NCBI GenBank assembly: GCA_030602715.1
Contig: JAUVZD010000001.1
Location: 1 to 64,000 of the forward strand
DNA: 64,000 nt
Direction: 5' to 3'
Origin: Candidatus Coatesiibacteriota bacterium
GTDB taxonomy: Bacteria > RBG-13-66-14 > B26-G2 > JAUVZD01
The notes beneath the pieces were generated by a model. The model made no database searches and had not been told where the DNA came from. It worked only from the letters and a program-made list of their open reading frames with translations. Below, one piece after another: positions 1 through 64,000 of the stretch (position 1 is the first letter of the stretch; every line of letters begins with the position of its first letter). The translations under genes and the position numbers were made by a program.

Positions 1-345
1 CTTGGGGAATGCCTATAGTACATTAGCCGAGGTGGAGGAAAAGGGGGATAACTGTCGGAGGGCGATAGGGGCATATCAGGAAGCTTTGAAGGTTTATATG
101 CTTGAGCGATTTCCGATGGACTATGCCATGACCCAGAACAATTTGGGGACTGCCTATAGGACATTAGCCGAGGTGGAGGAAAAGGGGGATAACTGTCGGA
201 GGGCGATAGGGGCATATCAGGAAGCTTTGAAGGTTAGAACGCTTGAGCGATTTCAGATGCAGTATGCTACCACCCAGAACAACTTGGGGAATGCTTATAG
301 TACATTAGCCGAGGTGGAGGAAAAGGGGGATAACTGTCGGAGGGC
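1..345 (+). repeat. Tandem 141-bp coding repeats
   Basis: A 141-bp unit (47 codons) recurs with the block starting attagccgaggtggaggaaa at about 23, 164 and 305. Copies one and two share a stretch of roughly 70 bases with no change. The third copy diverges after its first half. Identity at DNA level, including silent sites, points to recent duplication or gene conversion. The array is cut by the window edge. Confidence 0.9.
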
Positions 346-466
346 GGTGAAGTCTTACCAAGAAGCACTGCATATATTCAAAAAGGAAAATATATACGAG
401 GCGATTACTTTTGTTGAAAAAAATATAGCCATATTAAAAGAATTTTGTCAAGATTTATTAGAATAG
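2..466 (+). CDS. TPR protein, C-terminal part (5' end outside window)
   Basis: This is the C-terminal end of a tetratricopeptide protein, probably a protein-protein interaction scaffold. The reading frame is open to the window edge, so the real start lies upstream and the first codon here (TTG) is not a credible start. Three repeats of about 47 residues are visible, each with the pattern QNNLG.AY..LAEVEEKGD followed by RRAIGAYQEALKV, typical of the longer TPR type seen in kinesin-light-chain-like and CHAT-associated proteins. The last about 40 residues leave the repeat and become lysine-rich and AT-rich. It converges with the minus-strand operon ending at 486. The partner and function are unknown. 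Confidence 0.8.
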   Translation: MGNAYSTLAEVEEKGDNCRRAIGAYQEALKVYMLERFPMDYAMTQNNLGTAYRTLAEVEEKGDNCRRAIGAYQEALKVRTLERFQMQYATTQNNLGNAYSTLAEVEEKGDNCRRAVKSYQEALHIFKKENIYEAITFVEKNIAILKEFCQDLLE

Positions 467-485
467 ATTTTGAAAAAAAGTTTTT

Positions 486-1145
486 TTACAAACCTAAATG
501 TATCTTACCCATCCCCAACATCCCCGCAATAGCCCTCACCACATCGCCGAAATCATTATAGGGCTGATAGTCAATCCCCTCCTGGTTGCATATCCGCGCC
601 AAATCCCCCTTAGCGAAGAGCACATCAGCCAGCTCGGCGACATGCTTGTCGGATAAGCCGTCGCCGATGTATATGCGGGGCTTAAGTTGTGGATAGAGCC
701 TCTGGAAATGATGCAGTTTGCAGTTTCCGCACTCCCCGCAGCCATCCTCATAGTGGGGGAAGTGGGGGATGAGCCGGTCTCCTGCTATTTCCAGATGGTT
801 GGAGTAGAATTCTATTCCTTCCAGACCGTATTTCTCAAATAGTATCTGGATATAGAAGTCCAGCCCGTCGGAGAGGACTATCAGGGGAATCTCATTTTCC
901 CGCAGAAGTTTCACTAAATGGGGAAAGTGGGGGTCCAGTAATTCATTGGAGAAGAATTTAGTCAGTTCCTCTTCTGTGGCTTTGGCTAAGTCGCACTCCT
1001 GTAGCAGGCACTCTCTGGAGTTGATGCGCCCCTCCTGCCAGGCTCGCACCACCTGGTCGGCGGCGCCGTTGGAGAAATGATGCAGGAAGCTGTTGCCCAC
1101 ATCCCGTTTGCTGATGGTGCCGTCAAAGTCGCAGAAGACTATCAT
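486..1145 (-). CDS. HAD-superfamily phosphatase, MtnX-like (HAD-IB)
   Basis: Predicted cytosolic phosphomonoesterase of 219 residues. Motif I DFDGTI (residues 6-11) supplies the nucleophile aspartate, LSDG (91-94) is motif II, and GDGLSD (161-166) is the acidic metal-binding motif IV. A cysteine cluster CGECGNCK (136-143) is typical of the MtnX-like branch, which includes 2,3-diketo-5-methylthio-1-phosphopentane phosphatase of methionine salvage. No other salvage gene is visible here, so the substrate is not settled. The ATG overlaps the pdxA stop by 4 bp, so the two are probably translationally coupled. It is the last gene of the operon, and I see no convincing terminator after it. Confidence 0.8.
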   Translation of the reverse strand: MIVFCDFDGTISKRDVGNSFLHHFSNGAADQVVRAWQEGRINSRECLLQECDLAKATEEELTKFFSNELLDPHFPHLVKLLRENEIPLIVLSDGLDFYIQILFEKYGLEGIEFYSNHLEIAGDRLIPHFPHYEDGCGECGNCKLHHFQRLYPQLKPRIYIGDGLSDKHVAELADVLFAKGDLARICNQEGIDYQPYNDFGDVVRAIAGMLGMGKIHLGL

Positions 1146-2137
1146 CGCTTCCCCCCACCGCCTTTGACCAGGTCAACTGCGAGCTTGATTGCCATCTTCG
1201 TGCTCTCCACATCGGCGTCTCCACTGCCGGCGAGGTCAAAAGCCGGTCCGTGGTCCGGCGAGGTGCGCACGAAGGGAAGCCCCCAGGTCACATTGACGCC
1301 GGGACCCAGCGATTTAAAAAAGATAAGTCCCTGGTCGTGATACATAGCGGTCACACCATGATATTCGCCGGGCTTGATGCGGGTGAGGAGGGAGTCCGCT
1401 GGAAGTGGTCCCGTCACCTCCATTCCCCTCCTCTGCAGGGCTTCAATCGCCGGCGAAATTATCTCCCCTTCCTCATCGCCCAGGATGCCATCTTCGCCGG
1501 CGTGGGGGTTGAGGGCACAGACCGCTATGCGCGGTGAGGGCTCGCCCATCGCCTGCAGGAGCTCGGTCAAGGCAAGTATCGTTCGGGTTATCGTGTCCAC
1601 AGTGAGGGCGTCTGCCACCCGGGAGAGGGGCAGGTGGCGGGTGACCAGCGCCAGGGATAGTTGTGGTCGCCAGAAGAGCATTGTCGGTTCGTCTGCGCCT
1701 GAGCGCTCGGCTAAATATTCGGTCTGACCGACGAAGCCGGGCAGAAGGCGGTTTATCGCCGACTTGGACAGGGGAGCGGTAACTATGGCGCTGAATCTCC
1801 CCTCTACCGCTAGCTCAATCGCCCTATCAAGGGACGCCAACGCTATGCGGGCGGAGGTTTCCTGGTCCAGCTTACCGACATCCTCCAGCTCCACCTCCCC
1901 AGCGCAGGGAAGCAAGCTGACCGTCCCGTTGGGGACATCTCCTTTTCTTATGGATTTAATCTTGGGCTTTGGATGAGGAAGTTTTTCTATCATACTTTCT
2001 ACAAGCTGAGGGGGAGCGATGAGGGTGTAGTGGGCGGGTGGGGGGTTTTTACCTAGTGCCTGCAACATCAGCTCCAAGCCCACACCACGGGGGTCGCCGG
2101 CGGTGATGGCAATGTGGGGGGTGGGGTCTGGGCTCAT
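1142..2137 (-). CDS. pdxA: 4-hydroxythreonine-4-phosphate dehydrogenase PdxA
   Basis: Oxidises 4-phosphohydroxy-L-threonine in the DXP-dependent pathway to pyridoxal 5'-phosphate. The protein has 331 residues, the family's usual length. The three histidines that bind the divalent metal in characterised PdxA are present: H168 in TRHLPL, H212 in NPHAGE and H267 in MYHDQG. The usual GHTE motif reads GQTE, with Q138 where E. coli has H136, and the N-terminal GDPAGIGPE is GDPRGVGLE. The fold and metal site are therefore kept, but substrate-site residues differ, and a related dehydrogenase with another substrate is possible. It lies downstream of a SurA-like gene, as in the proteobacterial surA-pdxA order. 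Confidence 0.88.
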   Translation of the reverse strand: MSPDPTPHIAITAGDPRGVGLELMLQALGKNPPPAHYTLIAPPQLVESMIEKLPHPKPKIKSIRKGDVPNGTVSLLPCAGEVELEDVGKLDQETSARIALASLDRAIELAVEGRFSAIVTAPLSKSAINRLLPGFVGQTEYLAERSGADEPTMLFWRPQLSLALVTRHLPLSRVADALTVDTITRTILALTELLQAMGEPSPRIAVCALNPHAGEDGILGDEEGEIISPAIEALQRRGMEVTGPLPADSLLTRIKPGEYHGVTAMYHDQGLIFFKSLGPGVNVTWGLPFVRTSPDHGPAFDLAGSGDADVESTKMAIKLAVDLVKGGGGKR

Positions 2138-2277
2138 AGCGATTTCCTGTTTGAGTAATTATGGGTGGGGGATAGGAGATTGAACATCAGAGGGATATGG
2201 GGAAGATTAGGCGAAAGTGGGGGTGGGGATGTTTTTACAGCATAATTTCAGGGGTGGGTGATTCAATTCCCCCTCTA

Positions 2278-2562
2278 TCACTCCTCCATCCACATCTCCT
2301 GCGGGCTGAGCTTGCGTTCTTCAGTTATTCGGTAGCACTCCGAAGCCTGGGTTGGGGGCATGCCCCTTCCGGGGAGGGCGACAATCTGCACGGTCAGGTG
2401 TTTTGAGGGATACTTTATCAACAGGGTATCCCCCACCGATACCTCCTTGCCGGATTTGGCTCGGATGTCGTTGACCGAGATGCGCCCCGCCTCACAGAAC
2501 TCCTTTGCCTTGGGGCGCCTCTTAATTAGACGGGATTCCTTGAGAAAGATGTCCAGGCGCAT
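2278..2562 (-). CDS. S4-domain RNA-binding protein, RqcP/Hsp15-like
   Basis: A small S4-domain protein of 94 residues. The first about 60 residues carry the S4 pattern RLDIFLKESRLIKRR, then ISVNDIRAKSGKEVSVGD, as in RqcP (YabO) and Hsp15. Those proteins bind the 50S subunit or peptidyl-tRNA during rescue of stalled ribosomes. Its role here is inferred from family only. It starts 11 bp after the stop of the SurA-like gene. I see no good Shine-Dalgarno sequence in that gap, so translational coupling is likely. A 140-bp gap separates it from pdxA. Confidence 0.8.
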   Translation of the reverse strand: MRLDIFLKESRLIKRRPKAKEFCEAGRISVNDIRAKSGKEVSVGDTLLIKYPSKHLTVQIVALPGRGMPPTQASECYRITEERKLSPQEMWMEE

Positions 2563-2573
2563 GATGGGAAGTT

Positions 2574-3881
2574 TCAGTCGCCGTGAATCATAATATAAGC
2601 CCTTGCCCGTAGCTTCTGCACCAGTTTGTCCTTTTCCTGCCCCATCTTCTCCGCCCAGAGTATGTCCTTTATCATATTGCGGGCTTCCTCCTGGCTGGGC
2701 TTACCCCCGGGGTTTATGGAGTTGAGCTTGGAGATGAAGATGGCGAATTGGTCCTCAATGAGGTCGCTTACCTCCCCCGGTTCAGCGTTCTCCAACTGAA
2801 GGGCTAGTTTTGGATAGTCCTGGGTCATGAGGTCCAGTTCGGATTGGGGGACGGAGTAGGCGTTGACCTCCACGCCGGAGGGGATATCGGCTTTCTCCAG
2901 GGCTTCATTGGCTGTGTCGCTTTCGGAGAGCAGGGGGATCAGTTCTTCAGCTAATAGGCGCAGTCTCACCAGTTGCTGTGGCGCCAAATCCACCGACATG
3001 ACGATATGGCGGACGGCGATAGCCTCGTTCTTCTTGGCTTCCAGCTTGATAATCTGCATCCCGTCTTTGGTGAGCACCGGCTCGGATATCTCCCCCACCT
3101 CCAGGGAGAAGGCTACATTTTCAAATTCGGGATAGTATTTGCCCCGCTCAAAGAAATCCAGGTAACCGCCCTTGGGGGCGTCAAAGGAAAATTCTGAATA
3201 CTGTTTTGCCAACTCACCAAAATCTTCCCCGGCTTCGGCGCGTGTTTTCAACTCCAGAAGTTTCTGTCTGACCGCCTCCATCTCCGCTTCTCCGGGGACC
3301 TTGGGCACCTCAAGGAGTTCAAAGTCAACATAGGTGGGCAGGAGCAACTCGTCTTCGTGGGTTTTGAAGTAATCTGCGATTTCGTCCTCGCTTATGCGGA
3401 TCTTGGGGGAGACCTCCTGCATTAGGTAGCGGGAGATCATCATATCGTCGTGGATGCGTTCAAAGTAGCGTTTGCGCAGTTCACGTTCGTTTATCCCTTG
3501 TTCTTCCAAAAAAATCTGGTAGTCGGATATGCTCTCAAAGTTGGACTTGAAAAAATCCACATGATCGTTCACATAGGGTTCCACTTCAGAATCGGATATG
3601 TAGATGCCGACATCGTCGGCGGCTTGGATGAGCAGGCTGTTGTCAATCAGGTCCTGAAGCACCTGGTTGCCGAAGATGTTCATATCTAAGGTGGAGAGTT
3701 GAGATTTTCCCATCTCTTGCACGCGGATGACCAGCTCCTCATCAAACTGGGAGAGGAGGATGACATCGTCGTTGACCACCGCCAGGGTGGCGTCAACCAG
3801 TTCGGCTTGGGCGGAAATAGCACCCCCAAGTGAAAAAGTGGACAGGGCTACCAGCGCAAATATTTTACGGATAAGAGACAA
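2574..3881 (-). CDS. SurA-like periplasmic peptidyl-prolyl isomerase/chaperone
   Basis: Periplasmic folding factor of 435 residues. A signal peptide (residues 1-26, ending SAQA) is followed by the SurA N-terminal pattern VVNDDVILLSQFDEE. Helical chaperone sequence runs to about residue 170. Then comes a parvulin (PpiC) domain at about 180-280 with FGELAKQYS and a G-G-L-type glycine motif read as KGGYLDFF. A second, degenerate parvulin-like segment starts near AVRHIV. SurA proteins hold unfolded outer-membrane proteins for the BAM machine. The start codon is TTG, preceded by GGGGAAGAGG. It is the third parvulin gene in a row and sits before rqcP-like and pdxA genes. Confidence 0.85.
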   Translation of the reverse strand: MSLIRKIFALVALSTFSLGGAISAQAELVDATLAVVNDDVILLSQFDEELVIRVQEMGKSQLSTLDMNIFGNQVLQDLIDNSLLIQAADDVGIYISDSEVEPYVNDHVDFFKSNFESISDYQIFLEEQGINERELRKRYFERIHDDMMISRYLMQEVSPKIRISEDEIADYFKTHEDELLLPTYVDFELLEVPKVPGEAEMEAVRQKLLELKTRAEAGEDFGELAKQYSEFSFDAPKGGYLDFFERGKYYPEFENVAFSLEVGEISEPVLTKDGMQIIKLEAKKNEAIAVRHIVMSVDLAPQQLVRLRLLAEELIPLLSESDTANEALEKADIPSGVEVNAYSVPQSELDLMTQDYPKLALQLENAEPGEVSDLIEDQFAIFISKLNSINPGGKPSQEEARNMIKDILWAEKMGQEKDKLVQKLRARAYIMIHGD

Positions 3882-3975
3882 CCTCTTCCCCTTCTGGGCT
3901 TTTTCACCACTATGTTTGGCTATAAATTGACCACCATATCGGTGGTCGCATTCTTTCCACTGTAGAATCTTTTCC

Positions 3976-4899
3976 TTAATCTTGTTGATATTTGGCTATG
4001 AACTCCTCCAGGGAGTCTTCATCCACATTGATGTATATCTTTTCCTTCAAGAGCTTAAGCCATTTTTCATAGTTTGCCTTGTAAGCCACCCTGAATCTCT
4101 CCAGATCAAGCGTCTTTGACCATTCACCTTCGGAGGGTTTAGAGCGGGAGATCAGCAAGAAGATGTGAAATCCAAACTCGGTCTGGACTACTTTACTTAT
4201 CTGGTCGGGCTCAAGTGTAGTTAAAGTCTCGCTAAACTTCTCCGGCAAATCGTCGCCGGGCACCGGACCGACCAAGCCACCGTTATTTCTGGAGGCGGAG
4301 ATGGATCTCTCCCTTGCCAGAATGGCGAAGTCCGCCCCCCATTTGATCTCCTCCGTTTCCTCTCCGCTCTCCCCGCCTTGCAGTTCATCAAGCAGTTGGG
4401 AGGCTTCCTCCTCGGTCTTAACGGTTATCTCCCGAAAGGTATACAGGGTTCCACTGGGGCTCTCCCTGGGGGTTATGGTTACCGCCTCAAGCTCGTCGTC
4501 GCTTATCTTGCCGGCTACCTCCTGTTCCACAATCTTGGTGATTATCAGGTCCTCCCGGGCGGTCTCCCGGGAATACTCCTCGGAGGGGGGGATGTTCAGA
4601 TTCTCCAAGTATTCATCCAGCTCATTCTCACCGACTGTGACCCCCAGGGATTCCGCGTAGGTCAAGATTAAAAGCCTATCTATCAAGTCGTCCAGAATCC
4701 CCCGGATTGCCTGTGGGGAGATGGATTCGTGAGGGAGCCCTTTGGTAATCTGGGTGATACGCCGGTCCAGGTCAACGGCGGTTATGGTCTTCTCCCCCAC
4801 GATAGCGATGACCTTTTCCTCTCCCCCCTTGCATCCAAAGAGAAGGGCAAGTCCTGCTGCCAGGAGGAGTATGGTGCTTAATGCCAATCTTTTTCTCAT
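3976..4899 (-). CDS. Parvulin-type peptidyl-prolyl isomerase lipoprotein
   Basis: Lipid-anchored PPIase of 307 residues in the PrsA/PpiC style. The N-terminus has positive residues, a hydrophobic stretch and the lipobox LLFGC (Cys23), so it should be anchored in the membrane. A SurA-like helical N-domain (ITAVDLDRRI onward, about 40-130) precedes one parvulin domain at about 150-255, with FAILARERS, NGGLVGPV and EFGFHIFLL. The C-terminal 50 residues are helical and charged. It lies 46 bp after the 574-residue paralogue and about 95 bp before the SurA-like gene, within one operon. Confidence 0.85.
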   Translation of the reverse strand: MRKRLALSTILLLAAGLALLFGCKGGEEKVIAIVGEKTITAVDLDRRITQITKGLPHESISPQAIRGILDDLIDRLLILTYAESLGVTVGENELDEYLENLNIPPSEEYSRETAREDLIITKIVEQEVAGKISDDELEAVTITPRESPSGTLYTFREITVKTEEEASQLLDELQGGESGEETEEIKWGADFAILARERSISASRNNGGLVGPVPGDDLPEKFSETLTTLEPDQISKVVQTEFGFHIFLLISRSKPSEGEWSKTLDLERFRVAYKANYEKWLKLLKEKIYINVDEDSLEEFIAKYQQD

Positions 4900-4945
4900 T
4901 GACGTAAACCTTGGTTGATTACTTCAGTTGGCGGGGGTGGGGCTA

Positions 4946-6670
4946 TTATTGGTTGATTTCCTTTTGCATCTCTTTAGCCGCCCGCAATACCTCCTGGAAG
5001 GTGTCTTCAAACATCTCCCAATCGTAGTTGTTGAGTATCTCTTCCATCCAGGTGCGGCACTTTTCGTCTATCTCTTCGCTTCCCTCCCGCTCAGCCATGA
5101 TGTACCTCAACGCTTTTTTGTAAGTAGTTTCGTCGTTGATGTCTTCATGGTAGGCTTCGTTGTATTGAACCACCCAGATTATGTCGTAGCCGTTGGGGGT
5201 AGGGATGGGGTCGGAATGGGTGTTCGGCTCCAGGGCAAAGGCTTCAGCGGAAGCTTCCGGGTAATTGGGGTCGTCACGATAGAGGGTGACCATACCGGGG
5301 GAGAATTCCTGGTCCCGGGAGGCTTCGTCAATGGAATATTCCTTCACCGCTCTGGTGCGCTCCCCGGTCTCTTCCACATCTTTTATAACCTGCAAAGCCT
5401 CTTCCTCGGTGGGAACACGAATCATGACCACTTTGACATTCTCCTCATCGGAAAATTTATCCATGTGGGAATTGTAATACTCTATAACCTCTTCTTTTAT
5501 CGGCTTGGGAATCTGGGGATAGAACTGTTCTTGGTAGAGTTTGTCAACGGCGTGCTTTTCCTTCAGTTCGTGAAGCTCCTTGGCTATATCCTCCCGGGAG
5601 GCATAATCCCTGCTATAAGATTCTTCAACCAGGAGGTGGCTGGAGGTTACATCCTTAAGGCGAGTGATTACCGCATCGCGGACATATTCTACATCTTCAT
5701 CCAGTTTCTCTCTCAACGGTTGGGGGAGGTATCCATCAATGGCGATGATATCAATACCGCACTGGTAGTCGCCTGCGGTTGATGCGACCGTTTCTTGCTC
5801 GTAAGCTGTAAATAGCTCCTCCTCGGAACCGTAAAGGATGATCTCTATCGCCTCTTCATTGATCTGGAAATTGTGCTTCTCCAAAAGGTTTTCCCGGTAT
5901 TCGTCCAGAGCTTCTTTCTTCTTCGTTTCCAAGATAAAATTGTAGATCTGGTCCTTGGCTTCATCATACTCACCGACCTCAAAATCGGTGATGTCCACCA
6001 CTTGAAAGACGAGATAGCCGAATCCACCGGGGTCGGCGATTGGTTTGGAGATGTCGCCTTTCTTCAGCTTGAATATCTCTTGATGCAGTTCGTCAAGTCC
6101 ATAACGGACGATCAGTGGCTCCAACCTGTAAGCTTCGTTGTAATCTATGGAGATCTCTTTGAGCACCTCCAGGAAGTCCTCACCGCCAAGCACCCGTTCT
6201 CGGGCTTCCTCAGCCACGCTCTTCTTGGAGGTGTGGATGACATAGACATGATATTGAGAGAAGGATTTGGAATAAAAGTCCTTGATCTCCTCCTCGGTTA
6301 CGAATACCGGCGCAGTAATCTCATCTTTTAGGGCTAATTGGGATAGTTCATTCAGCTTGATCTGGAATTTGCTCTGGAATTTGCTATCGTCAAAGTAACC
6401 GAGCTTCTCCGCCTCAAGATACATGGCTTCCTTGATGAGGACAATCTTCAGGAATGCTTCTACATCCTCAACCGCCTCCATGAGCGGGCGATTTGCGGGG
6501 TCTTCCTCCTTTGAGGCTCGGGCATAGTAATCCATGAAGTCTCCGATGGTGATTACCTTATCCTCAATGCGAGCCATGGGTTTGTCTTTGTCCACACCCT
6601 TGCAACCCAAGAGCAGGGAAAGGCTCAAAGCCATAACCAAAATCGTAAACACAATGGTCGTCCGATGCAT
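4946..6670 (-). CDS. Parvulin-type PPIase lipoprotein with two PpiC-like domains
   Basis: Predicted lipoprotein foldase of 574 residues, first gene of the folding operon. The lipobox is LLLGC (Cys23). A SurA-like N-terminal region runs to about residue 120. A first parvulin-like domain lies at about 125-235 and a second at about 390-510, with FSPGMVTLY and PNGYDIIWVV in its end. The middle part (240-380) is helical. The ATG is preceded by AAAGGAG. A perfect 6-bp hairpin (CCCGCG/CGCGGG, 6712-6728) without a T-run sits in the leader. A weak promoter, TTGATT-17-AATATA, can be read just past the tRNA-Asp 3' end. Catalytic activity of either domain is inferred from family. Confidence 0.82.
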   Translation of the reverse strand: MHRTTIVFTILVMALSLSLLLGCKGVDKDKPMARIEDKVITIGDFMDYYARASKEEDPANRPLMEAVEDVEAFLKIVLIKEAMYLEAEKLGYFDDSKFQSKFQIKLNELSQLALKDEITAPVFVTEEEIKDFYSKSFSQYHVYVIHTSKKSVAEEARERVLGGEDFLEVLKEISIDYNEAYRLEPLIVRYGLDELHQEIFKLKKGDISKPIADPGGFGYLVFQVVDITDFEVGEYDEAKDQIYNFILETKKKEALDEYRENLLEKHNFQINEEAIEIILYGSEEELFTAYEQETVASTAGDYQCGIDIIAIDGYLPQPLREKLDEDVEYVRDAVITRLKDVTSSHLLVEESYSRDYASREDIAKELHELKEKHAVDKLYQEQFYPQIPKPIKEEVIEYYNSHMDKFSDEENVKVVMIRVPTEEEALQVIKDVEETGERTRAVKEYSIDEASRDQEFSPGMVTLYRDDPNYPEASAEAFALEPNTHSDPIPTPNGYDIIWVVQYNEAYHEDINDETTYKKALRYIMAEREGSEEIDEKCRTWMEEILNNYDWEMFEDTFQEVLRAAKEMQKEINQ

Positions 6671-6764
6671 GGAAGAACTCCTTTCTGATAGGGTCTTGTC
6701 TTGCTAAGATACCCGCGGAGATCGCGGGCTCCCTATATTGTCGGTGATAGTTACATAATCAAAT

Positions 6765-6839
6765 CGGGGCCGACGGGGATCGAACCCGCAACTTCTGGCG
6801 TGACAGGCCAGTGCTCTAGCCAAATTGAACTACGGCCCC
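6765..6839 (-). tRNA. tRNA-Asp (GTC)
   Basis: Cloverleaf of 75 nt. The acceptor pairs GGGGCCG with CGGCCCC and the discriminator is G, as expected for Asp. The anticodon stem CTGGC/GCCAG holds the loop CTGTCAC, anticodon GTC. The T arm is GCGGG-TTCGATC-CCCGT. No CCA is encoded. Confidence 0.95.
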
Positions 6840-6851
6840 AACGGGATGGAT

Positions 6852-6880
6852 AAACTAACATAATAGCGAAGAAAATGCAA
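6852..6880 (-). promoter_or_regulatory. Probable promoter of tRNA-Asp
   Basis: On the minus strand TTGCAT and TAGTTT are separated by 17 bp, with a TG one base before the -10. The predicted start falls just upstream of the tRNA. Confidence 0.45.
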
Positions 6881-6942
6881 GGAAAATTAATGCAATCCCG
6901 CTTGAAAGACCGAACCGAATTCAAGTGTGAGCCTTTTCCCCT

Positions 6943-7689
6943 CTAAGAGCCTGCCAGGGCATACCGGGCTTCTTTGACTATCACCAGACCGGAGGAGGTC
7001 CCCAGCCGGATAGCCCCCGCAGAGAGCATGGCTTTGGTGGATTCAAAACTGCGGATTCCACCGGAGGCTTTAATTCCCAGCCTTCCTTTGAGCAAGCTGT
7101 GCAGGAGCTTTACCTCGGAGATATCTGTGGCGGTTCCGCTTACGCCGGTGGAGGTCTTGACCATATCTGCCCCGCTGTCCAGCACCGCCTGGGCTGAAGA
7201 TATTATCTGGGATTCCTCAAGCAGGGGGGTTTCAATGATCACCTTGACCGGAACAGGGGTTACCTCGGAGACGATGAGGGAGAGCTCCTTACAGACGAAG
7301 GCATAATCTCCGTTGAGTAATGCCCCCAGATTGGCTACCACATCCAGCTCCTTGGCACCATTAATCACCGCATCGGATGCGCAATAGACCTTCACCTTGG
7401 TGGTATCCTCCCCGAAGGGGAAGGAGACGACCGTGGTTACCAGCACACTGCTTTGGGCGAGCTCACTCTGTGCAAAGGTCACAAAGGCGGGGGGGATGCA
7501 GACCGCATGGAAGCCATACTGCACCGCTTCCCGACACAGGCGGAGCACATCCTTCTCCCCGGTTCCGAAGTCAAGGAGGGTGTGGTCAATGTAGGCGGCA
7601 ATGGCGGAAGCTATCTTCTCGCCGCTCAAATCAACGGGGGATATTGGATTATCATGGTTGGCGCTGGGGGATTCTTCTTCTGCGTTCAT
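6943..7689 (-). CDS. deoC: Deoxyribose-phosphate aldolase
   Basis: Cleaves 2-deoxyribose 5-phosphate to glyceraldehyde 3-phosphate and acetaldehyde in deoxynucleoside catabolism. The protein has 248 residues. Family motifs IDHTLL, ELDVVANLG, VKTSTG (with the Schiff-base lysine) and GIKASGGIR are all present. The frame stays open upstream through the opposite strand of tRNA-Phe. The ATG at 7689 is chosen because everything before it is non-homologous and would overlap the tRNA. The short upstream space is shared with the divergent tRNA-Phe promoter. No other deo gene is adjacent. Confidence 0.92.
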   Translation of the reverse strand: MNAEEESPSANHDNPISPVDLSGEKIASAIAAYIDHTLLDFGTGEKDVLRLCREAVQYGFHAVCIPPAFVTFAQSELAQSSVLVTTVVSFPFGEDTTKVKVYCASDAVINGAKELDVVANLGALLNGDYAFVCKELSLIVSEVTPVPVKVIIETPLLEESQIISSAQAVLDSGADMVKTSTGVSGTATDISEVKLLHSLLKGRLGIKASGGIRSFESTKAMLSAGAIRLGTSSGLVIVKEARYALAGS

Positions 7690-7719
7690 CTCTGTCGCTC
7701 TTTGGACAATTTTTTTGCC

Positions 7720-7746
7720 TTGACACTTTGCGAATTCTGTGCTAAT
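7720..7746 (+). promoter_or_regulatory. Probable promoter of tRNA-Phe
   Basis: TTGACA and an extended -10 TGtGCTAAT are spaced 15 bp apart, 23 bp before the tRNA. It lies in the deoC 5' region on the opposite strand. Confidence 0.5.
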
Positions 7747-7769
7747 CTGCTCATTGTTGTTATATCGGT

Positions 7770-7842
7770 GGTGCCCTAGCTCAGTTGGTAGAGCACAGGA
7801 CTGAAAATCCTGGTGTCCCCGGTTCAATCCCGGGGGGCACCA
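7770..7842 (+). tRNA. tRNA-Phe (GAA)
   Basis: Cloverleaf of 73 nt. The acceptor GGTGCCC pairs with GGGCACC and the discriminator is A. The anticodon stem CAGGA/TCCTG holds the loop CTGAAAA, anticodon GAA. The T arm is CCCGG-TTCAATC-CCGGG. No CCA is encoded. Confidence 0.95.
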
Positions 7843-7905
7843 CTTTTATTATCGCTTTTTTCCTGAGAAGCCTTGAGTTTTCCGATAGGGGGAATGATTT
7901 TGGGC

Positions 7906-7934
7906 TTGCCCCCACAGTGTTCTCAGGTTATAAT
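7906..7934 (+). promoter_or_regulatory. Probable sigma-70-type promoter of tRNA-Thr
   Basis: TTGCCC and a perfect TATAAT are spaced 17 bp apart, ending 9 bp before the tRNA 5' end. Confidence 0.65.
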
Positions 7935-7943
7935 CTATTAGAA

Positions 7944-8017
7944 GCCCCTGTAGCTCAGGTCGGTAGAGCACATCACTCGTAATGATGGGGTCGCCGGTTC
8001 AAATCCGGCCGGGGGCT
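7944..8017 (+). tRNA. tRNA-Thr (CGT)
   Basis: Cloverleaf of 74 nt. The acceptor GCCCCTG pairs with CGGGGGC, with one T-G pair, and the discriminator is T. The anticodon stem CATCA/TGATG holds the loop CTCGTAA, anticodon CGT. The T arm is GCCGG-TTCAAAT-CCGGC. No CCA is encoded. Confidence 0.93.
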
Positions 8018-8081
8018 CTTCTCTTTGGTTTATTCTAGCAAAAAAGCGGTTTGATGGGGGAAATATTTTTTAGGTCAAGGA

Positions 8082-8115
8082 AAAAACCGGCGCAGATGTG
8101 GATGGCGCCGGCTTT
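8082..8115 (-). terminator. Intrinsic terminator of the ftsEX-ctpA operon
   Basis: A 7-bp GC stem (CCGGCGC/GCGCCGG) with an 11-base loop is followed by six T on the minus strand, 20 bp after the ctpA stop. Confidence 0.75.
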
Positions 8116-8135
8116 TCTTCTACTTCAAGCTGAGC

Positions 8136-9656
8136 CTACAACATCCCCGCCATCTCCTGCACAGCCACCTGTATCCACTGGTCCCCCTCCTGCCAGTAGT
8201 AATACGATTCCTCAATGCTCAACAGGTCCTCAATAAGCTCCCGCATGACCATTCTTTTCAGGATTTCTTCGCTCTTCTTGATCTCCGCCCGAACGAAATC
8301 CTCACCATTGTTGGGCAGGGTCTTCTCCTCCTCCAGGGAATAGAAGTGAAAGTCATTTTCCAGGATGAAGTCGGCGAACTTATCTGCGAACAGGGTGTCT
8401 TTTTCCAGGGCGGAGACCGCATTCGTGGGATGGGTGTCGCTGTAATATTCGGCGTAACGGCGATGGAAATCTTCAGAAACCAGCTTGCTTGCCATAAATG
8501 GATGCTGGGGATATTCAAGGGGAATATCCGGATAGATACCCGTGTCCTGAATCAGGTTACCGCTGGGGGTATAGTAATGGGCGATGGTCATCTTCAGCGC
8601 CGCCGGCTCATCCTCGCTTCCCCCCTCGGGGAGGGGGATGAGAGATTGCACCAGCGCCTTTCCAAAAGAATTCTCTCCAATAATCAGAGCTCGGTCGTTG
8701 TCCTGCAGGGCTCCGGCGACGATCTCCGAAGCGCTGGCGGAAGCCTCATTCACCAGTATCACCATGGGAATCCGGGTGTAGTCCCGGTCGTAGCCATACA
8801 TATAGGAGTAGGTTTCGCCTCCCGGGGAGTAGAAATCCTTGTGGTCCTTTCCATCCCGCCCCTCAATATAGACCACCAACTCGCCCTTGGGCAGGAAGAT
8901 GCTGGCGGTATCCACCGCAGTGTCCAGAGGTCCTCCTGGATTTCCCCGCAGGTCCAGAATCAAGCCCTTCATACCCTCTCGGCTCAGTTGGTCCAATGCG
9001 GAGAGCAATTCTTTGGTGGAGTCAATGGAGAAACGGATTAAGCGCAGATAACCGATTTCGTCGGTGAGCATAAAGGAGTAGCGCACCGCATTGACATCAA
9101 TGATGGCCCGGGTGATGGTGACATCAAAGGGCTCATCTATGCCGCTGCGCCAGATGGTGATGGTGCAGTTGGTCCCCGGCTCTCCACGCATCTTGCTCAC
9201 CGCATCGTAGATATTCATATCTTTGGTGGATTCGCCGTTTATGGCGATTATCTTGTCCCGGGTCTTGATTCCCTTCTTCTCCGCCGGAGTTCCCTCAATA
9301 GGCGCTACCACGGTGAGGGTATTGTCCTCCGGGGTGATGGTGATTTCCATACCCAGTCCCCCAAAGGACCCACTGTAATCCGAGAGCAGTTGGTTATACT
9401 GCTGAGGGTCCATGTAGTAGGTGTAGGGGTCCACCTGATTCAACATCCCATTGATGGCGCCTTTAATGAGGACCTGGGGGTCTATCTCCTCCACATAGCC
9501 TTGCCGTAGATAAGTAAGGATGGTATTGAAGAGATAGAGCTGAGCAAGATGTGAGGATGAGGAGGATTCGGAGAGCTCTGCATACATATGGGAGGTGGCA
9601 GATATGCTTCCCAGAATGGAGAGCACTACAGTTAGAGCGATGATTTTCTTGCGCAT
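8136..9656 (-). CDS. ctpA: Carboxyl-terminal processing protease (S41)
   Basis: Secreted serine protease of 506 residues that should trim or degrade periplasmic proteins from their C-termini. A signal peptide covers about residues 1-26. A PDZ domain lies at about 100-185 (LGMEITI to VTITRA). The S41 core follows with DLRGNPGG and NEASASASEI. S308 and K333 are spaced 25 apart, like the Ser/Lys pair of Tsp (S430/K455), and form the likely dyad. The about 120-residue C-terminal tail is helical. It is the last gene of the ftsE-ftsX-envC order. In other bacteria CtpA-type proteases control peptidoglycan hydrolases, which fits this place. Confidence 0.9.
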   Translation of the reverse strand: MRKKIIALTVVLSILGSISATSHMYAELSESSSSSHLAQLYLFNTILTYLRQGYVEEIDPQVLIKGAINGMLNQVDPYTYYMDPQQYNQLLSDYSGSFGGLGMEITITPEDNTLTVVAPIEGTPAEKKGIKTRDKIIAINGESTKDMNIYDAVSKMRGEPGTNCTITIWRSGIDEPFDVTITRAIIDVNAVRYSFMLTDEIGYLRLIRFSIDSTKELLSALDQLSREGMKGLILDLRGNPGGPLDTAVDTASIFLPKGELVVYIEGRDGKDHKDFYSPGGETYSYMYGYDRDYTRIPMVILVNEASASASEIVAGALQDNDRALIIGENSFGKALVQSLIPLPEGGSEDEPAALKMTIAHYYTPSGNLIQDTGIYPDIPLEYPQHPFMASKLVSEDFHRRYAEYYSDTHPTNAVSALEKDTLFADKFADFILENDFHFYSLEEEKTLPNNGEDFVRAEIKKSEEILKRMVMRELIEDLLSIEESYYYWQEGDQWIQVAVQEMAGML

Positions 9657-9723
9657 CTATCGGTCCTTTGAATGGGTGGTGTTTAACTGTTGGAATTGGA
9701 GATTATCTCCTAAACTACCTTTA

Positions 9724-10914
9724 TTAATATTGACCCGCCAACCACTTCTCGGGGTTAATCGGCGAGCCGTCCTTGCGAATCTCAAAGTGGAGGATGATTT
9801 CGCCCAGGGTGCCGGTGGAGCCGACGGTGCCCACCCCCTGATTCTCGGCCACCATCTCTCCCACGGAGACATAAACATCATGCAGGTGGGAGTAGAGGGT
9901 GGTGTAACCACTTCCGTGGTCTATGATGACCAGCTTGCCGTAACCCCGGAACCAATCGGCGAAGATGACCTGTCCAGCCATGACCGAATGGACGGTCTGT
10001 CCCTGGGGGGCGGAGATGTCTATACCGTCGTTTCTGGTGACCGTTCCGTAGATGGGGTGGACCTGTTTGCCGAAGGAACGGACGATGGTGCCGTTGGTCG
10101 GAGCGGTTACCGTGTTACCGGAGATATAGTTCTTATAGGGAGGGGAGAAGGTGAGCGGCTCCATATCGGTAACCTCGCCCAATTTTCTCAATTCCCGCTG
10201 GATCAGTGTCTTTAGCTCGGCGCTTGCCGCCTCCATCTCGGCGATGACCTTCTCGTAGCTCTGCCGTTCGGTGCGCACCTGGGTATAGATGTTCTCCTGT
10301 TCGGAAAGTTCGCCCTCCAGGCGGTTTCGCTCACCCTGCATCAGCTTCCTCAGTTGCACAACCTCAGCCTCATGTTCCACCAATACCTCCCGAGCCGCTT
10401 CCAGATGTTGTTTGTCCTCCCTTATCTCCTTTGCCAGTTGTTTGTCCTGGTAGGCGATTATCAAAAGAAAGCGAATTCTGCGCAGTAGGTCGGCGTAGCT
10501 TTCCGCCGAGGAGAGTATGCGCACGGTGCGATTTTGCCCCAGCTTATATACCGCCCTGAGCCTCTCCCCCAGAAGGTCCTGGCGTTTGGAAAGCTTTTCC
10601 TCAGTCACGTCGATCTCCCCCTCCAGGCGCTCTATCTCCTCCCGGACGAAGTTGAGCTCCTGGTCTATCTCGCTTATGTTGTCTTTTATCCTCTCCGCCT
10701 CCCGCTCAATATTTTGCAGTTTGCCGAGGATGGAGAGCTCCTTCATTCGCACCTCATCACGGAGTTTCTTCTGCTCCGTAACTTTTGTGGTCAACTCATC
10801 CAGTTTGGACTGGTATTCCCCAATCTGGGAGTAGGAACCCACGCGGGGAATGAGCAGGAGGAAGAGGAGAAGAACCGAGCCGACGATATATCCGTGATTT
10901 TTTTTGGACGACAT
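9724..10914 (-). CDS. EnvC-like murein hydrolase activator (coiled coil plus LytM/M23 domain)
   Basis: Periplasmic division protein of 396 residues. An N-terminal signal or anchor (about 10-28) is followed by a long coiled coil (about 30-250), rich in E, K and L heptads, and a LytM/M23 domain (about 270-392). Of the M23 zinc ligands, HLH and the later HFEI histidine remain. The first motif, normally HxGxD, reads NDGID, so its histidine is replaced by asparagine. This matches the degenerate LytM domains of EnvC and NlpD, which activate amidases and do not cut peptidoglycan themselves. It follows ftsX, the membrane protein that recruits EnvC in E. coli. Confidence 0.87.
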   Translation of the reverse strand: MSSKKNHGYIVGSVLLLFLLLIPRVGSYSQIGEYQSKLDELTTKVTEQKKLRDEVRMKELSILGKLQNIEREAERIKDNISEIDQELNFVREEIERLEGEIDVTEEKLSKRQDLLGERLRAVYKLGQNRTVRILSSAESYADLLRRIRFLLIIAYQDKQLAKEIREDKQHLEAAREVLVEHEAEVVQLRKLMQGERNRLEGELSEQENIYTQVRTERQSYEKVIAEMEAASAELKTLIQRELRKLGEVTDMEPLTFSPPYKNYISGNTVTAPTNGTIVRSFGKQVHPIYGTVTRNDGIDISAPQGQTVHSVMAGQVIFADWFRGYGKLVIIDHGSGYTTLYSHLHDVYVSVGEMVAENQGVGTVGSTGTLGEIILHFEIRKDGSPINPEKWLAGQY

Positions 10915-10967
10915 AGCCGGATTATTTTGAACGTGTGACCTCAGATAGATTTGGTGGAATATGTTAT

Positions 10968-11828
10968 TTATACCTTCAGGTGCTTTCTCACCGCAGTGAA
11001 GGCGCCCAAAACTCCGATGAGTCCTGCACTGCCAACCAGCGCCAGGTTGTAGCTTCCCGGCAGATATGATATCGTCAAAAGAGCCTCTCTATTCAAAAGC
11101 CAACAGCCCAGATATACCAAGCCGACCGCCATCGCACCCCCGATTATCCCAACCAGCAGTCCCTCAATGAGGAAGGGGATGCGCACAAATCCGCTGGTAG
11201 CCCCCACCAGGCGCATGATGGATATGCGCTCGCTACGGGCAAGCACAGTCAGCCGAATGGCATTTCCGATCACCACTATGGATATCAACCCCAACAATAT
11301 GCCGACCACTAACCCCACCACTTGGATGATGTGGATGGTGGATGTCAAGTTGTCCAGCCACTCCCGCATGTAGTCCACGTCCTCCACCTCCTTCAGGGCG
11401 ACAACCTTGCTTGCCACCTCAGCCACCCCCTGCGGGCTGTGCATCTCCTCGGAGAGCTTTATGCGGTAGGAGGCGGGAAAGTAGTTCTTCTCCAGCACCT
11501 CCAGCAAGGAGGCGTCGTTCTCAAATGAGGAGCGAAACTCCTCCTCGGCATCCTCCTTGGAGATGTATTCCACCCCGGCGACACCCTCAATATCCAGTAT
11601 CTTCTTTCCCAGATACTGCGGATTGGCGACGCCCTCATAGATGTAAGCCTCTATTGATACTTCCTTTTTAGCCTCAATGATGATTAGCCGTAGGTTATGG
11701 GCTATCAGCAGGAAGACTGCCAGGATGAGGAAGGTGAAGGTGGTTATCGCTATCGCACTGCTGGTTGCTGCCTTGCCCCGACTGAAACCGGCCAACGCCT
11801 CTTTCAGGAAATACCCGGTGTTTGCCAT
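10968..11828 (-). CDS. ftsX: Cell division protein FtsX
   Basis: Integral membrane partner of FtsE, 286 residues, four predicted membrane segments (about 22-45, 165-190, 215-240 and 255-278). The large extracytoplasmic loop between the first two carries the FtsX pattern of paired hydrophobic strands (VSIEAYIYEG, GVAGVEYISKEDA, SYRIKL). RLVGATSGFVRIPFLIEG is the conserved FtsX/MacB cytoplasmic motif. FtsEX transmits ATP hydrolysis to periplasmic murein hydrolase activators. It starts 11 bp after ftsE with GGAGGAGAGG before the ATG. Confidence 0.92.
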   Translation of the reverse strand: MANTGYFLKEALAGFSRGKAATSSAIAITTFTFLILAVFLLIAHNLRLIIIEAKKEVSIEAYIYEGVANPQYLGKKILDIEGVAGVEYISKEDAEEEFRSSFENDASLLEVLEKNYFPASYRIKLSEEMHSPQGVAEVASKVVALKEVEDVDYMREWLDNLTSTIHIIQVVGLVVGILLGLISIVVIGNAIRLTVLARSERISIMRLVGATSGFVRIPFLIEGLLVGIIGGAMAVGLVYLGCWLLNREALLTISYLPGSYNLALVGSAGLIGVLGAFTAVRKHLKV

Positions 11829-11839
11829 CCTCTCTCCTC

Positions 11840-12688
11840 CTATCGGGCGTCGGGGGGCGGGGGTGGGGGCTCAAACCCGCCCTGGTAGTTAATGGCTTTG
11901 GGCACCGAATCCTTGGCAAGTATGGACTTCTCCGGCGGTGTGCTTTCCAAAGTAGGCAGGACCACCTCTTCCTCCATAGTTTCGCCTTCGTGATAGAGGA
12001 TTTGCGGATATTCCTCTTTGGGTAATAGCCTGCCTTTGCGAAGGTAGAAGAGTTTAGCGTGCAGGCGGCGAACGAGACCGTAGTTGTGGGTGGCGACGAC
12101 CACGGTGGTGCCCCGGGCGTTTATCTGGCGCAGGGTCTGGAGTATGTCCCAGGATGTATCCGGATCCAGGTTGCCGGTGGGCTCATCGGCGAGCAGTATG
12201 AGTGGGTCGGCGATGATGGCTCGGGCGATGGCGATGCGTTGTTGCTCGCCCCCGGAGAGCTGAAGAGGATAGGCGTTTCTTCGGTGAGCCAAGCCCACCT
12301 GTGAGAGCACTGAGAGACATCTGCGCTTGCGTTCAGCGGAGGGGATACCCAAGACCAGAAGTATCAGGTTGAGATTATCAAAGATGGTGCGGTCGGTGAG
12401 CAGGCGGAAGTCCTGGAAGACCATACCGATGTGGCGCCGTAGATAGGGCACCTGGCGGAGGCTGATATCGGTTATCTCCTCCTCGGAGATGAAGATGCGA
12501 CCGCTGGTGGGTTTCTCCGCTGAGAAGACGAGCCTCATGATGGTGGTCTTTCCCGCCCCGCTGGGTCCGCAGAGGAAGGCGAATCCCCCCTTGTTGATGA
12601 CCAGACTCACGTCGGCCAGGCCGGTTATGTTGTGTGCATATTCTTTATACACATTTTCAAAACGGATCATCTCCACCGTAGAGAGCAC
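11840..12688 (-). CDS. ftsE: Cell division ATP-binding protein FtsE, with C-terminal extension
   Basis: ABC ATPase of the FtsEX complex at the septum, 282 residues. Walker [10 protein letters not shown] (41-49), Q-loop VFQDFRLL, signature LSGGEQQR (144-151), Walker B LILLADEP and switch histidine ATHN are intact. FtsE normally ends near residue 225. Here about 55 more residues follow, acidic and then proline-rich, ending in six prolines before DAR. The start is uncertain: GTG at 12688 is given, but the ATG six codons later (12670) is equally plausible. It heads the operon ftsE-ftsX-envC-ctpA. Confidence 0.92.
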
Positions 12689-12717
12689 CTCGCTGGAATG
12701 TCAGGTGGTTTTTCTTA

Positions 12718-12747
12718 ATTATAACATAAATTAATTCCAAAGTGCAA
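12718..12747 (-). promoter_or_regulatory. Probable promoter of the ftsEX operon
   Basis: On the minus strand TTGCAC and TATAAT are spaced 18 bp apart, and the -10 is extended (TGtTATAAT). It lies 30 bp upstream of the ftsE start. Confidence 0.65.
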
Positions 12748-12801
12748 ATGGTATGAATAGAGCTTGCAGGATGATATGTGACTTAAATTTTGCAATACAA
12801 T

Positions 12802-12830
12802 AAAAAGCCAGCCCTATCGCCGGCTTTTAA
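12802..12830 (-). terminator. Terminator of the TonB/AgmX-like gene
   Basis: A 7-bp stem AAAAGCC/GGCTTTT with a short loop gives T-runs on both strands. On the minus strand it follows the stop at 12858 by about 30 bp. Confidence 0.6.
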
Positions 12831-12857
12831 CTTTCATATAGCATACATATTTGTGCA

Positions 12858-13295
12858 CTACCTGGCTATCGCCACCGTCCCCCCCTCAAACTTTAACGGC
12901 ACCAGCACATGGACCTTCTCCGCCGGTGTGTTATAAAAGGAAAGCTGTCCGAATCTGGTAATTATCTCCTGCTCAAGGGATTGGCTTTCTAACTGGGAGC
13001 TTTTAAGATAGACATCATAGACCCCACCCTCTCCACCAATCATGAAGGAGACCACCACCTCACCGCACAGGCTGGGAGTTTTCGTCCACTGGCGTTTATA
13101 CTCCTGCTCTATGTCATAGATTATCGTCACCAGGGCTTTGATGAAGTCTCGGCTGTCCAGAGGAGCGATTCCCGGCTTCTCGTAACCGGTGAAGAACTGG
13201 ATGTCATCTACATGATAGGGCTCCTCGGCAAGAACCTGTGGCGGGAATATCGTCGCTACCAGCATGGGCAAAAGGATGGATATGGCTATTCTCAT
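12858..13295 (-). CDS. Secreted protein with AgmX/TonB-C-like domain
   Basis: Small exported protein of 145 residues with a signal peptide ending near VLAEE (about residue 24). Residues 75-140 match the plan of AgmX/PglI or TonB C-terminal domains. A strand GEVVVSFMIGGEGGVYDVYL is followed by a helix (SLEQEIITRF), and LSFYN takes the place of the usual W-x-F. The last strand is VLVPLKFEG. In that family the domain contacts outer-membrane or secreted partners, but no partner is visible nearby, so the role is unknown. It is a single-gene unit with its own terminator. Confidence 0.6.
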   Translation of the reverse strand: MRIAISILLPMLVATIFPPQVLAEEPYHVDDIQFFTGYEKPGIAPLDSRDFIKALVTIIYDIEQEYKRQWTKTPSLCGEVVVSFMIGGEGGVYDVYLKSSQLESQSLEQEIITRFGQLSFYNTPAEKVHVLVPLKFEGGTVAIAR

Positions 13296-13335
13296 AAGCC
13301 CCTTTCTTTGGTTGGGGTATTTACCCGTCTACCAT

Positions 13336-13344
13336 ATTCTACCA
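13336..13344 (-). promoter_or_regulatory. Possible extended -10 promoter for the AgmX-like gene
   Basis: On the minus strand TGgTAGAAT lies about 40 bp before the start at 13295. No convincing -35 is seen. Confidence 0.35.
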
Positions 13345-13503
13345 CGAAAAGTGCCGATTTGTATAGGGGAAAAAATTTTTATTGTGTGGGGGTTTGGACC
13401 AATGAGAAATTGTGGTTAAACTCCTCCATATTTTGGCTGTCAATTCAGATAGGCTGTGTTAATATAAGCCAAATACAACTTTTTTAATTTCGGGAGGAGT
13501 TCT

Positions 13504-14064
13504 ATGAACACACCCAAGGAGGAACTTCGCCAACTGGTTATGGATTTGGCGGTAAAGCGGGGGGAATTCATCCTCGCCTCCGGTCGCAAGTCGTCGTACT
13601 ACATTGACGCCCGTCTGGTAACCCTCCACCCCCAAGGCGCACACCTGGTAGGGCGGGTTATTTTGCAGGAGCTGTCCCGGGCGGGTCTGCTCTCCGAGCT
13701 GGATGCGGTGGCTGGAATGACCCTGGGTGCCGACCCCATGGTTACCGCTGTGGCAATGGAGAGTCGGCAGTTTGAGGGAGCTAAGCCGGTTTTTGCCGCC
13801 ATCGTGCGCAAGGAGACCAAGGACCACGGCACGGGGCGGAAGGTGGAAGGTCCCATATCTGCGGGCATGAAGGTTGCGGTGCTGGAGGATACCTCCACCA
13901 CCGGAGGGAGCGCCCTGAAAGCCGCAGGCGCCCTCAAGGAGATGGACTGTGAGGTGGGGGTAATTGTTTCCCTGATAGACCGCCTGGAGGGGGCGAGGGA
14001 GAACATAGAGAAGGCGGGATTTAAGTTTATGAGCGTATTTACCATCAAGGAGTTGGGTTTGTGA
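13504..14064 (+). CDS. pyrE: Orotate phosphoribosyltransferase
   Basis: Joins orotate to PRPP to make orotidine 5'-phosphate in pyrimidine synthesis. The protein has 186 residues, the short bacterial form. The PRPP-binding loop VLEDTSTTGGSAL (about 131-143) and the N-terminal GEFILASGRKSSYYID typical of PyrE are present. The ATG follows GGGAGGAG at 13491-13498. Its TGA overlaps the GTG of the moxR-like gene by 4 bp. No other pyrimidine gene is present in the window. Confidence 0.93.
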   Translation: MNTPKEELRQLVMDLAVKRGEFILASGRKSSYYIDARLVTLHPQGAHLVGRVILQELSRAGLLSELDAVAGMTLGADPMVTAVAMESRQFEGAKPVFAAIVRKETKDHGTGRKVEGPISAGMKVAVLEDTSTTGGSALKAAGALKEMDCEVGVIVSLIDRLEGARENIEKAGFKFMSVFTIKELGL

Positions 14065-15077
14065 GTAAGGGGGGGAAGAGGACTAAAAAGAAGAGCGATG
14101 ATCTGGCTATGGCTGAGAGGTTGATCGGGGCTTATGCCGGAATGCGGGCCGAGATAGCCAAGGTGATAGTAGGAATGGAGGAGGTAATAGAGCACATCTT
14201 CATCTCCCTGCTCTGTTCGGGACACTGCCTGCTCATCGGGGTGCCCGGGCTGGCAAAGACGCTGATGGTGCAGACCCTGGCGAAAGCCACCGACCTGAAA
14301 TTCTCCCGCATTCAGTTCACCCCGGATTTGATGCCCGCCGACATCACCGGCACCGACATAATTGAAGAGGACCCAGCCACCGGCAAGCGCCACTTTCGCT
14401 TCGTGGAGGGACCTATATTCTCCAACATTCTCCTGGCAGACGAGATAAATCGCACCCCGCCCAAGACCCAGTCGGCACTGCTGGAGGCCATGCAGGAGTA
14501 TCAGGTTACCTGCGGTGAGGAAACCTATCAGTTGAAAAAACCCTTCTTCGTCTTAGCCACCCAGAACCCCATTGAGCAGGAGGGCACCTACCCCCTGCCG
14601 GAGGCGCAACTGGACCGTTTTATGCTCAACATCCTCATAGACTATCCCAGCAAGGGCGAGGAGGAGGAGATGGTCAAGCGCACCACCTCGGCGTATGTCG
14701 GAGAGGTGGAGGTGGCTTTTAAGGGGGAGGAGATTATGGATGTCCAGTCCCTGGTGCGAAGGGTGCCGGTGGCGGACCATATTGTAGAGCTTGCCGCCGG
14801 GCTGGTGCGGCGCACCCGCCCCGAGGACGGCTCGCCCAAATACATAAAAGATTGGGTGCGCTGGGGGGCTGGTCCCAGAGGCTCGCAGTATCTGGTGCTC
14901 ACCGCCAAAGCCCGAGCCATACTCCACGAGCGTCTCACCCCCAACGAGGAGGACATCTTCTACCTGGCGTATCCGGTCCTGCGCCACCGCATGGTCACCT
15001 CCTTCGCCGCCGAGGCGGAAGGGGTCAAGCCGGACGACATACTGGAGCGGGTGATAGGGGAGGTTAAGAAGAAGTGA
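14061..15077 (+). CDS. MoxR-family AAA+ ATPase
   Basis: Cytosolic AAA+ ATPase of 338 residues thought to act as a chaperone in the maturation of partner complexes. Walker A is GVPGLAKT (about 60-67), Walker B is LLADEINR, and sensor I lies in FVLATQNPIEQEGTYPLPEAQ. The lid domain ends at about 330. GTG start coupled to pyrE by a 4-bp overlap. MoxR genes are usually followed by a DUF58 and VWA protein gene. Here the next gene, again overlapping by 4 bp, encodes an unrelated secreted protein, so the usual partner is missing locally. Confidence 0.9.
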   Translation: MSKGGKRTKKKSDDLAMAERLIGAYAGMRAEIAKVIVGMEEVIEHIFISLLCSGHCLLIGVPGLAKTLMVQTLAKATDLKFSRIQFTPDLMPADITGTDIIEEDPATGKRHFRFVEGPIFSNILLADEINRTPPKTQSALLEAMQEYQVTCGEETYQLKKPFFVLATQNPIEQEGTYPLPEAQLDRFMLNILIDYPSKGEEEEMVKRTTSAYVGEVEVAFKGEEIMDVQSLVRRVPVADHIVELAAGLVRRTRPEDGSPKYIKDWVRWGAGPRGSQYLVLTAKARAILHERLTPNEEDIFYLAYPVLRHRMVTSFAAEAEGVKPDDILERVIGEVKKK

Positions 15078-15835
15078 ATCCCAGGTCTGGAAATAAAAAT
15101 AGGAGAGGGCTGGCGTTTAACTTGGTCGGTCTAATAATAATTTTTTTAACTCTTTCAGTGAGTAGTTCACGAGCTCAATATGCACAGGGGTTAACGCCCG
15201 TTCCAGATGAATTGGTAGAGAAAGTCATTATGCTTTATGGAGAACACTACGGAACTGATACATATGGTAAAGACCTTACCTCATACAGGCAATATCCCAT
15301 CTATGACCTTGAGGGAAATATCATTGCTTACGATGTTATGTATTACTATGGGGAAGGCGAGCTTCCGAGTGATGAGAAACTCTTTGAAATAGCTGAGAAG
15401 ATATACGGCAAGGATATAACCAGAAAAGAGAGAGAGGAGATAATGAAAGAGGCGGGGCTTTACGAAAATGTGGTTTCAGCGAATATTGGTTGTTGTTATG
15501 AGATTTCTCCGATGATGGTTGCTGCTTTAGGACAGATTGCATTTATTTTTCGTTGCTATGCTGAAAATAAGAGCTTTTTAGAACAATATTCTAAAGAACA
15601 TGAGATAGATATTTCGGGTCCGTATGAGTTAGTGCAAATATACGGTGATTCTCCTTATTTGAAATATGTAATAAATGGTGAGGAAAAATATATTAATTTT
15701 CGTGGACAAAAAAATATTTATACGAAAGATGAATTGATAGGTCGTGTAAAACCAATAGATGAATTATATCCAGGATTACCTGAAATCAATAGAGAAAAGT
15801 GGAAATTTTACGAAGAATTAGATATGGATTTATAA
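15074..15835 (+). CDS. Secreted protein of unknown function
   Basis: I do not recognise this 253-residue protein. A basic N-terminus and hydrophobic stretch (about 12-32, ending SSSRAQ) form a signal peptide. The mature part has an aromatic-rich section, with PIYDLEGNIIAYDVMYYYG (about 76-94). This recalls the pro-domains of C10-type peptidases, but no catalytic domain follows. CC at 137-138 are the only cysteine pair. The second half is clearly more AT-rich than its neighbours, suggesting a different history from the moxR gene it overlaps. The GTG start shares bases with the moxR stop, so translation is coupled. Confidence 0.6.
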   Translation: MNPRSGNKNRRGLAFNLVGLIIIFLTLSVSSSRAQYAQGLTPVPDELVEKVIMLYGEHYGTDTYGKDLTSYRQYPIYDLEGNIIAYDVMYYYGEGELPSDEKLFEIAEKIYGKDITRKEREEIMKEAGLYENVVSANIGCCYEISPMMVAALGQIAFIFRCYAENKSFLEQYSKEHEIDISGPYELVQIYGDSPYLKYVINGEEKYINFRGQKNIYTKDELIGRVKPIDELYPGLPEINREKWKFYEELDMDL

Positions 15836-15882
15836 TTAGACTAATCTCACCTTTCCCCCTTCCCCTCCCCCTCCCCCTGGGC

Positions 15883-15888
15883 TATAAT
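15883..15888 (+). promoter_or_regulatory. Possible -10 of a near-leaderless gene
   Basis: TATAAT ends 8 bp before the ATG at 15897. There is no Shine-Dalgarno and no clear -35. A polypyrimidine tract (15848-15878) lies directly upstream. Confidence 0.4.
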
Positions 15889-15896
15889 CGCCCCAA

Positions 15897-17087
15897 ATGA
15901 AGATCCTCTACATCTCCTGCGAGGATGTGCCCGCAAGCCACGCCGGGGCGGTGCACACCCGGGAGGTCGCTACCAACCTGGTTGAGCTTGGTCATCGGGT
16001 AACCCTCCTCTCCCTGCGCCGGGAGGGGCAGAGGAGCGGGGATACCCGAAACGGCGTGGACATCATCCGGCTACCCCAGCGTCTTTTGGGCGTCAAGGTG
16101 CCCCTGCTTGCCTTCGCCGCCCTGCCCCTGCTCCTGCGCAAGAACTTTGATGTGGTGATGGAGCGTTACATCACCGCCGGTGGACTGGGGGGTATATACT
16201 CCATCCTGACCGGCACGCCGCTGGTTCTGGAGGTCAACTCACCCCATGTGGAGGAGATAATCTACCGCTGGAGGATAAAAATCACCCCGCTCAAAGCCCT
16301 CCTGCGTGGCTGGGTTAACTGGCAGTTCCGTCGGGCTTCCGCAAGTATCGCCATCGTCCCCACCGCGGTGCCCCACTTCGCCCGGGATCGGGTGGTGGTG
16401 AACTACTGGGGGGCTAATCACCTCCGCTTCAGCCCTCACCTACGGGAAGGTGAGACGGCGCAGGAGCTTCGCCGAAACTACCGCCTGGAGGGGCGATTTC
16501 TGGTGCTCTTCGTGGGCTCATTTCGCCCCTGGCAGGGGGCAAGAGACCTGCCGGAGATAATTGGGGAGACCGGGAAGCTTATCCCGGAGGTGCTCTTCGT
16601 TCTGGTGGGGGGCGGGGATGAGGAGGGAGACCTCATGCGCCTGCTCCATGGGGAGGGCTTGGGAAGGTGGGTGTTATATCTGGGCAGACAGCCACACGAG
16701 TTGATGCCCCATCTTATGGCGCTCGCCGATGTGGGCTTGGCGCCGTTCAATACCGCCTATTATCCACCGCTGGAGAGGTTCGGCTTCTTCTGGGCTCCGT
16801 CCAAACTGATGGAGTATCTGGCAAGTGGACTGGCGGTGGTCAGCGCCGACTATTCCACCCTGCGGGACATCCTGGGTGAAGGGAAGCGGGGGATTCTGGT
16901 CCCCCCCGGCGATGCCGGAAGCTATGCAAGGGCAATCCTGCAATTGAAGAAGAGACCGAATTATGCGGATTCTCTGGGCGATGAAGCCCGTGCCTACATA
17001 GAGAGTGAGCAGAGCTGGCGCAAGCACACCGAAAGACTGGCGGAGGTGCTGGAGAGAGTGGTGGATAGGGGAGCGGAAGGATGTTGA
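15897..17087 (+). CDS. Glycosyltransferase family 4 (GT-B)
   Basis: Predicted retaining GT-B glycosyltransferase of 396 residues that uses a nucleotide sugar to build surface glycans. The N-terminal Rossmann domain begins MKILYISCEDVPASHAGAV with the glycine-containing acceptor loop. The C-terminal donor domain has FVLVGGGDE, LGRQPHELMPHLMALADVGLAPF and the motif PSKLMEYLASGLAVV, where E-x7-E is replaced by a partial version. Acceptor and sugar cannot be told. It stands alone between the pyrE-moxR unit and two unknown genes. A TATAAT only 8 bp before the ATG suggests a leaderless message. Confidence 0.85.
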   Translation: MKILYISCEDVPASHAGAVHTREVATNLVELGHRVTLLSLRREGQRSGDTRNGVDIIRLPQRLLGVKVPLLAFAALPLLLRKNFDVVMERYITAGGLGGIYSILTGTPLVLEVNSPHVEEIIYRWRIKITPLKALLRGWVNWQFRRASASIAIVPTAVPHFARDRVVVNYWGANHLRFSPHLREGETAQELRRNYRLEGRFLVLFVGSFRPWQGARDLPEIIGETGKLIPEVLFVLVGGGDEEGDLMRLLHGEGLGRWVLYLGRQPHELMPHLMALADVGLAPFNTAYYPPLERFGFFWAPSKLMEYLASGLAVVSADYSTLRDILGEGKRGILVPPGDAGSYARAILQLKKRPNYADSLGDEARAYIESEQSWRKHTERLAEVLERVVDRGAEGC

Positions 17088-17112
17088 TTTTATTCCATAT
17101 TTTTATTAGATT
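17084..17112 (+). promoter_or_regulatory. Probable promoter of the 17136-19029 gene pair
   Basis: TTGATT-17-TAGATT overlaps the stop of the glycosyltransferase gene. The predicted start lies just before the AAGGAGG of the next gene. Confidence 0.4.
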
Positions 17113-17135
17113 AGTTGTCAACCAAGGAGGGGCTT

Positions 17136-17957
17136 ATGGCTGATCTGTTGAAGCTATCCAAACAGTATCACCGGGCTATAAGAGACCGGATGAAGAAGTC
17201 GGGGCTTTCGCCGGGACAGTTGGCGATTCATGAGCGCATCCTGGAGCTGGCGGAGTCAGCATCTGATGTGAATGACCTGGAGCATAAGAAGAACGCCGAA
17301 AACCTCACCTTCCTCCTAAACCGAGCCCTCTCGGTGGACAACTGGAATGTGAAGGCGAAGGCGGCAAAGGAAATCCACGACCATGTGGCGGTGGAGGTAT
17401 TTGAGAAGACCGCTGAGGCGGCGGGCAAAACCACCGACCAGCAGTCCTTGAGCGCCACGGTTGAGGAGGCGAGCACCAAAGGACAGGAGAAGCTGGTGGA
17501 ACAGGAGGAGATAAAGATGGCATTTATCGGTGCGGTCTATGCCCTCTTTGATTACCGCTTTACTTATGGCGCAAACATAGAGCAGCGCAAGAAACTGTCC
17601 GCCGACCTAAAAATTCATCTGGATAAACTCTCCTCAAAAGATAAGAAGTTTGAGGAGCTGGTTAAGCAACCACTCTATAAGAACCTGATACCCTTCTCGG
17701 AGGCGCAGTGGAAGCAGGTCCTTGAGGTTTTTGATGAGGCGCAGAAGCCGACCACCGACCCGGAGGCGCAAAAAGAGCTGGAGGAGGAGTTCAAGGAGGT
17801 GCAGGCTGAGCTAAAGGGAAAGGGGGGCGAGCTTTCAAAGATCCAGAAGGATATTGAAGTGCGGGGAACCAGGATGCTCTATCTTGCGCTTGCTCCCGCC
17901 GATAAACCTGGAGAATACACCTTTGAGAAGATATGGGAAGGAGGGCGCGATGAATGA
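17136..17957 (+). CDS. Unknown soluble helical protein (first of a pair)
   Basis: No family recognised. 273 residues, no signal peptide or membrane segment, rich in E, K, A and L, and mostly helical, with a probable coiled coil at about 205-250. A TTG 21 bp upstream would extend the frame, but AAGGAGG (17124-17130) lies inside that extension, so the ATG at 17136 is the start. The stop overlaps the start of the next gene by 8 bp, so the two proteins are probably made in fixed proportion and may interact. The function is unknown. Confidence 0.7.
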   Translation: MADLLKLSKQYHRAIRDRMKKSGLSPGQLAIHERILELAESASDVNDLEHKKNAENLTFLLNRALSVDNWNVKAKAAKEIHDHVAVEVFEKTAEAAGKTTDQQSLSATVEEASTKGQEKLVEQEEIKMAFIGAVYALFDYRFTYGANIEQRKKLSADLKIHLDKLSSKDKKFEELVKQPLYKNLIPFSEAQWKQVLEVFDEAQKPTTDPEAQKELEEEFKEVQAELKGKGGELSKIQKDIEVRGTRMLYLALAPADKPGEYTFEKIWEGGRDE

Positions 17958-19029
17958 GCAGGTGAAGGCGATGATTGCCGGCTTCAAATTGCCCTACGAG
18001 ACCTACAAGGGGATGCTCTCCGAGGAGGAGATGGCGGAGTTCACCAAGGTCTATGAGGAGATGTTAGCCCTGGCCGAGGAGCACGATGATTTTATGGCGT
18101 TTAACGACGCGGTCACCAAGGCGGATATCTTCAACCGCCTCACGGTGGAGATGGGAAAGGTGCAGGCTATCGCAGATGCAAAGCCCAAGGAGGAGCGCAA
18201 GCCGCCCTCAGCAGAAAGCTTTCTCAACCAATATCGTGCACTCTATGAGCAGGCACAGGCTCAGCCCCACGCCTACAAAACGGTGCAGGTCTATGAGAAG
18301 CTATTGGCTATGGGTGAGGGGGCGGAGACGCCGTTGGAGATAGTGGCGAAAGCCGAAGGGGAGAATCTCTTTCATAAGATTGGCTCTCTGGGCGTTTATG
18401 ACACCTACAAGGTGGATTATGACAAGACCGACCCCAACGAGACGGTGCACCGCGACTTCCGCGCCGATGTGCTCAAGATATGTGAGGAGTCGGAGACCAC
18501 CGACGAGCTGACCTACCGTGTGGATAAGCGCTCTTTGCAGTTCAACCAGGAGACGGTGCGAGACGATTTCATGGTCCAGCTCATCTCCAAGCTGGTGGGG
18601 TCCATCCTTTCCCTGGAGATGAGCAAGGCACATGTGCGCGCCGGGAGGAAACAATATATATCGGCGGTGATCGTCGCCCGCAAGGAGGGGCGCAATATCT
18701 ATGGCATACTCACCGATGAGTTCTCTCTTGATTGGGAGAAGATAGTCTCCACCATGCGCTACAAGAAGAGGCTGATAATGCAGAAGGCGTTTCTACCGGA
18801 GACCACCCGGGTGTGGGCTTCAATGCCGGTGGAGAATCTGGATTGGATGAAGGAGACCCTATATGATGAGATACTGTCTGACCTGAGCACCGGGGAGATA
18901 ATCCTGCGCAGGCCGAAGGCGGTATTTCATCTTCTCACCCTTGACGAGCAGGAGCAGAAATTCGGTCTCGCCGCCAAGCTGGAGGAGGGGGCGCGCGAGC
19001 ACATCAAAGATTTTTACTGGGCGAAGTAG
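17950..19029 (+). CDS. Unknown soluble protein (second of a pair)
   Basis: No family recognised. 360 residues, cytosolic by sequence. The first half is acidic and helical. The second half (about 190-350) is mixed alpha/beta, with hydrophobic strands such as QYISAVIVARK and NIYGILTDEF. The start ATG lies in AAGGAGGGCGCGATG and overlaps the previous stop codon by 8 bp. Codon use and GC resemble the core genes around it, so it does not look recently acquired. The following 210 bp hold only a broken mini-ORF. Confidence 0.7.
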   Translation: MNEQVKAMIAGFKLPYETYKGMLSEEEMAEFTKVYEEMLALAEEHDDFMAFNDAVTKADIFNRLTVEMGKVQAIADAKPKEERKPPSAESFLNQYRALYEQAQAQPHAYKTVQVYEKLLAMGEGAETPLEIVAKAEGENLFHKIGSLGVYDTYKVDYDKTDPNETVHRDFRADVLKICEESETTDELTYRVDKRSLQFNQETVRDDFMVQLISKLVGSILSLEMSKAHVRAGRKQYISAVIVARKEGRNIYGILTDEFSLDWEKIVSTMRYKKRLIMQKAFLPETTRVWASMPVENLDWMKETLYDEILSDLSTGEIILRRPKAVFHLLTLDEQEQKFGLAAKLEEGAREHIKDFYWAK

Positions 19030-19116
19030 GGTGATTAGTCTGATGAATACTTATTGTAATGCTTTTTATGATGAAATAGTAGGGAGATACTAAAAAACAG
19101 TGGAGGAGGTTCTGAA

Positions 19117-19212
19117 ATGGGTGAAAAACCAATTTGATTAGAAGAAAAAGCAGATTGGGATAGTCCGGCGGACGGTTTAGGAGGGGGTTGATCTGGAACG
19201 AATTTATATTAA
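19117..19212 (+). pseudogene. Mini-ORF with two in-frame TGA codons
   Basis: A strong ribosome-binding site (GGAGGAGG, 19102-19109) precedes ATG at 19117. The frame reads MGEKPI, TGA, LEEKADWDSPADGLGGG, TGA, SGTNLY, TAA. Reading TGA as tryptophan would give a smooth 31-residue peptide. TGA is clearly a stop in other genes here (for example pyrE, purM), so decay of a small gene is the simplest reading. Confidence 0.3.
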
Positions 19213-19239
19213 AACTTTAAACTAAGGAGATGTACAACG

Positions 19240-19887
19240 ATGAGGAACTTTATTCCTACGAGCGGGTTAATTTTAGCCCTAACGGTCCTTTTTATCATTC
19301 CAGGTGTCGCTTCCGCATTAACGGCAGAGGAATGGTTTAACCGGGGTGTTGATTATTTTAAAGCCGGGGACTACGAAGAGGCGATAGAATGCTTTGATAA
19401 GGCGCTGGAAATTGACCCGGACTATATTAAGGCTTTGAACTACAAGGGGTATACACTAGACGACCTGGGCAAATACGAAGAGGCGATAGAATGTTACGAT
19501 AAGGTTCTAGAAATTGACCTGGACAACGTCCATGCTTGGTACAACAAAGGATTTACCCTGGCCAACCTGAGCAAATACGAAGAGGCGATAGAATGCTACG
19601 ACCGGGCTCTGGAGATTAACCCGGACTTCGCCTATGCCTGGTACAACAAGGGGAATGCCATCCTCCACCTGGGCGAATACGAAGAGGCGCTAGAATGTTA
19701 CGATAAGGCGCTGGAAATTGACCCGGACTACGCCGGTGCCTGGTACGGCAAGGGATTTACCCTCAACAACCTGGGTAAATACGAAGAGGCGATAGAATGC
19801 TACGACCGGGCTCTGGAGATAAATCCGGAATTCGAAAAAGCCTTGAAGAAAAAAGCAGAAGCCCTGGAAAAACTTGGTAAAGAATAG
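19240..19887 (+). CDS. Secreted TPR protein A (5.5 repeats)
   Basis: Exported repeat protein of 215 residues. The signal peptide (MRNFIPTSGLILALTVLFII, then PGVASA) is shared with the next two genes. It is followed by 34-residue TPR units of the form AWYNKGFTLANLGKYEEAIECYDRALEINPD. Five full units and a half unit ending KALKKKAEALEKLGKE are present. TPR solenoids bind other proteins or peptides; the partner is unknown. The ATG is preceded by AAGGAGATGTACAACG. This is the shortest of three tandem paralogues. Confidence 0.85.
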   Translation: MRNFIPTSGLILALTVLFIIPGVASALTAEEWFNRGVDYFKAGDYEEAIECFDKALEIDPDYIKALNYKGYTLDDLGKYEEAIECYDKVLEIDLDNVHAWYNKGFTLANLSKYEEAIECYDRALEINPDFAYAWYNKGNAILHLGEYEEALECYDKALEIDPDYAGAWYGKGFTLNNLGKYEEAIECYDRALEINPEFEKALKKKAEALEKLGKE

Positions 19888-19996
19888 TACGGAGGTCCTG
19901 GCGTCGGGGCCTTATGTCCTATCGCCGGAGATGAATAGAATTATCGAAAACGAAGCGAGAAAAAAAATGCCTAACTTATAACGGAAAGGAGTTGCA
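19885..19996 (+). repeat. Duplicated intergenic segment, copy 1
   Basis: About 112 bp from the stop of TPR gene A to the start of gene B. It recurs with fewer than ten differences at 20951-21063. It includes the Shine-Dalgarno GGAAAGGAG of gene B. Confidence 0.88.
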
Positions 19997-20953
19997 ATGA
20001 GGAACTTTATTTCTACGAGCGGATTAATTTTAGCCCTGACGGTCCTTTTTATCATTCCAGGGGTTGCTTCCGCATTAACCGAAGGGCAGGAATGGTTTAA
20101 CAAGGGTATTGATTACCATAGAGCCGGAGACTACGAAGAAGCTATAGAATGCTTTGATAAGGCCATGGAAATTGACCCGGACGACGCCGATGCCTGGTAC
20201 AACAAGGGGGTTGCCCTCGGAAAACTTGGCAAATACGAAGAGGCGATAGAATGCTACGATAAGGCCTTGGAACTTGACCCGGACGACGCCGATGCCTGGA
20301 ACAACAAGGGGTTTGCCCTGCGCAAACTGGGTAAATACGAAGAAGCTATAGAATGCTTTGATAAAGCCCTGGAAATCGCCCCAGACTTTTCCAGTGCCTG
20401 GTACAACAAGGGGTTTGCCCTTCTCTACCTGGGCAAATACGAAGAAGCTATAGAATGCTTTGATAAAGCCCTGGAAATCGCCCCAGACTTCGCCAGTGCC
20501 TGGTACAACAAGGGGAATACACTCTACAGATTGGGCAAATACGAAAAGGCGATAGAATGCTTTGATAAGGCACTGGAAATTGACCCGGACTACGCCTTGG
20601 CCTGGTACAACAAGGGGGTTTCCCTCGGAAAACTTGGCAAATACGAAGAGGCGATAGAATGCTACGACCGGTTTCTGGAAATTAACCCGGACGACGCCTA
20701 TGCCTGGTACAACAAGGGGAATGCCCTGGTCCGCCTGGGCAAATACGAAGAGGCGATAGAATGCTACGACCGAGCACTGGAAATTGACCCGGACGACGCC
20801 GATGCCTGGTACAACAAGGGAAATACACTCTACGACCTGGGCAAATACGAAGAGGCTATAGAATGCTACGAACGGGCTCTGGAGATAAATCCGGAATTCG
20901 AAAAAGCCTTGAAGAAAAAAACAGAAGCCCTGAAAAAACTCGGTAAAGAATAG
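19997..20953 (+). CDS. Secreted TPR protein B (8.5 repeats)
   Basis: Paralogue of protein A, 318 residues, with the same signal peptide (one residue changed, IS for IP) and the same C-terminal cap KALKKKTEALKKLGKE. It has eight and a half 34-residue TPR units and differs from A by three whole units plus one residue. Gene B has the best Shine-Dalgarno of the downstream copies (GGAAAGGAG, 6 bp before the ATG). The flanking intergenic segments are near copies, so genes B and C probably arose by tandem duplication. Confidence 0.87.
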   Translation: MRNFISTSGLILALTVLFIIPGVASALTEGQEWFNKGIDYHRAGDYEEAIECFDKAMEIDPDDADAWYNKGVALGKLGKYEEAIECYDKALELDPDDADAWNNKGFALRKLGKYEEAIECFDKALEIAPDFSSAWYNKGFALLYLGKYEEAIECFDKALEIAPDFASAWYNKGNTLYRLGKYEKAIECFDKALEIDPDYALAWYNKGVSLGKLGKYEEAIECYDRFLEINPDDAYAWYNKGNALVRLGKYEEAIECYDRALEIDPDDADAWYNKGNTLYDLGKYEEAIECYERALEINPEFEKALKKKTEALKKLGKE

Positions 20954-21063
20954 TACGCAGGTCCTGGCGTCGGGGCCTTAGGTCCTATCGCCGGAGATGA
21001 ATAGAATTACCGAAAACGACGCGAGAAAAAAAAGTGCCTAACTTATAACGGAAAGTAGATGCA
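20951..21063 (+). repeat. Duplicated intergenic segment, copy 2
   Basis: Near copy of 19885-19996. The Shine-Dalgarno is changed from GGAAAGGAG to GGAAAGTAG before gene C. Confidence 0.88.
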
Positions 21064-22224
21064 ATGAGGAACTTTATTTCTACGAGCGGGTTAATTTTAA
21101 CCCTAACGGCCCTTTTTATCATTACAGGGGTCGCTTACGCATTAACCGAAGCACAGGAATGGGTTGACCGGGGTGTTGATTATTTTAAAGCCGGAAACTA
21201 CAAAGAGGCGAAAGAATGCTTTGATAAGGCACTGGAAATTGACCCGGACAACGCCGCTTTCTGGGGTATCAAGGGGTTTACCCTCGGTTGCCTAGGCAAA
21301 TACGAAGAGGCGATAGAATGCTTTGATAAAGCCCTGAAACTTGACCCGGACTACGCCGTGGCCTGGAACAATAAGGGGGGAACCCTGAGCCTCCTGGGCA
21401 AATACGAAGAGGCGATAGAATGTTACGACCGAGCCTTGGAAATTGACCCGGACGACGCCGAGGCCTGGTACAACAAGGGGAATGCCCTGGTCCGCCTGGG
21501 CAAATACGAAGAGGCGATAGAATGTTACGATAAAGCCCTGGAACTTGCTCCGGACTACACCGATGTCTGGATCAACAAGGGATTTACCCTGGACGAACTG
21601 GGAAAACACGAAGAGGCGATAGAATGCTGCGACCGGGCTCTGGAAATTGACCCGGACGACGCCGATGCCTGGATCAACAAGGGGGTTGCCCTTGACAGCC
21701 TGGGTAAATACGAAGAGGCGATAGAATGCTACGACCGGGCTCTGGAAATTGAACCGGACGACGCCGAGGCCTGGTACAACAAGGGGTATACACTCAACAG
21801 CCTGGGCAAATACGAAAAGGAGATAGAATGCTATGACCGGGCTCTGGAAATTAACCCGGACTTCGCCGATGCCTGGAACAACAAGGGGGCTGCCCTTGAC
21901 AGCCTGGGTAAATACGAAGAGGCGCTAGAATGCTATGACCGGGCTTTGGAAATTAACCCGGACTTCGCCGATGTGTGGTACAACAAGGGGGCTGCCCTGG
22001 ACGACCTGGGTAAATGCGAAGAGGCGATAGAATGTTACGATAAGGTTCTGGAAATTAACCCGGACGACGTAGATGTGTGGACCAACAAGGGGCTTGCCCT
22101 CAACAGCCTGGGCAGATACGAAGAGGCGGTAGAATGTTACGATAAAGCCTTGGAGATAAATCCGAACCTCGAAGAAGCCTCGGAGAATAAAGCGGAAGCC
22201 CTGGAAAAACTTGATGAAAAATAA
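21064..22224 (+). CDS. Secreted TPR protein C (10.5 repeats)
   Basis: Third and longest paralogue, 386 residues, exactly two 34-residue units longer than B. The signal peptide is conserved (ITGVAYA at the cleavage region) and the repeats follow the same consensus. The C-terminal cap has diverged (NLEEASENKAEALEKLDEK). The ribosome-binding site is weaker than that of gene B because AGGAG has become AGTAG. Downstream DNA is unrelated to the A-B and B-C intergenic copies, so C marks the end of the duplication. Confidence 0.87.
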   Translation: MRNFISTSGLILTLTALFIITGVAYALTEAQEWVDRGVDYFKAGNYKEAKECFDKALEIDPDNAAFWGIKGFTLGCLGKYEEAIECFDKALKLDPDYAVAWNNKGGTLSLLGKYEEAIECYDRALEIDPDDAEAWYNKGNALVRLGKYEEAIECYDKALELAPDYTDVWINKGFTLDELGKHEEAIECCDRALEIDPDDADAWINKGVALDSLGKYEEAIECYDRALEIEPDDAEAWYNKGYTLNSLGKYEKEIECYDRALEINPDFADAWNNKGAALDSLGKYEEALECYDRALEINPDFADVWYNKGAALDDLGKCEEAIECYDKVLEINPDDVDVWTNKGLALNSLGRYEEAVECYDKALEINPNLEEASENKAEALEKLDEK

Positions 22225-22570
22225 TTGCTAGATTAGTGCACATAACATAAGACAAAAGAGCGAACAGGGTATTAGGCAAAACTGCTTGCAGCAAGCTGCC
22301 AAAGAGGTGATTGTTTTGGATTAAAGATATCCAAAAAGGCTTTATCTTAAATAAAGCTGTTATGATTAGTAGCATTATTTTTATTATTAGAGGAGATATT
22401 AAACCTCTGCTACTTTTTTATTTCCCTCTTTTCCCTTCCCGTATCACTCCCGTTTAATTAAAGCAGAAGATGAGGGAGATAGGCACAATTCGGAGGGCGG
22501 TGGATGAGGGGATAGAGTTGTAGTGGGCTTCTAATATATAGATAATATTGAGGAGTCCGTTGCTTTAGTT
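22225..22570 (+). other. 346-bp AT-rich gene-free stretch
   Basis: No ORF with a ribosome-binding site is seen. The first part holds small inverted repeats (GCTTGC-A-GCAAGC near 22290, GCTTTAT/ATAAAGC at 22339-22357), then a terminator-like structure. The last about 150 bp before the convergent nuclease-like gene show nothing recognisable. Confidence 0.6.
22368..22420 (+). terminator. Terminator-like hairpin after the TPR trio
   Basis: AGTAGC and AGAGG on one side pair with CCTCT and GCTACT on the other, with an internal bulge, followed by TTTTTT. Confidence 0.6.
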
Positions 22571-23584
22571 CTATTTGTTGAATTTTATTATCTTTAATTC
22601 ATTATTTTCTAATGTGTATTTATAAAGTCTATATTTATCGTCTTCTCCACAATAATCTATGACATCGGTAAAACCTCCACCTACCATTATCCGAATTACA
22701 TTCGCATTATTAAGATTCATGTTGAACCATTTTCCAAGGGCATTCTTGTATTCTTTGGAACCTTCTATAAAATCAGCGTATTTATCAAGTTGCTCTTTTA
22801 CATTTTCGTTAATTTTGTCCTTTTTTAACTCAAAGACCAGAATTTGCTTTTCTGATACTCCCAATATATCAATTCTCTTTCCCGAAGAATTAATTCTTAA
22901 CTGATTGTAGATAAAGAATTGACTACTAAAAAATTCTTTAAAATCTCCCTCTTTAATTGCATTCTCACTAATATCATTTTCTATGTTTAGAAAATCCCTT
23001 AATAGAAAAAATTCCAAGAAGGATTCCCAAAATCCATGTTGATTAGCGAGATTAATATTTAGCACTTCATTTCCAAATAGCTCTTTATCACCGGTATAAA
23101 TTATAGGTTCTTCTGCTTCTGCCCGGAGAGTTTTAATTACCTCCTCTTTGACAAGTTTTTCTATTAAAACTTCATCCTTAGGTAAAAATGTAAATAAACT
23201 TCTTCTAACATCTCCACTATCAATCCTTGCGCCCGCTTCTTCAAGATACTGGAAAACTTTAATCGGGTCAAGTCTATTCAATTTATCATGTTCTAACTTA
23301 AATCTATAGGGAAAAGAGTTTTTACTACTTTTATCTTCACTTTTATTATCTGTTGCTTTTTTAGGAAATGGGATTTTGTCGTTATAAACAATTCTCCTTT
23401 TCACATAATAGGGACCAATAATAAAACCACTATCAGTAGAAAAAATATAAAGTGTGTCTTCATCATTAAGCAACCCCAGCTGTTTAACAGAACGTTTTCC
23501 TACTCCGCATACTTGAGTTTTTTCAGAAGTCCTAACAAATTTTCCCTTAACTATGAACAAATGCTTTCTATGTCCCCCACCCAT
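22571..23584 (-). CDS. PD-(D/E)XK nuclease-like protein with PUA-like N-terminus
   Basis: Protein of 337 residues, AT-rich and unlike the surrounding core genes. The C-terminal third has a nuclease-like core: RIDILGV supplies an aspartate, followed by ILVFELKK with the E-x-K motif (about 240-260), as in NucS/DUF91-type endonucleases. The N-terminal about 70 residues (HLFIVKGKFVRTS to FIIGPYYV) recall PUA/EVE/DCD-like beta folds that bind modified bases or RNA, but that match is weak. The middle is helical and lysine-rich. It starts 3 bp after the antitoxin-like gene with GAGGTG ahead, so both are made together. A defence or toxin role is inference. Confidence 0.6.
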   Translation of the reverse strand: MGGGHRKHLFIVKGKFVRTSEKTQVCGVGKRSVKQLGLLNDEDTLYIFSTDSGFIIGPYYVKRRIVYNDKIPFPKKATDNKSEDKSSKNSFPYRFKLEHDKLNRLDPIKVFQYLEEAGARIDSGDVRRSLFTFLPKDEVLIEKLVKEEVIKTLRAEAEEPIIYTGDKELFGNEVLNINLANQHGFWESFLEFFLLRDFLNIENDISENAIKEGDFKEFFSSQFFIYNQLRINSSGKRIDILGVSEKQILVFELKKDKINENVKEQLDKYADFIEGSKEYKNALGKWFNMNLNNANVIRIMVGGGFTDVIDYCGEDDKYRLYKYTLENNELKIIKFNK

Positions 23585-23587
23585 TTC

Positions 23588-23773
23588 TCACACCTCACTT
23601 TTTGAAATTTCTTCCCAATCCAAATCAGGTTCACATCTTCTGACTTCCGCAATCTTTATATCCCCCAAATCCTGTAGAATCTCCTCTATCTCTTTGAATG
23701 TCTCCAGGTCCAAGACGACGGCCACCGGTTCTCCATCGGCACCGTATATGTATTGCTTGTTTATCGTAGTCAT
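23588..23773 (-). CDS. Antitoxin-like protein (Phd/RelB type)
   Basis: Small acidic protein of 61 residues. The pattern DGEPVAVVLDLETFKEIEEIL is that of Phd/YefM or RelB-like antitoxins and of short orphan antitoxins. It has AGGAGG 6 bp before the ATG and an extended -10 promoter. It is directly followed by the nuclease-like gene, not by a RelE, ParE or VapC toxin. Either it is an orphan or the nuclease-like protein is its partner. Autorepression of its promoter would be usual for the family but cannot be seen. Confidence 0.65.
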   Translation of the reverse strand: MTTINKQYIYGADGEPVAVVLDLETFKEIEEILQDLGDIKIAEVRRCEPDLDWEEISKSEV

Positions 23774-23790
23774 TTTGCCCTCCTGCGCAA

Positions 23791-23799
23791 ATTATAACA
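23791..23799 (-). promoter_or_regulatory. Extended -10 promoter of the antitoxin-nuclease pair
   Basis: On the minus strand TGtTATAAT lies 17 bp before the start at 23773. The -35 region is AT-rich with no clear hexamer. Confidence 0.5.
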
Positions 23800-23994
23800 T
23801 AACTGATTATTTTATATAAGTTTTTTTCGGATACTGCACCATATATAATTATCTTGTATGCTACTAACCTTATATCTATACAACTTCCAGTAAAATTCTG
23901 ATTATTATAAAAAGACGAGAAGAAATCCAATTGCTGACTTTTTTTGGCGGGTTTTATAGAAATTCGTCCTAGGATGAAATGTCGCTCGCACCGG

Positions 23995-24023
23995 TTGTAA
24001 TTTTACTCCCATTAAGTTATAAT
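23995..24023 (+). promoter_or_regulatory. Probable promoter of the glycosyltransferase pair
   Basis: TTGTAA-17-TATAAT, 20 bp before the ATG at 24044. The leader would be about 14 nt and has no Shine-Dalgarno. Confidence 0.6.
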
Positions 24024-24043
24024 CCCATTCCTCAACCCCGCAT

Positions 24044-25519
24044 ATGACCACCCAAAACCCCATAATCGCCTATATTAAAGACCGCCCGGGGCTGCTCCTG
24101 GCCCTCATCCTGGTAATTGGGGCGGCGGTGCTCATCTCCCAGGTGTGGTGTCGTCCCATTGACCGGGACGAGGGCTTCTGGCTGGGCTCCGCTTCCTTGA
24201 TAAACGGCGGAAAAGTGCTCTATGTGGACTTCTTCATGCCCCACATGCCCACTGCGGTTTATGTCTATGCCGGGCTTTCAGCTATTCTCGGAAACTCCCT
24301 GGTAACTCTCCGCCTGGCAAATGTCCTGTTCAGCCTGTTCTCCGGGCTTCTGCTCTATTATCTCTGGGCTCGCAGGGGGGAGTGGGGTAGGGCGTCTCTG
24401 GTCCTCTTTCTCTACACCTTCTCCTATCTGATCATCAACTGGCACATGGCGGTCAAGGTCTATGCCCTGCTGGACCTCTTCCTCCTGGCCGGCTTTTTGT
24501 TTTTGAGCGATGCAACTGAGAGAGGAGGTTGGTGGCGGGGCTTGCTAGCCGGGCTCTTTCTCGGCTTGGGGGTGTTCACTCGCTCGCTTTTCCTGCCCCT
24601 GCTTCTCATAGCCGGGGGCTACTTGCTGTGGAAGAGACGATATATATCACTTGCCTGGGGGATTCTAGGTGTGGTTCTGGCGGGGGTGCCCCTTCTGGTT
24701 ATAGCTGTAAAGTCCTGGGATTATCTCTATTTTAATATCGCTGGTGCCCATCTGCTCTCCCAGAGCGGATACATATCCTTCTGGGAGCGGTTCATCGCCT
24801 TGAAGGAGGCTCTTTTCCAACCGGATACACTGATTCTATTTGCCCTTTCTATCATAGCTTTGGTATTGGTTATCCGCCGACGCCTGCCCCACCCTATGGG
24901 TTTGGCGGTTATGTTCTTTCTCTCCATCTTTTTCCTGAACCTCATCCCCATCTCCTCCTCGCTTCAGTATCAGGTGAGCATGGTGCCTTACGGGGCTATC
25001 CTGGCTTCCGTTGTCCTGGTTCGGATGTGGCAGGGAGGCAGGCGGTGGCTTGTTTTAGGGTTACTGGCGGTCTATGCTTTGGGGGGTTTGTATCGCCCCC
25101 TGGCTCGCATTGTCTTTGACCGCTACCATAAGCCGGAGGTGGGAGTGGCGGTGGTGATGGAGGTACGGAACTATCTGGACCGGAGGGTGGAGGATGGCGA
25201 TGTGGTTATCACCTACTGGGGAGGATATGTCCCCCGGGGGGCAATGCCCCATCAGGATGTGATGATGGCGGTCTTTGTTGAGCACCTGGAGAAGCATTCG
25301 GGAGGTGTGGAGAGCCTGTTTAGCTCTGATGAGCTTGCACGTTATCATCTGCCCGACCGGGAGAGCGTGGAGGCGATCATAGCCGGCGGGGAGGGGGAGT
25401 GGGTGGTGCTGGGTGTGGATGCGCCAGCGGACCTTGACCCGGCGGCGATAGGACCCTACAAAATGGATGAAACTGTAGCCGGGGTGGGGATATATTCCCG
25501 CACCGGGGAGGGCGGCTGA
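24044..25519 (+). CDS. Membrane glycosyltransferase, GT39/ArnT-like (GT-C)
   Basis: Polytopic membrane protein of 491 residues with about ten hydrophobic segments up to residue 350 and a soluble C-terminal domain after it. The first extracytoplasmic loop has PIDRDEGFW (about 38-46). Its acidic pair is the signature of dolichyl/undecaprenyl-phosphate-sugar-dependent GT-C enzymes (GT39, GT83). It probably moves a sugar from a lipid carrier to lipid A, a protein or a glycan outside the membrane; the substrate is unknown. It lies 1 bp before the GT9 gene, which suggests joint work on a surface glycolipid. Confidence 0.82.
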   Translation: MTTQNPIIAYIKDRPGLLLALILVIGAAVLISQVWCRPIDRDEGFWLGSASLINGGKVLYVDFFMPHMPTAVYVYAGLSAILGNSLVTLRLANVLFSLFSGLLLYYLWARRGEWGRASLVLFLYTFSYLIINWHMAVKVYALLDLFLLAGFLFLSDATERGGWWRGLLAGLFLGLGVFTRSLFLPLLLIAGGYLLWKRRYISLAWGILGVVLAGVPLLVIAVKSWDYLYFNIAGAHLLSQSGYISFWERFIALKEALFQPDTLILFALSIIALVLVIRRRLPHPMGLAVMFFLSIFFLNLIPISSSLQYQVSMVPYGAILASVVLVRMWQGGRRWLVLGLLAVYALGGLYRPLARIVFDRYHKPEVGVAVVMEVRNYLDRRVEDGDVVITYWGGYVPRGAMPHQDVMMAVFVEHLEKHSGGVESLFSSDELARYHLPDRESVEAIIAGGEGEWVVLGVDAPADLDPAAIGPYKMDETVAGVGIYSRTGEGG

Positions 25520-25520
25520 T

Positions 25521-26645
25521 ATGGCCACTCTCGCTGAGATTGCCGGCAGGATGGCGGGCTATTTCCTCGGGGGTCCGAAGAGGGAGGCGGGGCGGCTTCC
25601 CGGGCTGAACCGCATCCTGCAGGTCAAGTTGTGGGCGATAGGCGAGGTGATATTCACCACCCCCGCCGTCCGTCGCCTCCGTAAAGCCTTCCCCCAGGCA
25701 CAGATTGATTACCTGGTGGGCAGGACGGCGGCGCCGGTCTTGGAGAACAACCCCCACATAGACAATCTAATCGTTGAGGATGAGGCGGTCTTTCTCCGTC
25801 CCCAGCCGGCTGAGGCGCTCTCCCTTCTCAGCCGACTCCGGCGTATGCGTTATGATGTTCTTTTGCTCTATCACCATACTCTTTTTTTCAATATCTATTT
25901 TCGTGCTGTGGGTGCGAGGATTCTCGCCGGCATTGACCGCCGGGGCGAGGGGGGACCCCTTCATCTTGCCGGGAACATGGACGAGCGGATTCATCAGGCA
26001 GATGAATACAACCTCCTTCCCGCTCTTCTGGGGGCACAGGACGATGGTGAGGGGATGGAGATATTCGTCCTGGATGAGGAGAAAAGGAATGTCCGCAGTA
26101 TTTTGGAGTCCCATAACATTCACAAGAAATTCGCACTGATTGCCCCCGGTGGAGGTGTGAACCCCAAGACGGAGATGGTGGACAAGCGCCTGCCGGTGGA
26201 GCTGTTCGTGGAGACCGCCGAGGGTCTGCGCCGGATGGGGTATAAAATTGTCATTGTCGGTGGAGTGGGGGACGAGGAGGTCTGCGCCCGGATGGAGGGG
26301 GCGATGGACGCCGGAGATGCGGTCAACCTGTTCGGGCGAACCGACCTGCGCCAGCTCTTTGCCCTCATCTCCCTGTCGGGGATGGTGGTGGCTAACGATT
26401 CCGCTTGCGCCCACGCCGCAGCCGCCCTGAGGCGACCCCAGGTGACCCTTTTTGGCCCCACTTCTCCGGTGCGAGTTCATCCCTACAGGAATCCATTGGG
26501 CGGTTTTGTAGCCAGCTCTCTGCCCTGCGCCCCCTGCTATCACGACGCACGCTTGGCGGACTGCCGGCACCACGATTGTCTGAAGGATACCTCCGCAGAA
26601 GATGTGCTGGCGGTGGTCCGTAGGATTACTGCCGAAAAGGGTTGA
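25521..26645 (+). CDS. Glycosyltransferase family 9 (heptosyltransferase-like)
   Basis: Cytosolic GT-B enzyme of 374 residues. The N-terminus ILQVKLWAIGEVIFTTPAVR matches the ADP-heptose:LPS heptosyltransferase opening, and the C-terminal domain has GGGVNPKTEMV, a donor-site GRTDLRQLFALI and NDSACAHAAAAL with TLFGPTSPVR. A cluster of cysteines and histidines near the C-terminus (CAPCYHD, DCRHHDC) is common in this family. It suggests an LPS or lipooligosaccharide core and so an outer membrane. The sugar itself is not certain. It is coupled to the GT39-like gene. Confidence 0.87.
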   Translation: MATLAEIAGRMAGYFLGGPKREAGRLPGLNRILQVKLWAIGEVIFTTPAVRRLRKAFPQAQIDYLVGRTAAPVLENNPHIDNLIVEDEAVFLRPQPAEALSLLSRLRRMRYDVLLLYHHTLFFNIYFRAVGARILAGIDRRGEGGPLHLAGNMDERIHQADEYNLLPALLGAQDDGEGMEIFVLDEEKRNVRSILESHNIHKKFALIAPGGGVNPKTEMVDKRLPVELFVETAEGLRRMGYKIVIVGGVGDEEVCARMEGAMDAGDAVNLFGRTDLRQLFALISLSGMVVANDSACAHAAAALRRPQVTLFGPTSPVRVHPYRNPLGGFVASSLPCAPCYHDARLADCRHHDCLKDTSAEDVLAVVRRITAEKG

Positions 26646-26726
26646 AATGGCGGAGTAGTTGGATTATGATTGCTAGAAGTCCATTGAGATTATCTTTATG
26701 AGAGTAACCCAATCGGGGAGGTGGAT

Positions 26727-27461
26727 GTGTTGAAGCGGGCACTATATCTAACCCTTTCAATCCTTCTGGCTTTCGTTTTGCTTTTTTCCGTGGGATGTAA
26801 GAAGAAGGAGGAGAAGGAGGTCACTAAAGCGGTAAAATTCTTTGAGGATTACGATTCAGCCATGGGGCATTTCAAGAAGGTGTATAAAGCCGCCTGTGTG
26901 GATGAGGACATTAGTGGGGTGGCAGAGGAGGCTTCCACCGCCTACGAAGAATGGTCAAGCCTGGCACAAAACTATAAAGATTCCCCCCCGGCAAAATATG
27001 CCGACGATAAGTATTGGACCGACTGGTTGGGGAAGATGGAGGAGGCTTTTCGGGCGATTAAGGAACAGACCGACGCCGAAAATGTAGTCGCCATTGAGGG
27101 GGCTTGCCGAAATATCCAGGAATATATCTTTGAGCTTAACGAGCGCACCAATAACATCTCCGCCGCCGATGAGGTCTCTCAGTTCACCGTGCTCATCTAC
27201 AAGATGGAGAAGGCGCTGGACGAGGGTGACGGCGACGAAGCCAAGCGTAACTTCCGTATGTTGAAGGAATCTCAGGACCGCCTTTATACCTCTCCTTATC
27301 CCGAATCCGCCAAAGGGCGCACCGAAGAGTTTGACGGATATAAAAACCAGATTTATGACCTGCTGACCGAATTTGAGCTGGCGGAAGAGGAGGAGCGGAC
27401 GGAGAAGATGTCCGCCTTGCAGGAGAAGGCGGAGGAGTTCTATCTGGAGTTTGGATTCTAA
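26727..27461 (+). CDS. Lipoprotein of unknown function
   Basis: Exported lipoprotein of about 244 residues; no family recognised. Lipobox SVGC follows a hydrophobic stretch, then a KKKEEKE linker. The mature part is acidic and helical with no repeat I can define. GGGGAGG at 26715-26721 rules out the earliest in-frame GTG (26721). GTG at 26727 is given and TTG at 26730 is also possible. Its first residues resemble those of the LivK lipoprotein downstream. It lies ahead of the sulfatase-fold gene. Confidence 0.65.
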   Translation: MLKRALYLTLSILLAFVLLFSVGCKKKEEKEVTKAVKFFEDYDSAMGHFKKVYKAACVDEDISGVAEEASTAYEEWSSLAQNYKDSPPAKYADDKYWTDWLGKMEEAFRAIKEQTDAENVVAIEGACRNIQEYIFELNERTNNISAADEVSQFTVLIYKMEKALDEGDGDEAKRNFRMLKESQDRLYTSPYPESAKGRTEEFDGYKNQIYDLLTEFELAEEEERTEKMSALQEKAEEFYLEFGF

Positions 27462-27483
27462 CCAACCACGATTTGAGGGATGA

Positions 27484-29289
27484 GTGTTAAACTGGCGTGA
27501 CATAATCGTCATCTCCGCCTTGGTGGGGGCGGTCTTTGGACTTGTGGACGGCATCACCACCGTAATCCGGGACAACGAACTGCTCCTCTCCGCCCTGGAC
27601 ACGGCCATCTTCGCCATCCTTTCGGTTGCTATCTATGCCCTTCTGTTCTTAATTTTGGGGCATTTTTTTACCCTGATAGTAGCCCTCCTTTCCATCGCCA
27701 AACGGAAGGGCTTCCGTTGGAACATCACCCCGGCTTCCTTGATGGGCATCTTCGCCTTTATCGTCTTCACCGTGGTGGTGGGATATTATGTCAATGTCCA
27801 CCTTCTATTGGAGAAGTTGAAGGTGCGCAGTCTGGTGACCAACGGTGTAATCCTGGTGGCTGGCATCATGATATGGGTCATCGTCTATCGCATAATCAGG
27901 TTTTACACCCAGCGCATGAAGGACCCTCGCCGATTCTTCTACCGCTTTATGGCTTTTGTATGCACCCTCGGTTTTCTGGTGGTGGTGGTCCTGGTGGTTA
28001 GAGAGCACTTCGGTGCCCGGGTGATGAAGGAACCCACTCACAAGGAGCAGAAGCTCAACTGTATCCTCATAACTATAGATACACTGCGCGCCGATTATCT
28101 GAGCTGTTACGGACACGAAAAGCCCACTCCAAACATAGACTGGCTGGCGGATAACGGGGTGCTCTTTGAGAGGGCGATATGCCAGATGCCCCTGACCACT
28201 CCCTCTCACGCCTCCATACTGACCGGCACCTATCCCCGAGAGACGGAGGTGACCGCCAACGGTTATCAGTTCAAGGATTTCAATCTATCCATCGCCGAGC
28301 TACTTTTAGAGGAGGGATATAACACTGCCGGTTTTGTGGGCGCCTTTCCGGTGGCTTCCCGGCTGGGCTTTGACCAGGGCTTCCTGGTCTATAATGACTA
28401 CTTCTCGCCGTATATGTCCATCTCCCGCCTGACCATATTGCGCATCATCCACCTTGGGGGATGGGAGACAGGGGGTTTCGTTCAGCGCCGGGCGGAGAAG
28501 GTGGTGGACCCGTTTATCAAGTGGCTGGAGAGCGCCAAGGATAAGCCTTTCTTCAGCTGGGTTCATATTTATGACCCCCATACACCCTACGACCCTCCAG
28601 AACCTTATGATGAGTATGCTTCAGAGACGGATGACGAGCATGAGCGCATGGTGGCTCTATATGAGGGGGAGATAGCCTATACCGATGAGCAGATTGGACG
28701 CATCTTTGACGCCCTGGACGAGTTTGGTATTCTGGAGAATACGGTGATAATCCTGACCGCCGACCACGGCGAGCACCTGGGAGACCACGACTATTTCTAC
28801 GACCACGGAGCCTATCTCTACGAGGCTGGGATCTGGGTGCCACTGATAATCTTCTATCCGGAAAAGATACCCGCAGGGATGCGCATCTCTAACCAGGTGG
28901 AGCTTACTGATATCGCTCCCACCATCTGCGACCTGCTCCATGTTACCCGCCCGGATACGATGGGGGGTCATTCACTGCTTCCCCTAATCGGGGGGCTGGA
29001 TGATGCGCGCTTCGGCTTCTGCGAGACCTTTGAAGAGCACAAGCACCGTATGGCTGTCTCCACCAACGCATATAAATTGATATATACGGTTGGCGAGGAT
29101 AAGTGGCAATTGTATGACCTGAGGGTGGATGGGGAGGAGTTGAATAATCTGGCTGGTGAGGGATTGACCGTGGAGACGGTGATGGCTCGCAAGCTGATGA
29201 ACTGGGATTTCCTCCAACCGCAGAAAGCGGGCGTGGAACTGGACGAAGAGACCCGGGAAAACCTGCGCAGTATCGGTTATTTCCAATAG
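27484..29289 (+). CDS. Membrane-anchored sulfatase/phosphotransferase-fold enzyme
   Basis: Alkaline-phosphatase superfamily protein of 601 residues. Four to five membrane segments (about 8-26, 40-70, 85-105, 120-140 and 157-175) precede an extracytoplasmic catalytic domain. ITIDTLRADYLSCYG (D199 as metal ligand), TTPSHASILTG (238-248) and ILTADHGEHLGDH are family motifs. The sulfatase C/S-x-P-x-R motif reads T238-T-P-S-H242. The formylglycine residue is therefore absent and a threonine sits in its place, as in LtaS- or EptA-type transferases. True sulfate ester hydrolysis is doubtful; transfer or cleavage of a phosphate headgroup is an alternative. The start is GTG. Confidence 0.82.
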   Translation: MLNWRDIIVISALVGAVFGLVDGITTVIRDNELLLSALDTAIFAILSVAIYALLFLILGHFFTLIVALLSIAKRKGFRWNITPASLMGIFAFIVFTVVVGYYVNVHLLLEKLKVRSLVTNGVILVAGIMIWVIVYRIIRFYTQRMKDPRRFFYRFMAFVCTLGFLVVVVLVVREHFGARVMKEPTHKEQKLNCILITIDTLRADYLSCYGHEKPTPNIDWLADNGVLFERAICQMPLTTPSHASILTGTYPRETEVTANGYQFKDFNLSIAELLLEEGYNTAGFVGAFPVASRLGFDQGFLVYNDYFSPYMSISRLTILRIIHLGGWETGGFVQRRAEKVVDPFIKWLESAKDKPFFSWVHIYDPHTPYDPPEPYDEYASETDDEHERMVALYEGEIAYTDEQIGRIFDALDEFGILENTVIILTADHGEHLGDHDYFYDHGAYLYEAGIWVPLIIFYPEKIPAGMRISNQVELTDIAPTICDLLHVTRPDTMGGHSLLPLIGGLDDARFGFCETFEEHKHRMAVSTNAYKLIYTVGEDKWQLYDLRVDGEELNNLAGEGLTVETVMARKLMNWDFLQPQKAGVELDEETRENLRSIGYFQ

Positions 29290-29311
29290 TAGCGATAAGT
29301 GGGGGAAGGAG

Positions 29312-29857
29312 ATGAGTAACGATAAAGAGAGTAGCCTGTTTATATCCCTGATAATCAGCCTGCAGACTGCCGCTATGCAGCAGTTGGGCAAACTGCTCAA
29401 TCCGCTGACCGGCAAAATGGAGCGGGACCTGGCTCAGGCTAGGGCTACCATAGACCTGCTGTCGGCATTAAAAAACCGCACCCGGGGAAACCTCAATCCG
29501 GAGGAGGAGCGCATACTTAATGTTTCCCTGACTGAACTTCAGCTGAACTTCGTTGACGAGATGAAGAAGGAACAGGAGGCGCCGAAAGTGGAGGAAGAAG
29601 CCGAAGGGGAAGCTCCTCCCGTGGAGGTTGCCGAGGAGGCGCCTGCTACGCATGTGGAGGCGGGTGTGGAGGAGGCGGAGGAGAAGCCCCCGGCACCTGT
29701 CGCTGAAAAAGCGCCCCCTGAAAAGGAAGCCGAGAAGGCGGAGAAGAAAGCGCCTGAGGCGAAGAAGGCTGCGAAGCCCAAGAAGAGGAGGACGCCAACA
29801 AAAGGCGATAAGAAGAACGAGCCCGCCAAAAATAAGAAGAAAGGTAAGAAGCAGTAG
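29312..29857 (+). CDS. DUF1844 protein with charged Ala/Glu/Lys/Pro tail
   Basis: 181 residues. The first about 85 match DUF1844: SLFISLIISLQTAAMQQLGK, then IDLLSALKNRTRGNLNPEEE. This small family of unknown function is widespread in bacteria and often near envelope genes. From about residue 88 to the end the protein is low-complexity, with E, A, P and K dominating and a strongly basic last 40 residues, so the tail may bind nucleic acid or an acidic surface. It starts 22 bp after the sulfatase-fold gene with GGGGAAGGAG before the ATG. Confidence 0.72.
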   Translation: MSNDKESSLFISLIISLQTAAMQQLGKLLNPLTGKMERDLAQARATIDLLSALKNRTRGNLNPEEERILNVSLTELQLNFVDEMKKEQEAPKVEEEAEGEAPPVEVAEEAPATHVEAGVEEAEEKPPAPVAEKAPPEKEAEKAEKKAPEAKKAAKPKKRRTPTKGDKKNEPAKNKKKGKKQ

Positions 29858-29897
29858 CTTTCAATAGATTGATTAAAAAGGTTTTTTAGGAGGGAAG

Positions 29898-31034
29898 ATG
29901 AAGAGGTTACTATATCTAACCCTTGTATCCGCTCTGGCGTTGGCAGTGGTTTCCTGCGGACGGCGCGGCGGGGAGACCATCCGCATCGGGGTGGTCGGTC
30001 CCATGACCGGCGACGGCGCCCAGTATGGCGAGATGATCAGAATGGGTGCCAGCATGATGATGGATGCGGTGAACGAAGCCGGCGGCATTGACGGCAAGAT
30101 GGTGGAGCTGGTCTTTGAGGATGACAAGGGCGAGCCCAAGGATGCCGCCCTGGTGGCACAGAAACTGGCTTCCGATACCACCATAGTTGCGGTGGTAGGT
30201 CATTTCAACAGTTCCTGTTCCAAGGCGGGCAAACCCATCTACAAGCAGATGAAGGTCATCCAGCTCTCCCCCGGTTCTACCAATAGAGACGTCTGCATCG
30301 GTTCCGATTGGACCTTCCGCAATGTCTATCGTGACGACTTTCAGGGCTATGCAATTGCCGACTATATCAAGGAGAAGTTAGGCTACACCAGAGTCGCCGT
30401 CCTCTACGACAACGACGACTATGGTCGGGGGCTGAAGGAGTTCTTCACCGAGAAGGCTGAACAGTTGGGTCTGGAGATAGTCCGTGAGGAGGCTTATAAC
30501 CGGGACACGCAGAATTTCGGTCCTCAACTGACCAACATCCGCAAGGAGGACCCGGAGATCATCTTCATCAGCGGGCTTTATACCCAGGGGGCTATGATTA
30601 TGACCCAAGCCCGCAATCTGGGTATGGAGACCCAATTTATCGGCGGAGACGGTCTGATGTCCGCCGACCTGATAAAGAACGGCGGAGACGCTGTGGAGGG
30701 CGCATACATCACCTGTCCCTTCATCCCCGAAATGGCTGGTGAGATGGGAAGGAAGTTCGTTGAGGATTTCACCGAGAAGTATGGTGAGCCTCCGGACGCC
30801 TGGGCGGCGCTGACCTTTGACGCGGTGGGCATCATCATTGAGACCATCAAGGAAGTGGGGTGCGACCGCCAGGCAATTCGTGACCATGTGGCTTCCATGA
30901 CCACCAAGGAGAAGGGGTATGACGGGGTCTCCGGCTTGACCATCTTTGACGAGAACGGCGACTGCATCAAACCTATGTTCGTGGCTATCGTTGAGGGCGG
31001 GGAGTTTTTGCCGGCCCAGATTCAGTTTAATTAG
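29898..31034 (+). CDS. livK: Branched-chain amino acid ABC transporter substrate-binding lipoprotein (LivK-like)
   Basis: Lipid-anchored periplasmic-binding protein of 378 residues, type I fold. The lipobox is AVVSC (Cys20). Family motifs include IRIGVVGPMTGDGAQYG, MMMDAVNEAGGIDG, VVGHFNSSCSKAGKPIY and VAVLYDNDDYGRGLKEFF. LivK-type proteins bind branched-chain amino acids, but the family also takes amides, urea and aromatic compounds, so the ligand is open. LivH and LivM permease genes follow downstream, separated by other genes. GGAGGG precedes the ATG. Confidence 0.88.
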   Translation: MKRLLYLTLVSALALAVVSCGRRGGETIRIGVVGPMTGDGAQYGEMIRMGASMMMDAVNEAGGIDGKMVELVFEDDKGEPKDAALVAQKLASDTTIVAVVGHFNSSCSKAGKPIYKQMKVIQLSPGSTNRDVCIGSDWTFRNVYRDDFQGYAIADYIKEKLGYTRVAVLYDNDDYGRGLKEFFTEKAEQLGLEIVREEAYNRDTQNFGPQLTNIRKEDPEIIFISGLYTQGAMIMTQARNLGMETQFIGGDGLMSADLIKNGGDAVEGAYITCPFIPEMAGEMGRKFVEDFTEKYGEPPDAWAALTFDAVGIIIETIKEVGCDRQAIRDHVASMTTKEKGYDGVSGLTIFDENGDCIKPMFVAIVEGGEFLPAQIQFN

Positions 31035-31177
31035 GAGGCTCCTTGCTCAGTTTTCATTGAATTAAATCGGCACCAGCACCAGGCTATATTCTGGTGAAGG
31101 AAATTTAAGCGTTGGCGCCTGTTGTAAAGCATTAAGGTTTTTTGGGAGGAGACAACTTCAAGCCGGGAGGAGATAAG

Positions 31178-31549
31178 ATGACAAAAAAGAAACGGGCGGT
31201 CCGTCTGATAGTCTCAATTGTCCTGGGTTTCATATTTGGGATTATCTGTTGGCTGTCAACTCGCTCCAGCCCCAGGATTTGCAAGGAGGAGCTGGATTTG
31301 GCGATGGCTCTGGGCATCATCTTCAATAGGGCTATGATCGGCTTCGTAATCGGCATTTCCGGACTGAAAAGGCTCAACTTCTTTCTTCATGGCATTATCG
31401 TAGGTCTGGTGGTAACCCTGCCGATGTCAATATATCCACTGGCTGTAGGGGAGATCACCGGCTTCATCCTCTTGGAGGTAGCCGGAGCGGTATACGGCTT
31501 GCTGATTGAACTTATTGTAACCAAGCTCTTCAGAGCCCCCATTGAATGA
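31178..31549 (+). CDS. Small membrane protein of unknown function
   Basis: 123 residues with four predicted membrane segments (about 8-27, 42-62, 67-85 and 90-112) and basic ends. The ATG at 31178 follows GGGAGGAG; an earlier in-frame start at 31142 lacks this. It lies between livK and livH and ends before a terminator, so it may be cotranscribed with livK. I do not recognise a family. Confidence 0.6.
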   Translation: MTKKKRAVRLIVSIVLGFIFGIICWLSTRSSPRICKEELDLAMALGIIFNRAMIGFVIGISGLKRLNFFLHGIIVGLVVTLPMSIYPLAVGEITGFILLEVAGAVYGLLIELIVTKLFRAPIE

Positions 31550-31571
31550 GCCCTGCTTGATACTTATTCTT

Positions 31572-31607
31572 CCCCACGTCCCCAATTAGGGGGCGTGGGT
31601 CTTCTTA
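31572..31607 (+). terminator. Intrinsic terminator after livK unit
   Basis: A long stem, CCCACGTCCCC/GGGGGCGTGGG with a 5-base loop, followed by TCTTCTT. Confidence 0.7.
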
Positions 31608-31689
31608 TGTCGTGAGGGGTAAGTTTTAACTTGTAACTAACTCCGATATATCTTAATCTATAATCAATATCCCGTTTACGGAGGGAGTG

Positions 31690-32604
31690 GTGGAGGGCGC
31701 AGATCTATTCCAACAATTGGTGAACGGGTTGACTTTGGGGGTGGTCTATGCTCTCATCGCCGTCGGTTACACCATGGTCTATGGCATAATTGAGCTGATC
31801 AACTTCGCCCACGGCGAGATATATATGATGGCTGCCTTCGTTGCCTGTAAGCTCTACAATGCGCTGGGCGTCCCCTTCATGTGGGCGGTGGCGCTGGCCA
31901 TCCTCTTCGCCGCTTTCCTGGGTGTGGTCATTGAGTTTGTCGCCTACCGCCCTTTGCGTGGCTCCCCCCGCCTGGTTGCCCTCATCAGCGCCATCGGCGT
32001 ATCCCTCTTCCTCCAGAATCTGGCAATGATCATCTGGGGAGCCCGCAGACAGCCGATGATTGAGACCGCCAACGCCATCCCCTTCCTTGAGAGGACGGTT
32101 ACCGTCAGTCTGCCACTGATAGGTGAGGCTACATTCTCCTCGGTGCAGATAATTATGCTGGTCACCGCTGCGGCTATAATGATCGGGCTCACAATGATGA
32201 TAAGATATACCAAAGTTGGGCGGGCGATGAGAGCCTGCGCCGAGGACCGGGTCGCAGCCAAGCTGATGGGCGTCTCCGTCAACCGCACCATCTCCGCCAC
32301 CTTCGCCATCGGGTCGGCTATGGGAGGGGTTGCCGGCATCCTGGTGGGGCTCTACTACAATCAGGTCTATCCCATGATGGGCTACATGGCAGGTCTGAAG
32401 GCTTTCACCGCCGCAGTTATAGGCGGGATAGGGAATGTGGCTGGAGCCTTCATGGGGGGTATCCTGCTGGGCGTGGTGGAGGGGCTCTGCGGGGCGTATA
32501 TCTCCAGCCTGTGGATGGACGCTTTAGCATTTGCCATCCTTATTCTGGTGCTCATCTACCGTCCGCAGGGCTTGCTGGGCGAGCGCATCCCCCGGAGCAC
32601 CTAG
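31690..32604 (+). CDS. livH: Branched-chain amino acid ABC transporter permease LivH
   Basis: Inner-membrane permease of about 304 residues with eight or so membrane segments. GLTLGVVYALIAVGYTMVYG and INFAHGEIYM are signatures of LivH, and GLKAFTAAVIGGIGNVAGA is the ATPase-contact loop. With LivM it should form the channel for substrate delivered by LivK. GGAGGG at 31680-31685 places the second of two adjacent GTG codons (31690) at the better distance. A strong terminator separates it from livK, so it has its own transcription start, which I could not fix. Confidence 0.92.
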   Translation: MEGADLFQQLVNGLTLGVVYALIAVGYTMVYGIIELINFAHGEIYMMAAFVACKLYNALGVPFMWAVALAILFAAFLGVVIEFVAYRPLRGSPRLVALISAIGVSLFLQNLAMIIWGARRQPMIETANAIPFLERTVTVSLPLIGEATFSSVQIIMLVTAAAIMIGLTMMIRYTKVGRAMRACAEDRVAAKLMGVSVNRTISATFAIGSAMGGVAGILVGLYYNQVYPMMGYMAGLKAFTAAVIGGIGNVAGAFMGGILLGVVEGLCGAYISSLWMDALAFAILILVLIYRPQGLLGERIPRST

Positions 32605-32691
32605 TCTTTCAGCCCCCTTGGTGTATATTAATACCCCATCCGGGCTATCTGCCGTAGAGACGGCACGATTGATGAACGATAGGAGATTAAA

Positions 32692-32931
32692 ATGGAGATA
32701 AAAGAGCTGGTAATGGAGTTTTTCGCCGCCAAGGGTAAGCAGGGGATGTTCGGCGGTCAGGGATACGCCTACGAGGTGGGCAGAGCGGTGGACTACTCCG
32801 ACGAGGACATACAGAGGGCGATAGACGAGCTGGCGGATGAGGGCTATCTGGAGGTCTATACCGGCGGGGCGATAAGTCACGGCACGCCCTATGTGATAAC
32901 CAAGAAGGGTATGAAGAAGTGGGGGAAGTAG
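32692..32931 (+). CDS. Small winged-helix-like protein
   Basis: 79 residues. Alternating helices (IKELVMEFFAAKG, DEDIQRAIDELADEGYL) and a beta hairpin (LEVYTG to TPYVITKKG) fit a winged-helix DNA-binding domain, suggesting a small regulator. AGGAG precedes the ATG. A perfect hairpin, TGCCGT-AGAG-ACGGCA (32650-32665), lies in the leader. Targets are unknown; the neighbouring transport and glycosyltransferase genes are candidates only by position. Confidence 0.6.
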   Translation: MEIKELVMEFFAAKGKQGMFGGQGYAYEVGRAVDYSDEDIQRAIDELADEGYLEVYTGGAISHGTPYVITKKGMKKWGK

Positions 32932-32960
32932 GGGGGAATTAACTTGTTACTTTTAATTGA

Positions 32961-32989
32961 TTGTAATAAAAATTTATTTGTGGGATAAA
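32961..32989 (+). promoter_or_regulatory. Possible promoter of a near-leaderless GT2 gene
   Basis: TTGTAA-17-GATAAA ends 5 bp before the ATG at 32995, and no Shine-Dalgarno is seen. A transcription start at or near the ATG would make a leaderless message. Confidence 0.4.
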
Positions 32990-32994
32990 CACCC

Positions 32995-33687
32995 ATGCTC
33001 CTCTCAATCATAATGCCGGTCTATAACGAGCGGGAGACCCTGCACAAGATTGTGGAGCGGGTCCTGGCACAGCCCCAAAAGAAGGAGCTGGTCATCGTTG
33101 ACGACGGCTCCACCGACGGCACCCGTGATGAGCTTGCCAAACTCGCCAGGCGGTGGAGCAAGAAGGGTGAGCGGGTGCGTATCTTCCTCCAGCCACGCAA
33201 TATGGGCAAGGGTGCGGCGGTTCGGCGGGGGATTGCCGAGGCGAAAGGCGACATGGTCATCATCCAGGACGCCGACCTGGAATACGACCCCGCAGACTAC
33301 GAGAAACTGCTGGCTCCCTTCGCCGACCCCCGGGTGACCGTGGTCTATGGCTCGCGCTTCCTGGGCAGGGGAAGATTCCTGGCACTATCCATGGTGGGCA
33401 ACCGCATCGTTACCTCGGCGACCAACATCCTTTTCGGCGCCAGGTTGACCGATATGGAGACCTGTTACAAAGTGATGCGCGGCGATGTGGCTAAGTCCTT
33501 GCCCCTCACCGCCGACCGCTTTGACATAGAGCCGGAGATAACCACCAAACTGCTGATGGCGGGTCACAAAATCATTGAGGTGCCGATAAGCTATGAGGGG
33601 CGGGGCGCAAAGGAGGGCAAAAAGATAAACTGGAAGGACGGGGTGATGGCTTTAAAGACGCTCTTCAAGCTGAAATTTTTAAATTGA
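32995..33687 (+). CDS. Glycosyltransferase family 2 (dolichyl-phosphate mannose synthase-like)
   Basis: Cytosolic GT-A enzyme of 230 residues without a membrane domain. [31 protein letters not shown] and the metal-binding DADLEYDP (about 92-99) are clear. [13 protein letters not shown] and the C-terminal [20 protein letters not shown] match the polyprenyl-phosphate mannose/glucose synthase group. It probably charges undecaprenyl phosphate with a sugar, a donor the GT39-like enzyme at 24044 could use. It lies between livH and livM. Confidence 0.88.
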
Positions 33688-33715
33688 GTGGGTTATTATT
33701 TCTGGTAAAGGGAAG

Positions 33716-34927
33716 ATGGCTAGGGGAAGCGAAAGGAAAAGAGAGGAGAGGGGCACTGGCTTAAGCAAGGGATTGTCCTCCGGGGTGGGGATAAAGTTCC
33801 GTGGCATAATGCCTAAGCCGCACGGGGTCAAGGAACTGGGTGTTGACCTGAAGGAGCGCTGGGAGACGGTCAGGCGCAAGCCCTGGCTTGTGGTATCGGT
33901 GGTTCTAATGTGCTCCGCTCTAGCCTTCGGTCTGTGGTGGGTGCGGGTGCCGAACCTGCTCCTCGCCATCATCGCTATCATCGCCATATTCTCCTTCCTC
34001 TTCTCCAAAAACAGGCTCCTTCCCCTAATTATCATCATCCTTTTGGCGGTCATGCCCTTCCTGGTCACCGACCAGTATTGGCTCAGGGTGGTCATCACCA
34101 TCGGTATCTATGTCATTCTGGCTTTGGGCTTGAATATCATCATCGGCTTCACCGGTATGCTGGATCTGGGCTTCATAGCCTTCTTCGGCATCGGGGCATA
34201 CGCCACCGCCCTGCTCACCCTCCATTTTCACTGGAGCTTCTGGCTCTGTCTATTGGTCTCCATCGCCCTGGGGGCTCTGGTGGGGATGTTGAGGGGACTT
34301 CCCACCCTCCGTCTATCCGGCGACTATCTGGCGATTGTAACCCTGGGCTTCGGGGAGATAGCCCGCCTGTCCTTCGCCAACTGGGTGAGCTTGACCCGAG
34401 GACCGATGGGTTTGCCGGATATTACCGCGCCCCGGCTGTTCGGGCTGGACTTTGCCTTTAGACCCGAGACCGGCTATATCTTCTATTATTTCCTCATACT
34501 ATTGCTGGTGGTGGTTACTATCGTGGCCATAGAGCAGATCCGGCGCTCCCGGGTGGGGCGGGCCTGGATGGCTATCCGTGAGGATGAGGTGGCGGCAAGC
34601 ACCATGGGGGTGCGGCTGGCGACCCAGAAGTCGCTTGCCTATGCGGTGGGCGCCGCCTTCGGAGCCATGGCCGGCTCCTTCTTCGCCGTCTTCAATAGCT
34701 TCGTCTCCCCCAACTCCTTCACCTTCTTTGAGTCGGCAATCGTGCTCTGTATGGTGGTCATCGGGGGTCTGGGCACCATACCGGGGGCTATCCTGGGTGC
34801 GGTGCTCCTGGCCGCATTCCCGGAGATTCTGCGCTTCGTCTCCGAGTGGCGCTATCTTATCTTCGGGGCTTTGATGGTGGGTGTGGCAATCTTTCGCCCC
34901 ATGGGGATATTGGGGAAAAAATCCTGA
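33716..34927 (+). CDS. livM: Branched-chain amino acid ABC transporter permease LivM
   Basis: Inner-membrane permease of 403 residues, about 9-10 membrane segments. YVILALGLNIIIGFTGMLDLG and AFFGIGAYATALL are LivM signatures, and GRAWMAIREDEVAASTMGV is the cytoplasmic loop contacting the ATPase. The first about 60 residues are basic and hydrophilic, longer than usual, so an internal start cannot be excluded. It should pair with LivH. No LivG or LivF ATPase gene follows: a strong terminator comes next, then an opposite-strand gene. Confidence 0.92.
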   Translation: MARGSERKREERGTGLSKGLSSGVGIKFRGIMPKPHGVKELGVDLKERWETVRRKPWLVVSVVLMCSALAFGLWWVRVPNLLLAIIAIIAIFSFLFSKNRLLPLIIIILLAVMPFLVTDQYWLRVVITIGIYVILALGLNIIIGFTGMLDLGFIAFFGIGAYATALLTLHFHWSFWLCLLVSIALGALVGMLRGLPTLRLSGDYLAIVTLGFGEIARLSFANWVSLTRGPMGLPDITAPRLFGLDFAFRPETGYIFYYFLILLLVVVTIVAIEQIRRSRVGRAWMAIREDEVAASTMGVRLATQKSLAYAVGAAFGAMAGSFFAVFNSFVSPNSFTFFESAIVLCMVVIGGLGTIPGAILGAVLLAAFPEILRFVSEWRYLIFGALMVGVAIFRPMGILGKKS

Positions 34928-34937
34928 GCATATGGTT

Positions 34938-34966
34938 TAAAACCTCCCCCGGGGGGGAGGTTTTTT
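34938..34966 (+). terminator. Strong intrinsic terminator after livM
   Basis: AAACCTCCCCC pairs with GGGGGAGGTTT and is followed by a six-T run. Confidence 0.85.
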
Positions 34967-34986
34967 GCCGATAAACTTGATCCGGT

Positions 34987-35532
34987 CTAGCCCATAATCC
35001 TCAGGAACCGGGTGCGGAAGCGCCTGTTGATATTGGACTCTGTGATGGTTATAATGGAGCAGTGATTGTCAATGTTGAATTGAAGGATGTAGCCCGTCTT
35101 CAGGGTGATATATACCGAGATGTAGGATGGATAGACGCTGGGGAAGTAGGCGACGCTTATGCTTTTGATCTCCCTGGTCTCCGATCGGTATTTATCCTGA
35201 AGGTAATTTAGATAGTATCCCAGAGATAATATCTCGCCAAAGGACTGGTTGCCGACGATGGAGCATGTAAATTTCTCCTCCTTTATCTGTTTCTTCACCC
35301 CCTGAAGTGCTTTGAAGATTTCAACGCTAGTTTCCCCCAAGCTCAGAATATCCCTGCAGTGGAATATGTATTCTATTCCCGGCAGGTAGCCTTCTGTTCC
35401 GAAGTTGAAGTTTTTGTTCTGCTTGCCTAAATCCAGGCTCGTCCTGAGCGCTTCCAGAAGGACCTGGCCTTGTGGGGACGGTTTAAAATCGCGGTCTTTG
35501 CTCAGGAAGGCGATCTTGATTTCCTTCTTCAC
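34987..35532 (-). CDS. Protein of unknown function
   Basis: 181 residues, no signal peptide or membrane segment, no family recognised. A helical first two-thirds is followed by a run of alternating hydrophobic strands (SISVAYFPSVY, YISVYITLKTGYILQFNI) suggesting a beta-rich C-terminal domain. The start is GTG, preceded by AAAGGAGGATATA. It is transcribed divergently from the GlgC-like gene, and the two promoters overlap. Confidence 0.6.
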   Translation of the reverse strand: MKKEIKIAFLSKDRDFKPSPQGQVLLEALRTSLDLGKQNKNFNFGTEGYLPGIEYIFHCRDILSLGETSVEIFKALQGVKKQIKEEKFTCSIVGNQSFGEILSLGYYLNYLQDKYRSETREIKSISVAYFPSVYPSYISVYITLKTGYILQFNIDNHCSIITITESNINRRFRTRFLRIMG

Positions 35533-35582
35533 TATATCCTCCTTTTGTTAATAAAGAAATCCTCCTGGTTGACCTTTTGCCC

Positions 35583-35610
35583 TTGATTAATATCGGAGGC
35601 GGAATATAAT
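35583..35610 (+). promoter_or_regulatory. Probable promoter of the GlgC-like gene
   Basis: TTGATT-16-TATAAT, about 37 bp before the ATG at 35647. Confidence 0.55.
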
Positions 35611-35612
35611 GT

Positions 35613-35618
35613 ATTATA
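35613..35618 (-). promoter_or_regulatory. Probable extended -10 for the divergent 181-residue gene
   Basis: On the minus strand TGTgTTATAAT-like sequence lies about 80 bp before the GTG at 35532. It is 2 bp from the opposite-strand -10, so RNA polymerase could not use both at once. Confidence 0.45.
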
Positions 35619-35646
35619 ACACAAGAATGGAAAAGTAGGAACTGTT

Positions 35647-36966
35647 ATGAAGCCTATAATCACCATGATTCTTGCCGGGGGTAAATCCGAGCGGATGCTG
35701 GTGCTCACCCGCTTGCGCTCCAAGACCGCCCTGCCTTTCGGCGGGAAGTATCGCATAATTGATTTTGCCCTCTCCAACTGCGTCCACTCCGGGCTTTACG
35801 ACATCGCCGTCCTCGCCCAGTATACGCCGCAATCCCTCCACGCCCACATCCGCAAAGGCGGCCCCTGGGACCTGGACCGCCGAAGCGGAGGGGTGCGCAT
35901 ACTCCAGCCCTATGTGGGAAGTGACGCTCACTGGTATCGGGGAACAGCAGACGCATTACATCAGAATATTGAGCTTTTTGACAGGGAAAGATATGACTAT
36001 GTGCTGGTCCTCTCCGGAGACCATGTTTATAAAATGGACTACAGGAAGTTCATAGATTTCCACCGGGACTCAAACCTCCCCATAAGTGTCGCCTGTGCAC
36101 CCATCCCCCCCGAAGAGCTCAGTCGTTTCGGCTGCCTTGAGCTGGATGACGACGGGCGGGTGGTCAAGTTCGTTGAGAAGCCGAAATTACCGACCCGGGG
36201 TTTGGCTTCCATGGGGATATATATTTTCAATAGAGAATTTCTGGTCTCCCTGCTGAAGGAGGTCTGTGGTGCCGGCGAGCGCTACGATCTGGTGTATGAT
36301 ATAATCATCCCCCAGGTGGAGCAGGGCAGAGTGGCTGGATATGAGTTTGGTGGTTACTGGGAGGATATCGGCACTGTGAAATCATATTATCGTTGTAGTA
36401 TGGATTTACTGGCGGAGTTCCCCCGCCTCAACCTGCACGACCCCCGCTGGCAGATAATCACCCGCCCCTCGGAGCAACCTCCGATGAGTGTGCAGGGGGG
36501 GACGGTAGTCGGCTCCCTGGTGGATAACGGTTGTATCATCCGGGGCGAGGTGAGAAATTCAATCCTTTTCCCGGGTGTGTATGTGGACAGTGAAGCCAGG
36601 GTGAGTGATGCTATAGTACTTTCCGGCGTTTATGTGGGTCCCCGGGCGGTTGTGGACTGCGCAGTAGTGGACAAGGATGTCTTTATCGGCGAGGGGGCTA
36701 TCGTGGGTTGTGGCGACCGCCGCACGGTCAATGAGGACTATCCCCACCTGCTAGATGAGGGGCTGACCATCGTGGGTAAAGGAACGGCGATACCGGAGGG
36801 GGCGAGGATTGGGAGGAACTGTTGTCTGGATTGTTTCTTGCGAGCGGAGGATTTCCCGAATATAAAGATTCCCAGCGGCACCACTATCCGCTTGAAGGAG
36901 GAGGAGATTTTCAATCGGGGGCAGATAGATTTTCCCGTGGGGGCGAGGGATTGGTATTGGGAATGA
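35647..36966 (+). CDS. GlgC-like glucose-1-phosphate adenylyltransferase
   Basis: Nucleotidyltransferase of 439 residues. The N-terminal catalytic domain has LAGGKSERM, FGGKYRIIDFALSNC, GTADALHQN, SGDHVYKMDY and FVEKPKLP. The C-terminal left-handed beta-helix (about 285-400) has hexapeptide repeats (GCIIRGEVRNSILFPGVYV). ADP-glucose pyrophosphorylase makes the glycogen precursor. The usual GTRL-PLT is SERM-LVLT, so the regulatory or nucleotide loop differs, and another sugar nucleotide is possible. No glycogen synthase or branching gene is nearby. Confidence 0.87.
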   Translation: MKPIITMILAGGKSERMLVLTRLRSKTALPFGGKYRIIDFALSNCVHSGLYDIAVLAQYTPQSLHAHIRKGGPWDLDRRSGGVRILQPYVGSDAHWYRGTADALHQNIELFDRERYDYVLVLSGDHVYKMDYRKFIDFHRDSNLPISVACAPIPPEELSRFGCLELDDDGRVVKFVEKPKLPTRGLASMGIYIFNREFLVSLLKEVCGAGERYDLVYDIIIPQVEQGRVAGYEFGGYWEDIGTVKSYYRCSMDLLAEFPRLNLHDPRWQIITRPSEQPPMSVQGGTVVGSLVDNGCIIRGEVRNSILFPGVYVDSEARVSDAIVLSGVYVGPRAVVDCAVVDKDVFIGEGAIVGCGDRRTVNEDYPHLLDEGLTIVGKGTAIPEGARIGRNCCLDCFLRAEDFPNIKIPSGTTIRLKEEEIFNRGQIDFPVGARDWYWE

Positions 36967-36983
36967 ATCCTTATGTTGGATTG

Positions 36984-37012
36984 TTGACCTTACATAACAC
37001 CTGTGGTAATAT
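36984..37012 (+). promoter_or_regulatory. Probable promoter of the aminotransferase gene
   Basis: TTGACC-17-TAATAT with an extended -10 TG, 27 bp before the ATG at 37040. Confidence 0.6.
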
Positions 37013-37039
37013 CGCCGAGTTCGGACCGACTGTGGGACC

Positions 37040-38197
37040 ATGGCAAAGACGGAAGAACAGGTAATTTATCTGGACAATGCCGCCACCTCCTGGCCCAAGC
37101 CCCCGGAGATGATGGAGGCGATGATAGCCTATAATGATAACATTGGCGCCTCCGCCGGCAGAGGGGCTTATAGGCGGGCTGTGGATTCTGCTCGCATCAT
37201 CTTTAACCTGCGAGAGGCGCTGGCTGAACTGTTCAATCTGCCGGAGAGCGAGAGGGTGATATTCACCTTTAACTGCACCGAGGGCTTAAACACGGTTCTG
37301 TGGGGCTTGCTTGCAGAGGGCGATCATTGCCTGATATCATCTATGGAGCACAACTCGGTTATCAGACCGATGAGAGCTTTGGCAAAATATCGCCGGGTGG
37401 AGTTTGACATCGTCCCCGCTGATGGAAGCGGACTGGTAGATGCGCAGGGCTATAAGAAAGCCATCAAACCCAATACCAAGTTGCTGGTGCTGGTGCACGG
37501 CTCAAATGTGGCTGGCACCGTCCAACCTGTAGCCGAGGTGGGCAGGATAGCCAAGGAAGCGGGGGTACACTATCTGGTGGACGCCGCCCAGACCGCCGGA
37601 GCGATACCCATAGATGTGCAGGCGGAAAATATTGAGATGCTTGCCTTTCCCGGACATAAAGGGCTTATGGGACCCCTGGGAACGGGTGGGTTGTATATCG
37701 CCCCCACGGTTGAGCTTCGCCCGCTCTATCAGGGGGGAACCGGCACCCACTCATACATGGAAGAACAACCTGAATTTATGCCGGACAGATTTGAGTCCGG
37801 CTCCCACAACGCCCTGGGACTTGCCGGCTTTCTGGCTTCGGTGGGGTTCATCGCCCGCAAGGGAGTGGAGGAGATTCGGAATCACCGGCTGGCTCTGACC
37901 GAAAAGATGATTGAGGGGGTATCCCGGATTCCCGGAGTGAATTATCATGGGAACAGAAAGACCGAACTTCAAAACGGGGTAATATCGCTGACCTTTGACG
38001 GGGCGGATGTGGGTCGGATGGGGGAGAGGCTGGATAAGGAGTTTGGTATTATGGTGCGCACCGGACTCCATTGCGCCCCCCTTGCTCATAAAACTCTGGG
38101 AACAATGGAGACCGGCACGGTGCGCTTCTCAGTCGGGGTTTTTAATACGCCGGAACAAGTAGATGTGGTGATAGACGCCTGTCGGCGGATTGCCTGA
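37040..38197 (+). CDS. Class V aminotransferase, cysteine-desulfurase-like
   Basis: PLP enzyme of 385 residues of the SufS/CsdA-like group. The opening YLDNAATSWPKPPEMMEAM and GASAGRGAYRRAVDSA define the subgroup of cysteine desulfurase family proteins. DAAQTAGAIPID holds the PLP-contacting aspartate, and the Schiff-base lysine is in FPGHKGLMGPLGTG. RTGLHCAPLAH carries a cysteine at the place of the persulfide cysteine. It may supply sulfur for clusters, thiolation or selenium metabolism. No isc or suf scaffold gene is adjacent, so the acceptor is unknown. Confidence 0.88.
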   Translation: MAKTEEQVIYLDNAATSWPKPPEMMEAMIAYNDNIGASAGRGAYRRAVDSARIIFNLREALAELFNLPESERVIFTFNCTEGLNTVLWGLLAEGDHCLISSMEHNSVIRPMRALAKYRRVEFDIVPADGSGLVDAQGYKKAIKPNTKLLVLVHGSNVAGTVQPVAEVGRIAKEAGVHYLVDAAQTAGAIPIDVQAENIEMLAFPGHKGLMGPLGTGGLYIAPTVELRPLYQGGTGTHSYMEEQPEFMPDRFESGSHNALGLAGFLASVGFIARKGVEEIRNHRLALTEKMIEGVSRIPGVNYHGNRKTELQNGVISLTFDGADVGRMGERLDKEFGIMVRTGLHCAPLAHKTLGTMETGTVRFSVGVFNTPEQVDVVIDACRRIA

Positions 38198-38261
38198 AAT
38201 TTTCCGAATAATTGAAAAACGAGTCTGCAATAAGTTTTTGAACTGCTTTTTCGGAGGAGAT

Positions 38262-39191
38262 ATGCGCAGGTTACTTTTTGCCTTTACGACGATTCTGTTG
38301 TTGGCAGGGCTCTCTTGCGAGGAGGGGTATGTTCCTTTGGGTCCCATCTGGCAGGAGATAGAGCTCAACTTTGAGGTCTTTGACGATGTGGTCTATGAGG
38401 ACTTGAAGGACTTGGCACCGTTTGGGTTAAACGATGTCTGGCTGGTGGGGGAGAATGGGTTAGTCTATCATTACCGAGCCGATGAGGACGATGAGCTATT
38501 CATACCTTGCGATTGGACCCTATTTGCGGTGGATATGAGAAGTCCCATCAACGGTTTCGCCTGTGGGGAGATGGGCACTGTCTTGTATTACAGTGGTTAT
38601 CTGTGGGAGATACAGCCCACCGGTTTTTGGGGCAATCTCTACGACATCATAATGTTCTCCTGGGACGATGCGTGGGCGGTGGGAGAGGGGGGAACGATTA
38701 TGCACTACGACGGCGAGAGCTGGAAGGAGGTGCCCAGCGGGACCACAGAGAGCTTGAGATGTGTCCACGGGCTTTCTGGCGATGATGTTTGGATTTGCGG
38801 GACTGGTGGTATCATCCTCCACTGGGACGGCGGAACCGTAAGCGAGCTTGAACCCGGAAGCCATCACACCTCATATACGATAAACAGCATAAAGCAGGTT
38901 GAGCCGGGTAATTTCTATGTCTGCGGAGAACATGGCTTCCTGGCTGAATACAACCACGGCGTCTGGACCGACATCCCCACCGATACCTATCTCGGACTGA
39001 ACAGCATAGACATCAACGGAGACCTGGGCTTTGTGGTGGGAAACGAGGGGAGAATCCTGAGCTTTGACAGTGAAAGCGCCGAGCTCAACTACATCGTCTC
39101 GGAAGGGCATATGTTGAACTCGGTAGTGGTAACCAGCCCCAATGAGGCTTGGGCTTGCGGAAACTATGGGAAATTTCTGCGCTACCGTTAG
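38262..39191 (+). CDS. Beta-propeller-like lipoprotein
   Basis: Exported lipoprotein of 309 residues. The lipobox is AGLSC, and GGAGGAGAT precedes the chosen ATG, so an upstream TTG at 38190 that overlaps the previous gene is discarded. The mature part has six or so repeats of about 40 residues with the pattern DVWLVGENGLVYHY, DAWAVGEGGTIMHYDG and DVWICGTGGIILHWDG. Such W-x-V/C-G-x-x-G-x-I-x-x-Y units resemble Ycf48 or Asp-box propellers. Binding or scaffold function outside the membrane is likely; the partner is unknown. Confidence 0.72.
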   Translation: MRRLLFAFTTILLLAGLSCEEGYVPLGPIWQEIELNFEVFDDVVYEDLKDLAPFGLNDVWLVGENGLVYHYRADEDDELFIPCDWTLFAVDMRSPINGFACGEMGTVLYYSGYLWEIQPTGFWGNLYDIIMFSWDDAWAVGEGGTIMHYDGESWKEVPSGTTESLRCVHGLSGDDVWICGTGGIILHWDGGTVSELEPGSHHTSYTINSIKQVEPGNFYVCGEHGFLAEYNHGVWTDIPTDTYLGLNSIDINGDLGFVVGNEGRILSFDSESAELNYIVSEGHMLNSVVVTSPNEAWACGNYGKFLRYR

Positions 39192-39215
39192 GCAAGTGAA
39201 GTTGGCGTGATATTT

Positions 39216-39245
39216 AGCCTTCCCTGTATTTGGATGGGGAAGGCT
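39216..39245 (+). terminator. Possible weak terminator hairpin
   Basis: AGCCTTCCC and GGGGAAGGCT pair around an 11-base loop, but only a very short T tail follows. Confidence 0.4.
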
Positions 39246-39283
39246 TTGAATTATCCGAACAATCCTAACTTGGAGGTTCTTGC

Positions 39284-40669
39284 TTGCGCCTTATGTTTAA
39301 AATATTGAGCCTCTGTCTTCTCTTGTTCCTCGGCGTCGCCGCTTTTTCTTTTGCAATGGAGCGGGAGGAGGAATATGCACTTTATATGCAGGGGGAGAGG
39401 GTCGGCGTATGCAAAATTACTATGCTGGACACTCAGTCGGGCTTCAATCTGCTCTATTCAATTGAGATATTTCTCTCTCGCATGGGAGAGGAGATGGCTC
39501 TCTATCTAAGATATGACATATTTGCCGATGAGAACGCCAATCTGGAAAAGTTCACCTATGAGAGCAATTTCAGCGGGGGGGAAAGAATCGTTGAGGGTGC
39601 GGTGGTCGGCGATAGATTGATGTTGAACGATGGTGAGCAGGAATATATCTTTGAATGGGGTGAGGACTTCACCCTTGAGCCTCTGGTCTATCTTCGCTTG
39701 GCTCGGATTGGTTTGGAGGAGGGAAGAGAGGAAAAGTTTGTTATATTTGATGTTGAGGGGAGCTCCTCGGTAGAATCTGAACTTACCGTGCAGAGGGTGG
39801 ATGAGGTCAGCTTTCGGATAATTGATGCCGGCAAGACACATAAAACTGAAGCCCTGGTCGGTCAGTTCGGCTGGCTCAAGGAGGAGAGGGTGCAGGTGGG
39901 GGGAATAGAAATGTCTCTCTGTTCAGTAGATGATTCAACGGAGGAGGAATACGACGAACTGGATATCATCCACTCCTTGAGGGTGCCCATGAGCGGCGAA
40001 TTTCTGCCCGATGCTCTGTCGGTTACCTACAAACTCAACTTTCCCCCGGATTCTCCGATATCGGTGGCGACCGACTTTCGTCAGCAGGTGCTGGCGGAAA
40101 GCCCGGGAGAGATTGAGCTTGGGGTGACCGCTGTTTTCGGCGATGTTTTCACTCCCCTCGGGGATGAGGAAGCGCTCCTTGCCGGAGGATACCCTTATTT
40201 CGCCGATGATAAACGGATAGTCGCTCTTGCGGAGGAGATTCTCAGTGCCAATAAGGAGCAGAGCCTGAGCGATGGACAAGTGTTGAGCGATTGGGTGAAC
40301 ACCCACATCGCCACCGATGACTACTCACAGATTCTAAGCGACGCCCTAACCGTCCTTGAGCGAGGAAGCGGGGACTGCACCGAGCATGCTACCTTACTTG
40401 TCGGTCTCCTGCGCTCGGTGGGGATACCGGCAAAGGCGGTCATCGGTCTGGTCCATATGCAGGGTTGCTTCTATTATCATATGTGGGTATATGCCTACCA
40501 GGACGATGCCTGGATCCCCCTTGACCCCACCCTGGGATATGTCAGCCCCTATCACATCAGGTTTGAGGATGTTTTCCCTCAAGGTGGATTTAGTATGGAG
40601 GGGCTATTTGATATGATTTCAGCCCTCGGGCTGGGTCAGTTGTCTATTACAGTTATCACTGCTGAATAG
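39284..40669 (+). CDS. Exported transglutaminase-like protein
   Basis: Secreted protein of 461 residues with a signal peptide (1-24, ending FSFAM). The N-terminal 230 residues form a beta-rich domain of unknown role. The C-terminal domain has the papain-like triad of transglutaminase-like proteins: Cys about 365 in GSGDCTEHATLL, His about 400 in YYHMWVYAY and Asp about 414 in PLDPTLGY. Bacterial members act as peptidases or amidases on peptidoglycan or proteins; the substrate is unknown. The TTG start is supported by TTGGAGG seven bases before it; the next ATG is too far from that site. Confidence 0.82.
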   Translation: MRLMFKILSLCLLLFLGVAAFSFAMEREEEYALYMQGERVGVCKITMLDTQSGFNLLYSIEIFLSRMGEEMALYLRYDIFADENANLEKFTYESNFSGGERIVEGAVVGDRLMLNDGEQEYIFEWGEDFTLEPLVYLRLARIGLEEGREEKFVIFDVEGSSSVESELTVQRVDEVSFRIIDAGKTHKTEALVGQFGWLKEERVQVGGIEMSLCSVDDSTEEEYDELDIIHSLRVPMSGEFLPDALSVTYKLNFPPDSPISVATDFRQQVLAESPGEIELGVTAVFGDVFTPLGDEEALLAGGYPYFADDKRIVALAEEILSANKEQSLSDGQVLSDWVNTHIATDDYSQILSDALTVLERGSGDCTEHATLLVGLLRSVGIPAKAVIGLVHMQGCFYYHMWVYAYQDDAWIPLDPTLGYVSPYHIRFEDVFPQGGFSMEGLFDMISALGLGQLSITVITAE

Positions 40670-40692
40670 GGCGAGAGAAATTTTTATAATAG

Positions 40693-40720
40693 AAGGCGGC
40701 AGGGGAATCTGCCGCCTTTG
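40693..40720. terminator. Bidirectional terminator between convergent genes
   Basis: AAGGCGGCAG and CTGCCGCCTTT form a 10-bp stem with a 6-base loop, placed between the transglutaminase-like gene and the subtilase gene on the other strand. Confidence 0.7.
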
Positions 40721-40762
40721 GCTTATTTGCAAAGACTTGATGGTTTAAATCGTTATAATTGC

Positions 40763-42793
40763 CTATCTTACCAGCACTAGCTTCCTACTCTTGGTCCCCA
40801 CATCGGTCTTGAGGGAGTAGACATAGACGCCCCCTGATACCAGGGAACCGAAGGAATCCGTGCCGTCCCACACCACTTGATTGGGACCCGGTTCGTAGGA
40901 CAGGGGAATTTCACGAACCAGCCGACCGGTCAGGTCGTGGATGAGAAGCGAGGCGAAAGTCACCCCATCAGGCAGACTGTATTTGATGGTTGTTGGGCCA
41001 TCCGCCGGGTTGGGGAAGTTCTGTGCCAGGGTGAAGCTGGCGGGGTTGGTGCCCAGGCAGAATTCGGTGGAGCAGAGGGTCTCCGCTCCCTCCGTCTTTA
41101 TCACTTCCAGCCGGTAGATATACCAGTTGTCCTCCTCAACTGTTGCATCCAGGAAAGAATAAGGATTTTCTCCGGTGATCAATGCCTCGTTAACCTTGGT
41201 CTCGGCAGTGCGATTGCTGAGATCGCCGGCAGCTATCTCTTGAGTGGTGATTGCCATCTCACGACGGTAGAGATTATAGCCCAGAACTTCATCTTCGCCG
41301 GTGATGTCCACTGCCCATTTTAAGAGGGCGCCTTGTGGAGTTGAGTGGGCTTCAAAGTATATGAGCTCCACATCTATTTCGTAAGTGAGGCAGTTGTAGG
41401 CATTGACCCGTCCCGAACCCAGTTTTCCCTCGTATCCCGGGTTCAAGTCATCTATGTTGTCACAACTGGCAAGCAGGGTATCCTGGAGTTCGTCCCAGTC
41501 GTAAGAGGGCTTGTATGCGTTGAGGAGGGCGATTATCCCGCAGGCGAAGGGGGCAGCCATAGAGGTGCCGGTCATATTGCCGTAGTTATGGGGTCCGCCG
41601 TGGTACTGGTAGGTGGAGACGATGCCTTTGCAGGGGGCACAGCAGTCCACCCAGGTGCCGTAATTTGACCCGGACCATTTTAAGTCTTGGTTGGTGGTGC
41701 CGGCCACTGCGATGGTGTCATCACGGTTAGCCAGCCAGTGGGGTGTTTGGGAGTTGTCATTTCCTGCGGCGGTGCATATTACCACCCCGTGGGAGACGGC
41801 GTAGGTGACCGCAGCCGATATCCCACCGGTGTTGCTGGAGCCCCAGGAGGCGTTATAAGCGATAGCTCCCTTGTCAGCGGCATAATAGAGCGACTGAGCG
41901 GCAAAGTCCATGCGCACATAACCGACCTCATAACTACCATAATAGCCGGACCAGCCGATGCGTAGAGCCATGATACGGGCGTTGAAGGTGGCTCCGGCTA
42001 CGCCGGTTCCGTTGTCGGTAACCGCACCGGCAATCCCGGCAACATGGGTTCCGTGACCGTTGTAGTCGCTGGGGTCGTTGTCCGGGGTGTCCGTATCCTC
42101 TCCGGGCACACCGCTTACTCCATGAACCCAATCCCAACCACGGATATCATCAATCAAGCCGTTGCCGTCGTTGTCTATTCCGTCAAGGATCTCGTCAGGG
42201 TTCATCCAGATATTGTCGCCCAGGTCGGGGTGTTCCCAGTCAACTCCGGTGTCAGCGATAGCGACGATGGGGGTGTTGTTGTCGCGTTCCAAATCCCAGG
42301 CTTTCGGTGCGTCTATGTCGTGGTCATAGGATTGGTGCAGACCCCATTGGAGGTTGAACATAGGGTCGTTGGGAACGTAGAAGATTGGACAGATGCCGAT
42401 CTTTTCCACATGTTCTACGAAGGGGTTGGCTTCGTAGGCTCGGATTACCTCTTCAAGGGAGAAGTCGGGATTGAACTGTATCTTGTAGTATCCGGACAGA
42501 TCCACCTCATCGGGGTCAAAGGGAATGGTGCAGCCGGGAAACTCCTTTTCTATGTAGTTGACGCCATACTTGATTGCCAATTGGTCCAGGGTGGGCTCCC
42601 CAATCATCACCACGCCGTTATTAATTGTGGGTTGTATGCCCCGAATCTGCGCCTCAAAGTTGACCACGATCATATCCGGCACATAGGTCACCGCCGGCAG
42701 GCTGGGAACCTCCTCGTCAAAATAACCCCACGAGGTAAGAGTTGTTATGGAAAGCAGGATGGAGAGAAGGATTATTGGGACAGACTTATTCAT
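40763..42793 (-). CDS. Secreted subtilase (S8) with C-terminal FlgD-Ig/sorting-like domain
   Basis: Exported serine protease of 676 residues. A signal peptide covers about 1-23 and a pro-region runs to about 140. The S8 triad is D181 in IADTGVDWEHPD, H247 in YNGHGTHVAG and S411 in MTGTSMAAPFA. A calcium-type DNDGNGLIDD loop lies at 208-216. An Ig-like region (480-590) is followed by QNFPNPADGPTTIKYSLP, VVWDGTDSFGSLVSGGVYVY and a final RKLVLVR. This C-terminal pattern is the FlgD-Ig/type A sorting-like tail of secreted proteins in Bacteroidota and related phyla. Whether a type IX system exists here cannot be judged. Confidence 0.9.
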   Translation of the reverse strand: MNKSVPIILLSILLSITTLTSWGYFDEEVPSLPAVTYVPDMIVVNFEAQIRGIQPTINNGVVMIGEPTLDQLAIKYGVNYIEKEFPGCTIPFDPDEVDLSGYYKIQFNPDFSLEEVIRAYEANPFVEHVEKIGICPIFYVPNDPMFNLQWGLHQSYDHDIDAPKAWDLERDNNTPIVAIADTGVDWEHPDLGDNIWMNPDEILDGIDNDGNGLIDDIRGWDWVHGVSGVPGEDTDTPDNDPSDYNGHGTHVAGIAGAVTDNGTGVAGATFNARIMALRIGWSGYYGSYEVGYVRMDFAAQSLYYAADKGAIAYNASWGSSNTGGISAAVTYAVSHGVVICTAAGNDNSQTPHWLANRDDTIAVAGTTNQDLKWSGSNYGTWVDCCAPCKGIVSTYQYHGGPHNYGNMTGTSMAAPFACGIIALLNAYKPSYDWDELQDTLLASCDNIDDLNPGYEGKLGSGRVNAYNCLTYEIDVELIYFEAHSTPQGALLKWAVDITGEDEVLGYNLYRREMAITTQEIAAGDLSNRTAETKVNEALITGENPYSFLDATVEEDNWYIYRLEVIKTEGAETLCSTEFCLGTNPASFTLAQNFPNPADGPTTIKYSLPDGVTFASLLIHDLTGRLVREIPLSYEPGPNQVVWDGTDSFGSLVSGGVYVYSLKTDVGTKSRKLVLVR

Positions 42794-42845
42794 AATAGGT
42801 TACCTCCTTGAGGGAAGTTTTTTCTGGTCGGTATCCTGTAGCCCA

Positions 42846-42873
42846 ACTATACCACATTTTGACCATAAGTAAA
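42846..42873 (-). promoter_or_regulatory. Probable promoter of the subtilase gene
   Basis: On the minus strand TTTACT-16-TATAGT with an extended -10 (TGgTATAGT), about 50 bp before the start. Confidence 0.55.
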
Positions 42874-42914
42874 CTTCTTTCTTTACTTGGGTTACATAAG
42901 CGATAATTTTTTCG

Positions 42915-42944
42915 TTGCCTTTTTTCGGGTTATTATTGTATTCT
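42915..42944 (+). promoter_or_regulatory. Possible promoter for the 42976-44064 unit
   Basis: TTGCCT-18-TATTCT, about 30 bp before the ATG at 42976. Confidence 0.4.
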
Positions 42945-42975
42945 ACTGTTGAGATGTATGGTTTGGGGGGATGCT

Positions 42976-43329
42976 ATGCACAGGCAGATAATTATTTTCA
43001 TCTTTCTGATGCTGTCCACAATCCTTCAGCCGGGCTGGGGACACCTGGCTTTGGAGGGGGGAGAGGTAGATTCAGCCGACGAAGAGAATCTGGTGGTAAC
43101 CGGCGTGATAGAGATATTTGCCAAGGGCACCCGCTTCGAGACAATCGCCCTGGCTGTTGCTTGTGAGGGTGCTGATGAGGTCAAATACTATGCGCTCATG
43201 GGTCAGGTCGGATACAGCCTGGCTGAATATGAGGGGGAGATGGTGACCGTCATAGGCTATCTTACCGATAACGGCTTCTCGGTTATTGACGCCCCCAAGC
43301 TGTGGGTGGAAGGATGGAGCAGAGAGTGA
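42976..43329 (+). CDS. Small secreted protein, possibly OB-fold
   Basis: 117 residues. The ATG at 42976 follows GGGGGG by five bases and opens a signal peptide ending near PGWG. The mature part alternates short strands (LVVTGVIEIFAKG, IALAVACEGADEVKYYAL, MVTVIGYLTDNGFSVIDA) as in small OB-fold periplasmic proteins. No function is known. It lies 3 bp before the TPR gene, so the two are likely coexpressed. Confidence 0.6.
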   Translation: MHRQIIIFIFLMLSTILQPGWGHLALEGGEVDSADEENLVVTGVIEIFAKGTRFETIALAVACEGADEVKYYALMGQVGYSLAEYEGEMVTVIGYLTDNGFSVIDAPKLWVEGWSRE

Positions 43330-43332
43330 GGT

Positions 43333-44064
43333 ATGACGATGTCTTCTGAGGATGTCTATCAGCCCCTGCCTGAGCCGGACCTGGATGAGCTGATAGAGCT
43401 GTGGCGTCGGCAGGTTCGCCATCAGCCGGAGGAGGTCAGTGGTTGGTATAATCTCGGCAGCGCCCTCTCCAAGAGGGGCGGCAAGGAGGACCTCAAAGAG
43501 GCGGTGGAAGCCCTGAAGAAAGCCGCCAAGCTGAATCAAGACGACCCTTCGGTGTGGTTGAATCTGGGAAACACCTACCTGCGCCGCCTCCATCCGGGGG
43601 ATATAGACTCCGCTGTTGATGCTTACTCTCGCTGTCTGGAGCTGGAGGAGGTGCAGGCGAAGGCTTGGGTGGGTCTTGCCGGTGCTCTGCTCATCCGTCG
43701 TGGTGAGGGTGATATTGACAGAGGGGTGATGAACCTGCGCCGGGCCATAGACCTTGATTCGGATAGACCCGGCTATCGTTTCCAGTTAGCTCTTGCGCTG
43801 GAGGGTGTCGGTGGTGGCGAGGCTCTGGCTGAGGGAGCGGCTCAATGTCAGCTGGCTTTGAAGAGGGATGCGGACAATGCCCGGGGCTGGTATCTTCTGG
43901 CACGAATGCTGGCTCAGTTGAACGATGAAGAGGGGAGTCTATCCGCTCTGGAGCAGGCGATACTTTTAGACAGCGATTTTTCATTTCTTGCCGGACAGGA
44001 GGAGGCATTTGCCGGCTTGAGGAAGAATAAACGCTTCAAAGAGCTGATGGGCAGATGGGTGTAG
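43333..44064 (+). CDS. Cytosolic TPR protein
   Basis: 243 residues without a signal peptide. At least five 34-39-residue TPR units are visible, for example GWYNLGSALSKRGGKEDLKE, VWLNLGNTYLRRLHPGDIDS and GWYLLARMLAQLNDEEGSLS. The C-terminus, with FAGLRKNKRFKELMGRWV, is the cap often seen after TPRs in bacterial proteins of unknown role. The start is ATG 3 bp after the secreted protein; GTGAGGT serves as a weak ribosome-binding site. Confidence 0.75.
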   Translation: MTMSSEDVYQPLPEPDLDELIELWRRQVRHQPEEVSGWYNLGSALSKRGGKEDLKEAVEALKKAAKLNQDDPSVWLNLGNTYLRRLHPGDIDSAVDAYSRCLELEEVQAKAWVGLAGALLIRRGEGDIDRGVMNLRRAIDLDSDRPGYRFQLALALEGVGGGEALAEGAAQCQLALKRDADNARGWYLLARMLAQLNDEEGSLSALEQAILLDSDFSFLAGQEEAFAGLRKNKRFKELMGRWV

Positions 44065-44078
44065 GGATAAGCTTTCTC

Positions 44079-44107
44079 TTGACTTTTGGAGGTTATATTA
44101 TTATAGT
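44079..44107 (+). promoter_or_regulatory. Probable promoter of tRNA-Pro
   Basis: TTGACT-17-TATAGT ends 10 bp before the tRNA 5' end. Confidence 0.65.
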
Positions 44108-44117
44108 AGATTGTCGG

Positions 44118-44195
44118 CGGGGCGTAGCGCAGCCTGGTTAGCGCGCCTGCTTTGGGAGCAGGAGGCCGGAGGTTCAAATCCTCTCGCCCCGACCA
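44118..44195 (+). tRNA. tRNA-Pro (TGG)
   Basis: Acceptor CGGGGCG pairs with CGCCCCG, discriminator A, and CCA is encoded (44193-44195). The anticodon stem CCTGC/GCAGG holds the loop TTTGGGA, anticodon TGG. Confidence 0.95.
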
Positions 44196-44270
44196 GAAAT
44201 TGTGTATATACATATTATTTAATTATTTGGATTTCGCCTATTTTGGATTAAGGGAAATGAGAGGAAAGAA

Positions 44271-45314
44271 ATGTATAAAGTAGATGTAATAGGGAAGAAG
44301 CTTAAAAAATTAGAAGTTATAAACTTTGGTGATCTTGAGGTAGAAGAAAGGTTTGATATTGAAGTATGGGTAAGAGAAAATCCAGAAATATTGGGAGAAC
44401 CTCTACTTATAGTATCTGAGCAAACTTTACTGCCTTCGGGGAGGCAACCAGATCTATTAGCGTTAGATAAAGATGGGAACATGGTTGTTATAGAGCTAAA
44501 AAAGGACGATTCTGGGAGGGAAGTTTATTGGCAAGGGATTACTTATACTGCTCAGATCTCAGAGTTTTCATATACAGATATAATAGACATGTATGAGAAA
44601 TATTTAGAAAACATAGGTATTACTGACCCAAACCCTAAAGATAATATTGAGGATTTTATTGAGGAGGATATAGAAAAAACTAATCAGAAGCAAAAACTAA
44701 TACTAGTTTCCAAAGAATTTCACCCTGATGTATTGAGGGCTGTATTATGGTTAAGAGATTTTGAAGTTGATATTAAATGTATAAAATTGACACCATATAA
44801 AGATGAAAATGATCAGGTGTTTTTGAATACAGAGATTATAATTCCAACACCAGGTGTTGAAGATTACATAGAGAAAAGAATTAGCAAACAAAAAAATGTC
44901 AAAAAAGCATATCCAAGTCCATTCTCGTTAGAGAGGGGTAGTTTTAAGGAAGATGAGTTGAAAATAAAGTTAATTAATACATTAACTAGAGTTTCAGACC
45001 TAACACCAAGGCTTATAGCATTCATAGAAATATTGTCATCAGAAGAAAGAACTTTTGACAGAGAGGAAATCAAGCAAAGATTTCATAATATGGGAATCGG
45101 GAAAAATATTGGTCAAAGTGGTAGATACCTTAGTAACATTTCACAATTCTTAACAAAAAAATCCACTCCTCATTTGAGGCAAGTTATTGAGTTTCAATTT
45201 CCGAAGGGCATTGAAGGGGAAGTTAAAGATAATTACAGAATCTTCCCAGAATATATTGAATTTGTAAAAGAAATATTAAAAGATGTGGTAGAGGGGAATA
45301 CAGCCGGAGATTAA
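44271..45314 (+). CDS. NucS/DUF91-type endonuclease-like protein
   Basis: Protein of 347 residues, strongly AT-rich compared with its neighbours. The N-terminal half has a PD-(D/E)XK core: ERFDIEVWVRENPEILG, QTLLPSGRQPDLLALDKDGN (catalytic aspartate near residue 65), then VVIELKKDDSG with the E-x-K pair (about 76-78). This order matches NucS-like and DUF91 proteins that cut branched or mismatched DNA. The C-terminal about 130 residues are helical and lysine-rich and may bind DNA. It sits between tRNA-Pro and tRNA-Arg, where mobile DNA often inserts. GAGAGGAAAG precedes the ATG. Confidence 0.75.
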   Translation: MYKVDVIGKKLKKLEVINFGDLEVEERFDIEVWVRENPEILGEPLLIVSEQTLLPSGRQPDLLALDKDGNMVVIELKKDDSGREVYWQGITYTAQISEFSYTDIIDMYEKYLENIGITDPNPKDNIEDFIEEDIEKTNQKQKLILVSKEFHPDVLRAVLWLRDFEVDIKCIKLTPYKDENDQVFLNTEIIIPTPGVEDYIEKRISKQKNVKKAYPSPFSLERGSFKEDELKIKLINTLTRVSDLTPRLIAFIEILSSEERTFDREEIKQRFHNMGIGKNIGQSGRYLSNISQFLTKKSTPHLRQVIEFQFPKGIEGEVKDNYRIFPEYIEFVKEILKDVVEGNTAGD

Positions 45315-45435
45315 AACTTAATCGTAGGATTGTTCGTTCAACAAAATAGGTTTTTAGTAATTGTATGATATCGAATATTAGGTTTGCTTAAATTAAAAAG
45401 ATTTTTTATTCGCATTTTACACATTTACTATCTCT

Positions 45436-45509
45436 GCGCCCGTAGCTCAGTTGGATAGAGCATCGGACTTCTAATCCGACGGTCAGTGGTTCAAATCCAC
45501 TCGGGCGTA
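45436..45509 (+). tRNA. tRNA-Arg (TCT)
   Basis: 74 nt. Acceptor GCGCCCG pairs with CGGGCGT, so the first pair is G-T, and the discriminator is A. The anticodon stem TCGGA/TCCGA holds the loop CTTCTAA, anticodon TCT. The D loop has the arginine-identity A (TTGGATAGAGC). No CCA is encoded. Confidence 0.95.
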
Positions 45510-45554
45510 ATTCTGTGTTGAGATGTTTATCCCTTTTCTCTCTCCAAACTTCCC

Positions 45555-45597
45555 CCCGTGATTGGTTTATAATAACCCCAAATCACGGGCTTTTTTT
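45555..45597 (+). terminator. Terminator after tRNA-Arg (TCT)
   Basis: CCCGTGATT pairs with AATCACGGG around a 16-base loop, followed by C and seven T. Confidence 0.75.
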
Positions 45598-45627
45598 CCA
45601 TAGAGAATCATATATGATTGGAAAGCG

Positions 45628-46302
45628 ATGTGTCCCCGGCTGTTAATTCTCTTCATAATCGTCCCCCTTCTTCTCACCCTCCCCTCCTGCAAGAGGGAAG
45701 AGGCTGAAAAGGAGGAGGGGAAAATACTGCTCTCCGCCGACGATTTCAGCACCACTGTGGGAATGGAGATAATAGATGACGCCGGCGGAGCCCCCGGCGA
45801 TTGGAAGATTGAATCGCCGGGCGTATTGGTGCAGTCAGTTGACCTGGGCAGCGGAGATGAGACGGGGTTATATGCGGGCAGTGAGCTAATTTTTGGCGAG
45901 GGTCCGTTTAGCGACATTCGCATAGATTTCCGGTTGACTTTGCCCAAGGACTCCGCTGGGGGAGTGGTATTCCGCCGGCAGGGGGATGGGTCCCGCTATC
46001 GGCTTATTTTAGTGGAGAGGGGAAATTTTTCCTTTGTCCGCCTGGAGCTGATAGAGGACGGTAAACATTATGTCCTGGACAGCTGTGGTATGGAGATGGG
46101 AGCCGATGAGGAGGTGGAGATCACTGTTACCGCTGTGGGCGATGAGCTTAGGGTGTGGATTGAGGGAAAGGAGCGGTTGGGCGCCCGAAATGGGGAACTT
46201 TCCTCGGGCAGTCTGGGCTTTTTCGCTTATGGGGCTGGCGGTGTCCGTTTTGAGGGGCTTCTGGTATTTGAAGCAGCTATTAAGGGAGACAAACGAACTT
46301 GA
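45628..46302 (+). CDS. Lipoprotein with jelly-roll-like domain
   Basis: Exported lipoprotein of 224 residues. The lipobox LTLPSC (Cys17) is followed by KREEAEKEEG. The rest resembles concanavalin-like jelly-roll domains (LamG/DUF1080 type): DDFSTTVG, then GDWKIESPGVLVQS, IRIDFRLTLPKDSAGGVVFR, RYRLILVERGNF, VEITVTAVGDELRVWIEGKE and GSLGFFAYGAGGVRFE. This suggests carbohydrate or surface binding and no evident enzyme site. The stop codon lies inside the promoter of the following tRNA-Arg. Confidence 0.68.
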   Translation: MCPRLLILFIIVPLLLTLPSCKREEAEKEEGKILLSADDFSTTVGMEIIDDAGGAPGDWKIESPGVLVQSVDLGSGDETGLYAGSELIFGEGPFSDIRIDFRLTLPKDSAGGVVFRRQGDGSRYRLILVERGNFSFVRLELIEDGKHYVLDSCGMEMGADEEVEITVTAVGDELRVWIEGKERLGARNGELSSGSLGFFAYGAGGVRFEGLLVFEAAIKGDKRT

Positions 46303-46327
46303 CAAGCCATTCCCCTTCTGTTATATT
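46299..46327 (+). promoter_or_regulatory. Promoter of tRNA-Arg (CCG) and tRNA-Lys
   Basis: TTGACA-17-TATATT, a near-consensus pair overlapping the stop codon of the preceding lipoprotein gene. Confidence 0.7.
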
Positions 46328-46344
46328 TCAGTCCGGTCAGATAT

Positions 46345-46418
46345 GCGCCAGTAGCTCAGATGGATAGAGCGGCAGATTCCGGATCTGTAGGTCGGAGGTT
46401 CGACTCCTCTCTGGCGTA
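46345..46418 (+). tRNA. tRNA-Arg (CCG)
   Basis: 74 nt. Acceptor GCGCCAG pairs with CTGGCGT (first pair G-T, as in the TCT tRNA), discriminator A. The anticodon stem GCAGA/TCTGT holds the loop TTCCGGA, anticodon CCG. No CCA is encoded. Confidence 0.94.
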
Positions 46419-46445
46419 TTATTCGTTGGGTGTAACATAAGTTTT

Positions 46446-46522
46446 GGGCCGCTAGCTCAACTAGGCAGAGCAACGGACTCTTAATCCGTAGGTTGAAGGT
46501 TCGATTCCTTCGCGGCTCACCA
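46446..46522 (+). tRNA. tRNA-Lys (CTT)
   Basis: Acceptor GGGCCGC pairs with GCGGCTC (one G-T), discriminator A, and CCA is encoded (46520-46522). The anticodon stem ACGGA/TCCGT holds the loop CTCTTAA, anticodon CTT. It lies 27 bp after tRNA-Arg with no visible promoter of its own, so the two are likely cotranscribed. Confidence 0.95.
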
Positions 46523-46528
46523 GAATCC

Positions 46529-46559
46529 CAGCCCCCACACCGTTTGGGGGCTGTTTTTT
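46529..46559 (+). terminator. Intrinsic terminator of the tRNA-Arg/tRNA-Lys unit
   Basis: CAGCCCCCA and TGGGGGCTG form a 9-bp stem followed by six T. Confidence 0.88.
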
Positions 46560-46627
46560 CTATCTTCACGATAGAATAGGCGGGAGAATTTGACCGGATA
46601 ATGCAGTTAAAGTTTTCGTTTCTACCC

Positions 46628-46657
46628 TTGACTATGGTCGGGTATATGTGATAGAAT
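46628..46657 (+). promoter_or_regulatory. Probable promoter of the giant TPR gene
   Basis: TTGACT-18-TAGAAT, about 90 bp before the ATG. A TATAAT at 46660-46665 is an alternative -10 without a matching -35. Confidence 0.5.
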
Positions 46658-46748
46658 TTTATAATAGCCTGTCTGCGAACGAAGCTGAGCTTTTAATTTT
46701 TTCCACTTGCAAAAGATCTGTCTTAAATAAACTTTCAAAGGAGTCAGT

Positions 46749-49700
46749 ATGCCCAGGATTGCTCTGGCTCTAGTTCTGGTATTCCTTTCAGTTACGGCGG
46801 CACTCGCTGAAGACGAGAGGGAGCTGGCTTATGAAGCCTTTCAAGATGGCATGAACCTCTATGAAGCCAGTAAATATAGCCGAGCCATCGGCAAGTTCCA
46901 GGACGCTTTAGAGTATTTCAGGTTTCTTGATGATGACATCGGTGTGGCAAAAGCCCGCACCATGATGGGAAGCGTCTATGAGGTGCAGGGTCAGTTCCAG
47001 GAGGCGCTGGAGCTCTATCGCCAGGCTGAACCGGTATTTGTCCTGGCTGAGGATATTCTCTGGATGGGTGTGGTTAAGAAGTATATAGGCTCCGCTCTGA
47101 CCGGCTTGGAGGATTTTGAGGGAGCTCTGGTTTACCTTGAGGAGGCTTACTCCCTTTTTAAGAAGAATAACGACATCGGCAATATGGCTCTGACCAGCGC
47201 CAGTATCGGCTCGGTCTATTATGCCCTGGGTAAGTACGGTAAGGCGTTGGACTACTTTGACCAGGCGACTTCGGAGTTCGTCGGGCAGAAGGATGAGAAG
47301 GGCAAAGGGCGCATGCTTCTGGAGAAGGGGAATATCTATATCTCCCGTCAGGACTATGATTCCGCCTCCAAATATTTCAACGAAGCCTTGAGCGTCTACA
47401 ACAACCTTCAGGATGTGGAAGGTGTGGCTAAAGCTCTGTTGTCCATCGGCATCGTCTATGAGAACAAGCGGGACTACGACCGAGCCCTGGAGAATCTGAA
47501 CGAGGCGCTTACCAAATTCACCAGCGTCGGAGGTCAGGTGGGCATCGCTCAGGTGATGCGCCATATGGGCACTATCTATATGGTTCAAGGGAAGGACTCC
47601 GATGCCCTGCGTTATTTTGACCAGGCTCTGACCATCACTCGCAACCTGGGTGATTATGAGGGAGAAGCCCAGGTGCAGGATTCAATGGGTTTAGTCTATA
47701 TGCGCAAGGGAAATGCCCGTAAAGCCTCCCTCTACTTTGAAGCAGCGCTGGCGGTATACAACGAACTTGGGAATCAGACCGGCGCAAGTGATTCCCTGCA
47801 GAACCTCGGACTGTCACTGGTTGAACAGGGCGATTATGAGGGGGCGTTGGATGTTTTCAGTCAAGCCCTCACCATCCGTCGCACCATAAAGAATAACCTG
47901 CTCATAGCCGAGACTCTGGAGGCTATGGGTGAGCTGTATCAGAGCCACGGCGATTATGAGTATGCCCTTGACCTCTTGTTGGAGGCGGAGGGGCTGGAGG
48001 GTAAGCTAGACAACAAGAGCGGTCAAGCGAAGGTGATGCAGATGGTGGGCAAAATTTACCTCAAGGTGGGTGAGCTGAAAAGCGCAGAGAGCTATCTCAA
48101 AAAGTCCTACGATACTTATAAAAGCGCCGGTGATGATTTGGGGGCGGCTTATTCGCTACTCTATCTAGGCGATGTTCAGCGGACTACTGAAGGGTTGGAG
48201 TCAGCCCTAAGCAGTTATGAGGATTCCCAGAGGCTTTTCCGCCAGGCGAACGAGGATGTAGGGGTCGGACTGAGTGCACTGGCTATCGGAGAGGTGGAGT
48301 CTGACCGGGCGAACTACGATTCCGCTATGTCCAACTTCAGTGACGCTCAGGAGATATTCACCCGCTTGAATGACAGTGAAAATCTTGCTGCCAGTTATAA
48401 CCTGATAGGTCAGGTGGCTACCGTGCAAGGAAACTTCTCCAAGGCTATGGAAAACCATAAGAAAGCCTTTGAGACCTATCAGCGGATTCAGAACCAGATA
48501 GGGATGGCTGGGACCAAGGGTTACTTCGGCGATATGTATATGGCAAAAAGCGACTACAACTCCGCCATTCGCTTCTATGACGAGGCCCTGCGTCTGTATC
48601 GCAGTTTGGGCAACGTGCCAGGAACCGCACAGATGCAGTCCAGCATGGGCAAAGCCAACATGTTAAAAGGGGAATACGAAACCGCCATCAGGTATTATGA
48701 AGATGCGGTTGCTTCCTACGATTCCATAGGGGATTTGGACAGCAAGGCTTTTGCCGAAGCGGGCATGGGCGAGGTGCTGGTGGTGCAGGGCCAGCCGCAG
48801 GACGCCCTCTCCAAATATCGTGCTTCCCTGCTGACCTACGAGACCCAGAATGACCTGCAGGGGCAGGCGATGGTCAACTCCAAGATTGGGGACATTGAAT
48901 ATAGCCAGATGGAGTATGAGCTGGCTTTGGGGGACTATAAAAAGTCGCTGAGTCTCTATCAGAAGTTGAAGATGGAGATAGAGACCGCCGACCTGTTGAC
49001 CAAGATAGGTCAGACTCAGACCCAGTTGGGTGATTATAAGGGTTCTTTGAGCAATCTGGAAAAAGCACTGTCCATCAAGCAGAAGAAGGGGCTGAAGTCT
49101 GATGTGGCTTACATCCACACCCTTATAGGCGACAGTCTGGCCGGCTGGGGAAATAGCGAGGAAGCCAAAGCCAGCTACGATGAGGCGCAAAGCGTCTACC
49201 GTCAGTTGGGGGACCAGGTGGGACTGGCTACATCGTTGTATGGTTTGGGACGTATGCAGTATCTAATCGGAGAGCTGGATAATGCCCTGGGTAATTTTGA
49301 GGAGGCGTTGGTCATCTTTCGGGAGATGCGTGACCAGAAACTTACCTCGGAGACCTTACTGGATATCGGTCAGCTTCACTACGACACCGCTGAGTATCAG
49401 GAGGGAAGCAAGGAGGTCGGCGAGGCGCTTAGAATTATGCGCAGTATAAGCGACGACGACGGCACCGCCCGGGCGCTCAATCTGCTGGGTTGTATATATG
49501 TCCAGTTGAAGCAGGGGGCTAATGCTCAACGTTATCACGCCGACGCATTGGAGCTCTTTCGCCAGTTGGCAAATGACCGTCAGGAAGCGAAGACCCTTTA
49601 TTATATGGGCGCCGCCTACGAGGTGGACGGAGACTATCAGGAGGCTAAGGATTACTACTCCTCCTCTCATTCTGTCTGGCAGAGGTTGGGGAATGTAGGA

Positions 49701-52097
49701 GAGGTTGGGAGAGCCTCCTTTGCCCTGGGACGCTGTGAGGAAGCTTTGGGCAACCATCAGGATGCGTTGAACCAGTATTTGAACGCCCTTATCTCCTTTG
49801 AGGGGGTCAAAGATAGGGAGAATATCGCTGCAACTGAGGATGCCAGGGGGGCTATCTTTCTGGAGATTGTGGATGTCCAGAGCGCCTACAAATCCTACAC
49901 CCGGGCCAGGGACATCTGGAAGCAGTTGGAGAGGTTACAGCTCCAAGCCCGGAGCATGCACAATGCCGGTCGGGTGAAGGTAAAGGATTATCAATTTGAG
50001 GACGCTTTGAGGCTTTATGAGCAGGCGCTGGTCATATATCAGCAGGCGGGCGACAGCCTGGGCGAAGCTGAGGCGCTCATAGACATCGGCGAGATGTATC
50101 AGCACAAGTTTGACTATGTAACTGCACTCGCCCGTTACGAGGAATCAAAGAAGAACTTCTCCGCAAACGACTATCAGTTAGGGGTTGCCGACGCCCTCAA
50201 TCATATCGGTGATATCAAGCTGGCATCTTTTGAGCCGGAGGAAGCGGCTGTCGCTCACAGCCAAGCGGTGGAGCTTTATCGTGAACAGCGGGACCAGAGG
50301 GGAATCGCCGAATCGCTGAACTATTACGGCAAAGTTCTCCTCTATCAGAAGGACTATCGGGGTGCGGTGCGCCAGCATAATGAAGCCTTGCGCCTTTATC
50401 GGGCAATTGAGAATGCGCACGGTGAAGCGGTCTCCCTCCATTATCTGGGAAGGGTGATGCAGGAGCAGGGGGACATTGATTCGGCGAGCAACTATTTCCA
50501 CCAGTCCATCGCCATCTTTGAGGGCAATAAGATTACCCTGGGACTTGCCGATGTGCAACTGGACGCCGGCTTGGTGGAGGCGACCGAGAAAAACTATGAT
50601 GGCGCCATGGAGCTATACCGCAAGGCTTTAGATGCCTTTATATTGGAACTTGACCCGGTTCGGGAGGGTTTGGCTTACAAGCTGATGGGTGAGGCATATT
50701 CTGCTTCGGGTGACTATGCGCTTGCCCTGGAAAGCTACAAGGAAGCACTCTCCTTAGCCCGAAAGCTGGGAAATCAGGTGGAGGAGGAGCGGGTGATGGC
50801 TCTGATGGGGGAGGCAAACCGGGATATGGGCGAGCCGAAGAAGGCGTTGGATATATTCTACGGCGCCCTGACCGTTGCCGAGGGGGTAAACGATATTCTG
50901 ATGGTGGCAAGCATCAAGAACGACATCGGGCTCTGTCTGGAGGTGCAGGGGAACCTTGCCGAGGCGGAGAATATGTATCGGGACGCCCTTGCCATCTATC
51001 AGAAGAACGAGGAGACCGCAGGGATTGCCGAAGCGTATAACAACATCGGCTCGGTGGAGGAGAAGGCAGACCGTTTGGAGGAGGCGCTTAGCGATTATCT
51101 CACCTCACTTGACCTCTATCGCCAACTGCGAGACCAGTTGAATATGTCCTTTGTGCTCACCAATGTCGGGCGGACCGAGTATAAGCTGGAGGAGTTCCGG
51201 GAGGCTACCAAATACTTCACCGAAGCACTGCGCGGTTATACCCGCTTTGATGACGAGTTGAACAACGCCCACACCCTCCGCTGGTTGGGTAACTGCCTCT
51301 ATGAGCAGAGGAACTACCGCAGTGCGGAACGCTATTACGACGAGGCGATGGAGAAGTATAAAGCACTGGGGGAGACCAACCTGGTCGGTTGGGTGGAGTA
51401 TGAGAAGGGCATCTCCTATCGTGACGGGCAGGAGTATGATGAGGCGATTCAGTCGCTAGGTGATGCCAAAGGCGATTTTTCCGCCGCCGCCGATTATGGG
51501 GGTATGGCTTTAGCCAGCTTCCAGTTGGGCAATGTCCACATGGAGAAAAAAGATTACCAGGGTGCGGAGACCGCATATCAATCGGCGGTGGACACCTTCA
51601 AGCAGGTCAAGGGTTCCGATGCTGAACTGGCCGACGCCTATTCCGCCCTGGGCTATGCGCAGGAGCTTCTCGGTAAACAGGACCTGTCCTACGACAACCA
51701 AAAGAGCGCTTATAAGCTCTATGAGAAGCTGGGACAGCCTCTGGGAATGGCTGAGGCTGCCAATCGTATGGGAGTCCTTCTGCGCACCAGGGGTCAGTTT
51801 GAGAAGGCTCTGGTGATGCATGCCGAATCGGAGGTATTGTTCAAAGCCGAGGACAAGCTCTCCGGAATCGCCGATACCGCCTATTATTTGGGGATGCTCC
51901 ATTCTGCAAAAAGCAACTTTGATGAGGCAATATCCCAGTTTGAGGAGGCTTTGGAGCTTTATAAGCAGTTGAAGAACCTACCCCAGACCGCCCGGGTGCT
52001 TAATGAATTAGCCTCGGTATATGATTCCAAGGGTAACAGCGAGCTGGCTAAGGACTACTACCAGCAGTCGCAGGTGGTCTTCCGTCAGATTCGTTAG
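46749..52097 (+). CDS. Very large secreted TPR protein (1782 residues)
   Basis: Exported solenoid protein. The signal peptide runs from residue 1 to about 20 (LSVTAALAED). After it, essentially the whole length is TPR of the roughly 40-residue class, with the recurring pattern A.ALN.IG.IY...GDYD.AL.YFEEAL.IY..L.D. About 44 units fit, and no enzyme, anchor or sorting domain is visible. Unlike the array at 19240-22224, the repeats differ widely at sequence level, so the array is old. AAAGGAG precedes the ATG. It forms its own unit with a terminator. A periplasmic or surface scaffold is the simplest role, but the partner is unknown. Confidence 0.88.
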   Translation: MPRIALALVLVFLSVTAALAEDERELAYEAFQDGMNLYEASKYSRAIGKFQDALEYFRFLDDDIGVAKARTMMGSVYEVQGQFQEALELYRQAEPVFVLAEDILWMGVVKKYIGSALTGLEDFEGALVYLEEAYSLFKKNNDIGNMALTSASIGSVYYALGKYGKALDYFDQATSEFVGQKDEKGKGRMLLEKGNIYISRQDYDSASKYFNEALSVYNNLQDVEGVAKALLSIGIVYENKRDYDRALENLNEALTKFTSVGGQVGIAQVMRHMGTIYMVQGKDSDALRYFDQALTITRNLGDYEGEAQVQDSMGLVYMRKGNARKASLYFEAALAVYNELGNQTGASDSLQNLGLSLVEQGDYEGALDVFSQALTIRRTIKNNLLIAETLEAMGELYQSHGDYEYALDLLLEAEGLEGKLDNKSGQAKVMQMVGKIYLKVGELKSAESYLKKSYDTYKSAGDDLGAAYSLLYLGDVQRTTEGLESALSSYEDSQRLFRQANEDVGVGLSALAIGEVESDRANYDSAMSNFSDAQEIFTRLNDSENLAASYNLIGQVATVQGNFSKAMENHKKAFETYQRIQNQIGMAGTKGYFGDMYMAKSDYNSAIRFYDEALRLYRSLGNVPGTAQMQSSMGKANMLKGEYETAIRYYEDAVASYDSIGDLDSKAFAEAGMGEVLVVQGQPQDALSKYRASLLTYETQNDLQGQAMVNSKIGDIEYSQMEYELALGDYKKSLSLYQKLKMEIETADLLTKIGQTQTQLGDYKGSLSNLEKALSIKQKKGLKSDVAYIHTLIGDSLAGWGNSEEAKASYDEAQSVYRQLGDQVGLATSLYGLGRMQYLIGELDNALGNFEEALVIFREMRDQKLTSETLLDIGQLHYDTAEYQEGSKEVGEALRIMRSISDDDGTARALNLLGCIYVQLKQGANAQRYHADALELFRQLANDRQEAKTLYYMGAAYEVDGDYQEAKDYYSSSHSVWQRLGNVGEVGRASFALGRCEEALGNHQDALNQYLNALISFEGVKDRENIAATEDARGAIFLEIVDVQSAYKSYTRARDIWKQLERLQLQARSMHNAGRVKVKDYQFEDALRLYEQALVIYQQAGDSLGEAEALIDIGEMYQHKFDYVTALARYEESKKNFSANDYQLGVADALNHIGDIKLASFEPEEAAVAHSQAVELYREQRDQRGIAESLNYYGKVLLYQKDYRGAVRQHNEALRLYRAIENAHGEAVSLHYLGRVMQEQGDIDSASNYFHQSIAIFEGNKITLGLADVQLDAGLVEATEKNYDGAMELYRKALDAFILELDPVREGLAYKLMGEAYSASGDYALALESYKEALSLARKLGNQVEEERVMALMGEANRDMGEPKKALDIFYGALTVAEGVNDILMVASIKNDIGLCLEVQGNLAEAENMYRDALAIYQKNEETAGIAEAYNNIGSVEEKADRLEEALSDYLTSLDLYRQLRDQLNMSFVLTNVGRTEYKLEEFREATKYFTEALRGYTRFDDELNNAHTLRWLGNCLYEQRNYRSAERYYDEAMEKYKALGETNLVGWVEYEKGISYRDGQEYDEAIQSLGDAKGDFSAAADYGGMALASFQLGNVHMEKKDYQGAETAYQSAVDTFKQVKGSDAELADAYSALGYAQELLGKQDLSYDNQKSAYKLYEKLGQPLGMAEAANRMGVLLRTRGQFEKALVMHAESEVLFKAEDKLSGIADTAYYLGMLHSAKSNFDEAISQFEEALELYKQLKNLPQTARVLNELASVYDSKGNSELAKDYYQQSQVVFRQIR

Positions 52098-52117
52098 CTG
52101 AACGCTAAGACGACATA

Positions 52118-52147
52118 AGGGGGAACCGCAGGTTCCCCCATTTTTTT
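52118..52147 (+). terminator. Terminator after the giant TPR gene
   Basis: GGGGGAACC and GGTTCCCCC form a 9-bp stem with a three-base loop, followed by A and seven T. Confidence 0.88.
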
Positions 52148-52153
52148 GCTTTA

Positions 52154-52873
52154 ATGAAAATTAAGGAAAAGCTAAGTTCTGCGAAACGGTGGCTCGGGGA
52201 ATATCTCTACGCCCTGACGGGTCTTATATATCCCTCCAACTGTCGGCTCTGCGATGGGGAAATCTCCCCGCAGATGACCCTGGTATGCCCCTCCTGCTGG
52301 GAGGAGCTTCTGGGATGCCGACCAATAGTTCGCCGAAAGAACTCTATTGTAAAAGGCGTTCCCATCTACGGCTCGTTCAGCCTGGCTCCTCACCAGGAGA
52401 AGGCTCAGGAACTAGTCCACCTCATAAAATATAAGGATTTTTTCGTTCTTGTCGGCAGATGGGTTGAGGGGGCTGTCGGCTCCCTGACTCCGCTCAAGGA
52501 TTTTTCGGCGGATGTTATCGTTCCCGTGCCTCTGCACCACACCCGCAGAAGGGAGAGAGGTTACGACCAGGCGCTCATAATCGCACGACACCTCTCGGAT
52601 GTCCTGGGTATGGAGCTTAAACCAAGAGCCCTCAAGCGCACTCGTGCCACCAGACCGATGGTGGAGGTCGCCGGTCACGAACGGCTTTCCAATGTGGAGG
52701 GCGCCTTCGCATGCCGAAAGGGGACGGACCTCGCTGGTGCAGGTGTGCTTTTGGTGGACGATGTCTATACCTCCGGCGCCACCATCTCCCAAGCGGCAAA
52801 GGCGTTATACAGCGCTGGTGCGGGGCGAGTTTTCTCATTCACCCTGACCAGGGCGGGAGAGCAGGTGGACTGA
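52154..52873 (+). CDS. comF: ComF-family phosphoribosyltransferase-like protein
   Basis: 239 residues. An N-terminal zinc-finger-like segment has CRLC and CPSC (about 30-55), and the C-terminal PRTase fold carries VPVPLHHTRRRERGYDQA and the PRPP loop VLLVDDVYTSGATI (about 198-211). ComF is needed for DNA uptake in naturally competent bacteria, probably in handling incoming single strands. In other lineages it is kept without known competence. The ATG lies only 6 bp after the T-run of the upstream terminator and has no Shine-Dalgarno, so its promoter must overlap the terminator and the mRNA may be leaderless. Confidence 0.88.
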   Translation: MKIKEKLSSAKRWLGEYLYALTGLIYPSNCRLCDGEISPQMTLVCPSCWEELLGCRPIVRRKNSIVKGVPIYGSFSLAPHQEKAQELVHLIKYKDFFVLVGRWVEGAVGSLTPLKDFSADVIVPVPLHHTRRRERGYDQALIIARHLSDVLGMELKPRALKRTRATRPMVEVAGHERLSNVEGAFACRKGTDLAGAGVLLVDDVYTSGATISQAAKALYSAGAGRVFSFTLTRAGEQVD

Positions 52874-52893
52874 GGTGTCCTCTGCGATATGCC

Positions 52894-52922
52894 TTGACTG
52901 GCATAAGTAGGTTTGCTATCAT
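52894..52922 (+). promoter_or_regulatory. Promoter of the gapA-pgk-tpiA operon
   Basis: TTGACT-17-TATCAT, about 55 bp before the gapA start. Confidence 0.68.
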
Positions 52923-52976
52923 CAATCCTTCAAAAATCCGAAGAGCCAATTAAGAATTCATTCCAAGGAGAAGAGG

Positions 52977-53978
52977 ATGACCATCCGGGTTGCCATCAAC
53001 GGTTTTGGGCGCATCGGGCGCTGTTTGATGAGGTTGGCGCACAAGGACAAGGATATTGATTTCGTGGCTATCAACGATATCACCAATGTGGAAACCCTGG
53101 CTCACCTTTTGAAGTATGATTCTGTTCATGGCACCTTTGAGACAGAGATAGCGGTGGGGAAGGATTCCATCACCGTATCCGGGGATGAATTCAGGGTCTA
53201 TTCTGAGCGAGACCCAGCCAATCTTCCCTGGGCTGAGCTGGGCGTGGATGTGGTGGTGGAGGCTACCGGTCTCTTCCGGGACAGGGATTCGGCGAAGAAA
53301 CATCTGGACGGCGGTGCTCGTAGAGTGCTTATCACCGCACCGGGCAGGGACCCGGATGCCACCTTCGTCTATGGGGTCAATCATGAAGATTTTGACCCCA
53401 AATCTCATTTCATCATCTCCAGTGCCTCCTGCACCACCAACTGCCTTGCGCCCACAGCTCTAGTTTTGCAAAAGGAGTTCGGCATAAAGAGCGGATTTAT
53501 GACCACCATCCATTCCTACACCAACGACCAACGGCTTCTGGACCTGCCCCATAAGGACCTGCGTAGAGCTAGGGCGGCTGCGGTTTCCATGGTGCCTACC
53601 ACAACCGGGGCGGCTAAGGCTCTGGGACTGGTCATTCCGGAACTAAAGGGTAAGCTGGACGGGATGGCGGTTCGTGTTCCCACCCCCAATGTCAGCGCGG
53701 TTGATCTGGTGGTGCAGTTGGAGAGGGAGACTTCCACAGAGGAGGTCAACCAGAAGTATAAGGAGTATGCCCAGGGAGTTTTGGAGGATGTATTATTATA
53801 CACAGAGGAACCGTTGGTCTCCTGCGACTACATCGGGTGTCCCGTAGGTGGGGTGATTGATGGTAAGCTGACTAATGTGGTAAATGGCAATCTTGCTAAA
53901 GTCTTCGCATGGTATGACAACGAATGGGGCTTCACCGTCCAGCTTCTGCGCTTGTTAAAAGTTGTGGGGAGTAAGTAG
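52977..53978 (+). CDS. gapA: Glyceraldehyde-3-phosphate dehydrogenase, type I
   Basis: Oxidises glyceraldehyde 3-phosphate to 1,3-bisphosphoglycerate, with reduction of NAD(P). 333 residues, the usual length. The Rossmann motif INGFGRIGR (8-16), the NAD-type acidic residue in AINDIT, the catalytic C152 in SASCTTNCLAPTA and the substrate motif WYDNEWGFT are all present. It is first in gapA-pgk-tpiA, with AAGGAGAAGAGG before the ATG. Direction of flux cannot be told. Confidence 0.97.
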   Translation: MTIRVAINGFGRIGRCLMRLAHKDKDIDFVAINDITNVETLAHLLKYDSVHGTFETEIAVGKDSITVSGDEFRVYSERDPANLPWAELGVDVVVEATGLFRDRDSAKKHLDGGARRVLITAPGRDPDATFVYGVNHEDFDPKSHFIISSASCTTNCLAPTALVLQKEFGIKSGFMTTIHSYTNDQRLLDLPHKDLRRARAAAVSMVPTTTGAAKALGLVIPELKGKLDGMAVRVPTPNVSAVDLVVQLERETSTEEVNQKYKEYAQGVLEDVLLYTEEPLVSCDYIGCPVGGVIDGKLTNVVNGNLAKVFAWYDNEWGFTVQLLRLLKVVGSK

Positions 53979-53986
53979 GAGAGATA

Positions 53987-55168
53987 GTGAAGAAGAAGAC
54001 GGTAAAGGATGTGGCATTAAAGGGCAAGAGGGTTCTTCTGCGGGCGGACTTGAACGTTCCCCTGAGCGATGGTGGTGTGGAGGACGACACCCGCATACGG
54101 GAGAGCCTGCCGACTATTAAGTATATACTGGATGAGGGCGGGCGGTTGATAATCATGTCCCATCTGGGGCGACCCAAGGGGGAGGTGAAACCTGAGCTTT
54201 CTCTTGCACCGGTGGCGGAACGTTTGGGGGAGTTACTAGGTCAGGAGGTGGTGATGGCTCCAGACTGCGTGGGAGCGGAGGTCAAAGCTCTGGTTGACCA
54301 GCTAACCGACGGTCAGGCAATCCTTCTGGAGAACACTCGCTTCCATGCCGGGGAGAGCAAAAATGACCCCGCCTTTGTCGCCCAACTGGCTGAGCTGGGG
54401 GATATACTGGTCAACGACGCCTTCGGCACCGCCCACCGGGCTCACGCCTCAAATGTGGGCTTGGCGGAAGTCCTGGGAGGCTCCGTCGCCGGTTTCCTGA
54501 TGGAGAAGGAGATAGAGTATCTTACCCGGGCAACGGAAAGCCCCAAACATCCCTACGTCATAGTCCTCGGGGGTGCCAAAGTTTCCACCAAGATTGGGGT
54601 GGTGGATAATCTACTCAAGCTCGCCGACAACATCCTTATGGGTGGGCTTATGGCCAATGTCTATCTGTCTGCTGCAGGACACAAGGTGGGCAAATCCAAG
54701 ATAGAGCCCGATTTGCTGGAGAGTGCCAGGCGGGGGCTTTCCCAAGACCTGGACGGAAAGATAAAGCTTCCCGTTGACCATATCGCCGCCGAGGAGCTTT
54801 CAGCGGACGCCAAAGGCGAGTATTTTCCCCAATTGGACCTCCCGGAGGAGGTTATGGCTTTAGACATCGGTCCCAGGACTGTGGAGTCGTATAAGTCCAT
54901 TTTGGCGGATGCCCAGACCATCTTCTGGAACGGACCTTTGGGGGTTTTTGAGTATGAGAGTTTCAGCGGGGGGACCAGAGCTATCGCCACTGCGATTGCA
55001 GAGAGCTCCGCCACAACTATAGCGGGGGGAGGGGAGACGGTTGCGGCCATAAATAAATTCGGCTTGGCGAGAAACTTTGACCACATCTCCACCGGTGGGG
55101 GGGCTTCACTGGAGTTCCTGGAGGGGAAGGAACTTCCCGGCATCACCTCAATCAGCGAGAAGGAGTGA
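53987..55168 (+). CDS. pgk: Phosphoglycerate kinase
   Basis: Transfers the acyl phosphate of 1,3-bisphosphoglycerate to ADP. 393 residues, full length. RVLLRADLNVPL, MSHLGRPKG, NDAFGTAHRAHASN, VLGGAKVSTKIGV and the C-terminal nucleotide motif GGGETVAAINKFG are intact. The start is GTG with AGGAGAG ahead, 8 bp after gapA. tpiA follows after 3 bp. Confidence 0.97.
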   Translation: MKKKTVKDVALKGKRVLLRADLNVPLSDGGVEDDTRIRESLPTIKYILDEGGRLIIMSHLGRPKGEVKPELSLAPVAERLGELLGQEVVMAPDCVGAEVKALVDQLTDGQAILLENTRFHAGESKNDPAFVAQLAELGDILVNDAFGTAHRAHASNVGLAEVLGGSVAGFLMEKEIEYLTRATESPKHPYVIVLGGAKVSTKIGVVDNLLKLADNILMGGLMANVYLSAAGHKVGKSKIEPDLLESARRGLSQDLDGKIKLPVDHIAAEELSADAKGEYFPQLDLPEEVMALDIGPRTVESYKSILADAQTIFWNGPLGVFEYESFSGGTRAIATAIAESSATTIAGGGETVAAINKFGLARNFDHISTGGGASLEFLEGKELPGITSISEKE

Positions 55169-55171
55169 GCT

Positions 55172-55933
55172 ATGTCCCGAATGTTGATAGCTGGAAACTG
55201 GAAGATGAACCTCACCCGTGAGGAGGCTCTCTCCTTGACTGGCAAGTTGGTGTCCACGCTCAGCGAACAGCGGGCGGTGGATGTCGTCCTGTGTCCTCCA
55301 TTCTGCTACATTCCCCTCGTCTTCCAGGGCATCAAGGGATCTACCATCCGCCTGGGAGCCCAGAACTGTCACCCGGAGCCCAGAGGGGCTTTTACCGGGG
55401 AGGTCAGTGCCGCCATGCTGGAGAGCATGGAGGTTCAATTTTGCATCGTGGGTCATTCTGAAAGGCGCCAAAATTTCGGCGAGGACGACGCTTTCATCGC
55501 CAGAAAGATAGACGCCCTTTTGGAGGAGGGTATCTGGCCCATTCTCTGTGTGGGGGAGACACTGGAAGAGCGGAAGGCGGATAAGACCTGGTCTGTGGTC
55601 AGCGGTCAATTGAAGAGCTGTCTTGAACATGTCTCTGCGGAGGAGGTCTCCCGCATAGCCGTCGCCTACGAACCGGTCTGGGCGATAGGCACCGGGGAGA
55701 GTGCAATACCCCAGCAAGCTGAGGAGATTCACTCCAAAATAAGGGAATACTTGAAGGAGACATACGGCACAGGATCTGCAGAGGCTACACGGATAATTTA
55801 CGGCGGTTCGGTGGATGGAGAAAACGCCCCGGAAATGCTAAACCAGGCGAATATTAATGGTGCTCTGGTGGGTGGAGCCAGCCTTGATGTAGAGGAGTTT
55901 GAAAAAATAGTGAAAGCCGCCGCTGAAGCGTAG
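55172..55933 (+). CDS. tpiA: Triose-phosphate isomerase
   Basis: Interconverts dihydroxyacetone phosphate and glyceraldehyde 3-phosphate. 253 residues. The catalytic lysine lies in AGNWKMN (residue 11), the histidine in IVGHSERR (about 95), the glutamate in AYEPVWAIGTG, and the phosphate loop in YGGSVDGENA. It is the third gene of the glycolytic operon and is followed by a promoter for secG. Confidence 0.97.
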   Translation: MSRMLIAGNWKMNLTREEALSLTGKLVSTLSEQRAVDVVLCPPFCYIPLVFQGIKGSTIRLGAQNCHPEPRGAFTGEVSAAMLESMEVQFCIVGHSERRQNFGEDDAFIARKIDALLEEGIWPILCVGETLEERKADKTWSVVSGQLKSCLEHVSAEEVSRIAVAYEPVWAIGTGESAIPQQAEEIHSKIREYLKETYGTGSAEATRIIYGGSVDGENAPEMLNQANINGALVGGASLDVEEFEKIVKAAAEA

Positions 55934-55949
55934 AATTTTGTAAAAAAAC

Positions 55950-55978
55950 TTGCATTTTTGGTTGTTTTGATGTATTAT
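55950..55978 (+). promoter_or_regulatory. Probable promoter of secG
   Basis: TTGCAT-17-TATTAT, 38 bp before the secG start, so secG can be transcribed apart from tpiA. Confidence 0.5.
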
Positions 55979-56016
55979 TGATTTTCCCTTTTTCACCAAC
56001 AAACCTGGAGGAGAGA

Positions 56017-56382
56017 GTGATTACTACTGCCATTCTAATCTTTCATCTGGTGGTCTGCGGGGGAATGATGCTGGTAGTGCTTCTGCAGGCAGGGAAGGGA
56101 GCCGGACTTGCCGGTGTCTTCGGAGCCGGCGGAGGGGCTGCAGAGTCGTCGGTATTCGGCGCCAAGGGAGCGGGTGGTTTCCTCTCCAAGATGACCACCG
56201 CTGTAGCGGTCATCTTCATGATCTCCTCTCTGGGTTTGACCATCCTCAAGAATCGGGAGACGATGAAGAGCAAATCTCTGATGGAGGAAGAAGTAGAGGC
56301 GACCACCGAGGAGGTTTCTCAACCGATAGTGGGTGATGAAGGTAAGACCACTAAATTACCGGAAGATGAACAGGAGAAGTGA
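56017..56382 (+). CDS. secG: Preprotein translocase subunit SecG
   Basis: Small subunit of the SecYEG channel, 121 residues. Two membrane segments (about 3-22 and 58-78) flank the conserved LLQAGKGAGLAGVFGAGGG and SVFGAKGAGGFLSKMTT. The C-terminal tail of about 35 residues is acidic and variable. GTG at 56017 follows GGAGGAG and is preferred to the upstream TTG. The tpiA-secG order is common in bacteria. Confidence 0.93.
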   Translation: MITTAILIFHLVVCGGMMLVVLLQAGKGAGLAGVFGAGGGAAESSVFGAKGAGGFLSKMTTAVAVIFMISSLGLTILKNRETMKSKSLMEEEVEATTEEVSQPIVGDEGKTTKLPEDEQEK

Positions 56383-56405
56383 TTTTTACTATTTTTAAAA
56401 CCCCT

Positions 56406-56437
56406 GGGAGGGCCTGACGGCCTTCCCTTTGTCTTTT
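56406..56437 (+). terminator. Terminator after secG
   Basis: GGGAGGGCC and GGCCTTCCC pair (one G-T) around TGAC, followed by a T-rich tail reaching to 4 bp before the nfo ATG. Confidence 0.65.
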
Positions 56438-56441
56438 TCCT

Positions 56442-57305
56442 ATGCGTCCTTTCGGCTTTCATCAGTCCATATCCGGCGGTTATCATAACGCTCTGCTCTC
56501 CGCTCAGAAGATGGGCTTGACTGCGGTGCAGTTCTTCTCCCGCAATCCCCGGGGTTGGAAGGGCAGGACCGTATCCCAGGAGGAGATAGACCAGTTTCGC
56601 CGGCTTTCGGCTTCCTCCGACATAATCACTACCGTAATCCATACCAATTATCTGATAAATATCGCCAGCCCCGATAAAGAGATCTGGCGTAAATCTTGTC
56701 AAGTCCTGATAGAAGAGCTTGCCGTCGCCGAACGGTTGGGCGTTGACTATGTGGTCACCCATCTTGGCAGTCATAAGGGGAGGGGACGAGAGCTGGGGTT
56801 GTCCAATGTGGTCAAGGCGGTGAAGAGGGCTTTGGGGGAGGTGGAACCGACCGGTGGTGGAAAGCCGGTGCTCCTTATGGAGAACAGCGCCGGAGCCGGA
56901 AACCTGGTCGGCAACCGCTTCGGTGAGCTGGGGGAGATAATGGATGAGGTAGCTAAGGGGGGATGTTTGCAGGAGTGTCCGGGAATCTGTATAGACTCCG
57001 CCCACGCCTTTGCCGAAGGATATGATGTAAGGAATGCCGAGGGAAGGCGGGAGATCTTTGACCAGTTGGGCGAATACGCAGACCGTATCCTCCTTATACA
57101 TCTGAATGATTCAAAGACGGACCTGGCAAGCCACCACGATCGGCACCAACACCTGGGTAAGGGCTTCATCGGCGAGGAGGGGCTTTCCAGCTTTCTCCAT
57201 GATGGCAATCTCTCCACCCAACCGGTGATAATGGAGACGCCGATTGATGAGGGGGCTGGCGATGAGGATAACCTGGAAGTATTTCTTCGCCTGGAAAAAG
57301 GATAG
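56442..57305 (+). CDS. nfo: Endonuclease IV (AP endonuclease family 2)
   Basis: Zinc-dependent AP endonuclease of 287 residues for base-excision repair. The TIM-barrel zinc ligand motifs are present: VTHLGSHKG, LLMENSAGAG, CIDSAHAFAEGYD, IHLNDSK with HHDRHQHLGKG, and the closing VIMETP. The ATG has no Shine-Dalgarno and lies directly after the secG terminator, as with comF. A short-leader or leaderless mRNA, or read-through, is implied. Confidence 0.93.
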   Translation: MRPFGFHQSISGGYHNALLSAQKMGLTAVQFFSRNPRGWKGRTVSQEEIDQFRRLSASSDIITTVIHTNYLINIASPDKEIWRKSCQVLIEELAVAERLGVDYVVTHLGSHKGRGRELGLSNVVKAVKRALGEVEPTGGGKPVLLMENSAGAGNLVGNRFGELGEIMDEVAKGGCLQECPGICIDSAHAFAEGYDVRNAEGRREIFDQLGEYADRILLIHLNDSKTDLASHHDRHQHLGKGFIGEEGLSSFLHDGNLSTQPVIMETPIDEGAGDEDNLEVFLRLEKG

Positions 57306-57359
57306 ATGAGTATTGACACATTTTGCTGACATTTACCACTTGGATTTGTGGAGGATAGG

Positions 57360-58571
57360 ATGTTTTCCGCATACAAGGACTTGATTTCTAAACTATATCG
57401 GCTCGCCACCCTTACCCTGATACTTCTCCTGTTTCTCCCGACTTGGTCTGCGGGAGAGGAAGGTGAGGTGCCGGCTTCACTCTTTGAACTTCCCTTATCA
57501 AGCGACGCCTCAGCCACAGATGTGGAGGTCTCCGAATCCCGGGGCAGTGCCATCGTCCTGGTGGCCGAGAAGGTGGGCTCCACCGTGGTTACAATAAATA
57601 CTCTGACCACGGTCAGGGGCACTTACTTTGACCCCTTCCACGACTTCTTCCATTTCTTTGACTTCTACAGCCCCATGCCCTACCATGAATATGAACAGAA
57701 GGTGCCCGGTATGGGCTCGGGTTTCATCATCTCCCCGGACGGTTACATAATGACCGCCGAGCATGTGGTGCATGGGGTGGATGAGATATCGGTCGTTTTA
57801 GCCGACGGCAGTGAATACCCGGCGGAACTGGTCGGTGCCGATTATGCCTCCGATGTCGCCGTGCTCAAGATTGATGCCCGGGACCTGCCGGTGGCTGAGT
57901 TGGGCGATTCCGAGGAGGTGCAGGTGGGGCAGTGGGCTATCGCCATCGGTCATCCCTTCGGCAAGGTGGTGGGGGGAACTACACCCACGGTGACTGTGGG
58001 AGTGATAAGTGCCAAAGACCGTTCCATGAGCAGGAACGACGAGAGCGGATTCAGGGTCTATAGTGGGCTTCTGCAGACCGACGCCTCCATCAACCCGGGC
58101 AACTCCGGGGGACCGCTGGTCAACTCCCTGGGTCAGGTAATCGGAATAAACACGGCCATAATCACCACCTCCGGGGGTTCTTTAGGCATCGGCTTCGCCA
58201 TACCGATAAACATAGCCCGGGAGGTAGCCATCCAACTGATTGAGTATGGCAAGATAGTCAAAGCCTGGCTGGGGGTGTATGTTCAGAATATGACCCCGCA
58301 GTTGGCTGAAGCCCTGGGGGCGGGTGATTCGGAGGGGGTGCTTATCTCCGACCTCTCCCCGGAGGGTCCGGCTGCCGACGCCGGATTGAAGCGGGGGGAT
58401 ATAATCAAGGAGATGGCGGGAGAGGAGATAAATTCCATCGGCGATTATGATAGAGTCATGCAGAAGCTGAAACCGCAGGAGATGATAGAGATGGTCATAG
58501 AGCGTGGTGGGAAGAGAATGACCGGAGAGGTAACGGTCAGCCAGCCCCCCGGCGGTGAGGAGGGCAGATAG
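57360..58571 (+). CDS. DegP/HtrA-type serine protease with one PDZ domain
   Basis: Envelope quality-control protease of 403 residues. A signal peptide or anchor covers about 10-31. The trypsin-like triad is H135 in MTAEHVVHG, D165 in DVAVLKID and S249 in NPGNSGGPL. One PDZ domain (about 305-395) has AWLGVYVQNMTPQLAE and PAADAGLKRGDII. A second PDZ, usual in DegP, is absent, so it is closer to DegS or single-PDZ HtrA forms. The ATG at 57360 lies five bases after GGAGG; a GTG at 57348 is too early. It is directly followed by purB with no gap. Confidence 0.92.
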   Translation: MFSAYKDLISKLYRLATLTLILLLFLPTWSAGEEGEVPASLFELPLSSDASATDVEVSESRGSAIVLVAEKVGSTVVTINTLTTVRGTYFDPFHDFFHFFDFYSPMPYHEYEQKVPGMGSGFIISPDGYIMTAEHVVHGVDEISVVLADGSEYPAELVGADYASDVAVLKIDARDLPVAELGDSEEVQVGQWAIAIGHPFGKVVGGTTPTVTVGVISAKDRSMSRNDESGFRVYSGLLQTDASINPGNSGGPLVNSLGQVIGINTAIITTSGGSLGIGFAIPINIAREVAIQLIEYGKIVKAWLGVYVQNMTPQLAEALGAGDSEGVLISDLSPEGPAADAGLKRGDIIKEMAGEEINSIGDYDRVMQKLKPQEMIEMVIERGGKRMTGEVTVSQPPGGEEGR

Positions 58572-59864
58572 TTGATTCCCCGATACAGCAGAAAGCAGAT
58601 GGCGGATGTCTGGAGCCGGGAGAGACGCTTTGACATCTGGCGGGAGATAGAAATTCTGGCTGTGGAGGCTTGGGTAAAGCTGGGACGCATCTCCAAGAAA
58701 TCAGCAGAGGTCATTAGAAAGAAAGCCGGCTTCAGCCTGGAGCGGATAGACCAACTGGAGGAGATTACCAACCACGAGGTGGTAGCCTTTGTGCAATGCC
58801 TGGCGGAGAGCGTCGGCGAGGACGGTCGTTACATCCACCTGGGGCTGACCAGCTCTGATATAATGGACACCGCCACATCGGTGCAGTTGGTCGCCTCGGC
58901 GGACATTCTGCTCTCCGGCGTTGAAAGGGTGCAAGAACTGTTGGCTGAGCTGGCTCTACGCTACAAGCGCACCCCCACTGTCGGCAGAACCCACGGCATC
59001 CACGCCGAGCCCACCACCCTGGGTCTGGTCTTCGCCAACTTCTGGGCGGAGATGGGTAGAAACCACAAGCGCATGGCTGATGCCAGGGAGATGGTGGCTG
59101 TGGGCAAGCTTTCCGGGGCGGTGGGCACCTACTCCAACCTGGAACCCGACCTGGAGCGGATGGTCTGTGAGGGATTGGGCTTAGCTCCCGCACTCATATC
59201 CAGCCAGATACTCTCCCGCGACCGCCACGCTCACTTCCTCACCGCCTGCGCCATCACCGCCACCACGCTTGACCGGCTGGCGGTGGAGATACGGCATCGT
59301 CAGCGCACCGAGGTGGGCGAGCTTTATGAACCTTTTGGAAAGGGTCAGAAGGGCTCAAGTGCCATGCCCCACAAGCGCAACCCCATAATCTGTGAGCGGA
59401 TAAGCGGTCTGGCTCGGGTGGTTCGGGCGCAAGCTCTGGTGGGTCTGGAGAACATGGTCCTGTGGCATGAGCGGGACATCTCCCACTCCAGCGCCGAGCG
59501 GGTAGCCCTGCCGGATTCGGTAATCGCCCTGGACTATATACTGGACAAGGCGGTATGGGTGCTTTCGGGGCTTGAGGTGGATGAGGAGCGAATGGAGGCA
59601 AATCTGATGATGACCGGGGGACTGCTCTTCTCCAGCCGGGTGTTGACCGCTTTGATTGACGGGGGGATGGAGCGTGAGCGGGCTTATGAGATCGTTCAGG
59701 GGGCGGCAAAGAGGATATGGAAGGAGGGGGGAGACCTGAAGGAGCTTCTCTTGAAGGATGCTGCGGTGGGGGAGGTTTTGGAGGAGAAAGTTCTTTCGGA
59801 GTGCTTTGATTTGAGTTATAATCTGAGATATGTGGATGAGATTTTTGAGAGACTGGGATTGTGA
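58572..59864 (+). CDS. purB: Adenylosuccinate lyase
   Basis: Catalyses two steps of purine synthesis: release of fumarate from SAICAR and from adenylosuccinate. 430 residues. The signature GSSAMPHKRNP (about 260-270), GRTHGIHAEPTTLG and the early LTSSDIMDTA are intact. The start is TTG immediately after the stop of the protease gene, with GGAGGAGGGC ahead inside that gene. This puts the protease and the purine genes in one transcript. Confidence 0.94.
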   Translation: MIPRYSRKQMADVWSRERRFDIWREIEILAVEAWVKLGRISKKSAEVIRKKAGFSLERIDQLEEITNHEVVAFVQCLAESVGEDGRYIHLGLTSSDIMDTATSVQLVASADILLSGVERVQELLAELALRYKRTPTVGRTHGIHAEPTTLGLVFANFWAEMGRNHKRMADAREMVAVGKLSGAVGTYSNLEPDLERMVCEGLGLAPALISSQILSRDRHAHFLTACAITATTLDRLAVEIRHRQRTEVGELYEPFGKGQKGSSAMPHKRNPIICERISGLARVVRAQALVGLENMVLWHERDISHSSAERVALPDSVIALDYILDKAVWVLSGLEVDEERMEANLMMTGGLLFSSRVLTALIDGGMERERAYEIVQGAAKRIWKEGGDLKELLLKDAAVGEVLEEKVLSECFDLSYNLRYVDEIFERLGL

Positions 59865-59879
59865 TAGCAGGGGGCTAGT

Positions 59880-60605
59880 ATGACAGACGTTTCCAAGAAG
59901 GACCTACTCTATGAGGGCAAGGCAAAGCGCATCTATGCCACCGACGACCCGCAACTGGTGGTGCAGGAGTTCAAGGACGACGCCACCGCCTTTGACGGTG
60001 AGAAACACGAACTGATAAGCGGTAAGGGTTACTGCAACGCCCAGATCGCCGGTCTGCTCTTCGCCCATCTCAACGAGCTTAAAATTCCCACTCACTTCAA
60101 GGAGATGGTCAACGACAACTCCATGCTCATAGTCCATCTGGATATGCTCAGAGTGGAGTTTGTGGTGCGCAATGTAGCCGCCGGCTCAATCTCCAAGCGG
60201 TTGGGATTTCCCGAGGGGAAGAAGCTTGCACAACCGATTGTGGAATATTACTACAAGGAGGACGCCCTGCACGACCCTATGTTAAATCGCAATCATATAT
60301 ATGTTATGGGATTGAGCGATGCGAAGACCATGGATGAGTGCGAGGGGTTATCACTGAAGATCAACGAACTGCTGACCGACTTCTTCAAGAGATGCGGTCT
60401 GCGCCTGGTGGACTTCAAGCTGGAGTTCGGCACCCAAGAAGGGAAGGTTTACCTGGGCGATGAGATATCCCCGGACACCTGCCGTCTGTGGGATATGGAG
60501 ACCGACGAGAAGCTGGACAAGGACCGCTTCCGCAGGGATTTGGGAGGAGTGGCGGAGATGTATCAGGAGGTTTTGCGCAGGGTGCGGGAGGCTGCAGGGG
60601 TGTAG
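59880..60605 (+). CDS. purC: SAICAR synthetase
   Basis: Joins aspartate to CAIR with ATP to give SAICAR, the substrate of purB. 241 residues. LLYEGKAKRIYATDDPQLVV, EFVVRNVAAGSISKRLG and VDFKLEFGTQEGKVYLGDEISPDTCRLW are family signatures. It starts 15 bp after purB. Confidence 0.95.
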   Translation: MTDVSKKDLLYEGKAKRIYATDDPQLVVQEFKDDATAFDGEKHELISGKGYCNAQIAGLLFAHLNELKIPTHFKEMVNDNSMLIVHLDMLRVEFVVRNVAAGSISKRLGFPEGKKLAQPIVEYYYKEDALHDPMLNRNHIYVMGLSDAKTMDECEGLSLKINELLTDFFKRCGLRLVDFKLEFGTQEGKVYLGDEISPDTCRLWDMETDEKLDKDRFRRDLGGVAEMYQEVLRRVREAAGV

Positions 60606-60664
60606 CCTGTGGATTTTTCCCGCTATCATTTGCTTTAGTTGGGATGATTTGGGCGGGTAGTTAA

Positions 60665-62104
60665 ATGATTATAGAACCAAACAGGTTAACAGCGGGATCG
60701 CTCCGGGAGGAGTGCGGTATCTTCGGCATCTACAACCATCCCGAGGCTGCCGTCATCACCTACCTGGGGCTCTATTCCATTCAGCATAGGGGGCAGGAGA
60801 GCGCCGGCATCGTAACCAGCGACGGCGAGCGTCTCCATCAGCATCGGGCTATGGGCGAGGTGCGGGAGGTCTTTCCCGAGGAGATAATCGCTGAGCTGAA
60901 GGGAAACATCGCCATCGGTCATGTCCGTTACTCCACCACTGGAACCAGCATCTTAGCTAACGCTCAGCCCATCAAAGCCGACTCTCTGCACGGGTCTATG
61001 GCTGTGGCGCACAACGGCAACCTGCTCAACGCTTTATACCTCCGTGAGGAGCTGGAGCAGGCTGGTGCCATCTTCCATTCTACGTCCGACTCCGAGGTCA
61101 TCCTCCACCTCATCTCCCACTCCCGCAAGGAGGATACCCTGGAAGCATTCATTGACGCTCTCTCCCGCCTCAAGGGGGCTTTCTCCCTGGTTGCCTGCAC
61201 CGAGGATACCCTCATCGCCGCCCGAGACCCTTACGGTTTCCGCCCATTGTGTATAGGCAGGCTTGACGGAACTGTGGTGGTCGCCTCGGAGAGCTGTGTC
61301 TTTGATATTGTCGGCGGTAGTTTTGAGCGAGATGTTGAGCCGGGGGAGGTGCTGGTGATGAACCGGAGGGGAATGGAGTCTGTAAAACCGTTTCCCGAAA
61401 AGCCCCATTCCCTCTGCGTCTTTGAGTATATCTATTTTTCCAGCCCGGCGTCGGTTGTGGATGGAAAGTCGGTCTATGAGGTGCGCAAGCGCCTGGGCAG
61501 TATTCTGGCTAAAGATTTCCCCGCTGACGCCGATATGGTGGTTCCCGTTCCAGACTCCTCCAATGTCGCCGCCCTGGGTTATGCTCAGGGGTCGGGCATC
61601 CCCTTTGAGTTTGGACTGATCCGCAGTCATTACATTGGACGCACTTTTATTGAGCCGGTTCAGCGGATTCGGGACTTCGGGTCCAAATTGAAGTATAATG
61701 CGGTGCCCCGAATCCTCTCCGGAAAGCGGGTGGTGGTTGTGGACGATTCTATAGTGAGGGGAACCACCAGCGGGAAGATAATCAATATGCTTCGCCGGGC
61801 AGGAGCCGAGGAGGTGCATCTGCGCATCTCCAGCCCGATTATAACCCATCCCTGCTTCTACGGTATAGATACCCCCACACGGGAGGAGCTTATCGGCAGT
61901 TCCAGTTCCGTTGAGGAGATAGCCCGCTATACAGGCGCCGACAGCCTGGCATATCAGAGCATGAGCGGACTGCGGGAGGCGGTGGGGGAGGGGGCGGAAG
62001 CCCACTGTTACGCCTGCTTCTGCGGAGAATACCCCCTGGAGATTCCTCCGGATGTGGGAAAGGAGGCTCTGGAGGGTATCTTCCGAAGGAGCAAGATGTT
62101 TTAA
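60665..62104 (+). CDS. purF: Amidophosphoribosyltransferase
   Basis: First committed enzyme of purine synthesis: makes phosphoribosylamine from PRPP and glutamine. 479 residues. A 16-residue propeptide precedes the catalytic C17 in EECGIFGIY, as in the B. subtilis type. The PRPP loop is VVVVDDSIVRGTTSGK. The C-terminal HCYACFCGEYPLE has cysteines placed like those of the 4Fe-4S cluster of that type, suggesting an oxygen-sensitive enzyme. The ribosome-binding site is weak. Confidence 0.95.
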   Translation: MIIEPNRLTAGSLREECGIFGIYNHPEAAVITYLGLYSIQHRGQESAGIVTSDGERLHQHRAMGEVREVFPEEIIAELKGNIAIGHVRYSTTGTSILANAQPIKADSLHGSMAVAHNGNLLNALYLREELEQAGAIFHSTSDSEVILHLISHSRKEDTLEAFIDALSRLKGAFSLVACTEDTLIAARDPYGFRPLCIGRLDGTVVVASESCVFDIVGGSFERDVEPGEVLVMNRRGMESVKPFPEKPHSLCVFEYIYFSSPASVVDGKSVYEVRKRLGSILAKDFPADADMVVPVPDSSNVAALGYAQGSGIPFEFGLIRSHYIGRTFIEPVQRIRDFGSKLKYNAVPRILSGKRVVVVDDSIVRGTTSGKIINMLRRAGAEEVHLRISSPIITHPCFYGIDTPTREELIGSSSSVEEIARYTGADSLAYQSMSGLREAVGEGAEAHCYACFCGEYPLEIPPDVGKEALEGIFRRSKMF

Positions 62105-62106
62105 TA

Positions 62107-62133
62107 CTTCCCCCCACAGTTTTTCGGGGGGAG
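62107..62133 (+). terminator. Possible hairpin after purF
   Basis: CTTCCCCCC and GGGGGGAG form a stem, but no T-run follows, so termination is doubtful. Confidence 0.35.
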
Positions 62134-62214
62134 CATTAATTCATGCAAATACAAGCCCATTTTACAAAATTTTCTCATAAACTAATTCCCTAACTACAAT
62201 TAAGGAGGGTGGAG

Positions 62215-62640
62215 ATGAAATTGCTACGCTGGATTCTAGCCGGCATCGCGGCTGGTGTGATAATGAATGCCTGCGGCTTCTTGTTCAATATGGTCATTTT
62301 TGTGTCCCCTTATGAAGACCCGACTTACTCAGCGGTATGGAAGCAGATGGAGAACTGGATGCTGTGGACCAACCTGCTGGTTCTGGGGTCCGGTTTGGCG
62401 TTCGCTCTGTTCTACGCCCTGCTTTACAAGGGCATACCCGGCAGAACCCCGGCGGTCAAGGGTATCCTGTTTGGCTTCTTCTGCTGGTTGTTTATCATCC
62501 TGCCCCATCATCTGATGAACGCCATATTCATTAATATTCCCCAACTTTCGGTGGTCGCCTGGATTGTGGATTCATTTGTCTATTCCCTGCTGATGGGCTT
62601 GGTAGTGGGGCTTATCTTCTGGCATAGTCTGGAGAGTTAG
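62215..62640 (+). CDS. Small integral membrane protein inside the pur cluster
   Basis: 141 residues with four predicted membrane segments (about 5-27, 46-68, 83-105 and 113-135). No family recognised for certain. GIPGRTPAVKGILFG between the second and third segments is a conserved-looking loop. AAGGAGG lies 7 bp before the ATG. It sits 110 bp after purF and 2 bp before purM, so it is probably cotranscribed with purM-purN although nothing ties it to purine synthesis. Confidence 0.65.
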   Translation: MKLLRWILAGIAAGVIMNACGFLFNMVIFVSPYEDPTYSAVWKQMENWMLWTNLLVLGSGLAFALFYALLYKGIPGRTPAVKGILFGFFCWLFIILPHHLMNAIFINIPQLSVVAWIVDSFVYSLLMGLVVGLIFWHSLES

Positions 62641-62642
62641 GG

Positions 62643-63686
62643 ATGACGATGGCTGATAAGTATAAGATGGCTGGGGTGGACCAGAAGCTGGCTGGCGAGT
62701 TCGTGGAGCGGATAAAGAAGCTCGCCGAGGAGACCAAGGGTCCGGCGGTGCTTGGCGGTTTGGGTGATTTCGCCGGCTTCTTCCGACTGGATGTTGAGGA
62801 CTTTGAACAGCCGGTGCTGGTGGCTTCCGCCGACGGGGTGGGCACCAAGCTGAAGATTGCCTTCGCCGCAAGCAGACATCGGACAGTGGGCGTTGACCTG
62901 GTGGCTATGAACGCCAACGACCTCGTCTGCCACGGAGCCCGCCCCCTTTTCTTCCTTGATTATTACGCCACCTCTCGCTTGGAGGTGGAGGTGGCCTATC
63001 AGGTCCTGGAGGGCATAGCCGAGGGTTGTTCACAGTGCGGAGCCGCCCTGCTCGGCGGGGAGACGGCACAACTACCCGGTTTCTACGCCGAGGGTGAGTA
63101 TGACCTGGCGGGGTTCATGGTGGGAATAGTGGAACGGGGTAAAATCATCAACGGCGCCGATATAAAACCCGGCGACAGTATAGTCGGTCTCGCCTCCTCC
63201 GGCTTGCACTCCAACGGTTTCTCTCTGGTTCGTAATGTGCTCTTGGATTCCGGTAAATACAAGCTGGAGGATAAGCCCGAGGGATTGAAGAAGAAACTGG
63301 TGGATGAGATGCTCATCCCCACCAGGATATATGTCTCTGCAGTGCGGTCTTTGATAGAGAGTGGTTTTGTCCCCAAAGGAATAGCACACATTACCGGCGG
63401 TGGTTTCTATGAGAATATCGCTCGCATACTGCCTGAGGGCTGTAAGGCTCGGATTGAGGCAAAGGAGTGGGACCCACCCCCCATATTTAAGTTAATCGCT
63501 GAAGAAGGGGGAATTGAGGCCCAGGAGATGTTTGCCACTTTTAATATGGGGGTGGGGATGGTGTTGTTCTATCGTCCAGAGGATACCCCCTCTGTAATAG
63601 ATAAGCTGACCGAGCTGGGGACTCTGGCGACGGTTGTCGGTAGTGTCTTCCCCGGCGAAAAGAGTGTGGAGGTGGCTGGAATATGA
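62643..63686 (+). CDS. purM: Phosphoribosylformylglycinamidine cyclo-ligase
   Basis: Closes the imidazole ring, turning FGAM into AIR with ATP. 347 residues. LVASADGVGTKLKIA, GVDLVAMNANDLVCHGARP, LLGGETAQLPGFY and ITGGGFYENIARILPEG are PurM signatures. ATG at 62643 follows CTGGAGAG; a second ATG two codons on is possible. Its TGA overlaps the purN start by 4 bp. Confidence 0.95.
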   Translation: MTMADKYKMAGVDQKLAGEFVERIKKLAEETKGPAVLGGLGDFAGFFRLDVEDFEQPVLVASADGVGTKLKIAFAASRHRTVGVDLVAMNANDLVCHGARPLFFLDYYATSRLEVEVAYQVLEGIAEGCSQCGAALLGGETAQLPGFYAEGEYDLAGFMVGIVERGKIINGADIKPGDSIVGLASSGLHSNGFSLVRNVLLDSGKYKLEDKPEGLKKKLVDEMLIPTRIYVSAVRSLIESGFVPKGIAHITGGGFYENIARILPEGCKARIEAKEWDPPPIFKLIAEEGGIEAQEMFATFNMGVGMVLFYRPEDTPSVIDKLTELGTLATVVGSVFPGEKSVEVAGI

Positions 63687-64000
63687 GCACCAGAGTGGGC
63701 ATTTTGGTGTCCGGTCGGGGCTCAAACATGGTCTCCCTGATTGAGGCGGAGAAAGCCGGCAAGCTGGGTGGGGCGGAGGTGGCTCTGGTGATAAGCGATG
63801 TCGGCGATGCTCTGGCGCTTGAAAAGGCGAGAGAGAGGGGCGTTGAGGCAATCCATATTCAGATGGAGGCCGAGAAAGCCAGGCTGACCGAAAACGATGA
63901 GGAGCGCATGATCGCCGAGCTGGATGAGCGGGGGGTTAACCTGGTCTGCCTGGCAGGATTTATGCGGGTTTTATGCCACAGGATGCTTCCCGGTTATACG
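63683..64000 (+). CDS. purN: Phosphoribosylglycinamide formyltransferase, N-terminal part
   Basis: Transfers a formyl group from 10-formyl-tetrahydrofolate to GAR. The first 106 residues are present; the gene runs off the window. The opening RVGILVSGRGSNMVSLIEA is the phosphate-binding loop, ISDVGDALALEKARERG follows, and VCLAGFMRVL leads to the usual active-site region, which lies just at the edge. It is coupled to purM by a 4-bp overlap. Confidence 0.93.
   Translation, partial: MSTRVGILVSGRGSNMVSLIEAEKAGKLGGAEVALVISDVGDALALEKARERGVEAIHIQMEAEKARLTENDEERMIAELDERGVNLVCLAGFMRVLCHRMLPGYT

Follow-up and report, generated by a model that had tools for sequence, protein, structure and literature searches.

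A RelB-like antitoxin gene followed by a DCD/EVE-NucS-like nuclease gene: a probable former relBE module with a restriction-type enzyme in the relE position

The DNA analysed here, referred to as the window, is a stretch of 64,000 nucleotides from a Candidatus Coatesiibacteriota bacterium. An earlier note, made from the sequence letters, had described within it an AT-rich unit with its own extended -10 promoter, in which a 61-residue antitoxin-like gene is followed after 3 bp by a gene for a 337-residue nuclease-like protein. Both open reading frames and the 3 bp intergenic gap were recovered at the positions described, and could be assigned to the minus strand, on which the note was silent. 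Each gene is present as a single copy in the genome (2.31 Mb, 18 contigs). The features of the locus are as follows.

23791..23801, minus strand: extended -10 promoter box TATGTTATAAT of the antitoxin-nuclease operon (sequence reading; the same box lies 5' of the relBE genes of genome G003, locus L033, in the alignment)
23778..23783, minus strand: ribosome-binding site GGAGGG of the antitoxin gene (sequence reading)
23588..23773, minus strand: RelB-like antitoxin gene, 61 aa (PF18506, 37.1 bits against a cut-off of 27; 65% identity to the G003 antitoxin)
23591..23596, minus strand: possible ribosome-binding site GAGGTG of the nuclease gene, within the final antitoxin codons (inferred from sequence reading)
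22571..23584, minus strand: DCD/EVE-NucS-like nuclease gene, 337 aa (seven full-length relatives elsewhere; alignment A5)
23150..23563, minus strand: N-terminal PUA-like (DCD/EVE) domain, about residues 8-145 (profile match of the family N-terminus to DCD; a relative's model compared with EVE)
22574..23044, minus strand: C-terminal PD-(D/E)XK domain, NucS/EndoMS-like, about residues 181-337 (model of the window protein compared with EndoMS 5gke)
22868..22870, minus strand: predicted catalytic D239 (invariant in 7/7 sequences)
22823..22831, minus strand: predicted catalytic E252-L-K254, the E-x-K motif (invariant in 7/7 sequences)

The promoter box, which reads from 23801 to 23791 ahead of the antitoxin gene, bears out the promoter that had been proposed, and alignment of the two loci showed that it is common to the relBE genes of G003. 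It was not listed by a scanner for paired -35/-10 elements, because there is no recognisable -35. The position of the possible nuclease ribosome-binding site inside the antitoxin gene suggests that the nuclease, read from the relB promoter, is likely to be translationally coupled to the antitoxin gene.

The small protein had been called Phd/RelB-like, and only the RelB part of that description held firmly: it matched the Pfam family PF18506 (RelB-like) with an E-value of 2.9e-9, whereas the match to Phd/YefM was weak (17 bits against a cut-off of 29.8) and covered only positions 33-64 of the 74 in that profile. Genes of the PF18506 type were found in 45 of 386 genomes, in 24 of them above the cut-off. 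The closest antitoxin, from a genome of the same class (G003), is identical at 65% of positions over 57 aa, and its gene is separated by 1 bp from a downstream 84-aa RelE-like open reading frame, which scored 31.1 bits against the ParE_toxin cut-off of 23 even when cut to 64 aa. Recognisable similarity between the window and G003 loci stops at the end of the antitoxin gene. The comparison therefore shows, as far as sequence homology goes, that the antitoxin and its promoter box correspond to those of a relBE module of the same class and that the nuclease gene occupies the position of relE. G003 also carries a relative of the nuclease, on contig C25, and its antitoxin lies on contig C11. Between the two antitoxin genes pN was 0.25 and pS 0.92, the latter near saturation; these values suggest purifying selection on the window gene when compared with its counterpart, which fits a retained function but cannot date the loss of relE.

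Conservation between these antitoxins is uneven, with 23 of 30 positions kept in the N-terminal half and 14 of 27 in the remainder. This pattern, together with the joint retention of promoter box and antitoxin, would suit a RelB-like protein that acts as a transcriptional regulator, repressing its own promoter and so delaying or limiting the nuclease in the manner of the controller proteins of restriction-modification systems. However, the protein is short and its Phd/YefM match is confined to part of that profile, so that there is no clear sign of a whole Phd-type DNA-binding domain, and a search for operator-like repeats at the promoter found none. We regard such a regulatory role as improbable.

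To place the arrangement among its relatives, 30 RelB-like loci, part of a longer list of matches from the 386 genomes, were surveyed. A RelE-like sequence lay near 23 of them, 17 of which match by construction since the counting profile was built from these loci after a motif filter; among the other six, the RelE-like sequence is upstream and on the opposite strand in L041, and the matches in L026 (E 3e-4) and L034 (E 5e-3) are weak. The seven loci in which it was absent include that of the window, and also L042, for which the sequence covered only 71 downstream bases. The window has a RelB-type antitoxin, and a six-frame search of it found no adjacent toxin of the RelE/ParE fold, which confirms the earlier observation that no classical toxin is present; in the same six-frame profile search for a RelE remnant nothing scored better than E 2.7. 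An unpaired RelE elsewhere in the genome, acting as a partner in trans, was considered and is unlikely, as the sole ParE_toxin match in this genome, on contig C4, has an upstream gene of its own. This ParE/YoeB-type toxin gene (L053:1155-1737) overlaps the upstream gene, whose 113-aa product has no Pfam match and is possibly an unusual antitoxin.

Two of the surveyed loci have other genes downstream. In L029 (1441-2026) the RelB-like antitoxin gene is followed after 25 bp by a gene for a minimal nucleotidyltransferase, with no RelE, and this may be another partner exchange. In L030 a RelB-like frame carrying a stop codon lies 185 bp 5' of an open reading frame that by eye looks like a subunit of a type I restriction enzyme and has an E-x-K motif.

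The 337-aa protein reached no cut-off in Pfam or NCBIfam (NERD, for example, scored 17.8 against 22.1) and had no PF10539 match of its own in Pfam; its weak matches were to NERD, Cas4, Hjc, NucS and the nuclease part of candidate defence proteins. In the alignment with its relatives (A5, seven sequences, which excludes the G793 protein found later) it is 18-25% identical to them, and E187, D239, E252 and K254 are invariant in all seven, which substantiates the D and E-x-K nuclease motifs noted before. The model of the window protein had a mean pLDDT of 52, with low confidence over the N-terminal two thirds; its nuclease part nevertheless matched EndoMS (5gke) with a Z-score of 10.4 (rmsd 3.2 over 110 residues). 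Because of this low confidence the model of a relative, L009, was used (mean pLDDT 83.2, pTM 0.86). Residues 1-144 of that model matched the EVE protein 1wmm (Z 13.2, rmsd 2.2, 127 residues), and its N-terminal domain matched the N-terminal domain of VcaM4I (6yex; Z 10.6, rmsd 3.5, 134 residues) and YTH domains (Z 8.6-9.8), whereas residues 178-297 matched EndoMS 5gke (Z 12.8, rmsd 2.5, 104 residues). VcaM4I is a modification-dependent restriction endonuclease with a reader domain and an HNH nuclease; its likeness to L009 is in the fold of the reader domain, and its HNH nuclease domain is of another fold.

The N-terminus of the family scored 40.9 against an alignment of four DCD domains, the best of 100 column shuffles reaching 17.0, and the relative L071 (genome G742) passed the cut-offs of both PF10539 DCD (Dev_Cell_Death; 35.0 against 27.8) and PF01939 NucS_C (31 against 24), for which reason the architecture is named DCD + NucS_C. 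Given the low identity of the window protein to these relatives (18-25%) and the poor quality of its own model, its reader domain was assigned through them. A DCD/EVE (PUA-like) reader at the N-terminus of the window nuclease, a domain suspected earlier, is thus supported through homology, and the C-terminal part is, by alignment and model, a PD-(D/E)XK domain with intact D and E-x-K residues. The protein shares the nuclease-domain fold and catalytic motif of the EndoMS/NucS mismatch endonuclease but differs from it in its PUA-like N-terminal domain and in its score against the whole-protein NucS equivalog of NCBIfam (17.3 bits against a cut-off of 216, with the match confined to residues 237-280). 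Matches to the PADLOC models PDC-S11 and PDC-S18, both of candidate defence nucleases, were likewise partial, covering only residues 216-276 and 225-275 at no more than 23.7 bits.

Of the 14 phylum genomes searched, five of the 13 besides that of the window contained relatives of the nuclease, at 26-28% identity. A profile of six sequences (A1) run over the 386 genomes returned the same six full-length proteins and otherwise partial matches limited to the nuclease domain, and further sets of 394 and 396 genomes, which may overlap the first, added full-length relatives in G742 and G793. A single-sequence scan of genome contigs for nuclease relatives gave none, and an alignment search of genome contigs gave four loci, which apparently coincide with four of the class relatives. 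Plasmid and phage records contained no match to either the antitoxin or the nuclease, and viral contigs contained no relative of the nuclease.

The neighbourhood survey covered the full-length relatives, with the nuclease-only matches L075 and L079-L082 set aside. In four genomes, all from one genus, the nuclease gene is flanked by a gene of 314-318 aa on one side and a gene of 194 aa on the other, the latter encoding what we take to be a SIS-type isomerase; in G002 it adjoins a gene for a PP-loop protein, and in G793 it stands alone. In G742 it begins 3 bp after an HNH_2 nuclease gene, which PADLOC HNH models match as well. The neighbourhood was not clearly one of defence for six of the seven relatives. 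A six-frame profile search of the flanks (1.5 to 4 kb) found RelB-like or RelE-like genes near the nuclease in none of the seven other genomes with full-length relatives, and the same gene order, looked for in other genomes as the earlier note had advised, was seen in this genome only. The nuclease family therefore needs no antitoxin, and the window nuclease is unlikely to be a toxin requiring one. As the conserved pairing expected of a type II toxin-antitoxin system with a nuclease toxin was lacking, a conserved toxin-antitoxin unit was dropped as the leading reading. The earlier note had named antitoxin homologues that are always solitary or paired with RelE/VapC-type toxins, with this order unique to one genome, as the pattern that would speak against its proposal of a toxin-antitoxin pair; the two surveys came close to that pattern, and the proposal was not supported.

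A pair confined to this genome might still be a toxin-antitoxin system that has swapped partners, in which the RelB-like protein would directly bind and restrain the nuclease and the latter would act as a toxin or abortive-infection effector upon RelB degradation. The antitoxin-first order, the gap of 3 bp and the nuclease ribosome-binding site within the antitoxin gene are as this would require, and the nucleotidyltransferase in the RelE position of L029 indicates that antitoxins of this family may exchange partners. Nevertheless, quite apart from the unpaired state of the nuclease relatives, inspection by eye of the other 29 RelB-like loci showed none that precedes a DCD/EVE-NucS-like nuclease, and we consider a swapped partnership unlikely. 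Adjacency is the one observation that points to a direct relationship between the RelB-like protein and the nuclease, and we hold such a relationship to be doubtful. There is, similarly, only a slim chance that an antitoxin of RelB type has taken on a new role as dedicated controller or inhibitor of a base-reading DNA nuclease, such that a type IV-like restriction enzyme would be run as a toxin-antitoxin module and freed by breakdown of the labile antitoxin in the course of an infection. If true, RelB control of the nuclease would connect two strategies of defence that normally remain separate.

The G+C content of the antitoxin gene is 43.5% and that of the nuclease gene 31.1%, compared with 53% for the remainder of the window; the most AT-rich 1.8 kb of the window, starting at 22201, contains both genes, so that the unit is indeed AT-rich, which is in line with a foreign origin. 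A search for mobile-element boundaries gave only short, chance-like repeats. The neighbours in the window encode TPR proteins and a PMT_2-type glycosyltransferase, with no defence genes among them. Relatives of the glycosyltransferase occur in 6 of the 13 other genomes of the phylum, and in the three such loci inspected (L055-L057) the antitoxin-nuclease pair was absent beside it. Positions 19240-22224 (plus strand) hold three consecutive similar TPR genes whose signal peptides are almost identical, indicating a recent tandem duplication.

The strong difference in base composition between the two genes, and an order confined to one genome, could also reflect chance adjacency or decay, with a relict antitoxin beside an inserted nuclease gene and no functional link whatever. 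RelB-like genes without RelE do occur at 6 of the 29 other loci, one of these at a contig end. However, both reading frames are uninterrupted, lie close together and have ribosome-binding sites, and the promoter scanner placed no site directly 5' of the nuclease (eight sites in the region on both strands, where 6.6 were expected). We judge mere coincidence to be very unlikely.

We therefore favour, as the probable explanation, a former relBE module in which the relE slot is now held by a stand-alone DCD/EVE-NucS nuclease gene, a replacement inferred from a single relBE relative (G003), with no closer genome showing the step itself. Since the relatives of the enzyme are unpaired elsewhere, the locus would represent an enzyme of restriction type in a former toxin-antitoxin slot, and not a new toxin-antitoxin family. 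The domain architecture of the nuclease, and one of the neighbours seen, point to restriction of a type IV-like kind, and the nuclease is most likely a stand-alone enzyme of this kind directed at modified DNA; the nuclease of defence type that had been put forward as an effector candidate accordingly stands as a prediction. Transcription of the operon would start at the former relB promoter, and translation of the antitoxin would be coupled to that of the nuclease, whose N-terminal reader would find modified or otherwise marked DNA, for example that of phage, for the NucS-like domain to cut. The RelB-like protein would be a retained upstream cistron, serving as a leader or as a spare antitoxin to counter RelE-type toxins of other origin, and would not be needed to restrain the nuclease.

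Compared with RelBE modules that have a PF18506 antitoxin, the window has the same antitoxin family, promoter box, antitoxin-first order and very short gap, but lacks RelE and has a 337-aa nuclease in its place. The fusion of DCD to PD-(D/E)XK is already published: Bell, Wolf and Koonin (2020; PMC7641849) describe bacterial and archaeal DCD domains that are found fused to PD-(D/E)XK nucleases and probably read modified DNA bases, and they predict that the fusion proteins restrict modified DNA. The window protein is like these in having an N-terminal DCD/EVE-like domain, a C-terminal PD-(D/E)XK domain and a predicted defence role; it differs in that its gene follows a RelB-like antitoxin gene and its nuclease part is NucS/EndoMS-like, and its binding of modified bases is a prediction. 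The ptuXYZ operon (Gerdes 2025; PMC11980606) encodes a type IV restriction-like protein with a RelE/YoeB-type toxin and an ATPase, and so resembles the window in coupling such a protein to a component of toxin-antitoxin type, whereas the window has an antitoxin without a toxin. In the titles and abstract openings of the open-licence literature we found no paper on a RelB antitoxin paired with a DCD-NucS nuclease. As an example the locus is a modest one, showing how another defence gene may come to occupy the slot of a toxin-antitoxin module. To the DCD-PD(D/E)XK proteins already described it contributes a branch of DCD/EVE-NucS nucleases, seen here in one little-studied phylum and two further genomes.

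Other nuclease genes were seen in the course of this work. On contig C18 of the same genome (L022, 79767-82913) a gene for a 496-aa NucS_C endonuclease lies directly beside one for an N6/N4 DNA methyltransferase, probably a restriction-modification system. Locus L019 (939-1964, minus strand), from another lineage, encodes a 341-aa protein in which a PUA/EVE-type domain precedes, by eye, a NucS-like nuclease. Within the window itself, a gene at 44271-45314 (plus strand), in a second AT-rich stretch, encodes a 347-aa nuclease-like protein with an E-x-K motif, which strongly matches the candidate defence family PDC-S11 of PADLOC (201 bits over residues 1-212).
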